Assembly (NCBI GenBank): GCA_017439545.1
Contig: JAFSIW010000058.1
Location: 1-37,548, forward strand
Direction of reading: 5' to 3'
DNA from: Clostridia bacterium
GTDB taxonomy: Bacteria > Bacillota > Clostridia > Oscillospirales > Acutalibacteraceae
DNA length: 37,548 bases
Part shown: piece by piece, positions 1 to 37,548 of the stretch
Position numbering within the stretch: the stretch's first letter is position 1
Layout of the letters: each line of letters starts with the position of its first letter
The notes under the pieces: generated by a model
What the model was told of the DNA's origin: nothing
The model's input: only the letters and a program-made list of their open reading frames with translations
Databases searched by the model: none
Program-made: the position numbers and the translations under genes

Positions 1-31
1 GAAAAAAAATAAAAAAATTTCAAAAAAGTAC

Positions 32-60
32 TTGCATTTTGAAATAAAGTGTGGTAGTAT
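32..60 (+). promoter_or_regulatory. sigma-A promoter of tRNA-Ala
   Basis: A -35 box TTGCAT (32-37) and a -10 box TAGTAT (55-60) are separated by exactly 17 bases. The tRNA begins 33 bases downstream of the -10 box, a normal leader for a tRNA precursor. Confidence 0.6.
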
Positions 61-92
61 ATACCTCGCTGAAAGAAAACAGCCAATGACCT

Positions 93-168
93 GGGGGTAT
101 AGCTCAGCTGGGAGAGCGCTTGACTGGCAGTCAAGAGGTCAGGGGTTCGATCCCCCTTATCTCCACCA
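93..168 (+). tRNA. tRNA-Ala, anticodon GGC
   Basis: The cloverleaf folds completely. The acceptor stem is 93-99 with 158-164 (two G-U pairs), the D stem GCTC/GAGC is 102-105 with 114-117, the anticodon stem is 119-123 with 131-135, and the T arm is AGGGG-TTCGATC-CCCCT at 141-157. The anticodon at 126-128 is GGC, which reads alanine GCC/GCU codons. The CCA end is encoded (166-168). A terminator follows at once and no other tRNA is adjacent, so it appears to be a single-gene unit. Confidence 0.97.
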
Positions 169-206
169 TCGACATCCTTTGCTTGAAGGGTGTCGATTTT
201 CTTTTT
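169..206 (+). terminator. terminator of tRNA-Ala
   Basis: An 11-bp stem (169-179 with 186-196, one G-U pair) with a 6-base loop is followed by a T-rich tail ATTTTCTTTTT. It begins one base after the tRNA CCA end. Confidence 0.85.
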
Positions 207-207
207 A

Positions 208-255
208 CCACAATATATTGTGCTGTTTTCGTTTCGTGTTACGCATATCTTGTGC
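208..255 (+). promoter_or_regulatory. candidate pair of NrdR boxes upstream of nrdD
   Basis: A perfect 14-bp palindrome CACAATATATTGTG lies at 209-222. It agrees with the core of the NrdR box as I recall it (about acaCwAtATaTwGtgt). A weaker box sharing CATAT and TTGTG lies at 240-255. The two 16-bp windows are 32 bp apart centre to centre, the three-helical-turn spacing known for NrdR pairs. Against this, the clearest promoter (344-372) lies downstream, with a terminator-like hairpin (268-305) between. Two weaker box-like sequences (384-399, 414-429, centres 30 bp apart) lie just after that promoter. Confidence 0.45.
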
Positions 256-267
256 TTTTTGCCCATA

Positions 268-305
268 AACGCCGTCTTTTTGTACAAAAAAGGCGGCGTT
301 TTTTG
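268..305 (+). terminator. second terminator-like hairpin between tRNA-Ala and nrdD
   Basis: A 14-bp stem (AACGCCGTC plus T run, 268-281, with 287-300, one G-U pair) closes a short loop and ends in TTTTTT at 299-304. No gene ends just upstream of it. It could be a backup for the tRNA terminator, the end of a small transcript starting in 207-267, or an attenuator for a promoter near the NrdR-like boxes. The sequence does not decide between these. Confidence 0.65.
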
Positions 306-343
306 TGAGAACTGCCAAAAATATCTAAAATAGAAAATTTCAA

Positions 344-372
344 TTGCTTTTCTTTATGGTCTATGCTATCAT
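344..372 (+). promoter_or_regulatory. sigma-A promoter of nrdD
   Basis: TTGCTT (344-349), a 17-base spacer and TATCAT (367-372) form a good sigma-A promoter 82 bases before the nrdD start. A near-palindrome TACTATATGTAGTA (372-385) sits on the expected start point, and NrdR-box-like sequence follows at 384-429, so repressor control is plausible. Confidence 0.5.
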
Positions 373-454
373 ACTATATGTAGTAAATAAATATTGTGGG
401 TACCATCGCTAAAATACAAGATATTGTAATATTCACACGAAAGGATCGACTACT

Positions 455-2632
455 ATGCTGATTATCAAACGTAATGGTTCGGAAGTTACTTTTGACATCA
501 CAAAAATCATCGCCGCTGTTACCAAAGCCAACGAGGTGGTAGATGAAGCCGAACGTATGACTCCTATGCAGATTCGCCGAATTGCCGAATCGGTGGAACT
601 TGCCTGCCAAAAAACCAACCGCTCTATGTCGGTGGAAGAAATTCAGGACTTGGTTGAAAAACAAATTATGGCACACGGCGCTTTCGAGGTTGCCAAGCGG
701 TACATTACTTATCGTTATACCCGTAGCTTGGTGCGTAAGTCCAACACCACCGACGATAAGATTCTGAGCTTGATTGAATGCAACAACGAAGAAGCGAAGC
801 AAGAAAACTCCAATAAAAACCCCACCGTGAACAGCGTACAGCGTGACTATATGGCGGGGGAAGTGTCTCGTGACATTACCAACCGTATTTTGTTGCCCCA
901 AGACATTGTGGATGCTCATAACGAAGGTATCATCCACTTCCACGATACCGACTATTACGCTCAACATATGCACAACTGCGACTTGGTAAACTTGGAGGAT
1001 ATGTTGCAAAACGGCACGGTGATCAGCGGTACCATGATTGAAAAACCTCATAGTTTTTCCACCGCTTGTAACATTGCTACCCAAATTATTGCTCAGGTTG
1101 CTTCTAACCAATACGGCGGTCAAAGTATTTCTTTGACCCATTTGGCTCCCTTTGTGCAAATCAGCCGTCAACGCATTCGCGGTGAAGTAGAAGCTGAATT
1201 GGCTGAATTGGGCGTTTCTCCCGAAGAAACCGTGATTGCCGAAATGGTAGAAAAACGGGTACGGGAAGAAATCAAGCGGGGTGTACAGATCATTCAATAT
1301 CAAGTGGTAACCTTGCTCACCACCAACGGTCAAGCTCCCTTTATCACCGTGTTTATGTATCTGAACGAAGCCAAAGACGAGCAAGAAAAGCACGACTTGG
1401 CTATGATTATTGAAGAAACGCTGGAACAACGCTACAAGGGCGTTAAAAACGAGCAAGGTGTTTGGGTGACTCCCGCATTCCCCAAACTCATTTACGTGTT
1501 AGAAGAAGATAATATCCACGAAGATTCGCCCTACTACTATTTGACCAAACTGGCCGCCAAATGTACCGCTCGCCGTATGGTTCCCGACTACATTTCCGAA
1601 AAGAAGATGCTGGAACTGAAGGTGGACAAAACCGGCACCGGTCGTTGCTACACCTGTATGGGCTGTCGTAGTTTCTTAACTCCTTACGTGGATGAAAACG
1701 GTAACCCCAAATACTATGGCCGTTTCAACCAAGGGGTTGTTACCATCAACCTGGTGGACGTTGCCTTGTCTTCCGGCGGTAACATTGAAAAATTCTGGAA
1801 GATCTTTGACGAACGGCTTGAACTGTGCCACCGTGCTCTGATGTGCCGTCACGAACGTTTGAAGGGCACGCTGTCTGACGCCGCTCCCATTTTGTGGCAA
1901 TTCGGTGCTTTGGCTCGTCTTAAAAAGGGTGAGCCCATCGATAAATTGCTGTTTGGCGGTTATTCCACCATTTCGCTGGGCTATGCAGGTCTTTATGAAT
2001 GTGTCAAATATATGACCGGCAAATCCCATACCGATCCTTCTGCCACTCCCTTTGCGCTGGACGTGATGCAACACATGAACGACGCTTGCAAAGGCTGGAA
2101 AGAAAAACACAACATCGACTTCAGCTTGTACGGTACTCCGCTGGAATCCACCACCTACAAGTTTGCTAAATGTCTGCAACGTCGGTTTGGTATCATTGAG
2201 GGCATCAATGATAAGGGTTACATTACCAATAGTTATCATATTCACGTATCCGAAGAAATCGACGCCTTCTCTAAATTGGCGTTTGAGTCCAAGTTCCAGG
2301 CTCTGTCGCCCGGTGGTGCAATCAGTTATGTAGAAGTTCCCAATATGCAACATAACTTGGATGCCGTTCTGCAGGTCATGAAGTTTATTTACGACAACAT
2401 TATGTATGCCGAGCTGAACACCAAGAGTGACTATTGTCACGAATGCGGTTTCGACGGTGAGATCGAAGTAGTGGAAGACAGCGAAGGCAAACTGATCTGG
2501 CGTTGTCCCAAATGCGGCAACACCAATCAGGATAAAATGAACGTTGCCCGCCGTACCTGCGGCTACATCGGTACTCAATATTGGAACCAAGGACGTACCC
2601 AAGAAATTAAAGAACGGGTACTGCACCTGTAA
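455..2632 (+). CDS. nrdD: anaerobic (class III) ribonucleoside-triphosphate reductase, large subunit
   Basis: This cytoplasmic glycyl-radical enzyme reduces ribonucleoside triphosphates to deoxy forms under anaerobic conditions. The 725-residue product has an N-terminal ATP-cone (about 2-95), the allosteric domain that senses ATP/dATP. The catalytic barrel follows. A C-terminal zinc ribbon has C661, C664, C684 and C687. The glycyl-radical site is RRTCGYIG with Gly703. Length and layout are normal for the family. The ATG start follows GAAAGGA with an acceptable gap. The activase gene nrdG follows, separated by a terminator-like hairpin. Codon use is strongly biased (CGT, AAC, GGT), consistent with high expression. 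Palindromes upstream suggest NrdR regulation. Confidence 0.97.
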   Translation: MLIIKRNGSEVTFDITKIIAAVTKANEVVDEAERMTPMQIRRIAESVELACQKTNRSMSVEEIQDLVEKQIMAHGAFEVAKRYITYRYTRSLVRKSNTTDDKILSLIECNNEEAKQENSNKNPTVNSVQRDYMAGEVSRDITNRILLPQDIVDAHNEGIIHFHDTDYYAQHMHNCDLVNLEDMLQNGTVISGTMIEKPHSFSTACNIATQIIAQVASNQYGGQSISLTHLAPFVQISRQRIRGEVEAELAELGVSPEETVIAEMVEKRVREEIKRGVQIIQYQVVTLLTTNGQAPFITVFMYLNEAKDEQEKHDLAMIIEETLEQRYKGVKNEQGVWVTPAFPKLIYVLEEDNIHEDSPYYYLTKLAAKCTARRMVPDYISEKKMLELKVDKTGTGRCYTCMGCRSFLTPYVDENGNPKYYGRFNQGVVTINLVDVALSSGGNIEKFWKIFDERLELCHRALMCRHERLKGTLSDAAPILWQFGALARLKKGEPIDKLLFGGYSTISLGYAGLYECVKYMTGKSHTDPSATPFALDVMQHMNDACKGWKEKHNIDFSLYGTPLESTTYKFAKCLQRRFGIIEGINDKGYITNSYHIHVSEEIDAFSKLAFESKFQALSPGGAISYVEVPNMQHNLDAVLQVMKFIYDNIMYAELNTKSDYCHECGFDGEIEVVEDSEGKLIWRCPKCGNTNQDKMNVARRTCGYIGTQYWNQGRTQEIKERVLHL

Positions 2633-2641
2633 AAATCAAAC

Positions 2642-2673
2642 AATGCCCACTGTTTTGCAGTGGGCATTTTGTT
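2642..2673 (+). terminator. hairpin between nrdD and nrdG
   Basis: A perfect 10-bp stem ATGCCCACTG/CAGTGGGCAT (2643-2652 with 2658-2667), loop TTTTG, followed by TTTGTT. It begins 10 bases after the nrdD stop and ends 14 bases before the nrdG start. The T-run is short, so it may be a partial terminator that lowers nrdG relative to nrdD, or an mRNA-stabilising stem. Confidence 0.6.
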
Positions 2674-2686
2674 AGGACTGAACGAG

Positions 2687-3208
2687 ATGTATTACGGTGA
2701 AATAAAAAATTGCGATATTGCTAATGGCATCGGGGTGCGGGTGACCTTGTTTGTGTCGGGTTGCACCAATCATTGTGAAGAGTGTTTTCAACCCCAGACT
2801 TGGGCGTTCGATTACGGTAAGCCTTTTACCGCCGAAACCGAGCAGACCATTCTTGATATGCTTGCCCCCGATTATATCGATGGACTGACTTTGCTGGGCG
2901 GCGAACCCATGGAACCTGCCAATCAGCGGGCGTTGTTGCCCTTTTTGAAAAAGGTGAGGAAAACCTACCCCAACAAAACGATATGGTGTTTTTCGGGCTT
3001 TACGCTGGACGAGGAACTGCTTCAGGAATCCTACGCCCGTTGTGAGGTGACCGATGAAGTCTTATCTCAAATTGACGTGCTGGTAGACGGTCGCTTTGTT
3101 AAGGCACTTTATGACATTACCTTGCGGTTTCGCGGCTCATCCAATCAGCGGATTATCGACCTGCCCCAAACCTTGGCAACAGGCAAAATCGTACCTTGGG
3201 AAGGATAG
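2687..3208 (+). CDS. nrdG: anaerobic ribonucleotide reductase activating protein (radical SAM)
   Basis: NrdG cleaves S-adenosylmethionine and places the radical on the NrdD glycine. The product of 173 residues carries the radical-SAM cluster motif C26-x3-C30-x2-C33 (CTNHCEEC), preceded by the NrdG-typical DIANGIGVR and followed by LGGEP, the SAM-binding GGE motif. I chose ATG 2687: the in-frame GTG at 2660 lies inside the intergenic hairpin stem and would add residues absent from other NrdG proteins. The ribosome binding site before 2687 (AGGACTGAACGAG) is weak. With the hairpin upstream, this suggests a lower output than nrdD, as suits a catalytic activase. Confidence 0.93.
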   Translation: MYYGEIKNCDIANGIGVRVTLFVSGCTNHCEECFQPQTWAFDYGKPFTAETEQTILDMLAPDYIDGLTLLGGEPMEPANQRALLPFLKKVRKTYPNKTIWCFSGFTLDEELLQESYARCEVTDEVLSQIDVLVDGRFVKALYDITLRFRGSSNQRIIDLPQTLATGKIVPWEG

Positions 3209-3222
3209 TTTCTATTAATTTG

Positions 3223-3256
3223 AAAAACCTCCGGACTGTTCGGAGGTTTTTCGTTT
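3223..3256. terminator. bidirectional terminator between nrdG and the PHP gene
   Basis: A perfect 11-bp stem AAAAACCTCCG/CGGAGGTTTTT (3223-3233 with 3241-3251) has an A run on one side and a T run on the other. It can therefore end both nrdG (plus) and the convergent gene whose stop is at 3257 (minus). Confidence 0.85.
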
Positions 3257-4039
3257 TTATACACGGTTTTGCTTAACAAACTCCCACTTATCGTCTTCGG
3301 TCAGCTCCAGCAAATCTACAATGCTTTGGAACTTTTCGTAACGATTCTGTCGAAAGTCTTCGGGGTGATGAGCATCCCCACCAAGGTAAAACTTGCATCC
3401 CATCTTTTTGGCGATTTGGTAAGGTCGCAGTACTTTGGGTAAATGCTCCTCACTGTAATCGGCAGGGCGGATGTTCAGTTCCACACCCATACCAAGCTTT
3501 GCGACTTTGCCGAAAATATCTTCCCATTCTTCGTCCGAGAACAGAGCGAGGCATTCGGTAATATTGTGCCCCGCCGGTTGAGAAATCCAGGTAATATGGG
3601 CCAGCCCCACCCGTTCAAAAGGCAGATCCATAGAAAGAGCTTTGCGAATACGGGCTTTCATATAATTGGCGGTATCCTCCACCGTAAGCAAAGGCTTGTT
3701 GGCATCGGTCACACAGCCGATCAGATGCACGTGGGTAAGCGCCAAAATGTAATAATCTACGTTAGGCAGCTCGTCTTCGTGGAGCAATAGTTCAAAATTC
3801 ATATCCATATCCACTTCTGCGCCCTTTAAAAAGCGGCAGGTTTTGGACTGGGGCAGTTGTTCAAGATAAGGCCAGATGATATCCCGCGTGTCGGGCCATA
3901 AATGGTCAGACAGACCCACCAAATGAAAGCCGTTGGTCAAAGCATAGGTTAAAATGGCTTCTTTGGTTTGTCGGTCGTCTCGTGAACAAGGGGAAATCAA
4001 AGAGTGATTGTGCAAATCGTGGTCAATCGCAAATTTCAT
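3257..4039 (-). CDS. PHP-domain phosphoesterase
   Basis: A predicted metal-dependent phosphoesterase of the PHP superfamily, 260 residues, cytoplasmic. Metal-ligand motifs are visible in order: DLHNH (H10, H12), LSDHLW, GAEVDMD, LTHVH and GGDAHHPEDF near the C-terminus. These recall histidinol-phosphatase-like PHP proteins, but no other histidine-pathway gene is present, so the substrate is unknown. I chose ATG 4039 because AAAGG lies 10 bases before it; the GTG nine bases upstream lies directly against that AAAGG. It faces nrdG and shares its terminator. A second, distinct PHP protein is encoded at 30392-31204. Confidence 0.85.
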   Translation of the reverse strand: MKFAIDHDLHNHSLISPCSRDDRQTKEAILTYALTNGFHLVGLSDHLWPDTRDIIWPYLEQLPQSKTCRFLKGAEVDMDMNFELLLHEDELPNVDYYILALTHVHLIGCVTDANKPLLTVEDTANYMKARIRKALSMDLPFERVGLAHITWISQPAGHNITECLALFSDEEWEDIFGKVAKLGMGVELNIRPADYSEEHLPKVLRPYQIAKKMGCKFYLGGDAHHPEDFRQNRYEKFQSIVDLLELTEDDKWEFVKQNRV

Positions 4040-4091
4040 CAACAACACACCTTTCTAATGCACAATATAGCATACTCAAATAGCAAAATCA

Positions 4092-4125
4092 AGAAAAAAG
4101 TGGGTCGCTTTTGGGCAACCCACTT
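4092..4125 (-). terminator. terminator of the ABC transporter gene
   Basis: Read on the minus strand, AAGTGGGTTGC pairs with GCGACCCACTT around a short loop (4098-4125) and runs into TTTTTT (4092-4097). It lies just past the transporter stop at 4132. Confidence 0.8.
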
Positions 4126-4131
4126 GAAAAA

Positions 4132-7122
4132 TTATTCGGTTCTCAGAGCCACAACAGGATCTTTCTTTGCCGCACTGCGGGAGGGGATAATGCCCGAAAT
4201 CAAGGTCAGTATCACGCTGATGGCAATCAAAATGAGAGCGGCAGGCAAGGGGAGAAAGGCTCTTAAATTGGCGATATCGGTCAATGCATACAAGATGATA
4301 TTGATAGGAATGCACAGCAGATAGGTTACTACCACACCAAGCAATCCCGAGGCAAAGCCAACGATCATAGTCTCGGCGTTGAACATACGGGAAACATTCT
4401 TTTTGGAAGCACCAATGGCACGCAAAATGCCGATTTCTTTGGTTCGTTCCTGTACAGAGATCAACGTGATAACCCCGATCATAATGGAGGAAACAATCAA
4501 CGAAATGGCCACAAAAGCAATCAAGACGTAGGTAATAGCATTGATGATCGTGGTAATGGAGGACATCATGATACCGATATAGTCGGTGTATTGAATCTCC
4601 TGCAGATCGTCTACGGAATCATTGTAATCGGAAATGGCGTCCGTGATTATGTCTTTGTTTTCAAAGGAAGAAGCATACATGTTGATGGTGGCGGGATCAT
4701 CTAAATCAATGTATCCCATATCCATTAGATTTTGCTCGTAGGTGGAGTCGGAGAATACCATCACCTTGTCATAATACAAGGCGCATTGCTCGGAGGTATA
4801 ATCGGGCAGAGCGTAGGTCAAAGCGGCAGCCATTTGCGCCTTTGATAGACCTGCCATCTGTGCTTGTACCTGAGCGGCGTATTGGGCTTTTAACTGCTCT
4901 TCCATCATTTGGGTGAACAGCTCGTCAAACTCTTCATCCGACATATTGCTCAGATAGTTGGTAAGCTCCTGCTCGTCGATGTTCATTTGCGCCAGCATTC
5001 CTTGCTTTAACGAGGTTTCCAATTCCTCTCGTGTGCGGTTGCCACGGATCGCATTGGTTTGTGCGGTTAAAAATTCTTGTGATGGAATGGATTGAATCGC
5101 AAGATAAGCGTCGGCTTTCTTGTCCTGATCCGCTTCTTCCAGATAGCTGCGGAATGCCGCCTCTTTTTGCTGTGCCGACAGCGAGCCGGTGGTATCGTCA
5201 AAGGGCAATCCTGTGAGCACGTCGGTATGGGGGTCGGCCAATTGATCGGTGATCACCTTGGCATCCTTGGCTTGTTTAGATAAATATTCTGTCAGTTTAG
5301 CGGTATAGCAAATACTACCGGTGAGCATAGTAGTATCTGCGGTTTCTTTGGGGCGAATCACACCTGTTACTTTTAAGGGAAGAGCGTTATCATACAAATA
5401 TCGAAGCCCCGCATCCGTATCACGCAGGTCGGAGTATAATCCCGTGGTTTCATCGAAGGCGTAGCAATCAGCATTTAAAACGGTCTTATACGTTGCGTTA
5501 CAAACATCTTCGTAGGTCCATTTTTTCTCGGTTACCTCCAGCTTTGTGCCGTTGACCGCTGCATTTGCCAATTTTTTCATATCCTCTTCAGGCAAAAGAC
5601 CTAACGCGTACAAGGTCACATCGTCAAGTTCGTTGTTTTGATCTAACACCAGGACGATCTCGTTGTATTCGTTGGGCCAGGCGCCGTATACGACATCATA
5701 TTGATCGTGGAGAAGATCGTTGATAGGCTCACCGTTGTTTCCGGGTAGCAGTTCCTGCCACAGACCGCTTGCCATTGGTCCCATTTGTGCCATAGGAGAC
5801 ATTTGGGTCATGGTATTCATGGATGCCATATCAATTTCCATATACTGCATGATCAGATCCTGCAGAATCTTTTGCGAGTCGGAGCGAATGATGTTGCCGT
5901 CCACATTTTTGGTATAAATCTGTAAGTCGAACTGATAAGAGTATTGTACTCCGTTGACCGCTTCTTTTAATGAACTGTCTTGGTTTTGCATTTGCTTGAT
6001 TAAGAAGGTTTTAAAGGAAGCGAGATCGTTGTCAATCTCTTCGATGTTATTTATCGCATTGATGATGTTGTACATGGCAGACTTTTTATATACCCCATCC
6101 TTTTCGTGAGTAGGGGATTCAGTAGCAATATCCATAAAGGTTTCCATCAAGGTGGTCAACTCCACAGTGGTAGATTCCAAGGTGATAGGATAGGCCGATA
6201 GTGTGCTTTCCTGCACAGCATCAATATAGGCGGTGGTACCTTGAGAAATTGCCAGAATCAAGGCGATCCCAATAATGCCGATGGAGCCTGCAAACGAGGT
6301 GAGGATGGTACGTCCTTTTTTGGTGAACAGATTCTTCAGCGAAAGCATAAAGGAAGTAGCAAAGGACATAGATGGCTTTTTCTCTTTTTTGGCGGGAATG
6401 GGGTTTAGAGAGACTTGTTGTTCATAAGCGAGGATCTCATCTTTACTTAAGGGATTGGAGTCATCGGTAATGACGCCATCCAACATTTTGATAATACGGG
6501 TAGAGTAGGTTTCGGCAAGATCGGGGTTATGGGTGACCATAATAATCAACCGATTCTCAGATATCCTTTTCAGAATTTCCATTACTTGCACGCTGGTTTC
6601 GGTGTCTAAAGCGCCGGTTGGCTCGTCGGCAAGAATGATATCGGGATCATTCACCAAAGCACGGGCAATGGCTACCCGTTGCATCTGACCGCCCGACATT
6701 TCGTTGGGACGTTTGTTGATCTGATTGCCGAGTCCAACTTCCTCCAAGGCTTGTTTTGCGCGGGCACGTCGCTGTGATTTGGATACCCCTGATAAGGTCA
6801 GTGCCAACTCTACGTTTTGCAAAACGGTTTGATGGGGAATCAGATTATAGTTTTGAAACACAAAGCCGATGGAATGATTGCGGTAAGCGTCCCAGTCACG
6901 ATCTTTGTATTGTTTGGTAGACGTTCCGTTAATGGCAAGATCACCTTGGGTGTATCCGTCTAAACCGCCGATAATGTTTAAAAGCGTGGTCTTTCCGCAG
7001 CCGGACGGTCCCAAAATAGAAACGAATTCCGATTGCCGAAAAGAAAGGTCGATCCCTTTCAGGGCGTGCACAACACCGTCGCCTGCGGGGTACTCTTTGT
7101 GTATGTTCTGCAGTTTCAGCAT
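4132..7122 (-). CDS. fused ABC transporter ATPase and FtsX-type permease with very large extracytoplasmic domain
   Basis: A single 996-residue chain joins an ATPase to a permease. The ATPase (about 1-225) has Walker A GPSGCGKTT (38-46), signature SGGQ (143-146) and Walker B ILADEP (163-168). Membrane segment 1 is at about 273-293. Three more lie at the C-terminus in an FtsX/MacB-type permease domain with ERTKEIGILRAIGAS. Between them are about 550 extracytoplasmic residues, far more than in MacB-like proteins. This stretch includes a methionine-rich part around residues 430-455 and a Gln/Met-rich part near residues 730-770. The ATP-binding half resembles LolD/MacB lipoprotein, peptide or antibiotic transporters. 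Divergent regulators at 7308-9013 suggest control by that two-component system. The substrate is unknown. Confidence 0.9.
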   Translation of the reverse strand: MLKLQNIHKEYPAGDGVVHALKGIDLSFRQSEFVSILGPSGCGKTTLLNIIGGLDGYTQGDLAINGTSTKQYKDRDWDAYRNHSIGFVFQNYNLIPHQTVLQNVELALTLSGVSKSQRRARAKQALEEVGLGNQINKRPNEMSGGQMQRVAIARALVNDPDIILADEPTGALDTETSVQVMEILKRISENRLIIMVTHNPDLAETYSTRIIKMLDGVITDDSNPLSKDEILAYEQQVSLNPIPAKKEKKPSMSFATSFMLSLKNLFTKKGRTILTSFAGSIGIIGIALILAISQGTTAYIDAVQESTLSAYPITLESTTVELTTLMETFMDIATESPTHEKDGVYKKSAMYNIINAINNIEEIDNDLASFKTFLIKQMQNQDSSLKEAVNGVQYSYQFDLQIYTKNVDGNIIRSDSQKILQDLIMQYMEIDMASMNTMTQMSPMAQMGPMASGLWQELLPGNNGEPINDLLHDQYDVVYGAWPNEYNEIVLVLDQNNELDDVTLYALGLLPEEDMKKLANAAVNGTKLEVTEKKWTYEDVCNATYKTVLNADCYAFDETTGLYSDLRDTDAGLRYLYDNALPLKVTGVIRPKETADTTMLTGSICYTAKLTEYLSKQAKDAKVITDQLADPHTDVLTGLPFDDTTGSLSAQQKEAAFRSYLEEADQDKKADAYLAIQSIPSQEFLTAQTNAIRGNRTREELETSLKQGMLAQMNIDEQELTNYLSNMSDEEFDELFTQMMEEQLKAQYAAQVQAQMAGLSKAQMAAALTYALPDYTSEQCALYYDKVMVFSDSTYEQNLMDMGYIDLDDPATINMYASSFENKDIITDAISDYNDSVDDLQEIQYTDYIGIMMSSITTIINAITYVLIAFVAISLIVSSIMIGVITLISVQERTKEIGILRAIGASKKNVSRMFNAETMIVGFASGLLGVVVTYLLCIPINIILYALTDIANLRAFLPLPAALILIAISVILTLISGIIPSRSAAKKDPVVALRTE

Positions 7123-7181
7123 AACACCAATGCTCCTTTATAAACGAATATGCATCATCTTACAAATACAGTATTAACCAT

Positions 7182-7210
7182 ATTTTAACATATCATACCG
7201 GGTTTTACAA
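7182..7210 (-). promoter_or_regulatory. promoter of the ABC transporter gene
   Basis: On the minus strand, TTGTAA (7205-7210), 17 bases and TAAAAT (7182-7187) form a moderate sigma-A promoter. Just downstream, in the leader, is the 11-bp palindrome AATACAGTATT (7165-7175), a possible operator, perhaps for the adjacent response regulator. Confidence 0.45.
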
Positions 7211-7230
7211 TCATTCATTTGCAAAAAACT

Positions 7231-7259
7231 TTGACAAACAGCGGTTTTTCTTATATTCT
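7231..7259 (+). promoter_or_regulatory. sigma-A promoter of the two-component system
   Basis: A consensus -35 TTGACA (7231-7236), a 17-base spacer and TATTCT (7254-7259). It starts 21 bases from the -35 box of the divergent ABC transporter promoter, so one regulator bound in 7160-7260 could affect both. Confidence 0.75.
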
Positions 7260-7307
7260 TAATATGTAGTTCAAATATTCTTTTATGATAAAATTGAGGT
7301 GACAGAA

Positions 7308-7979
7308 ATGTTTAATATTTTGGTAGTCGAAGACGATCATAATGTACGTAAGCTGTATGGTACGATTTTGGAACAAAACGGGTTCAATCCTGTGTTGGCT
7401 GAAGACGCTAAGGAAGCTTTGGAATTGATGGATCATACCTACGTGGACTTAATCGTGCTAGATGTAATGCTGCCTGATATGGATGGGTTTCAATTTGCCA
7501 AACTGATACGCGAAGGGGGAATGGAAACCCCTATATTAATGGCAACCGCACGAGAAACCATTGTTGATAAGCGAAAAGGCTTCTCGGTGGGATGCGATGA
7601 CTATATGGTCAAGCCGGTTAACGAAGAAGAGATGATTTTGAGAATCCATGCGTTGTTGCGCCGTTCAAAAATCGCCAGCGAGCATAAGATTACCTTGCCC
7701 CATACAGAACTGGATTATGACGGTCTGACCGTAACCTTTGACAATAAAACCCAAATTTTACCTCAGAAGGAATTTCGTTTGTTGTATACGTTGCTGTCTT
7801 ACCAAAACCGCATTTTCACCCGTCGTTCGTTAATGGATGAGATTTGGGATATGGATAGTGAAACTGACGAGCGAACGGTAGACGTACACATCAACCGTCT
7901 GCGGGAAAAGTTTAAAAACAATCCTGACTTTGAGATCGTTACCGTCCGCGGGTTGGGATATAAGGCGGTGATCCGATGA
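7308..7979 (+). CDS. OmpR-family response regulator
   Basis: A 223-residue DNA-binding response regulator. The receiver domain has the acidic pair D9/D10, phospho-acceptor D52 (IVLDVML), T80 and K102 (VKPVNEEE). The C-terminal winged helix has the recognition region RTVDVHINRLREKF and the wing GLGYKAV typical of OmpR/PhoB proteins. I chose ATG 7308 because GAGGTGA lies six bases before it; the GTG at 7299 is inside that ribosome binding site. It overlaps the kinase gene by 4 bases (ATGA), so the two are translationally coupled. The divergent ABC transporter is its likely target. Confidence 0.93.
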   Translation: MFNILVVEDDHNVRKLYGTILEQNGFNPVLAEDAKEALELMDHTYVDLIVLDVMLPDMDGFQFAKLIREGGMETPILMATARETIVDKRKGFSVGCDDYMVKPVNEEEMILRIHALLRRSKIASEHKITLPHTELDYDGLTVTFDNKTQILPQKEFRLLYTLLSYQNRIFTRRSLMDEIWDMDSETDERTVDVHINRLREKFKNNPDFEIVTVRGLGYKAVIR

Positions 7980-9013
7980 ATCGATTTCAAAGTTTACGTA
8001 CCGCCATTGTTCTGCTTGTGATGGCGATCATGAGCATCTCTTGTTTTATTTCAGGAGCATTTCTATTGGTGTTTAAAGTGGCGGGCGCCATTCAATGGAC
8101 TCCCTTGTTTTTAACTATCGCCATGCTGGAAGTCAGCCTCGTGGTTGGCACCGTGTTGGCATTCTTTGTTTCCAAGCGGTTTTTAAAACCCGTCAGGGAA
8201 CTGATCGAAGCCAATAAGCGGGTAGCGCAAGGGGATTTTTCGGTTAGGGTAAGAGAAGACGATGAGAACACCGGAGAAATGCAGGAGTTGCTTAACAGCT
8301 TTAACCGAATGGTCAATGAACTGCAGGGCATCGAGTTGTACCGTACCGATTTTATCAATAATTTTTCCCACGAATTTAAAACCCCTATCGTTTCGGTACG
8401 GGGGTTTGCCAAGCAACTGAAGAATCCCGATTTATCCGATGAGCAACGACAGGAATATCTGGATATTATTATCAAGGAATCCGAAAAACTGTGTAATATG
8501 TCGGGCAACGTTTTGCAGATTTCCAAGCTGGAAAACCAAAATTTAGTAGCTGACCGCACCGTGTTTTCTTTGGATGAGCAACTACGCAATGCAATCCTAT
8601 TATTAGAGCGGAGTTGGGATGAAAAGCAAATCGCGTGGGAATTGGATTTGCCTTCCACAGAATTCTACGGCAATCCGGATCTGATATCGCAAATTTGGAA
8701 AAATCTTCTGGAAAATGCCATCAAGTTTACACCCGAAAAGGGAACGATTTGTGTGGTATTACGTGAAGAAAACCATCGAGTAACCGTGCAGATTGCCGAC
8801 AACGGATGCGGTATGGATGAGCAGACCAAGTCCCATATTTTTGAAAAGTTTTACCAAGGAGATACCTCCCACGCCAAGCAGGGGAACGGTTTAGGACTGG
8901 CTATTGTAAAGCGGATCGTGGATTTGTGCGAGGGAACGATTTCGGTGGAAAGCGCGGTAAACCAAGGCGCTTGCTTTACTGTTTGTCTGCCCAATTTAAA
9001 AAAGAATCAGTGA
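7976..9013 (+). CDS. membrane sensor histidine kinase with minimal extracytoplasmic loop
   Basis: A 345-residue sensor kinase. Two membrane helices (about 10-34 and 43-66) are joined by only about 8 residues, so there is no real external sensor domain. A HAMP linker follows (about 67-120), then HisKA with phospho-acceptor H132 (FSHEFKTP). The catalytic ATPase domain has N-box NLLENAIKFT, G1 DNGCGM and G2 GNGLGLAIVKRI. Kinases of this shape usually sense inside the membrane or through a partner transporter. The divergent large ABC transporter is the natural candidate. Unlike classical BceS kinases it does have a HAMP domain. Confidence 0.93.
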   Translation: MNRFQSLRTAIVLLVMAIMSISCFISGAFLLVFKVAGAIQWTPLFLTIAMLEVSLVVGTVLAFFVSKRFLKPVRELIEANKRVAQGDFSVRVREDDENTGEMQELLNSFNRMVNELQGIELYRTDFINNFSHEFKTPIVSVRGFAKQLKNPDLSDEQRQEYLDIIIKESEKLCNMSGNVLQISKLENQNLVADRTVFSLDEQLRNAILLLERSWDEKQIAWELDLPSTEFYGNPDLISQIWKNLLENAIKFTPEKGTICVVLREENHRVTVQIADNGCGMDEQTKSHIFEKFYQGDTSHAKQGNGLGLAIVKRIVDLCEGTISVESAVNQGACFTVCLPNLKKNQ

Positions 9014-9073
9014 CAGGGACATCCCTTTAAGAATAGGATACCGTAAAGCCTATTTTTGAAGGGGTGTTGTTGT

Positions 9074-10192
9074 ATGCAACCGTTGTATCACAGTTTGAAT
9101 AAAAATCATCCGCGTTTTTTTGCAGGTGCTAATTCCGGCGAGGGGTTTTATAGCCTGTTTGATGCGTTGTATCAACCAAAGCAAGGAGACCGAATGTATA
9201 TCATTAAGGGCGGTCCCGGTACGGGTAAATCTACTCTGATGAAGCATATGGCGGTCAAAATGGCTGAATGGGAACAGCCTGTTGAACTGTATTTCTGTTC
9301 CTCCGATCCGGATTCGTTGGACGGCGTGCGATTTCCTTCCATCAAAGTTGCGATGGCCGACGGTACCGCTCCTCACGTGATGGAGGCACATTGCTTAGGG
9401 GTGTGCGAGCGGTTGGTTTGTCAGGCAGATTGGTTGGATTACGACCAATTGGAGCGTAAGCGAGATCATCTGCTCCCGCTGTATGAACAAAACAAAAGGT
9501 TGCATCAACGGGCGTCTCGATTTATTGCGGCGGCGGCTCGTTTGTCAGACGATAGTTTTACGGCAACCTGCGAGGTCACAGATCTAAAGAAAGCCGAAAA
9601 TGTTGCGATGAAATTAGGAGAACAAATGCTTGCTCATCTGCCGGAGAAGGGAATGGAGAGTCGTCGGTTTCTCAGCGGGATAACCCCGAAAGGTTTGCTG
9701 ATGTTCGAAGAAACGCTGGCACATTATGCGAAGCAGATATTGGTGATTGAAGACGAGCAAGGTGCCGCTTCCTCGGTGATGATGTCGGTACTGCGACAAC
9801 TTGCTTTGGAGCGTGGACACCAAGTCATTACTTGTTTGTGCGCCCTTCATCCAAGCCGCAAAATCGATCACCTCATCATTCCTACCGCGCAGATTGCATT
9901 TTGCACCACCAATTCCATGATGCCCATAACGTTGGATACCGGGCGTCGGATTCATGCGGGTCGCTTTCGTGACACAGCAGGCTACGCATCCATCAAGCAA
10001 CGATTGCGGTTTAATCGACGTGCTTCCGAGGAATTGTTGGATGGCGCTTGCCAGTTGATTGCAAAGGCGAAAGAGGTGCACGATCAGATTGAAGCCTGCT
10101 ATGTGGAGGCCATGGATTTCACTTTGGCACAGCAGCATAAAGAACGATTGGTCCTTGAATTAAAGCAACGCTTAGAGGAACAAATCGGATGA
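9074..10192 (+). CDS. PRK06851-like P-loop ATPase with a degenerate second P-loop
   Basis: A 372-residue cytoplasmic protein that resembles the uncharacterised PRK06851-type ATPases of Firmicutes (recalled, not searched). The first half has a good Walker A GGPGTGKS (46-53) and then a CSSDPDSLDGVRFPSIKVA block (75-93). The second half repeats this layout: LVIEDEQGAASSVMMS (223-238) where the second P-loop belongs, then LCALHPSRKIDHLIIPTAQIA (255-275). In the second copy the GxxGK core is lost. The ATG at 9074 is preceded by AAGGGG; the upstream TTG (9056) lies before that site. It follows the kinase gene by 60 bases and has its own terminator. Function unknown. Confidence 0.75.
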   Translation: MQPLYHSLNKNHPRFFAGANSGEGFYSLFDALYQPKQGDRMYIIKGGPGTGKSTLMKHMAVKMAEWEQPVELYFCSSDPDSLDGVRFPSIKVAMADGTAPHVMEAHCLGVCERLVCQADWLDYDQLERKRDHLLPLYEQNKRLHQRASRFIAAAARLSDDSFTATCEVTDLKKAENVAMKLGEQMLAHLPEKGMESRRFLSGITPKGLLMFEETLAHYAKQILVIEDEQGAASSVMMSVLRQLALERGHQVITCLCALHPSRKIDHLIIPTAQIAFCTTNSMMPITLDTGRRIHAGRFRDTAGYASIKQRLRFNRRASEELLDGACQLIAKAKEVHDQIEACYVEAMDFTLAQQHKERLVLELKQRLEEQIG

Positions 10193-10195
10193 ATC

Positions 10196-10232
10196 AAGCG
10201 GCAGAGTAGGTTCCTACTCTGCCGCTTTTGTG
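10196..10232 (+). terminator. terminator after the P-loop ATPase gene
   Basis: A perfect stem AAGCGGCAGAGTA.../...CCGCTT (10196-10210 with 10213-10227, closing to a 4-base loop) is followed by TTGTGATTTT. It starts 4 bases after the stop codon. Confidence 0.85.
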
Positions 10233-10292
10233 ATTTTCAATTGACTCGTCGCATAGTATAAACCAAGAATGATTGGTTGGGAGTTATGGCAG

Positions 10293-10574
10293 GTGGCGAA
10301 AAAAAAGACAAAAAAGCCTATGGCGGCAACAATGGAAGAATGGTTGCATTTGCCCAATGGAATTATGGAGAGCAACAGTAAGATTTCGCTCATAGGTAGC
10401 CGTGAACTGTGCATGGAAGGGTGTAAAGGGATTTTAGAGTATACTGACGGGCTGATTCGCATTCATTGCGGAAACCGACAGCTGAAGGTGCTGGGACGAA
10501 ATTTGTCCGTTCGTGTACTGGAGCGGGATTATGTTGAGGTGGAAGGCATCATTTTTTCATTGACATTTGATTGA
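10293..10574 (+). CDS. yqfC: YqfC-family sporulation protein
   Basis: A 93-residue protein of the YqfC family, which is paired with yqfD in sporulating Firmicutes and is sigma-E controlled in Bacillus subtilis (family knowledge). It shows the family pattern WLHLPNGIM...ISLIGSRELCMEGCKGILEY...LKVLGRNLSVRVL. I chose GTG 10293 because TTGGGAG sits 9 bases upstream and the lysine-rich N-terminus then matches relatives; ATG 10269 lacks a ribosome binding site. A CATAGTAT element (10252-10259) is like a sigma-E -10 box, but I find no convincing -35. It precedes yqfD by 19 bases, so the two form one unit. Confidence 0.85.
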   Translation: MAKKKTKKPMAATMEEWLHLPNGIMESNSKISLIGSRELCMEGCKGILEYTDGLIRIHCGNRQLKVLGRNLSVRVLERDYVEVEGIIFSLTFD

Positions 10575-10593
10575 TGAGTTTAGGAGGATTCGG

Positions 10594-11766
10594 ATGCAAA
10601 ATTGGATTGGCATGATTTTAGGAACATTGACCGTTCGTGTGACAGGCGGTTCACATGAGCGTTTTATGAATCTATGTGCAGTATATAACAGAGATATGTG
10701 GGACTTTCGCGCAGAGGGAGACAGTATTACCGTAAAGGTACGGGCTTCGGAATATAAAAATCTGCGCAAGGCCGCTCACCGTGCAGGTGTGCGGCTAAAG
10801 ATCATAAAAAGGCACGGGATACCTTTTTGGCTCAGAAGATATAAAAATCGATACGGTTTGGTGGCAGGCATTCTGGTTTTTTGCTTGCTGCTTTCCTTTT
10901 TTAGCAGTCGAATCTGGGTGATTCGTATGCGGGGCGTGGAGGGAGAGATAGAGCAGCAAATTCTTACACAAATGAAGCAAGAGGGTATTACCTTGGGTAC
11001 TCGAACCTCTGCATTTGACTTTGCTACTGTCCGCCAAAAGCTTATTGTGGCTTGTCCGCAAATTTCTTGGATGTCTCTCAATCCATCCGGGTCGGTGCTT
11101 AACGTGGACGTTAGTTTGCGAACGGCACCGCCGTTGGTACTGGATCACCAGCAACCCTGCAATTTGATTGCTTCTGTGGATGGAACCATCCTTTCTATGA
11201 ATATCAAAAACGGTGACCCGATGGTCAAGGTTGGAGACGGGGTGGTGAAAGGGGATCTATTGGTTAGCGGAGCAGTGGAATATGCCGATGGTTGCACCGT
11301 GTTTCGCAAGGCGGAAGGGGAGATTTTAGCCGAAACCAAGCATCGGGTAACCTTTCAAGTGCCGTATGAACAAACTCATTCATGTTATACGGGCAAAACG
11401 AAACGTCGTTATGCCTTTCACTTTTTCGGATTATCTCTGCCGCTGTATATTGGTAGTGTTTCCGGTACGTATGAAAAAACCGATCGTTACCGGCCATTGG
11501 TAATCGATCAGGTAGCATTGCCCATTGGTATCTATGAAAGCAAATTTGCCTTAACTCAGCCGCTGACAGTACATTTGTCTCGTGAGGAGGCAGTGGCCGA
11601 GGCCACCGAAAAAACAATGGAATACGTTTCTCAGTCCTTACCGAACTGTGAAATAACCGCCATCAACTATCAAAAAGAGTTCACGAGCACACATGCGCTG
11701 GTAACGGCAGAAATTTTGTGCAAAGAAAATATCGCTTTTGCAGAAAAAATGTTGATTTTCCAATGA
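10594..11766 (+). CDS. yqfD: YqfD sporulation membrane protein
   Basis: A 390-residue YqfD-family protein (called stage IV in some annotations). The N-terminal about 85 residues are soluble. One clear membrane helix lies at about 90-107 (GLVAGILVFCLLLSFF). The rest, about 280 residues, is probably outside the cytoplasmic membrane and resembles a POTRA-like plus beta-rich fold. ATG 10594 has an ideal AGGAGG six bases upstream; the in-frame ATG at 10567 overlaps the end of yqfC. The order yqfC-yqfD-phoH-ybeY-era is the conserved Firmicutes order, which supports the call. Confidence 0.9.
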   Translation: MQNWIGMILGTLTVRVTGGSHERFMNLCAVYNRDMWDFRAEGDSITVKVRASEYKNLRKAAHRAGVRLKIIKRHGIPFWLRRYKNRYGLVAGILVFCLLLSFFSSRIWVIRMRGVEGEIEQQILTQMKQEGITLGTRTSAFDFATVRQKLIVACPQISWMSLNPSGSVLNVDVSLRTAPPLVLDHQQPCNLIASVDGTILSMNIKNGDPMVKVGDGVVKGDLLVSGAVEYADGCTVFRKAEGEILAETKHRVTFQVPYEQTHSCYTGKTKRRYAFHFFGLSLPLYIGSVSGTYEKTDRYRPLVIDQVALPIGIYESKFALTQPLTVHLSREEAVAEATEKTMEYVSQSLPNCEITAINYQKEFTSTHALVTAEILCKENIAFAEKMLIFQ

Positions 11767-11779
11767 AAAGTGTTATAAT
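11752..11779 (+). promoter_or_regulatory. sigma-A promoter of phoH
   Basis: TTGATT (11752-11757), 16 bases and a perfect TATAAT (11774-11779). The -35 box lies in the last codons of yqfD. It lets phoH and the genes after it be transcribed in growing cells, independently of the sporulation pair upstream. Confidence 0.65.
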
Positions 11780-11835
11780 ATCAGTGATTGATTTGAAATT
11801 TTTGTTATCATAGTCAAAAATAAAGAGGGAAGTCC

Positions 11836-12849
11836 ATGTACGAGCAATCCATTAATATCGACCGAATGGATCAGGCAATCGGTCTGTTCGGAAGTCTGGA
11901 TCACAATGTCCGTCTGCTTGAGAAAGCCTTTTCGGTGACCATCTCGGTGCGCAATGGCGAAATGAAAATATCAGGAGAGGCAGAAGATGTTTCAAAGGCC
12001 GTTCTTGCGGTGCAGGGCCTGTTAAAACTGCTTAACAGCGGTGAAACGCTAAACGATCAAAATGTGGAATACGTGATTTCTATGGTCAACGACGGGCAGG
12101 AAGAGCGCCTTTCGCAACTTGTTGATCGGGATTGCATTTGTATAACATCAAAAGGCAGACCGGTCAAGCCCAAAACCATCGGTCAGCAAAATTATGTGCA
12201 AGCGATTCGCGATAATACAGTGGTGTTAGCGGTCGGTCCTGCAGGTACAGGCAAAACCTATCTTGCCGTGGCACAGGCGGTACAAGCCTTCCGTGCGAAA
12301 GATGTGAATCGCATCATTCTGACCCGCCCGGCCGTAGAAGCAGGAGAGAAACTGGGTTTTCTGCCCGGTGACATTCAGCAAAAGGTAGACCCCTATCTTC
12401 GTCCGCTGTACGATGCGTTGTTTGATATGCTGGGTGCTGAGAACTTTATGAAATATCAGGAGCGGGGAAACATCGAGGTTGCTCCTCTTGCCTATATGCG
12501 TGGTCGCACGCTGGATGACAGCTTTATTATTTTGGATGAAGCCCAGAATACCACACCGGAGCAAATGAAAATGTTTTTAACTCGTTTGGGTTTTAATTCC
12601 AAGGTAGTAGTTACCGGAGATATTACCCAAATTGACTTGGCAGACGGAAAAAAATCCGGCTTGATGGAAGCTACCGCCGTACTGAAAAATGTAGAAGATA
12701 TTGCCATAGTTACTTTGAATGAAAAAGATGTTGTACGGCATAAGCTGGTACAATCCATCATAAAAGCGTACGATCAATACACACAAAAGAAAAACCGCGA
12801 AGCTACCAGGAGGAGAGAGTACGATGGAAAAAGTAAAAGTAGTCATTAA
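11836..12849 (+). CDS. phoH: PhoH-family ATPase/RNA helicase-like protein
   Basis: A 337-residue cytoplasmic P-loop protein of the PhoH/PhoL (YbeZ-like) family, linked to ribosomal RNA processing together with YbeY. The N-terminal about 110 residues form a KH-like domain. The ATPase core has Walker A GPAGTGKT (134-141) and Walker B FIILDEAQN (about residues 230-238), with the family motif TRPAVEAGEKLGFLPGD between them. Length is normal. The start follows AGAGGGAAG. It overlaps ybeY by 26 bases, so the two are co-translated. Confidence 0.95.
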   Translation: MYEQSINIDRMDQAIGLFGSLDHNVRLLEKAFSVTISVRNGEMKISGEAEDVSKAVLAVQGLLKLLNSGETLNDQNVEYVISMVNDGQEERLSQLVDRDCICITSKGRPVKPKTIGQQNYVQAIRDNTVVLAVGPAGTGKTYLAVAQAVQAFRAKDVNRIILTRPAVEAGEKLGFLPGDIQQKVDPYLRPLYDALFDMLGAENFMKYQERGNIEVAPLAYMRGRTLDDSFIILDEAQNTTPEQMKMFLTRLGFNSKVVVTGDITQIDLADGKKSGLMEATAVLKNVEDIAIVTLNEKDVVRHKLVQSIIKAYDQYTQKKNREATRRREYDGKSKSSH

Positions 12850-13324
12850 GAACAACCAAAAAGCCGTGAAGATTCCCACCGGCGTAAGACTGCTGCTGCG
12901 TCGCTGCTGCAATGCTGTTTTAATTATGGAAGGGTTTACCGATTCGGCAGAAATTTCCATTACCTTTGTGGATGAAGAGCAAATTCATCTGTTGAATAAA
13001 GAGCACCGCAATGTTGACCGCCCTACTGACGTGTTGTCTTTTCCCTTGGGTGAAAACGGTCAGTATGATGTCAATCCCGAAAACGGCGCTAAAATGCTGG
13101 GAGATATTGTTCTCAATGTGTCACGCGTTGTACGACAGGCCGAAGAATTCGGTCATTCCTTCCGTCGTGAGATTGCCTATCTGACGGCTCATTCTATGTT
13201 GCATCTGCTGGGTTATGACCACGAAAGCGGTGGCATAGAATCGGTGCATATGCGTGAAAAAGAAGAAGAAGTTATGAATCAACTGGGGTTGCCCCGCAAT
13301 AGTACTTATACCATTGAAGATTAG
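12824..13324 (+). CDS. ybeY: rRNA maturation endonuclease YbeY
   Basis: A 166-residue zinc-dependent endoribonuclease that acts in 16S rRNA 3'-end maturation and ribosome quality control. The metal site H-x3-H-x5-H is present as H123, H127 and H133 in HSMLHLLGYDH, and the upstream block RPTDVLSFPL is typical of the family. The ATG follows GGAGGAGAG and lies inside the end of phoH. era follows 14 bases after the stop. Confidence 0.96.
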   Translation: MEKVKVVIKNNQKAVKIPTGVRLLLRRCCNAVLIMEGFTDSAEISITFVDEEQIHLLNKEHRNVDRPTDVLSFPLGENGQYDVNPENGAKMLGDIVLNVSRVVRQAEEFGHSFRREIAYLTAHSMLHLLGYDHESGGIESVHMREKEEEVMNQLGLPRNSTYTIED

Positions 13325-13338
13325 GAGAACAAAGTATT

Positions 13339-14235
13339 TTGGAACAACAAAAATCGGCTTTTATTGCCATTGTGGGACGCCCCAATGCCGGCAAGTCCTC
13401 GTTAATGAACGCACTGCTCGGTCAAAAGGTGGTTATTGTTTCTGATAAGCCCCAAACTACCCGTACCCGTGTAATGGGCGTTTTGACGGAACAGGAATAT
13501 CAGTATGTATTTATCGATACCCCCGGTTTTCATAAGCCGCGAACCGCTTTGGGTGAGAATATGATCAAGGCGGTTGGTGCGGGGATGGATGACGTAGACC
13601 TGTGTATGTTGGTGGTGGATGCTACCAAATCGATTTCTCCCATTGAAGAGGAATTGATGGACAAGTTTCGTCAACGTTGTCTGCCCGCCATTTTGGTGCT
13701 TAACAAAATCGACCTTGTGAAAAACAAAGAGGATCTGATGGGTCTGATTGCCGATTATTGCGGTCGGTTTGATTTTGCCGCCGTAATTCCTACGTCTGCC
13801 TTGTCGGGGGATGGCGTGGCTACGGTTAAACAAGAAATCCAACCATTTGCGGTAGAAGGTCTTCATATGTTCGATGAAGATACCCTGACCGACCAACCGG
13901 AACGGTTGATCGCCGCAGAGTTGATTCGTGAAAAACTGCTCCGTTTGCTTAATAAAGAGATTCCTCACGGCATTGCGGTGGTCATTGAGCGGTTTTCGGT
14001 TCGTGAGGATCCTGAGATCATTGATATGGAAGCCACTATTTTTTGCGAAAAGGCTTCTCACAAGGGTATCATCATCGGCAAAGGCGGTGCTATGCTCAAG
14101 CGTGCGGCTACCTATGCCCGCACCGATTTAGAGCGATTCTTTGACTGCAAGGTCAACCTGCAATGCTGGGTCAAGGTGAAAGAGGATTGGCGTAACCGTG
14201 AAGGCCTGATTCACTCTTTCGGGCTGGATTCCTAA
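13339..14235 (+). CDS. era: GTPase Era
   Basis: An essential-type ribosome assembly GTPase of 298 residues that binds 16S rRNA near its 3' end. The G domain has G1 GRPNAGKSS (13-21), G3 DTPG (60-63) and G4 NKID (122-125). The C-terminal KH domain has the RNA-binding loop GIIIGKGG. The start is TTG, a choice supported by AGGAG 10-15 bases upstream and by the N-terminus QQKSAFIAIVGRPN matching the family with no nearby ATG. A weak TTG start may lower its output relative to ybeY. Confidence 0.96.
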   Translation: MEQQKSAFIAIVGRPNAGKSSLMNALLGQKVVIVSDKPQTTRTRVMGVLTEQEYQYVFIDTPGFHKPRTALGENMIKAVGAGMDDVDLCMLVVDATKSISPIEEELMDKFRQRCLPAILVLNKIDLVKNKEDLMGLIADYCGRFDFAAVIPTSALSGDGVATVKQEIQPFAVEGLHMFDEDTLTDQPERLIAAELIREKLLRLLNKEIPHGIAVVIERFSVREDPEIIDMEATIFCEKASHKGIIIGKGGAMLKRAATYARTDLERFFDCKVNLQCWVKVKEDWRNREGLIHSFGLDS

Positions 14236-14260
14236 AATTTAACAATGATATTTTGAATTT

Positions 14261-14300
14261 TACTCCTCAAAATAATAAAAAGGTTTTGAGGAGTATTTTT
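14261..14300 (+). promoter_or_regulatory. hairpin with T-run that contains the yqzL ribosome binding site
   Basis: A perfect 12-bp stem (14261-14272 with 14284-14295) closes an 11-base A-rich loop and is followed by TTTTT (14296-14300). The ATG of the small yqzL-like gene is the very next base. The 3' arm holds GAGGAG (14288-14293), the only ribosome binding site for that gene. It looks like an era terminator, but formation of the stem would also hide the site, so readthrough and translation may be linked. Confidence 0.7.
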
Positions 14301-14486
14301 ATGAAACAGACGAAAGCAGAATCCCATTGGCAAGCGTTTTATGCCACCGGCCGCGTGGCGGAGTATTTGGCATATAAAAAGGCTTCATCGGAGGAAATAA
14401 GCGATGAAATTTTCCACCAACGGATTGATCATACGGGAGCATCACGTGGGGGAATCGGATCGGCTGGTGACCGTTCTGACCCGTGA
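14301..14486 (+). CDS. yqzL: YqzL-like small protein overlapping recO
   Basis: A 61-residue product. Its first part has the W-x-x-F-x-x-TG-x-x-x-x-YL-x-x-K pattern (SHWQAFYATGRVAEYLAYKK), which matches short YqzL proteins found between era and recO in Bacilli and Clostridia. The position here is exactly that. Known members are near 45 residues; this one runs on to a TGA 83 bases inside recO, and the tail (GASRGGIGSAGDRSDP) looks like out-of-frame recO coding rather than a conserved end. The start is fixed by GAGGAG seven bases upstream, in a hairpin. Function unknown. Confidence 0.6.
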   Translation: MKQTKAESHWQAFYATGRVAEYLAYKKASSEEISDEIFHQRIDHTGASRGGIGSAGDRSDP

Positions 14487-15150
14487 CCGCGGACTTGTTC
14501 GCGCCTTTGTTTCGGGAGCCCGTAACATCAAAGGTAAAAAGCAAGCCGCTACCCAGTTGCTTTCTTACGGCAACTTTTATTTTGTAAAGGGTAAGGATGC
14601 TTACCGTATTACCGAAGCAGAATGTTTAGATGTTTTCTTTGGCCTGCGGGATGACCTTGCCAAACTGACCTTGGCGCAGTACTTTTGTGAATTGTGTGGT
14701 GTGGTCGTTCCCGAGCAAGACGATGCCGGTGCATATCTTCGGGTTATGCTCAACTGCCTTAAGTTTTTAGAAACCGATCGATTGCCCATCCATCAGCTGA
14801 AAGCGGTGGCAGAGTTTGCCTTGCTGACTTTGTCGGGCTATATGCCCGATACCGATGGCTGTCACGCCTGTGGGTGCGAAGATGGGAACTTCTACTTTGA
14901 TCCTATTGACGGGGTTTTACAATGCGAGACCCATCGTTCTCCTCACGGGATCCCTGTTTCAATAGGCGTGGTGCGGGCGATGCATCACATCACCCATTCC
15001 ACCATTGATAAGATTTTTTCCTTTACTCTTAATAACGATGGCTTGAAACGGCTGAGTGCCGTGAGTGAGGCCTTTGTTTTGGCGCAGTTGGAGCGCAATT
15101 TTACCACTCTTGATTTTTACCGCGGTCTGACCGAGGACATAAGGAACTGA
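14404..15150 (+). CDS. recO: DNA repair protein RecO
   Basis: A recombination mediator of 248 residues that helps load RecA on single strands coated by SSB, with RecR. It has an N-terminal OB fold (about 1-80, with ESDRLVTVLTRDRGLVRAFVSGARN) and a helical C-terminal part. A zinc-type cluster C153, C156, C158 and C174 is present as in many Firmicutes RecO proteins. The ATG follows GGAGGAAATAAGCG, which lies inside the yqzL-like gene. It is followed 3 bases later by mutS2. Confidence 0.94.
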   Translation: MKFSTNGLIIREHHVGESDRLVTVLTRDRGLVRAFVSGARNIKGKKQAATQLLSYGNFYFVKGKDAYRITEAECLDVFFGLRDDLAKLTLAQYFCELCGVVVPEQDDAGAYLRVMLNCLKFLETDRLPIHQLKAVAEFALLTLSGYMPDTDGCHACGCEDGNFYFDPIDGVLQCETHRSPHGIPVSIGVVRAMHHITHSTIDKIFSFTLNNDGLKRLSAVSEAFVLAQLERNFTTLDFYRGLTEDIRN

Positions 15151-15153
15151 ATT

Positions 15154-17544
15154 ATGGAACATACTATTTCAAAAAAACATATTCGTGTACTGGAGCTACC
15201 CAAGGTTTTGGATCGGCTTTCTTTGCTTTGTCATTGCGAAGATTCTGCTCAGCTTGCCTTAAACATTGAACCCCAAAGCAACCTGACCGATGCTAACCGC
15301 CTGCTTTCTCAAACTGTGGAGGCTTATACTCTCACGGCTCGTTACGGTGCTCCTTCGTTTGGCGGCATGACCAACGTAAACGGATGCCTCACCCGCGCGT
15401 CGGCGGGGGGCAGCCTTTCTATGGCAGAACTTCTTCGGGTGGCAGAAACCCTGCGGGTGATTCGCTCGCTGAAACAATGGCAAGAGAATCACGCGCCCAC
15501 TACAGATGCTCTTGCGGTGTATTTTGATGTGTTGCAACCCAACACCTACTTAGAAAACCGTATCACGACCGCTATTATCAGCGAAGAAGAAATGAGCGAC
15601 CAGGCGTCGCCTGCACTGGCAGATATCAGGCGGAAAATGCGCAATGCGTCCGGCAAGGTGCGGGAACAGTTGGACCGTTTGATCCGTAATAAATCCATGC
15701 AAAAGTATTTGCAGGACGCCATCGTCACCATTCGCGGCGGTCGGTTTGTAGTTCCTGTTAAAGCGGAATACCGTAGTGAGGTGGCAGGACTGGTTCATGA
15801 TACGTCATCATCGGGATCTACTTTGTTTATTGAGCCCACCGCCGTGGTAGAGGCCAATAACGAGATCAAGGTGCTGGAATCTAAGGAGCGGGAAGAGATC
15901 GAGCGGGTGCTCGCTCTATTGTCTGCCGAGGCAGGCTCCTTTGCTGACGGAATTAAGATTGGTTTTTCAGCTTGCTGTTCGTTGGATCTCGTCTTTGCCA
16001 AGGCCAAACTCGCCTTTGATATGAAGGCCTCTCAGCCGGAATTGAACGATCAAGGCATTATTGATTTACACAAAGCCCGTCATCCTTTATTAGATCCTCT
16101 CAAGGTTGTGGCAACCGACATTCGTTTGGGCACGGATTTTGACACCCTGGTTATTACAGGGCCCAATACAGGCGGTAAAACCGTTTCTCTGAAAACCTTA
16201 GGATTACTTACTCTGATGGGAATGTGCGGTATGATGATCCCTGCATCCGATCACTGTAAGCTTTCGGTATTCAACCACGTGTTTGCCGACATTGGTGACG
16301 AGCAGAGTATCGAGCAATCGCTGTCAACCTTCTCCGCCCATATGACCAATATGATCGAGATATTGAAACGCGTTGATGATCGCAGTTTGGTTTTAGCAGA
16401 CGAATTGGGATCGGGGACCGATCCGGTTGAAGGAGCGGCGCTTGCCACTGCAATTTTAGAAACCTTGCGCCTACGCGGCGCGCGGGTTGCCGCCACCACC
16501 CATTATGCGGAACTGAAAGCTTACGCCCTGCAAACCGAAGGGGTAGAAAATGCTTGCTGTGAATTTGACGTGGCTACCTTGCGCCCAACCTATCGGTTGC
16601 TGATCGGGATGCCCGGACGTTCCAATGCTTTCGCTATTTTGCATCGACTTGGAATGGAAGAAGCGGTTATTGCACGTTCCCGACAGTTGGTGTCTACCGA
16701 GAATCAGCAGTTTGAGCAGGTGGTGGAAAAATTAGAAAAATCCCATACCGATTTGGAGGAAGAACGGCTGGAGATTGCCGCTTTGCGACGTCAGGCACAG
16801 GAAATTGCCGCCAAAGCCGCCAAAGAACGGGAAGAACTGCAAAAAGAGCGAGAGAAAATTTTGGAGCAAGCCAAACGCACCTCCCACGATATGGTTGAAA
16901 AGACCAGAGCGCAGGCGCAGCAGGTAATGGATCAGTTAGAGCAGTTGAAGAAAGAGTCTAACAGTGAAAATGCAGCGCAAATACTTCGACGCGCAAAGGC
17001 AGAAATGAGCGGCGGCTTGCGCCGCTTGGAGGATACCGCTGATCCTGTGGATCAGACCGGTCGCTCCGCGTATCGTTTACCTCGTCCCTTGCAGGCGGGC
17101 GACAACGTGCTGATTGCCGACATTGACAAAAAAGGCGTAGTATTGACCCCGCCCGATGCTTCCGGCTATGTTTTTGTACAAGCGGGTATCATCAAAACCA
17201 AGGTGCCGCTTGAAAATTTGCGGCTGTTAGAGCAAGAAAAAGCTCAGATACCAAAAGCGGAAAAGCGGACAATTGGCATCGAATCTCGTGGACTTCGTAA
17301 GGTTTCTACCGAACTGGATCTGCGTGGGAAAGCCTCTGACGAGGGCTTGTTTGAAGTGGATCAGTTTATTGACCAGGCGGTTCTCAGCGGCATAGAGAGT
17401 GTTGTAATCATCCACGGGAAAGGCACAGGCGTGCTGCGACAAGCGGTTCGGCAGCATTTGAAATCCCACCGAAGCGTTGTCTCCTTTCGACGTGGACAGT
17501 ACGGCGAGGGAGAAGACGGTGTAACCGTGGTTACCTTAAAATAA
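15154..17544 (+). CDS. mutS2: MutS2 family ATPase/endonuclease
   Basis: A 796-residue MutS2 protein. In Firmicutes MutS2 acts on branched DNA and on collided ribosomes rather than in mismatch repair. The N-terminal core lacks the mismatch-recognition domain of MutS. The ATPase has Walker A GPNTGGKT (336-343) and Walker B LVLADELGSGTDP. A long charged coiled coil follows (about 515-620). The C-terminal Smr nuclease domain begins at about residue 719 with LDLRG and has HGKGTG. The length is usual. It ends the housekeeping run and has its own terminator. Confidence 0.96.
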   Translation: MEHTISKKHIRVLELPKVLDRLSLLCHCEDSAQLALNIEPQSNLTDANRLLSQTVEAYTLTARYGAPSFGGMTNVNGCLTRASAGGSLSMAELLRVAETLRVIRSLKQWQENHAPTTDALAVYFDVLQPNTYLENRITTAIISEEEMSDQASPALADIRRKMRNASGKVREQLDRLIRNKSMQKYLQDAIVTIRGGRFVVPVKAEYRSEVAGLVHDTSSSGSTLFIEPTAVVEANNEIKVLESKEREEIERVLALLSAEAGSFADGIKIGFSACCSLDLVFAKAKLAFDMKASQPELNDQGIIDLHKARHPLLDPLKVVATDIRLGTDFDTLVITGPNTGGKTVSLKTLGLLTLMGMCGMMIPASDHCKLSVFNHVFADIGDEQSIEQSLSTFSAHMTNMIEILKRVDDRSLVLADELGSGTDPVEGAALATAILETLRLRGARVAATTHYAELKAYALQTEGVENACCEFDVATLRPTYRLLIGMPGRSNAFAILHRLGMEEAVIARSRQLVSTENQQFEQVVEKLEKSHTDLEEERLEIAALRRQAQEIAAKAAKEREELQKEREKILEQAKRTSHDMVEKTRAQAQQVMDQLEQLKKESNSENAAQILRRAKAEMSGGLRRLEDTADPVDQTGRSAYRLPRPLQAGDNVLIADIDKKGVVLTPPDASGYVFVQAGIIKTKVPLENLRLLEQEKAQIPKAEKRTIGIESRGLRKVSTELDLRGKASDEGLFEVDQFIDQAVLSGIESVVIIHGKGTGVLRQAVRQHLKSHRSVVSFRRGQYGEGEDGVTVVTLK

Positions 17545-17551
17545 ATAAAGT

Positions 17552-17582
17552 GTTCCGTGTGTTTATCATGCGGAACTTTTTT
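17552..17582 (+). terminator. terminator of the recO-mutS2 unit
   Basis: GTTCCG (17552-17557) pairs with CGGAAC (17571-17576) around a 13-base loop and is followed by TTTTTTG and TTTT. It starts 8 bases after the mutS2 stop. The stem is short, so it may leak. Confidence 0.6.
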
Positions 17583-17609
17583 GTTTTCTGTCATATAAAT
17601 GTCGAAAAA

Positions 17610-17647
17610 ATCCTATTACTAAAAAAGTATCTGAAACTAATTAGGAT
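17610..17647. repeat. imperfect inverted repeat upstream of the dockerin gene promoter
   Basis: ATCCTATTA (17610-17618) faces TAATTAGGAT (17638-17647), one base different in arm length. It lies 29 bases before the -35 box of the downstream promoter, where an activator could bind. There is no further evidence for a regulator. Confidence 0.3.
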
Positions 17648-17676
17648 AAATTTATTTGCTAATGACGGAATTGTCC

Positions 17677-17705
17677 TTGAAAATGACAGCGTATTTTGTT
17701 ATGAT
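17677..17705 (+). promoter_or_regulatory. sigma-A promoter of the dockerin/paralog pair
   Basis: TTGAAA (17677-17682), a 17-base spacer and TATGAT (17700-17705). The expected transcription start (about 17712) coincides with the first base of a terminator-like hairpin. Confidence 0.65.
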
Positions 17706-17712
17706 GACAAGG

Positions 17713-17755
17713 GGAGATTCCGTATAAATGATTATTATAACGGTCTCCGTTTTTT
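17713..17755 (+). promoter_or_regulatory. terminator-like hairpin in the 5' leader
   Basis: GGAGA (17713-17717) pairs with TCTCC (17744-17748) and CCGT (17720-17723) with ACGG (17740-17743), leaving a two-base bulge and a 16-base A/T loop. GTTTTTT follows. It occupies the very start of the mRNA, 16 bases before the start codon of the next gene. It may be an attenuator or a stem protecting the 5' end. Confidence 0.5.
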
Positions 17756-17771
17756 AGAAAGGTGGATGCAT

Positions 17772-20700
17772 ATGAAATTACTTCGTCCCATGTCTTGGCT
17801 TTTGATTTTATCCTTGCTTGCAACTATGGCTGTTACCTTTGCTGTAGCCGATATCCGCTTGTATGGTGATGCAGACGGTGATGAAAAAATCAGCGCAGGG
17901 GATGCACTTACCATCCTTCGCCACGTTGTAGGGAAGAGCAAGTTAGAAGGGGAGCGGGCAATTGTTGCCGATGTAAGCGGTACCGACGGCATCAGCGCCC
18001 AGGATGCCCTGCTGGTTTTGCAATACGTTGTGGGAAAGATTAAGGTGTTTCCCGCTGAAGAACTTGCGGTTTTGGGTGAGAATCTAAAAACCGTTCCCCA
18101 ATTGATTGATACAAAATCCTTTGCAACGCCGATTGCACCTGTTGAAATTAACGAAGCATTCAACACCCTCACTCAGATCAACCAGGCCTACTCACCGTTG
18201 TATGATTTGGACGTTGACTGTGTCTTGGCTTACGTTTACGGCTTCAATCACGGCGCAATGCCGTCGGATTGGGTCGAGAATAAAACCTCCTACGGCGATA
18301 CGGATACCATTGGTATTATGATTGCTGTTAACCGCGACAATGGGGAATACCTAAGGCTTCATCCTGATCGGGGCATGAAAGATGTGCAAACGAAATTTGA
18401 CGGCACATATCGTCAGCATTCCGCTTTTGGCGATACCCCCGTATATTATATGGTACCTACCGATCCATATATTGAGTATAAGTGGGAGGTAATTGATAGT
18501 TATCTAAAGACCGGTCACGTAAAGGTTGTAGCATTGGAAGAGCCTGAATTGTGGAACAATGCAGGATATTCCCAAGGATATCAAGAGGCGTATGAAGCCC
18601 ACTTCGGTGAAGATTGGGAAGATTTTGATCTGAACGCCGATGCTATGTGGAAGAATCAATTTTTTAAAGCGTATGTGTTCAAACACGCCTTTGAGGTGCT
18701 CTCCCGTCGCATCAAAGAGAACTATCCCGACGTGTCGGTTCTGATTACCTCTCACAGTGGTTTGAGCTACAGCAGTCACGGTATTTCTACGGGTCTGGCT
18801 ATGTATGCCGATATTGACACCATTGACGGCGTGATAGGGCAGACTTGGTCAGACGATGCCAGTCAAGCTTTTCCGTACGGTGGTAAAAATATCTCTAATA
18901 TCTATATGAATGCGATGTATGCCTACAACAGCTACGGTGAGGCGTTACAAAGCGGGCAGACCTTGTATTTGTTGCAAGATCCTGCATCGGATAACGGCAA
19001 TCTTTCTGCCGAAACCAAAGAAGAAAACTGGAGAAATACGGTGGTAGCCGCTATGATGCAAAATGATACCACCTCTTTCCAATCTACCATTTGGCCGCAA
19101 CGGGCGTTTCAGGCGGCAGGTATGGATTATAAAACTGCTCAATTAAACATCAACCGTATGTTCCAAGAAATGCACACGCTGTCCGGTAACGTATACAGCG
19201 GTACAACGGGCATTGCGTTGGCCACTTCGGATTCCTTGGGTTGGCATTTGAACAGCCGTGACGTTTTAACCGGAAACAGCCGCGCTTCTGTGTCGGGTAT
19301 CTATCTATCATTGCTTAATGATGGTATCCCCGTGGATACAGTGTGTTTAGACAACCTGACAGATGTTTCCCAATTGGCGGACGTTAATTTGCTGATGGTT
19401 TCTTATGATGCCATAAAGCCCTTAAGTGAGAAGGTCAATCGGGTTTTGGCACAATGGGTTAAAGAAGGCGGACGGCTTTTGTATTTGGGCGGTCACGATG
19501 GCTTTACCGACATTACCTGCGAATGGTGGTTTCAAAAAGAAACCACTCCCTATAACGATCTGCTTACACAGTTGGGTCTGACCGACGTGATCACCACGGT
19601 CGGTGACGTACGCGGAGATTCCAAGCCTGTTTGGGCAGGAAGCTCCTTTAGCGACAATAGCACGATCAATTCTCAATACTGTTCCCGCACTATTACCTTT
19701 GACGGCAGCGGCTTTCGTACCTTTATTACCGCCGATGGCAAGAATCTTGGTATCAGCGCCGACGTGGGCGAAGGAAAGGCCATCTTTGTGGGCTTGCCAT
19801 CTTCTTATTATTCCTTGCATATGGACAATGAAATGGTGGTTCGCGAACTCGCCGCATATGCATTAGAGGGTAGCGACACACCCTATTACAGCGCCGACTT
19901 CTTTGCTGCTCAGCGTGGTGACTATTTTGCATATTACAGCCCTAATGGATATCATAAAACGGCTGAGGATCGCACATATGTGAATCTGTTTTCTTCTAAC
20001 TTAGATGTTGTTGTCAGCGGCACCTCTTTGGTACGCGGTGAACCCGTATTGCTGTATGATGCAACCGAAGAGGATAACGATAGCATTCCTCGGGTAGGCT
20101 TTACCGGTGGCACCGAAATGGCTGAGCGAGTCGAAAGTGCAACCGAAACCAAATATACCATTGCCGCACCCACGTCCTCCGTTCCCGCTACCGTGTTGTT
20201 CGGCAACGGAAAATTCCCCCAATCGGTTAAGGCACAAACACTTTCGGGCATCGGCGTATCGGTGATTACAGCCTGGGATTCCTATTCTGATTCTTTGGTG
20301 GTGAAAGCCAATATTCCCAACGTAAATGATCCTGTTGTGTTTACGGTAACTTGGGGCGATACCGAAGTAGAATTGCCCACCAACTATATCTTTGACAGCT
20401 TTACGCACTTTACCAAGGATTCTTTTGACAAAGATCCGCTGGTGGAAAGTCACACATGTCACGTTAACGGCGGTTGCTATTTCTGTGACCTTGATACCCA
20501 CGTGATTTGGAAAATCGATCTGGAACAATATATTCAAGCAAGTATGACCTTGGATATTTTCGGTAATTACAAAGTTGAAGTTTCCTTTGACGGAGTCAAT
20601 TGGAAAACGGTTGCCGATTGGTCGGAAGAAGGCAAACCGGTTGGCGTGTTAGCTGACGGCAGCAAGGTGGACGGCGCATCTAACCGCAGAGACCTGACCA

Positions 20701-20846
20701 TATCCGCTAACTCCTATTCCGAAGCAGGCAAGTATATGTACGTGAAATTGGGAAGCTGTTATATGTATACACCCGAACATCCCGGCGGGGACCACGGCGG
20801 CTCCGTGTACAACTATACCCTGACCTATTTGACCACTGCAAAATAA
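17772..20846 (+). CDS. secreted dockerin-bearing protein of unrecognised, possibly glycoside hydrolase, family
   Basis: A 1024-residue exported protein. Residues 1-26 form a signal peptide ending FAVA before D27. Two type I dockerin repeats follow: GDADGDEKISAGDALTILR (32-50) and DVSGTDGISAQDALLVLQ (67-84). Their calcium loops are complete in the first and weaker in the second. From about 140 comes a domain shared with the next gene, with EEPELW (256-261), GQTWSD, QDPASDNG and IWPQRAF. A GATase-like part follows (LLYLGGHDGFT, about residues 575-584). The last about 155 residues look like a jelly-roll binding domain (NYKVEVSFDGVNWKTV). I do not recognise the catalytic family. The layout recalls barrel plus amidotransferase-like domains of some glycosidases. 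ATG 17772 follows AAAGGTGG by six bases. Confidence 0.75.
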   Translation: MKLLRPMSWLLILSLLATMAVTFAVADIRLYGDADGDEKISAGDALTILRHVVGKSKLEGERAIVADVSGTDGISAQDALLVLQYVVGKIKVFPAEELAVLGENLKTVPQLIDTKSFATPIAPVEINEAFNTLTQINQAYSPLYDLDVDCVLAYVYGFNHGAMPSDWVENKTSYGDTDTIGIMIAVNRDNGEYLRLHPDRGMKDVQTKFDGTYRQHSAFGDTPVYYMVPTDPYIEYKWEVIDSYLKTGHVKVVALEEPELWNNAGYSQGYQEAYEAHFGEDWEDFDLNADAMWKNQFFKAYVFKHAFEVLSRRIKENYPDVSVLITSHSGLSYSSHGISTGLAMYADIDTIDGVIGQTWSDDASQAFPYGGKNISNIYMNAMYAYNSYGEALQSGQTLYLLQDPASDNGNLSAETKEENWRNTVVAAMMQNDTTSFQSTIWPQRAFQAAGMDYKTAQLNINRMFQEMHTLSGNVYSGTTGIALATSDSLGWHLNSRDVLTGNSRASVSGIYLSLLNDGIPVDTVCLDNLTDVSQLADVNLLMVSYDAIKPLSEKVNRVLAQWVKEGGRLLYLGGHDGFTDITCEWWFQKETTPYNDLLTQLGLTDVITTVGDVRGDSKPVWAGSSFSDNSTINSQYCSRTITFDGSGFRTFITADGKNLGISADVGEGKAIFVGLPSSYYSLHMDNEMVVRELAAYALEGSDTPYYSADFFAAQRGDYFAYYSPNGYHKTAEDRTYVNLFSSNLDVVVSGTSLVRGEPVLLYDATEEDNDSIPRVGFTGGTEMAERVESATETKYTIAAPTSSVPATVLFGNGKFPQSVKAQTLSGIGVSVITAWDSYSDSLVVKANIPNVNDPVVFTVTWGDTEVELPTNYIFDSFTHFTKDSFDKDPLVESHTCHVNGGCYFCDLDTHVIWKIDLEQYIQASMTLDIFGNYKVEVSFDGVNWKTVADWSEEGKPVGVLADGSKVDGASNRRDLTISANSYSEAGKYMYVKLGSCYMYTPEHPGGDHGGSVYNYTLTYLTTAK

Positions 20847-20865
20847 GTGAAAGGATGCTTTTTCA

Positions 20866-23154
20866 ATGAATACCAAACAGCAGAAAATTCAAATTCCATA
20901 CTTTCAAAATGCCGACGGATTTTGCTATCCCTTAACCAATTTCAACGTTCCCGAAAACGGTGTGGTTACTCTGTATCAATGTAACGCAGGGTATAACCCC
21001 GTTTATGACGTGCATACCGACTGTATGTTGGCTTACGTTTATGGCATCAACAACGGCGGAGCATTGGATAGCTGGGTAAAGGCCAAGCATACCTACGGCG
21101 ATAAAACGGTCATCGGTCTTATGGTTGCCATCAACCGTGACAGCGGTGAATACGTGGAAGAATATGCAGGCGAGCGGGGGTTGATGGACGTACAGACCCG
21201 CGCAGACGGCACGTTCCGTCAGCATTCGGTGATGGGTCCTCACAATATTTATTATATGGTCCCCACCGAGCCTTACGTGGAATACAAATGGAAAGTATTG
21301 CAACACTTTTTAGATACCGGCTTTGTGAAAGTGGTTACCTTTGAAGAACCTGAGTTGTGGAATGATGCCGGCTTTTCCGAAGGCTTTAAAGAAGAATGGG
21401 TTAAGTATTATAAAATGCCTTTCCAAGATCCGAGAGAATCGGCACAAGCGCGCTATCGCAGTCAATATTTAAAAGCGTGGCTGTTTTATGATGCCGTTCG
21501 TAAGCTATCTGAGCGGGTCAAGGAAAAATATCCCGATATTCAAGTGATCTTACCCTCCCACAGTATTGACGACTATTGTGCACATGGCATTGCCACCAAC
21601 TTATCGATGTTCTCCTCGGTGCCTCAGGTGGATGGCTTCATCGGTCAAACCTGGTCGGACGGGGTAGTTCGTCCTTTGCCCTATGCAGGGGAAGAGCGTG
21701 AGAATCCCTTTGCTACTGCGGTGACCCAATATCGGTCATACCGTCCTTTCCTCAAAAAAGAGCATGCGCTCTATTTGTTGCAAGACCCCGCTTCGGACAA
21801 CGGCTCTCTTACCCAAGCCCAAAAAGAAGAACGCTGGAAGAAGACGGTTGTGGCATCGGTCATGCAAGACGATACTGTGCTTTCACAGTTTACCATTTGG
21901 CCGCAACGGGCGTTTTCTGCCGCTACTCCCGATTATCGCACCATTCAATTGAACGTGTACAAAATGTACTACGAAATGGCCGGTCTGCAAGGCGCGATTT
22001 ATGCGGGCTCGTCTGGTATTGGGTTCGGTTTGTCCGATACTGCCAGTTGGTGTATTGGTGAAGAACATAATCCCACGGGGAAAAGCCTTGCCACCATCTT
22101 TGGCATTTCGATGCAGTTGATTGAGGATTGCATTTTGCCCGATATTATTGCCTTGGATACGTTGACCGACGTCAAACAACTTGCCCACATGCGCGTTCTT
22201 TTGGTGGCCTATGACGTAATGAAGCCCCTTTCCGAAACTGTAAATGACGTGCTTGCCCGGTGGGTAAAGCAGGGTGGACGTTTATTGGTGGTTGGCGGCG
22301 ACGATGGGTTTACCCATATGGAGGACGCTTGGTGGAGCCAAAAGGGTACGACACCCTTAAAGGATCTGCTTGCTAAGGTGGATGTTTCTGCTACAGTATC
22401 GTCTGCTCAATTGAGCGATGTTATCCCTGCTTTGCAAGGTACTGATTTGTCGCAGGAAACCTGCATTCAAGGGGAGTATGCTAAACGCGCCCTCGCATTT
22501 GAAGGAGAAACTCTTGTACCTGTTATGACCGCCAACGGCAAAACCGTTGCTTTTACCGCTAAAGCAGGACAAGGCGTGATTGGCGCATTGGGTCTTCCGT
22601 CTTCCTATTTCTCCCTTTCACGTTCGAATGAAGATTTGCTTCGTACTTTGTGGCAAATCATGTTAGAAGGAGACTCTGTTGGTTACGTTCCGGCTGATAC
22701 CATTGCCGCCTGCCGTGGACAATATATTGCCTTGTGGGGTTCAAAGGATTTGGCTTTCAATGAAGATAAGATCTTTTTAAATCTGTTTGATTCTGCCTTG
22801 ACTCCTATGAAGGGCGGATTGCTTGAAAAAGGTCTGACCGCCTTCTTGTTTGACGTGACCGATCAGTTGAACGCCAAACGACCCTGCCTGCTGTTCACCG
22901 GCGGCGTGGAACAAGCGCCTACCGTTACGACCGATAACAGCGTTACTTTTACCATTGCACAGCCTGCCGATTCTACGTCTTCCAGTATGATCTATCACGC
23001 GGGTCGTAAAGTAAAAACGTTAACTGCTGTTACATCTGACGGTGCGCAGGTTACGTTGGAACGTAAAGCCTATCCGGAGTTTGATATGGAACTGTTGCAG
23101 TATTACTGCACCAATATCGATACACCTTTGACTGTTACTGTGGAATGGGAATAA
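20866..23154 (+). CDS. cytoplasmic paralog of the dockerin-bearing protein
   Basis: A 762-residue protein that aligns end to end with the middle of the gene before it. Shared blocks include LAYVYGxNxG, DVQTxxDGTxRQHS, YYMVPTxPYxEYKW, FEEPELWN (E160, E161, E163), GQTWSD, LLQDPASDNG, IWPQRAF and GGDDGFTHMEDAWW. It has no signal peptide, no dockerin and no C-terminal jelly-roll part, so it should act inside the cell. It starts 19 bases after its paralog with AAAGGATG upstream, so the two are one operon. Conserved acidic residues in EEPEL are candidates for catalysis (inference). Family not recognised. Confidence 0.75.
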   Translation: MNTKQQKIQIPYFQNADGFCYPLTNFNVPENGVVTLYQCNAGYNPVYDVHTDCMLAYVYGINNGGALDSWVKAKHTYGDKTVIGLMVAINRDSGEYVEEYAGERGLMDVQTRADGTFRQHSVMGPHNIYYMVPTEPYVEYKWKVLQHFLDTGFVKVVTFEEPELWNDAGFSEGFKEEWVKYYKMPFQDPRESAQARYRSQYLKAWLFYDAVRKLSERVKEKYPDIQVILPSHSIDDYCAHGIATNLSMFSSVPQVDGFIGQTWSDGVVRPLPYAGEERENPFATAVTQYRSYRPFLKKEHALYLLQDPASDNGSLTQAQKEERWKKTVVASVMQDDTVLSQFTIWPQRAFSAATPDYRTIQLNVYKMYYEMAGLQGAIYAGSSGIGFGLSDTASWCIGEEHNPTGKSLATIFGISMQLIEDCILPDIIALDTLTDVKQLAHMRVLLVAYDVMKPLSETVNDVLARWVKQGGRLLVVGGDDGFTHMEDAWWSQKGTTPLKDLLAKVDVSATVSSAQLSDVIPALQGTDLSQETCIQGEYAKRALAFEGETLVPVMTANGKTVAFTAKAGQGVIGALGLPSSYFSLSRSNEDLLRTLWQIMLEGDSVGYVPADTIAACRGQYIALWGSKDLAFNEDKIFLNLFDSALTPMKGGLLEKGLTAFLFDVTDQLNAKRPCLLFTGGVEQAPTVTTDNSVTFTIAQPADSTSSSMIYHAGRKVKTLTAVTSDGAQVTLERKAYPEFDMELLQYYCTNIDTPLTVTVEWE

Positions 23155-23221
23155 AAAACAATCGGTCCGGGTGACCGGCAAAAGTGAACGGGACTTGCCA
23201 TTTTGAAACCTGAAGAATAAG

Positions 23222-23254
23222 AAAAAGCCTTGATGGTATCCATCAAGGCTTTTC
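23222..23254. terminator. bidirectional terminator
   Basis: A perfect 14-bp stem (AAAAGCCTTGATGG at 23223-23236, partner 23240-23253) with loop TAT. It ends the paralog operon on the plus strand and the amidohydrolase gene on the minus strand, whose stop is at 23257. Confidence 0.85.
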
Positions 23255-23256
23255 GT

Positions 23257-24042
23257 TTAGTCTAATTGTAAAATATGTCGAGCATTGTCTTGTAAGATCA
23301 GTTGGTTTTCCTGTTCGGTCAACCCAAGCCCCAAAAAGCGGTTGAGTTCAAATTTGGGATTCCACATAGGATAATCACTCCCGAATAACATCCGTTCAGC
23401 GCCGTAGATGCGAATCAATTCTTTCATTCTGCGAGGGCCAAGGGTGAACATAGAACTGGAGCAATCCATATAACAGGATTCGTTTTCTAAATATTCTAAC
23501 GCCATATCGGGAATTGACCAACCGCCGAAGTGGGCGGCAATCACCGTTAAATCGGGGAAGTTATGCAATAAATGCACCAATCGGTAAGGGTGAGAGTTGT
23601 CGTAACGGTAATCCCCGCAATGGATCAACAAGGGGAGTTTACCGCGAAAGAGATCGCAAATGGCATACAATTTGGGATCGTCTACGTTAAATCCTTGTGT
23701 TTCGGGATGGATCTTGATTCCTTTTAACCCCGCATCTAAAATAGATTGAATCACCCCTTCGGGATCCTCCATATCGGGATGGATGGTGCCGAATCCGTAG
23801 AATTCGTCATATTGTTCTACTTCGTTTTGAATGAATTTGTTAATCACCGGCACGTGCTTTGGCACGGTAGCAACCGAGTGCACCACGAATTTATCAATGC
23901 CTGCCGATGCGCCAATGTCGATAAGGGTTTCGGCTAAACCGTCGTTTGCCATGGTTACGTTATAAAATTTGCCAACGTTTTCCACAGCTGCAGCGGCGAT
24001 TTTTTCGGGATAAATGTGTGCGTGAAAGTCAAATATTTCCAT
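23257..24042 (-). CDS. amidohydrolase-2 family metal-dependent hydrolase
   Basis: A 261-residue cytoplasmic TIM-barrel hydrolase of the amidohydrolase_2 type (relatives act on amides, lactones or decarboxylate aromatic acids). Metal-site motifs appear in order: HAH (H7, H9), GIKIHPE, LLIHCGDY, AAHFGG and FGSDYPMW. The substrate cannot be told from sequence. It faces the paralog operon and diverges from the GH2 gene. Because lactone hydrolysis is a common step in sugar acid breakdown, a role in the same pathway as GH2 is possible but unproven. AAGAGG lies 11 bases before the ATG. Confidence 0.85.
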   Translation of the reverse strand: MEIFDFHAHIYPEKIAAAAVENVGKFYNVTMANDGLAETLIDIGASAGIDKFVVHSVATVPKHVPVINKFIQNEVEQYDEFYGFGTIHPDMEDPEGVIQSILDAGLKGIKIHPETQGFNVDDPKLYAICDLFRGKLPLLIHCGDYRYDNSHPYRLVHLLHNFPDLTVIAAHFGGWSIPDMALEYLENESCYMDCSSSMFTLGPRRMKELIRIYGAERMLFGSDYPMWNPKFELNRFLGLGLTEQENQLILQDNARHILQLD

Positions 24043-24066
24043 GGGTCAGGACCTCTTTTCGCCAAC

Positions 24067-24095
24067 AGTATAGCACAATTTTTTGACACTTGCAA
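24067..24095 (-). promoter_or_regulatory. promoter of the amidohydrolase gene
   Basis: On the minus strand, TTGCAA (24090-24095), 17 bases and TATACT (24067-24072). It lies back to back with the GH2 promoter; the two -35 boxes are only 9 bases apart. Confidence 0.6.
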
Positions 24096-24104
24096 TCAAA
24101 AGTC

Positions 24105-24132
24105 TTGAATTTTTGCGGGATTGCGGTATAAT
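24105..24132 (+). promoter_or_regulatory. promoter of the GH2 gene
   Basis: TTGAAT (24105-24110), 16 bases and a perfect TATAAT (24127-24132), 25 bases before the GH2 start codon. Confidence 0.65.
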
Positions 24133-24157
24133 GAGATAAATAAATGAGGTGATGATT

Positions 24158-25855
24158 ATGAATATTCCGAGATGTGAACATCCCAAGCCGCAATTTTGCC
24201 GAAATAATTGGCTGAATCTGAATGGCACATGGGATTTTGAAATCGATAACAGTAACAGCGGCGAAGCCCGTGGCCTTGCCAAAGTCGATGCAAAGCTGAA
24301 CAGCAAGATTCTTGTTCCGTTTTGTCCCGAAAGTAAATTATCGGGCTTGGAACATATCGACTTTATGTCTGCTGTTTGGTATCAACGTACCGTGTCGGTA
24401 ACCAAAGAACAGTTGGCGGGCAGGGTGGTAATGCACTTTGGTGCAGTGGACTACGAATGCACGCTGTTCGTTAACGGGCAAAAAGCAGGAACCCATAAAG
24501 GTGGCTATATTTCCTTTAGTTTCGATATTACCGCTTATTTAATAGAAGGGGAAAACGTGCTGACTGTTCGCGCAGTGGACGATACCCGTAATTCTTATGT
24601 GCCCAGCGGCAAGCAATGTGAGCGGTATCAGGGCTATGCTTGCCTTTACACCCGCTCTACCGGCATTTGGCAAACGGTTTGGCTGGAATACACTCCGAAA
24701 GTTTATGTGAAATCGGTGAAATTTTATCCTCAACCCGAAACCTGTGACGTAACGGTTATGGCTGATTTGTGCGGTTGCGCCGATTTGTGTGTTGACGTAA
24801 CCTACCAAGGTAAAACTATGGGTCAGGCAACGCTGAACAATGCCTGCGGACAGATTTCGTTGCACATCCCCTTAGAAGAACGTCATCTTTGGGAAGTCGG
24901 TCACGGTCGCCTTTATGACGTAACTATTACTTTTGGCGAAGACAAGGTTGCCAGCTATTTCGGTCTGCGTAGCTTACGTATGGATGGGAAAAATTTTCTG
25001 CTTAACGGCAAGTCGGTGTTCCAACGTTTGATTTTGGACCAAGGGTATTATCCCGACGGTATTTATACCGCTCCCAGTGATGAAGAACTGGAAAAGGACG
25101 TACTTCGCTCCATTGCCATGGGCTTTAACGGCGCTCGGTTGCATCAAAAAATCTTTGAAGAACGCTTTTTGTATCATTGTGACAAACACGGTTACATGGT
25201 GTGGGGTGAATATCCCAGTTGGGGCGTAAAAATCGAAGATCCTGCGCTCCTTCACGTGTTCCTGCAAGAATGGTTGCAAGAGTTAGAACGGGATTTTAAC
25301 CATCCCTCTATTGTTGGTTGGTGTCCCTTTAACGAAACCCACGGCAATCAATACCGTGAGACGATTCGCATGGCCTACCGTGTTACCAAAGCGGTGGATC
25401 CCACCCGTCCTTGTATTGATACCAGCGGCTATATTCACGTAGAAACCGATATTTTTGATCTGCACGATTATGATCAGACCCCGGCTACTTTTGCCGCTCG
25501 CTATGAAGGCTTTGCTAAAACCGGTGAGTTGAAGCAACCTGATTACACGCAGAAACTGCAAAATTATGAAGGTCAGCCGGTGTTTATCAGCGAATACGGC
25601 GGCATCCGTTGGTCAAATGATGAAAGCGGTTGGGGCTATGGCGCAGGACCGCAAACCAAAGAGGAATTCTTTGAACGGTTCAAACTGCTGACCGACGTAC
25701 AGCTTGACAACCCCAATTTCTTCGGCTTCTGCTATACGCAATTAACCGACGTGGAAATCGAACAAAACGGTCTTTATACCTATGATCGTGTTGCCAAATT
25801 CCCGCCCGAAGAAATCGCCCCCATCATTGCCCGAAAAGCCGCCATTGAAGAATAA
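24158..25855 (+). CDS. glycoside hydrolase family 2 protein (beta-galactosidase/beta-glucuronidase-like)
   Basis: A 565-residue retaining glycosidase with no signal peptide, so probably cytoplasmic. It has the N-terminal GH2 sugar-binding jelly roll (about 10-180), the immunoglobulin-like middle domain (about 180-270) and the TIM barrel (about 275-560). The acid/base is E393 in CPFNETHG and the nucleophile is E479 in FISEYGGI. The length fits compact beta-glucuronidase-like GH2 enzymes rather than 1000-residue LacZ types; the exact sugar is not clear. The start ATG 24158 has GAGGTG six bases upstream; GTG 24149 and ATG 24152 overlap or abut that site. Confidence 0.9.
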   Translation: MNIPRCEHPKPQFCRNNWLNLNGTWDFEIDNSNSGEARGLAKVDAKLNSKILVPFCPESKLSGLEHIDFMSAVWYQRTVSVTKEQLAGRVVMHFGAVDYECTLFVNGQKAGTHKGGYISFSFDITAYLIEGENVLTVRAVDDTRNSYVPSGKQCERYQGYACLYTRSTGIWQTVWLEYTPKVYVKSVKFYPQPETCDVTVMADLCGCADLCVDVTYQGKTMGQATLNNACGQISLHIPLEERHLWEVGHGRLYDVTITFGEDKVASYFGLRSLRMDGKNFLLNGKSVFQRLILDQGYYPDGIYTAPSDEELEKDVLRSIAMGFNGARLHQKIFEERFLYHCDKHGYMVWGEYPSWGVKIEDPALLHVFLQEWLQELERDFNHPSIVGWCPFNETHGNQYRETIRMAYRVTKAVDPTRPCIDTSGYIHVETDIFDLHDYDQTPATFAARYEGFAKTGELKQPDYTQKLQNYEGQPVFISEYGGIRWSNDESGWGYGAGPQTKEEFFERFKLLTDVQLDNPNFFGFCYTQLTDVEIEQNGLYTYDRVAKFPPEEIAPIIARKAAIEE

Positions 25856-25864
25856 TCCACACAG

Positions 25865-25897
25865 AACTCCTGCTTTCTTGTAAAGCGGGAGTTTTTT
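25865..25897 (+). terminator. terminator of the GH2 gene
   Basis: AACTCCTGCTTT (25865-25876) pairs with AAAGCGGGAGTT (25882-25893) with one G-U pair, followed by TTTT. The next bases are the -35 element of the spoIVA promoter. Confidence 0.85.
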
Positions 25898-25927
25898 GGT
25901 ATATTGTTCCGCCGTTTTTCATATAGA
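25898..25927 (+). promoter_or_regulatory. sigma-E-type promoter of spoIVA
   Basis: GGTATATT (25898-25905), 14 bases and CATATAGA (25920-25927). Both elements and the spacer agree with the mother-cell sigma-E consensus known from Bacillus (-35 ending ATATT, -10 CATACA-like). spoIVA is a classical sigma-E gene. No sigma-A promoter is visible here. Confidence 0.7.
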
Positions 25928-25960
25928 TGAACAAAGAATACAGAAAAAGGGCGGGTTTCA

Positions 25961-27439
25961 ATGACTGATACAAGTATATACAATGATATTGCAAAACGGA
26001 CGGATGGGAATATCTATATTGGAATTGTCGGACCGGTTCGTACGGGGAAATCTACGCTAATCAAGCGGTTTATGGACACAATGGTTGTACCATATATTGA
26101 AGGAGAGTACCAACGAGAGCGAGCCATCGATGAACTGCCCCAATCAGCAGCAGGACGCACCATTATGACCACAGAACCAAAATTTATCCCCGAGGAAGCA
26201 GTGAAAATTCAGTTAGATGGTGTGTCTGAATTTTCGGTACGAATGGTAGATTGTGTTGGTTACATTGTTCCAAGTGCATTAGGGTATGTGGAAGAGGATA
26301 AGCCTCGTATGGTACAAACACCGTGGTTTGATGAAGAGATTCCCTTTAATATGGCAGCCGAGATCGGCACGCAAAAGGTAATTACCGAGCATTCCACCAT
26401 TGGTATTGTTGTGACCACCGATGGGAGCATCAGCGATATTGACCGCACGGAATATGAAGAAGCGGAAGAACGTGTGATTCGCGAGCTGCAACAAATTCAT
26501 AAGCCCTTCGTCGTGTTGATGAATTGCGTCGAGCCCGATTCTGATTCAGCCAAGGATCTGACGCAGGCTATGAGTGAGAAATACGGAGTACCGGTTCTTG
26601 CGGTCAATTGTTTAGAACTGACGCAGGAGGATATTCAACAAATTTTATCCCGTATTTTGTATGAGTTTCCCATGCAAGAAGTGTTGATCGACCTCCCGGA
26701 TTGGTTTAAAGGCTTGCAACAGGATCACTGGTTAAAACAAGAGGTGTTTCAGGTGATCGGCTCAACTGCCGATCGGATCACTAACGTTCGTACGGTGAAT
26801 CTTTTAGAGGAAGCCTTGCTGGAAAATGAGCATATTCGCAGTGCGCAGGTGCAATCGGTGGAATTAGGATCGGGACGTGCGACTATAGCTGTTGGTTTAC
26901 ATAACAACCTTTTCTATCGGATTTTAACCGAAGAAACAGGACTGGATATTTGCGGTGAAGAAGGTCTTATGGGATGCTTAATTGAATTGTCAGACATTAA
27001 AAAACGGTATGAGAAGGTGCGCGCTGCCTTGGATGATGTAGAGCGGGTTGGATACGGCATTGTGATGCCGGAAAAAGAAGAAATGACCTTGGAAGAACCG
27101 GAAATAATGAAGCAGGGCGGACAATACGGCGTGCGATTGAAAGCCAAAGCGCCATCGATTCATATGATGCGAGCAGATATTAAAACCGAGGTTACTCCTG
27201 TGGTGGGATCGGAAAAGCAATCGGAGGATCTGGTTCGGTATTTGCTGTCTGGCTTCGAAGATGATCCTACTCAAATTTGGGATTCCAATATCTTCGGTAA
27301 ATCATTACACGATTTGGTCAATGAAGGATTACATGCAAAACTTGCCCGTATGCCGCAAGATGCCCGTAATAAAATTCAGGAAACCATTTCTCGTGTCATT
27401 AACGAAGGGTGCAGCGGTTTGATTTGTATCATTTTGTAA
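25961..27439 (+). CDS. spoIVA: stage IV sporulation protein A, spore coat morphogenetic ATPase
   Basis: A 492-residue protein that polymerises, with ATP hydrolysis, on the outer forespore membrane and forms the base layer of the coat. The N-terminal GTPase-like fold has Walker A GPVRTGKST (24-32) and the highly conserved N-terminal stretch SIYNDIAKRTDGNIYIGIVG. The C-terminal region, needed for membrane anchoring in Bacillus, ends in the short hydrophobic tail GLICIIL. Length equals that of B. subtilis SpoIVA. It stands alone between two terminators behind a sigma-E promoter. Confidence 0.97.
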   Translation: MTDTSIYNDIAKRTDGNIYIGIVGPVRTGKSTLIKRFMDTMVVPYIEGEYQRERAIDELPQSAAGRTIMTTEPKFIPEEAVKIQLDGVSEFSVRMVDCVGYIVPSALGYVEEDKPRMVQTPWFDEEIPFNMAAEIGTQKVITEHSTIGIVVTTDGSISDIDRTEYEEAEERVIRELQQIHKPFVVLMNCVEPDSDSAKDLTQAMSEKYGVPVLAVNCLELTQEDIQQILSRILYEFPMQEVLIDLPDWFKGLQQDHWLKQEVFQVIGSTADRITNVRTVNLLEEALLENEHIRSAQVQSVELGSGRATIAVGLHNNLFYRILTEETGLDICGEEGLMGCLIELSDIKKRYEKVRAALDDVERVGYGIVMPEKEEMTLEEPEIMKQGGQYGVRLKAKAPSIHMMRADIKTEVTPVVGSEKQSEDLVRYLLSGFEDDPTQIWDSNIFGKSLHDLVNEGLHAKLARMPQDARNKIQETISRVINEGCSGLICIIL

Positions 27440-27442
27440 AAG

Positions 27443-27476
27443 AAAAAGACGGTCGGACTTACCGACCGTCTTTCAT
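27443..27476. terminator. bidirectional terminator between spoIVA and ychF
   Basis: A perfect 12-bp stem AAAGACGGTCGG/CCGACCGTCTTT (27445-27456 with 27462-27473) flanked by A and T runs lies between the two convergent stop codons. Confidence 0.85.
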
Positions 27477-27485
27477 TTTGTTCGT

Positions 27486-28580
27486 TTATACGTTAAAACG
27501 GAACAGAACAATGTCGCCGTCTTTCATCACGTATTCTTTGCCTTCCGAACGGACAAGTCCCTTTTCCTTGGCTGCTACCATAGAGCCTAATTCCATAAAC
27601 TCGTCATACCCGATGACTTCCGCACGGATGAATCCTTTTTCAAAGTCGCTGTGGATCTTGCCTGCGGCTTGAGGGGCTTTCGTGCCTTTTACAATGGTCC
27701 AGGCGCGTACTTCAGGCTTGCCTGCGGTCAGATAAGAAATGAGACCGAGCAGAGAATAACAGGCCTGAATCAAGCGGTCCAGCCCGGAGCAGGGAAGACC
27801 CAATTCTTCCAAGAACATGGCTTGCTCTTCTTTGTCCATTTGGGCGATTTCCGCTTCAATCTCGGCACAGATTGGTAATACGCCGGAACCTTCTTCGGCG
27901 GCAATTTTTTGCACAATCTGATACCCTTCGTTGTTATCGATCCCGTCGGTCAGATCGTCTTCACCAACGTTGCAGGCGTAAAGCACCGGTTTGTCCGACA
28001 AAAGACCGATTTCGCTGATAATGGCGGCATCGTCCTCACTGCGTTCAAAGGAACGGGCGGATTTCCCGCTTTCCAGATGGGCGTACAAAGATTTGAGCAA
28101 TTCCACTTGGGCGGCCAGCGATTTGTCACCCTTCATTGCTTTGGTGGTACGATCGATCCGACGTTCCAGCATTTCCATATCCGAGAAAATCAACTCAAAG
28201 TTGATGGTTTCAATGTCCCGAGCAGGGTTGATGTTGCCATCGACGTGAATAATGTCGTCATTCACAAAGCAACGAACCACATGAACAATGGCATCCACCT
28301 CACGAATGTGGGAAAGAAATTTGTTGCCCAAACCTTCTCCTTTGGAAGCCCCTTTTACCAAACCTGCAATATCCACAAATTCTACCGTAGCAGGAGTGAT
28401 TTTGTCAGGCTGGTGAATTTCAGCAAGCTTGTCTAACCGTTCATCGGGAACAGCAACAACACCAACGTTAGGCTCAATGGTACAAAACGGGAAGTTTGCC
28501 GATTGAGCGCCTGCATTGGTGATGGCGTTAAACAAAGTGGATTTACCGACGTTGGGCAATCCTACAATACCTAATTTCAT
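27486..28580 (-). CDS. ychF: YchF/OLA1 family ATPase
   Basis: A 364-residue translation-associated P-loop protein of the Obg-related YchF family, which prefers ATP over GTP. It has G1 GLPNVGKST (7-15), G3 [10 protein letters not shown], a central coiled coil and a C-terminal TGS domain (about 280-364) with the block [25 protein letters not shown]. Length is standard. It lies 17 bases after the UPF0210 gene, with GAGGT before its ATG, and is probably the last gene of that three-gene unit. Confidence 0.97.
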
Positions 28581-28597
28581 ATCTATTACCTCATTTG

Positions 28598-29962
28598 TTA
28601 GTTTTTGAGACTGTGCATGGGAGCAGGAATGCGACCGCCACGGTTAATGAATACCGAGGGCGAAGCAGTGTTGACCGGCATGATAGGACCACTTCCCAAC
28701 AATCCACCAAAGTCTAATTCTTCGCCCATGGATTTGCCGATGGCGGGAATCAACCGTACGGCGGTGGTTTTGGAGTTGACCATACCTATGGCGGCTTCGT
28801 CGGCAATGATGCCCGAAATTACGTCAGCGGTGGTGTCGCCGGGAATGACGATCATATCCAGACCCACCGAGCATACAGCGGTCATTGCTTCTAATTTTTC
28901 TAATTTAAGACAACCGCTGCGAGCGGCGTCGATCATACCCGCATCTTCCGAAACGGGAATAAAAGCGCCCGAAAGTCCACCTACGTGAGAAGAAGCCATC
29001 ACGCCGCCTTTTTTAACCGCATCGTTGAGCATAGCAAGGCAAGCGGTGGTACCGCATCCGCCGCAGGTTTCCAAGCCCATCTCCTCTAAAATATGAGCCA
29101 CCGAGTCACCAACGGCAGGCGTGGGGGCAAGGGACAAGTCCACAATACCGAAGGGCACGCACAGCCGACGGGAGGCTTCTCTGGCAACCAATTGACCCAT
29201 ACGGGTGATTTTGAAGGCAGTGCGTTTAATGGTTTCGGCTAATACGTCAATGGAGCAGTCCTTGCCGCATTTTTTTAAGGCAGCTACCACAACACCGGGA
29301 CCGGAAACACCTACGTTGATGACGCAATCAGCTTCACCGGGACCGTGGAATGCACCTGCCATAAAGGGGTTGTCTTCGGGAGCATTGCAAAATACCACCA
29401 ATTTGGCGGCACCAATGCAGTTGTTGTCTGCAGTTAACTCGGAGCAACGGCGAATCACCTTGCCCATTTTAGCGACGGCGTCCATATTGATACCCGCCTT
29501 GGTGCTACCGATGTTGACCGATGAACATACGTTGGTGGTTTCGGCTAATGCTTCGGGAATGCTTTCGATCAGTGCATAATCGCCTGCGGAAAAGCCCTTG
29601 TGTACCAAAGCGGAATATCCACCGATAAAATTGATTCCCAAGGTATCGGCTGCATTTTGTAAAGCGTGAGCAAATTTTTTCACTTCAGCACCGGGACAAG
29701 CAGCAGCCAACATAGCGATAGGGGTGACAGAAATCCGTTTGTTGATGATGGGAATTCCGAATTCCTTTTCAATGCCCTCGCAAACAGAAACAAGATTTTC
29801 GCCATAAGCTGTGATTTTGTCATATACTTTCCGGCATGCTTTATCAATATCACTGTCAATACAAGAAAGCAATGAGATCCCCATAGTGACAGTGCGGATA
29901 TCCAAATGCTCCTGTTGGATCATATTAATGGTTTCTAAAACATCCTGATAGGAGTAATTCAT
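28598..29962 (-). CDS. UPF0210 (PFL/DUF711 family) protein
   Basis: A 454-residue cytoplasmic protein of the conserved UPF0210 family. The N-terminus [31 protein letters not shown] and Gly/Ala-rich central blocks such as [20 protein letters not shown] are typical. The enzymatic role is not known. It follows the ACT-domain gene by 11 bases with AAGGAGG before its ATG. This pairing (UPF0237 with UPF0210) is widely conserved, which suggests an amino-acid- or ligand-sensing partner for the larger protein. Confidence 0.92.
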
Positions 29963-29973
29963 GTTGGCCCTCC

Positions 29974-30243
29974 TTAGATTCGGTGCATAGAATTAAAAAT
30001 ATCTTCGTGCATGGTATGGATGGAAAGCCCCATCTCTTGCCCTAACCGATTCAGTTGATCGGATAGTTCTGCAAAGGACACGGCACACTGATCGATCTCT
30101 ACAATCATAATCATAGTAAAGTACTCCTGCAGTACCTTTTGAGTCACATCCACGATGTTGCAGTTGTTCTTAAAACAAACGTCCGATACTTTGGCTAAAA
30201 TGCCGACGGTATCGGTGCCAATGACTGAAATTACAGCTTTCAT
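29974..30243 (-). CDS. ACT domain protein, UPF0237 family
   Basis: An 89-residue protein that is a single ACT domain, a fold that binds small ligands such as amino acids. The start of the fold is clear: [33 protein letters not shown] chose ATG 30243 because GGAGG lies 10 bases upstream and the domain then begins at residue 2; the in-frame ATG at 30300 would add 19 residues with no family match and lies upstream of the -10 box. First gene of a unit with the UPF0210 gene and ychF. Confidence 0.92.
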
Positions 30244-30280
30244 TTGTGTTTTCCTCCAATGAATATGAATTAACTTTTCC

Positions 30281-30308
30281 ATTATAGCACACTTTTTCAA
30301 AAAATGAA
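30281..30308 (-). promoter_or_regulatory. promoter of the ACT-UPF0210-ychF unit
   Basis: On the minus strand a perfect TATAAT (30281-30286) lies 16 bases from TTCATT (30303-30308). The -10 is strong and the -35 is weak. Confidence 0.5.
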
Positions 30309-30328
30309 GAATAATTTACAAAAATTCT

Positions 30329-30356
30329 TTGAAAAAAATAAAATCTGTGTTATTAT
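30329..30356 (+). promoter_or_regulatory. promoter of the PHP-ispE unit
   Basis: TTGAAA (30329-30334), 16 bases and TATTAT (30351-30356), 35 bases before the PHP start codon. Confidence 0.55.
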
Positions 30357-30391
30357 ACATATTGTAATTTCTTTGTGGAGAGGAGAGAATT

Positions 30392-31204
30392 ATGGGTTAC
30401 AAAAACCTTGTGGATTTTCACGTGCACACCGATAATTCCTGTGACGGACACGATTCCTTAATGGTGATGAGTGAACGTGCCGCCGCAAAAGGGATTCGTG
30501 CTATCGCTGTGACCGACCACGCAGAGTGTCATCGGTATTATAAGGATAATTTTCATCTTGCTATTCGTTACAGTCATTTTGAAACGCTAAAAGCCAAAAA
30601 TGCATTCCGAGGTCAGCTCGCTATTATGACCGGCATTGAATTGGGACAGCCTCTTCATAATTTAGAAGCGGCAGAGGATGCATTGTCGGCCAATCGTTAC
30701 GATATTGTGGTGGCGGGCTTGCATTTAATTCGCGGCGGTGATGATTTTTGGAAGCTTGATTATCATAACGCAAATGTTCCGACCCTGTTGCACGCTTATT
30801 TTGACGAGATTTACGAGATGGTTTGTTGGGGAAGGTTTGATTCGCTGGCTCACTTGACCTATCCATTGCGCTATATTGAGGGCAGAGACCAGATCCCCGT
30901 GGATTTAGCGGATTACGCTGAACAAATTGATCGAATTTTGGAACGACTGATTGCTGACGGCAAATCCTTGGAACTTAACACGCAGGGATATCGTACCGAA
31001 TACGGTCGTCCCACGCCGGATATGGATATTCTTAGACGGTATAAAGAGTTGGGCGGACAGTACGTAACCATTGGCTCCGATGCTCACTATGCTGTTGATA
31101 TCGGTGCAAATATTGAAGATGGTTTGAGTTTATTAAAACAAGCGGACTTTGATTTCGTTACCATCTACGACCAAAGAGAGCCAATTCTTCTGCCAATTAT
31201 TTAA
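30392..31204 (+). CDS. histidinol-phosphatase-like PHP-domain protein
   Basis: A 270-residue cytoplasmic PHP phosphoesterase, near in type to HisJ. Metal motifs in order: DFHVHTDNSCDG (H10, H12), VTDHAE, TGIELGQ, AGLHLI and GSDAHYAVDIG. No other his gene is close, so histidinol phosphate is only one possible substrate. The ATG follows GAGAGGAGAG. ispE starts 9 bases after the stop, so they share a transcript. It is different enough from the PHP protein at 3257-4039 not to be a recent copy. Confidence 0.85.
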   Translation: MGYKNLVDFHVHTDNSCDGHDSLMVMSERAAAKGIRAIAVTDHAECHRYYKDNFHLAIRYSHFETLKAKNAFRGQLAIMTGIELGQPLHNLEAAEDALSANRYDIVVAGLHLIRGGDDFWKLDYHNANVPTLLHAYFDEIYEMVCWGRFDSLAHLTYPLRYIEGRDQIPVDLADYAEQIDRILERLIADGKSLELNTQGYRTEYGRPTPDMDILRRYKELGGQYVTIGSDAHYAVDIGANIEDGLSLLKQADFDFVTIYDQREPILLPII

Positions 31205-31213
31205 GGAGTTATT

Positions 31214-32080
31214 ATGCAATTGAAAATAGCGGCAAACGCAAAAATCAACCTGACTCTGTATATTACCGGTAAACGTGATGACGGCTATCATACCCTTGAT
31301 ACAATTATGCAGTCGATCGGTTTGCAAGACCTGCTTACCTTGTCGGTTTGCGACCAACCGTGCATTGCAGTAACCTGTTCAAACAATGAATTGGCAGGGG
31401 AGGGGAATCTTGCGTATCAGGCGGCAAAACGTTTTTTTAAAGCAATTGATCAGCGCCAAAAGGGAGTTGCGATCCACATTGAAAAGCACATTCCCTTGTC
31501 TGCAGGCCTCGGTGGCGGCAGTGCAGATGCGGCGGCGGTTTTAGTTGGTTTGAATCACTTGTTTAACGAACCTCTCAGTCCGGATGAATTGAAGGAATTG
31601 GCTCTACCGCTTGGAGCGGACGTACCTTTTTGTTTGGTAGGCGGGACTTGCCGTGCTATGGGGATTGGTGAACGATTATCGGTGTTGCCCGGGGTCAATA
31701 ACGGATATGTGGTGCTGGTCAAGCCTTGTGAAAAAGAGTCAACCGGAAAAATGTATCAAAAATATGATGAAATTAAGGGATTGAAAGACGAAAATAAATG
31801 TGTTATAATACCTAAGATGGTGTCAAATGACTTGTTGTTTGTAACCTCATTGCTACACAATGACTTTTTGCCCTTATATGAGCATGAGAAGGTTCATGAA
31901 GCGATAACTGCTTTGCTTGATGCAGGCGCTGTGGGCGCTTCGCTCAGCGGCAGCGGGCCTACTGTCTTTGGTTTGTTTGCGGATGCTGATACGGCACAAC
32001 AAGCGAGAGCCTGTTTGACAAACGGTTTTAATCAAGTGTTTTGCGCCCCGTTTGTGCAAACCGGACTTGAGATTCTATAA
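31214..32080 (+). CDS. ispE: 4-diphosphocytidyl-2-C-methyl-D-erythritol kinase
   Basis: A GHMP-fold kinase of 288 residues that phosphorylates CDP-methylerythritol in the non-mevalonate isoprenoid pathway. Family blocks: N-terminal AKINLTLYITGKRDDGYHTLDT, the ATP loop LSAGLGGGSADAAAVL and the C-terminal SLSGSGPTVFGLF. Length is normal. AAGGAG lies before the ATG. The next gene starts 19 bases after its stop. Confidence 0.96.
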   Translation: MQLKIAANAKINLTLYITGKRDDGYHTLDTIMQSIGLQDLLTLSVCDQPCIAVTCSNNELAGEGNLAYQAAKRFFKAIDQRQKGVAIHIEKHIPLSAGLGGGSADAAAVLVGLNHLFNEPLSPDELKELALPLGADVPFCLVGGTCRAMGIGERLSVLPGVNNGYVVLVKPCEKESTGKMYQKYDEIKGLKDENKCVIIPKMVSNDLLFVTSLLHNDFLPLYEHEKVHEAITALLDAGAVGASLSGSGPTVFGLFADADTAQQARACLTNGFNQVFCAPFVQTGLEIL

Positions 32081-32099
32081 GTAAGAAAGGAACACGGAA

Positions 32100-32987
32100 A
32101 TGAAAATCAAACGCATTTTTTGCCTTGTTTTGGTTATCAGTATGTTGCTGATTAACGTTGCTTGCGCTAAAGATGACAAAGGAAACAATACATCAAAGAG
32201 CGATGCCACTGTGTCTACAGCGCAGACCGTCATTCAAAGTGATAAAGCCGTCGGCTTCCAATTGGAACAACCTAAAGCAGGTGAAAAGGCTGCCGTCTTG
32301 CATACCAATTACGGTGATATATATATTCGCCTGTTTGCTAATGAAGCACCCAAAACGGTCGAGAATTTTATTGGTTTGATTGAAAAAGGCTATTATAATA
32401 ACCTTATTTTTCATCGTATTATTGAGGGATTCTGCGTGCAGGGCGGCGATCCGAAAGGGGACGGCACCGGCGGTGAAAGCCTTTGGGGAGCCGATTTTGC
32501 CGATGAATTCTGTGATAAATTGGTAAATATTTCTTACTCGGTTGCTATGGCTAATGCAGGCCCCGGTACCAATGGCAGTCAGTTCTTTATTAACCATTCT
32601 ACCACCAAAACCATCGATCGTGCTCAATATGATTACGATACGCTGTCGGCAACCTACAACTCCTATTACCAACAATACGTGTCGGCCTATGGTGCCAGCT
32701 TCACCCAACAATTCCCCACGGTGGAGAGCTTTATTAACGACTACGTAGGCGGCATTAGCCCCGATTCCCGCGTAGTTCCCGAAGAAGTATGGAAGCTGTA
32801 CGAAGCCAACGGCGGTAACATCAGTTTGGATGGTGCCTGGCGTGCTAAAGGCGGTCACACGGTGTTCGGACAAGTTTATGCCGGCAAAGACGTGGTGGAC
32901 AAGATTGCCGCTGTAGACGTGGATGAAAATGATAAACCCGTTAAAAGTGTAATCATTGAATCGGCTGAAATAATCACCGTTTCATAA
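32100..32987 (+). CDS. cyclophilin-type peptidyl-prolyl isomerase, lipoprotein
   Basis: A 295-residue surface lipoprotein. The signal peptide ends in the lipobox LINVAC with C22 as the lipid site; a Ser/Thr-rich spacer follows (about 23-60). The cyclophilin domain is clear: [37 protein letters not shown] and [18 protein letters not shown]. Between SQFFINHS and the GHTVFG block there is an insertion of roughly 70-80 residues rich in Tyr and Ser, which ordinary small cyclophilins lack. It probably helps fold exported proteins outside the membrane. The start follows AGAAAGGAACACGG. Confidence 0.93.
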
Positions 32988-33022
32988 ATTAATATTATAT
33001 TTCCGAAAGGAGTCAATGGAAT

Positions 33023-33715
33023 ATGAATTATTCCCATGAAGTGGAAAAAATGTGTCCTGTGGCCAAAGGCCCTCATCATGGACCGGCCCCCATCCCCGAA
33101 GAAGGTAAGTGGGTCAAATCTTATCAAATCAGCGATATCAGCGGTCTGTCTCACGGTATCGGTTGGTGCGCACCTCAACAAGGTTGCTGCAAACTGACCT
33201 TGAATGTGAAAGACGGTATCGTGGAAGAGGCCTTGGTAGAAACCCTGGGTTGCTCCGGTATGACCCACTCGGCTGCTATGGCTGCCGAAATTCTGCCCGG
33301 CAAAACCTTGCTGGAATGCCTCAACACCGACTTGGTGTGCGACGCTATCAACGTTGCCATGCGTGAGATCTTTAAGCAATTGGCTTACGGTCGTACCCAA
33401 TCTGCCTTCTCTGAAGACGGTCTGCCCATCGGCGCCGGTATGGAAGACTTAGGCAAGGGCTTGCGTTCGCAAGTTGGTACCATGTTCTCCACCAAAGCCA
33501 AGGGTGTTCGTTACATGGAAATGGCTGAAGGCTATATCACCAAAATGGCTTTGGATGCTAACAACGAAGTAATCGGCTATCAATTCATCCGCTTGGGCAA
33601 AATGCTGGAAGACATTCGTCACGGTGCAGAACCTGCTGATGCTTTGGCTAAAAACACCGGTACTTACGGTCGTTTCGACGATGCCGCTAAGTACATCGAT
33701 CCCCGTGAAGAATAA
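33023..33715 (+). CDS. NifU/IscU-like iron-sulfur cluster assembly scaffold partner of GGGtGRT protein
   Basis: A 230-residue protein whose part from about residue 35 to 125 follows the NifU N-terminal (IscU-like) pattern: LNVKDGIVEEALVETLGCSGMTHSAAMAAEILPGK. Cysteines C49, C55, C56, C77, C99 and C106 are candidate cluster ligands. The C-terminal about 100 residues are not part of IscU. No iscS, suf or nif gene is near, so it is probably not the general scaffold. It is followed 17 bases later by the GGGtGRT gene, with which such proteins are usually paired. AAAGGAG precedes the ATG. Codon use is very biased, suggesting high expression. Confidence 0.85.
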   Translation: MNYSHEVEKMCPVAKGPHHGPAPIPEEGKWVKSYQISDISGLSHGIGWCAPQQGCCKLTLNVKDGIVEEALVETLGCSGMTHSAAMAAEILPGKTLLECLNTDLVCDAINVAMREIFKQLAYGRTQSAFSEDGLPIGAGMEDLGKGLRSQVGTMFSTKAKGVRYMEMAEGYITKMALDANNEVIGYQFIRLGKMLEDIRHGAEPADALAKNTGTYGRFDDAAKYIDPREE

Positions 33716-33732
33716 GGAAGGAGGCGTTCACA

Positions 33733-34740
33733 ATGGCTAATAATGTTAAATTCGAAGGTAAAGAAAGAAGAATGGCTAAAATCGAAGCTTGTCTGGCTGA
33801 ATACGGTCTGGAAAGCTTGGAAGCCGCCCGTGATCTTTGCCTCTCCAAAGGCATCGACGTAGATGCTATCGTTCGCGGTGTACAACCCATCGCTTTTGAA
33901 AATGCTGTTTGGGCTTACACCCTCGGTGTTGCCGTTGCCCTCAAAAAAGGCATCACCAACGCTTCTGACGCCGCCGCCGCTATCGGTATCGGCTTGCAAG
34001 CATTCTGTATCCCCGGCTCTGTTGCCGAACAACGGAACGTTGGTCGCGGCCACGGTAACTTGGGCGCTATGCTGTTGAAAGAAGAAACCAAGTGCTTCTG
34101 CTTCTTGGCAGGTCACGAATCTTTCGCTGCTGCTGAAGGTGCTATCGGTATTGCCCGTACCGCCAACAAAGTTCGTAAAGAACCCCTGCGTGTTATCTTG
34201 AACGGTTTGGGTAAAGATGCTGCTTACATCATTTCCCGTATCAACGGTTTTACCTATGTGAAGACCGATTACGATTTCTTCACCGGCGAACTGAAGATCG
34301 AAGAAGAACGTGCTTTCTCTGATGGCGAAAAAGCCAAGGTTCGTTGCTATGGTGCTAACGACGTTTTGGAAGGCGTAGCCATCATGCAAAAAGAAGGTGT
34401 TGACGTTTCCATCACCGGTAACTCCACTAATCCCACCCGTTTCCAACATCCTGTTGCAGGTACCTATAAGAAATGGGCTTTGGAAAATGATAAGAAATAC
34501 TTCTCCGTTGCTTCGGGCGGCGGTACCGGACGTACCCTGCACCCCGATAACATGGCTGCCGGCCCTGCTTCTTACGGCTTGACCGATACCATGGGTCGTA
34601 TGCACGGCGACGCTCAATTTGCCGGCTCTTCTTCCGTTCCTGCTCACGTAGAAATGATGGGTCTGATCGGTATGGGTAACAACCCCATGGTAGGCGCCAC
34701 CGTTGCTTGCGCTGTTGCAGTGGAAGAATCTGCGAAATAA
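33733..34740 (+). CDS. GGGtGRT family protein
   Basis: A 335-residue protein of the uncharacterised GGGtGRT family; the name-giving motif SGGGTGRT is at 261-268, followed by a Gly/Ala-rich C-terminal block ending MVGATVACAVAVEESAK. The many GIG, GVA and GGG turns suggest an alpha/beta enzyme. Its biochemical role is unknown, but the NifU-like partner suggests it carries or receives an iron-sulfur cluster. AAGGAGG lies before the ATG. Codons are almost limited to preferred ones (GCT, GGT, CGT, AAC, ATC), as for the most abundant proteins. A strong terminator follows. Confidence 0.92.
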   Translation: MANNVKFEGKERRMAKIEACLAEYGLESLEAARDLCLSKGIDVDAIVRGVQPIAFENAVWAYTLGVAVALKKGITNASDAAAAIGIGLQAFCIPGSVAEQRNVGRGHGNLGAMLLKEETKCFCFLAGHESFAAAEGAIGIARTANKVRKEPLRVILNGLGKDAAYIISRINGFTYVKTDYDFFTGELKIEEERAFSDGEKAKVRCYGANDVLEGVAIMQKEGVDVSITGNSTNPTRFQHPVAGTYKKWALENDKKYFSVASGGGTGRTLHPDNMAAGPASYGLTDTMGRMHGDAQFAGSSSVPAHVEMMGLIGMGNNPMVGATVACAVAVEESAK

Positions 34741-34756
34741 GATTGATATTCAAACA

Positions 34757-34789
34757 CAAAAAGGACTTGGAAATTCCAAGTCCTTTTTT
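34757..34789. terminator. bidirectional terminator after the GGGtGRT gene
   Basis: AAAAAGGACTTGGAA (34758-34772) pairs with TTCCAAGTCCTTTTT. It ends the GGGtGRT unit and can also end the convergent lipoprotein gene, whose stop is at 34858. Confidence 0.85.
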
Positions 34790-34857
34790 ATTAGTTCATT
34801 TCTATATTCGATCATATCTTCAAAACGAACAACGAGATCGAGCACATAAGATTTGGA

Positions 34858-35607
34858 TTATTGCACAATTGGCATCGGATTGGCGGCTATGCGACCGTAT
34901 ATGGCGGACCAGCCTCGATAAGGATTGCATCGCAAGGCCTTGCTCTCGCAAGTGATAACTTGTATGGTCTCAGTCTGCGAGGTATAAACATGAACGGGAG
35001 AGGCGTATGCTGATTCACCATCTATGCGAAAATAGAAGGTGAATTCCTTGTTTAGCTCTCCGGTAAGCACAGTATCATTCCCATGGGTCTGGCGAAATTC
35101 ATTGAGTATTTCATGAATAACAGCGGTATCGGTGGTGATTTTATAGGTGCCATTGGTATGATCGTGCATAGCGACCTCAGACACTTTATTGAATGGCGCT
35201 TGAAATATTGGACTGATCTCACTGATGAATGTGGGGAAGAAATGTGTCTCTAAACAAGTGAACAGCGCGTCAAAATCGCCGGAATAGTAGGATGTTCCGA
35301 TTTGTATCAGATTGTCAGAAAAAAGACTAATCGTTTCTTTGGCTTTCTGGTCGGCGTATAGAGTCACAGTATATAACGAGGTCGAGATTTCTTCTTGAGA
35401 AGGATTTGTTTTGGTAAACCCTAAACTGTTAAGTGCAGCAATCATAGCGGCTACTTCTTGCGGATCGGTTAGTGTGATTTGTATATCCGATTGTCGCATA
35501 GCGATTGCGGTGATTCCATCGGTGCTCAAGGTGTAGGACTGTCCGCAAGAAGAAAGCCCTAAAACTAATATGATTACGATAGATAAAACGGGTATGAATC
35601 TTTTCAT
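34858..35607 (-). CDS. lipoprotein of unknown function
   Basis: A 249-residue exported lipoprotein: MKRF start, hydrophobic stretch 5-18, lipobox GLSSC with C21. The rest is soluble and mixed alpha/beta, with two halves that could each be a small repeated domain (ITLTDPQEVAAMIAALNSLGF and TTDTAVIHEILNEFRQTHG both follow a beta strand). I do not recognise a named family. ATG 35607 follows AGGAAGTG; the upstream in-frame ATG at 35670 would destroy the signal peptide. It lies downstream of dpaB but has its own promoter, so a spore role is not implied. Confidence 0.8.
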   Translation of the reverse strand: MKRFIPVLSIVIILVLGLSSCGQSYTLSTDGITAIAMRQSDIQITLTDPQEVAAMIAALNSLGFTKTNPSQEEISTSLYTVTLYADQKAKETISLFSDNLIQIGTSYYSGDFDALFTCLETHFFPTFISEISPIFQAPFNKVSEVAMHDHTNGTYKITTDTAVIHEILNEFRQTHGNDTVLTGELNKEFTFYFRIDGESAYASPVHVYTSQTETIQVITCESKALRCNPYRGWSAIYGRIAANPMPIVQ

Positions 35608-35629
35608 TTGATCACTTCCTATTATTTTT

Positions 35630-35657
35630 ATTATAACAAAATTCCTCAAAAAATCAA
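35630..35657 (-). promoter_or_regulatory. promoter of the lipoprotein gene
   Basis: On the minus strand, TTGATT (35652-35657), 16 bases and a perfect TATAAT (35630-35635). The -35 box overlaps the last codons of dpaB. Confidence 0.6.
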
Positions 35658-36238
35658 GATGCTGGCGCAATTAACATTGGTTGAATCTGCTTTCCCCTTA
35701 AGGCGCAATCCAATGCACTCGGAATTTGATCAAAATCTGCTACAATCGACGTAGGCTTGTGCACGGGATCATCTTGTCGCATCGGCACAAAATAATAATT
35801 CTTAGTTACCATTAGCTTGCCGATGTTCCCAGCTGAACCGGAAAGTGCATCATTGGTTGAAACAGCAACCACAACAGGTCGTCCGTTGCGTAAATGTGCT
35901 TTTGCTGCCAAGGTAACACTTGTATCACTGATTCCATTGGCAAGTTTACCTAATGTATTGCCGGTGCACGGAGCGATAACAAGGGCGTCTAACAATTTTT
36001 TCGGACCAATCGGCTCTGCTTCAAAGATAGTATGAACTATGCGGTTTTGGCAGATTTCTTCAATTGATGTGCGGAAAGATTTTGCTGAGCCAAAACGCGT
36101 GTCAGTTTCATATGCACTCGTTGACATGATCGGAATGATGTTGTATCCTTTATCAACCAAACGTTTCATATTAGGGATTACCTTGGCAAAAGTACAAAAC
36201 GACCCGCATAAAGCAAACCCAATCGTTGCTTCTTTCAT
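35654..36238 (-). CDS. dpaB: dipicolinate synthase subunit B
   Basis: The 194-residue flavoprotein-like subunit of dipicolinate synthase, which acts in the mother cell during sporulation and makes the spore-core compound dipicolinic acid. It has the family N-terminus GFALCGSFCTFAKVIPNMKRLVDKGYNIIPIMS and the flavin-type APCTGNTLGKLANGISDTSVTLAAKAHLRN block. Only one base separates it from the dpaA stop, and its ribosome binding site AAGGAGGG lies in the last codons of dpaA, so translation is coupled. Confidence 0.96.
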   Translation of the reverse strand: MKEATIGFALCGSFCTFAKVIPNMKRLVDKGYNIIPIMSTSAYETDTRFGSAKSFRTSIEEICQNRIVHTIFEAEPIGPKKLLDALVIAPCTGNTLGKLANGISDTSVTLAAKAHLRNGRPVVVAVSTNDALSGSAGNIGKLMVTKNYYFVPMRQDDPVHKPTSIVADFDQIPSALDCALRGKQIQPMLIAPAS

Positions 36239-36239
36239 A

Positions 36240-37103
36240 TCAGTTTCCCTCCTTACTAAATAAGTGAGTTCGGATGCTATCCAAGGTGATTTCGGCGGCG
36301 GTTAAAGGGGCGTACAATGCGGGCAGCGATAAGGCCTGGATACACTGTATGCCCTGCTTATCTGCATAGACAAAGTCTACGCCGCCCGGTTTTGAAGCCA
36401 AGTCAATAATCAGCGTTGAGGAATCCTGCTTCTGTAATACATTGTTTGTCACCACAAGAGCAGGAACGGTATTGAAAACAATATCAAAGCGCCCGGCCTT
36501 ATCAAGATCCTTCGTTTCAATAGGAACAGCGTCGGTTTTTCTAATGTCGTCCAAATCGGTGGATTTTCTTGCTGTTGCGGTTACTTGGCATCCCATTTTT
36601 ATGAGAAGCGACACCAAGTGCTTGCCGATATTTCCGTATCCGATCACGCATACCTTGGCGTTTCTCAAAATGTAAGGGGTGTGACGCATCGCCAATTCGA
36701 TAGCACCTTCTGCAGAGGGTAGACCGTTTTGATATTGAAATGCGGGATCACGTCCGTAATCAAAGTAATCGATATTTCTCTCCTTTAGCTTGTCAACAAA
36801 ATAGTTTGGAAACAAACCGCCGCATACTATGTTCCTTTTTGTAAATGAATCAAACAGAGCATTCAAGGAAATGTTGCGCTCACTGAAAGGAGCGAATAGT
36901 TTGATTCCGTCTTTTGTGATGGGTATAGGTAAAATTATGATTGACTCGGCAGGAATCTTATCAGTGATCATTACTTCGGTTGACATTTGATCACAACGCT
37001 CTAACCCTATGCTTGTAACGGTTGCACCATGTTTTAACAGGATATCTGCTATATATTTTTGTCGAATATCCCCGCCAATTAAGACGCATTCCTTATTGGT
37101 CAT
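36240..37103 (-). CDS. dpaA: dipicolinate synthase subunit A
   Basis: The 287-residue NAD(P)-dependent subunit of dipicolinate synthase, active in the mother cell. An N-terminal substrate domain is followed by a Rossmann fold with VCVIGYGNIGKHLVSLL, then a block with DIVFNTVPALVV and LIIDLASKPGGVDF, all typical of SpoVFA/DpaA. ATG 37103 is chosen because AAAGG lies 10 bases upstream and the family N-terminus (ECVLIGGDIRQKYIADIL) begins right after it. Presence of both subunits means this organism need not use the EtfA route found in clostridia that lack spoVF. Confidence 0.96.
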   Translation of the reverse strand: MTNKECVLIGGDIRQKYIADILLKHGATVTSIGLERCDQMSTEVMITDKIPAESIIILPIPITKDGIKLFAPFSERNISLNALFDSFTKRNIVCGGLFPNYFVDKLKERNIDYFDYGRDPAFQYQNGLPSAEGAIELAMRHTPYILRNAKVCVIGYGNIGKHLVSLLIKMGCQVTATARKSTDLDDIRKTDAVPIETKDLDKAGRFDIVFNTVPALVVTNNVLQKQDSSTLIIDLASKPGGVDFVYADKQGIQCIQALSLPALYAPLTAAEITLDSIRTHLFSKEGN

Positions 37104-37144
37104 ACCATCAAATCCTTTCAATAAAATGCACACAGGAAGATTAG

Positions 37145-37173
37145 TACATCCTATGCGCAATTTGATGGTATGT
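37145..37173 (-). promoter_or_regulatory. candidate sigma-K-type promoter of dpaA
   Basis: On the minus strand, AC (37172-37173), 16 bases and CATAGGATGTA (37145-37155). This agrees with the sigma-K form (AC, 16-17, CATAnnnTA) except for one base. dpaAB (spoVF) is sigma-K controlled in Bacillus. The short motif makes this tentative. I see no good sigma-A promoter here. Confidence 0.35.
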
Positions 37174-37189
37174 GAATTTTGAAAATAAA

Positions 37190-37214
37190 AAAAGACGTGC
37201 TAAGCACGTCTTTT
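37190..37214. terminator. symmetric terminator upstream of dpaA
   Basis: AAAAGACGTGC (37190-37200) pairs perfectly with GCACGTCTTTT (37204-37214) around TAA. It would stop minus-strand transcripts coming from tRNA-Gly or the repeat before they enter dpaA. Confidence 0.8.
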
Positions 37215-37261
37215 GACTATGGGCTACAAAAAAGATATTTTCGGCATTATTGAATATGAAT

Positions 37262-37448
37262 TCGAACTCTCGTAAAACGATGCATCGACTTCGTCGATAT
37301 GATGTATTGCGCTGTGCGCAATATGATGTAAATTCGCTTCGCTCATTTATGATGCGAAGCGTTCCTTCATGTTGCGAAGCAACACATCATTAACGAAGTG
37401 ACATCATTAGCGTAGCGTCATCATGTTCCCAAAGGGAACGCTTCATTG
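37262..37448. repeat. multi-hairpin intergenic repeat element with ATGATG/CATCAT spacers
   Basis: Short stems are strung between fixed 7-base spacers. Left half: ATCGAC-ttc-GTCGAT (37284-37298), ATGATGT (37299-37305), TATTGCGC-tgt-GCGCAATA (37305-37323), ATGATGT (37323-37329), CGCTTCG (37335-37341) pairing with CGAAGCG (37355-37361), ATGATG (37349-37354). Right half, spacer inverted: TGTTGC-gaa-GCAACA (37370-37384), ACATCAT (37384-37390, 37401-37407), TCATCAT (37418-37424), GTTCCC-aaa-GGGAAC (37425-37439). GAAGCGTTCC (37356-37365) can also pair with GGAACGCTTC (37435-37444). No open reading frame fits. I recall similar intergenic elements near tRNA genes in related Clostridia, unverified. Confidence 0.75.
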
Positions 37449-37484
37449 AAAAACGACAAGTTTCTATCGAAACTTGTCGTTTTT
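37449..37484. terminator. terminator of tRNA-Gly
   Basis: A perfect 16-bp stem (37449-37464 with 37469-37484) with a 4-base loop, bounded by AAAAA and TTTTT. It lies one base past the 3' end of the minus-strand tRNA and could work in both directions. Confidence 0.85.
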
Positions 37485-37485
37485 C

Positions 37486-37548
37486 TGGAGCGGGTGATGG
37501 GAATCGAACCCACGTATCCAGCTTGGAAGGCTGGTGTTCTACCATTGA
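37486..37548 (-). tRNA. tRNA-Gly, anticodon TCC, 5' end cut by the window
   Basis: Read on the minus strand, the 3' acceptor arm CACCCGC with TCCA (CCA encoded), the T arm around GGTTCGATTCC, and the anticodon stem CCAGC-CTTCCAA-GCTGG are complete. The middle of the loop is TCC, which reads glycine GGA/GGG codons. The 5' acceptor strand and part of the D arm lie beyond 37548. Confidence 0.93.

Follow-up and report, generated by a model that had tools for sequence, protein, structure and literature searches.

The window, meaning the whole stretch of 37,548 nucleotides that was analysed, contains two adjacent genes, referred to here as A and B, whose products share a large common core (Table 1). 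The two proteins are 42.5% identical over 757 aligned residues (blastp E = 0.0), far beyond chance, with the B-matching part of A spanning 18093–20354. Four blocks occur exactly in both, namely EEPELW (residue 256 in A and 160 in B), GQTWSD (356 and 260), QDPASDNG (402 and 306) and IWPQRAF (440 and 344), and the core of A, of about 750 residues, retains the candidate active-site residues when aligned with B. The first-pass annotation had described two neighbouring genes with a common domain, one with export and dockerin signals and the other without, and both observations hold. The dockerin of A is recognised by PF00404 (E 4.2e-6, 27.3 bits against a cut-off of 22.9 in the protein search; 34 bits in the genome search), whilst the presence of a signal peptide on A and its absence from B were judged by eye. 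The start of A at 17772 (MKLLRPMSWLL...) is plausible; there is also an in-frame ATG at 17766, and the mechanical open reading frame runs from a GTG at 17550.

Table 1. Genes and predicted protein regions at the locus (positions in the window).
Feature	Position	Strand	Remarks
MutS2 (presumed from its sequence), directly upstream of A	15154..17544	+	
Gene A: signal peptide, type I dockerin, core and C-terminal domain	17772..20846	+	1024 aa from MKLL
Signal peptide of A, ~26 residues	17772..17849	+	judged by eye
Type I dockerin of A	17862..18029	+	PF00404
Core of A (predicted barrel, GH42-like Rossmann and beta domains)	18078..20360	+	as cut for alignments
C-terminal domain of A	20361..20843	+	also in 5 related proteins
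Gene B: core only, no dockerin, no signal peptide (by eye)	20866..23154	+	762 aa
Predicted TIM barrel of B, ~residues 30–375, with E160/E161/E163, D256, D307 and D311	20953..21990	+	hhalign against GHL6 barrel, and conservation; borders approximate
GH42-like Rossmann (trimerisation-type) domain of B, ~residues 376–610	21991..22695	+	hhalign against GH42; borders approximate

Pfam gives no match above cut-off for the C-terminal domain of A. A profile built from this domain and five relatives gives a weak match to the hyaluronoglucosaminidase chain 2w1q (31 positions, E 0.0028), which we take to be a CBM32 domain, and this weakly suggests a galactose-binding (CBM32-type)-like domain. The match fits, without proving, the earlier description of this region as jelly-roll-like.

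All Pfam and NCBIfam models fall below cut-off on the core of both proteins. The family, previously called unrecognised, is indeed unnamed but is not rare, as at least 545 relatives were found in one genome scan. The 80 that were retained are all Firmicutes by title and none has a dockerin. A plasmid collection yielded one relative, annotated ‘hypothetical protein’, no viral relatives appeared in two profile searches (A2, with 10 pattern hits, and A3, with 37), and a scan of genome contigs with the single protein B gave 16 pattern hits, none of them a relative. No description of the family was found in the literature searched, which is weak evidence because the family has no name. Within an alignment of 77 members, E161, K203, K219, D256 and D311 are kept in every sequence, E160 in 76 and D307 in 75, and R348 is nearly invariant.

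Information on the domain plan comes from profile comparisons with hhalign, whose E-values refer to a single comparison and not to a database. The whole family gives 96.2% with GH42 and 94.4% with GHL6, the Rossmann part gives 96.8% and 76.5% respectively, and the barrel gives 69.7% with the GHL6 barrel over 225 columns (299 on realignment) at 9–10% identity. None of 61 permuted or reversed targets reaches the observed score for the Rossmann–GH42, Rossmann–GHL6 or barrel–GHL6 pairs. The barrel gives 0.4% with GH42, where 17 of the 61 nulls are equally good, 0.1–0.3% with seven unrelated sets and 0.2% with a GH29-like barrel set. A Rossmann trimerisation-type domain after the barrel, as in GH42, is present by profile match, and the beta-galactosidase PDB 6jow also matches this part (E 2.9e-6), leaving the barrel unmatched. 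A larger profile, A4, built from 60 hand-picked loci of the 80 with 20 omitted, found nothing credible among PDB chains (best E 0.22). With Pfam models, GLMA_2nd is weak in 3 of 15 members (best E 2.1e-4; B scores 13.3 bits against a cut-off of 27.7), GHL6 (PF14871, cut-off 35 bits) matches none of the 15 at E up to 10, in a search where HMMER filters drop most weak hits, GH42 (PF02449) matches neither A nor B at E up to 0.1, and GH112 (PF09508) matches none of the members searched. As a possible bridge to the core, the GH42-like dockerin family of the genus itself was compared and rejected, as it gave 0.1–0.3% (barrel 0.3%) at the hhalign sensitivity used. The profile evidence supports a GH42-type plan, with a predicted GHL6-related TIM barrel followed by a GH42-like Rossmann domain, and agrees with the initial reading of a barrel and then an amidotransferase- or Rossmann-like fold as in some glycosidases.

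To our knowledge, GHL6 contains no characterised enzyme; the EEPE block of the family overlies its strand-4 acid. With GH42 the family shares its domain order, and on the predicted strand assignment the family would have EEPE at strand 4 and, where GH42 has Glu, Asp candidates at strand 7. The GH164 beta-mannosidase Bs164, compared by description only, has a similar three-domain layout, reported as a barrel (22–389), a trimerisation domain (390–609) and a beta domain (610–681), with Glu160 as acid/base and Glu297 as nucleophile (PMC7105311). These borders and the number of the strand-4 Glu are nearly equal to those predicted for the family, where Asp307 and Asp311 are the candidates to set against Glu297. 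The PDB matches of the family included no GH164 chain.

In the tree, B falls in a clade that lacks dockerins and has members in three genomes of the genus, and A groups with other dockerin copies. The genes are therefore tandem paralogs, as they had been termed, by position but not by descent, and their placement in different clades excludes a local tandem duplication. In the relative G004 (locus L035) the ortholog of B lies directly after MutS2 and A is absent. The genome to which the window belongs (1.9 Mb) has six copies of the core, of which five have a dockerin together with a signal peptide judged by eye. The same inside/outside split is seen in a second family of the genus, which is GH42-like. 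The 1.9-Mb genome has 86 dockerin matches (85 above cut-off), for which the possible partners are two cohesin matches above the PF00963 cut-off and one below it, from a search with PF00963 only in a genome that is 87% complete. Visual inspection of both cohesins above cut-off points to a signal peptide and, at the C-terminus, a membrane segment. The mucinolysome of the gut bacterium Limousia likewise comprises many dockerin enzymes that serve glycan use, and GH112 and GH42 are reported in most of 65 Limousia genomes (PMC12997984). Unlike Limousia, the genome studied here has no GH112 match and its GH42-like matches are only partial, the best reaching 32 bits.

The surroundings of the 80 retained loci include a GH38 cluster (19 loci), a GH92 cluster (9; either of the two at 28), ABC permeases (27), a substrate-binding protein (22), phosphoesterases (20) and a glycyl radical enzyme (9), each cluster being named from one representative and other GH38 or GH92 clades falling outside the counts. 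No counted glycan-type neighbour occurs at 42 of the 80 loci, and some contigs are short. In 30 host genomes there are 192 GH38 matches in 143.3 Mb, or about 0.03 expected per locus, yet GH38 is observed at 15 of the 30 loci in those genomes (binomial P ~1e-15, an overstatement because loci from related genomes are not independent). The GH38, GH92, ABC-transporter and GxGYxYP genes near distant relatives lend indirect support to the role in glycan breakdown proposed at the outset. The substrate may perhaps be mannose-containing oligosaccharides. The present genome has four GH38 genes, none on a contig bearing a core copy, and no GH92 was found in it; the mannose link therefore rests on distant relatives. 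The glycyl radical enzyme and phosphoesterase neighbours point to more than one pathway, and a C.E motif is found in a minority of the 10 open reading frames of the glycyl radical enzyme cluster. The GH2 gene at 24149, which had been put forward as a linked further step, is unsupported in that role because a calcineurin-like phosphoesterase follows the B ortholog in both readable relatives (L035 and L036). Overall, the first-pass interpretation is partly supported.

A and B are probably two versions of a single glycoside-hydrolase-like family, as yet unnamed, that follows the domain plan of GH42; one would act at the cell surface and the other in the cytosol. The protein would consist of a catalytic TIM barrel, a Rossmann trimerisation-type domain and a beta domain. 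Its usual form is a widespread, dockerin-free and apparently cytosolic Firmicutes protein, encoded near ABC sugar-transporter genes and often near GH38- or GH92-family genes; within the genus it would also have gained a signal peptide and dockerin and increased in copy number. At the surface, A would be bound to a membrane-anchored cohesin and trim glycan, and B would act on imported oligosaccharides by a cleavage of the same type. E160/E161, placed at the end of strand 4, and D307/D311, at that of strand 7, are the likeliest catalytic acids; we infer both the strand numbers and the roles of the individual residues.

A quite improbable alternative is an inverting, phosphate-dependent phosphorylase of the GH112 type, with which the cytosolic B would save energy through phosphorolysis. 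GH112 enzymes have a similar plan of three domains, ABC transporters adjoin the dockerin-free relatives, and the invariant K203 and K219 together with the nearly invariant R348 could bind phosphate. GH112 gives 21.1% in hhalign with the whole family and 9.8% with the Rossmann part, where none of 61 nulls reaches the observed score, but the barrel gives only 0.9%, and the dockerins and signal peptides on five of the six copies in the genome would be odd for a phosphorylase. GH112 is thus at most a weakly supported home for the family. That the barrel belongs to an enzyme of some other class, such as an isomerase, epimerase or lyase that acquired a GH42-like second domain, is unlikely: its link to GHL6 is moderate, the catalytic residues are not aligned with certainty and a glycyl radical enzyme or phosphoesterases occur at some loci, but a second domain of the GH42 type is typical of glycosidases and many of the neighbours that could be named are genes for glycan degradation or transport. 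It is similarly unlikely that only the cytosolic copies are enzymes and that the dockerin copies have lost catalysis to become glycan-binding or structural proteins. These copies have diverged to around 40% identity with B, and one of them, L045, has EEAG in place of EEPE and so lacks P162 and E163; however, EEPE, D256, Q261, W263, QDP.SD and WP.R are intact in six of the seven dockerin copies of alignment A1 (A, L033, L034, L048, L049 and L050).

With at least 545 loci, acids that are strictly conserved in a likely barrel and neither a Pfam nor an NCBIfam name, this family is a good candidate for recognition as a new family of glycoside hydrolases. More tentatively, it may be both such a family and part of a matched inside/outside system of the genus that cleaves the same bond outside and inside the cell. 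This joint reading would involve at least two enzyme families, each with a dockerin-free cytosolic copy kept by descent and dockerin paralogs multiplied for the surface. The dockerin copies would illustrate the recruitment of a cytosolic enzyme into a surface system, and with 85 dockerin but two cohesin matches above cut-off in 1.9 Mb, the genome offers a compact case in which to study such systems.

Genes A and B lie downstream of what we take to be mutS2, 19 bases separating the A stop from the B start, and encode members of a widespread unnamed family that is fairly likely to be glycosidase-like, a predicted activity that rests on sequence comparison. The first-pass annotation had described two adjacent genes with a common domain, and this is confirmed: the cores are 42.5% identical across 757 residues and all four sequence blocks quoted for that domain are present in both. 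B is the core without further domains; in A the core is preceded by a signal peptide (by eye) and a type I dockerin (PF00404; 27.3 bits against a cut-off of 22.9) and followed by a C-terminal domain of about 160 aa. The dockerin is the sole Pfam match above cut-off on either protein and NCBIfam gives none on A and a single sub-threshold match on B, which bears out for the core, in these two databases, the earlier view that the family has no recognised name. Among 15 members, weak Pfam matches are to DUF4350 in six and to GLMA_2nd in three. No credible PDB chain is found with the B sequence (best E 0.72) or with a larger profile of 62 sequences (best E 0.22); a 15-member profile finds the beta-galactosidase 6jow (E 2.9e-6) over the second domain only. 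Elsewhere in the window, genes for SpoIVA, YqfD and DpaA make the host probably a spore former, and two further genes belong to the DUF711 and GGGtGRT families, for neither of which do we know of a function.

Features of the window and of extracted loci (L-numbers): feature, position or locus, strand, remarks
Gene A	17772-20846	+	ORF, 1024 aa counted from MKLL
Gene B	20866-23154	+	ORF, 762 aa
YqfD	10567-11763		sporulation
SpoIVA	25961-27439		sporulation
DpaA	36243-37160		sporulation
DUF711 protein	28601-29962		
GGGtGRT protein	33733-34737		
Cohesin matches	L164:6063-6419, L165:439-867, L166:9796-10092		PF00963, two of three above cut-off
Second family, dockerin-free	L219, L228, L229, L225		one incomplete
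Second family, dockerin-bearing	L217, L218, L221, L222, L224, L226		nine copies in total
Genes downstream of the contig C85 copy	L032:8409-19997		isomerase-like, BadF kinase, SIS, two DegT, ceramidase-like, dockerin
Glycyl radical enzyme cluster	L060:7527-9728, L051, L069, L070, L071, L080, L085, L112, L128		9/80 loci

The fold was approached with hhalign, in which 77 family members were compared with GH42 (9 sequences), GHL6 (11) and GH112 (7) sets, taken from genomes found via Pfam models. The whole family scores 96.2% against GH42, 94.4% against GHL6 and 21.1% against GH112, the second domain 96.8%, 76.5% and 9.8%, respectively, and the barrel 69.7% against the GHL6 barrel, 0.9% against GH112 and 0.4% against GH42. 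Seven unrelated control families reach 0.1–0.3% with the barrel and 0.1–2.6% with the second domain. Of 61 permuted or reversed targets, none attains the barrel–GHL6 score or any of the second-domain scores against the three sets, and 17 equal that of the barrel with GH42. A set that we take to be GH29-like gives 0.2% against the family barrel but 98.9% against the GHL6 barrel. These scores and shuffled controls support a predicted GH42/GHL6-type domain plan in which the barrel link is moderate. The earlier suggestion of a barrel followed by an amidotransferase-like fold, as in some glycosidases, with its proposed profile–profile check, appears to hold for the second domain against both GH42 and GHL6, and for the barrel moderately against GHL6 and not against GH42.

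The hhalign alignment places the EEPE motif over the GHL6 strand-4 acid. Strand 4 carries the acid/base in GH42 and the nucleophile in GH29, so E160 and E161 (numbered as in B) are candidates that would fit either catalytic role. E161, K203, K219, D256, Y289 and D311 are invariant in all 77 members, followed by E160 (76), D307, H232, W345 and R348 (75 each) and E163 (74). Six of seven aligned dockerin-bearing copies retain EEPE, QDP.SD and WP.R; the remaining one, L045, has EEAG and DAASD instead. In PMC7105311, a GH164 enzyme has a catalytic Glu160 and domain borders that nearly coincide with those of the family.

The family is matched in 10 of 98 genomes searched, the host included, and in four of five genomes of the genus (the host, G001, G002 and G004), with no match in G003. 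The host assembly (1.88 Mb, 87% complete) holds six copies. The G002 copy (L037, contig C6) lies in two pieces with a stop within the second, either a broken gene or an assembly error. A scan of a genome-contig collection, queried with an alignment of distant relatives, gave at least 594 pattern matches, at least 545 of them confirmed by tblastn; no relative came from either of two viral-contig scans. Locus analyses rest on the best 80 of these at least 545 relatives, which by record title come from Lachnospiraceae, Oscillospiraceae, Paenibacillus, Cohnella, Bacillus, Alicyclobacillus and other Firmicutes and have core ORFs of 713–851 aa. A dockerin model built from 18 host dockerin proteins, which detected all controls (A and the supplied dockerin copies), found a dockerin in none of these 80 ORFs at E up to 10.

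In a tree of 27 rows, B groups with its orthologs from G004 (73% identity) and G001 (47%), with support of 99 and 100, and no dockerin was found in either ortholog, the G001 copy ending at a contig end with its N-terminus outside. A falls within dockerin-bearing sets of seven rows (support 98) and nine rows (96); a tenth dockerin row, L034, is not firmly placed. Local duplication is rejected, since B sits in a dockerin-free clade and A among dockerin-bearing rows, so that the label "tandem paralogs" applies to their adjacency only. The order in G004 is MutS2, B ortholog, phosphoesterase, without A in between, and hence either A entered by insertion in the lineage of the window, or G004 has lost it. 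The phosphoesterase follows the B ortholog in both readable relatives (G004 and G001) where the window has GH2, which argues against the GH2 gene as a linked further step.

The host genome has 86 dockerin matches, 85 above cut-off, and a signal peptide (by eye) is present on all five of its dockerin-bearing family copies. A PF00963 search found two cohesins above cut-off and one below. The two strong cohesin proteins carry one cohesin each and appear membrane-anchored by eye: both have a signal peptide and a membrane segment, the latter C-terminal in the first protein and combined with NPATGD in the second, which also has a linker rich in Thr, Pro and Ser. The third protein, with the match below cut-off, itself bears a dockerin (by eye). 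Given the membrane segments of the two strong cohesin proteins, A would be tethered at the membrane through single cohesins. Few of 18 host dockerin proteins (L135–L161, many ending at the locus edge) have Pfam enzyme domains, with GDSL lipase-like domains in two and F5/8 type C in one. A large share of the dockerin set seems to be without a family name.

The genus has another expanded family, of about 900–1000 aa with a GH42-like barrel (hhalign 97.5%), which is likewise split into dockerin-bearing and dockerin-free forms. Its four dockerin-free orthologs, from four genomes, are 66–89% identical to the host copy (or are that copy), and nine dockerin-bearing copies are 30–43% identical to it; the tree separates the groups with support of 100, where long branches join. 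The groups leave out the partial row L223 and the ORF L220, which has no BLAST match to L219.

ORFs of the best 80 of at least 545 loci were clustered, each cluster being named from one representative. GH38 occurs at 19 loci, GH92 at nine and one or other at 28; ABC permeases are found at 27 and, presumably, a substrate-binding protein (representative without Pfam match) at 22. Other neighbours are a calcineurin-like phosphoesterase (20), a GntR-LacI regulator (16), DUF5127/GtaA (10), Gfo/Idh (10), a glycyl radical enzyme (9), a radical-SAM activator (9) and GxGYxYP (4). The glycyl radical enzyme is mostly accompanied by its activator, and its representative falls far under every NCBIfam cut-off. 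In total, 38 of the 80 loci have one or more of GH38, GH92, GtaA, GxGYxYP, permease or binding protein. The GH38 background in 30 genomes that carry these loci (192 matches in 143.3 Mb) is about 0.03 per 22-kb locus, and GH38 is observed at 15 of the 30 loci of those genomes (P ~1e-15, overstated as loci are taken as independent). PMC5215778 describes GH38 and GH92 as accompanying an ABC transporter in the N-glycan loci of streptococci and further Firmicutes, and PMC4071793 places GxGYxYP proteins near GH92 and GH38. Given these neighbours and published associations, for the distant relatives a mannose-containing substrate is the most plausible guess, albeit a doubtful one, far weaker than the glycosidase reading.

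That guess is weaker still for the window's genus, since the four GH38 genes of the host lie on contigs other than those of the core copies and GH92 was not found in its 1.88 Mb, 87% complete assembly. The copy on contig C85 neighbours a sugar isomerase-like protein, a BadF-type kinase, a SIS protein and DegT aminotransferases, and its G004 counterpart (L048) has look-alike ORFs downstream (by eye), which suggests amino-sugar use. Within this one genus, A is the dockerin-bearing, putatively exported form and B the dockerin-free form, with fold, location and substrate as predictions.
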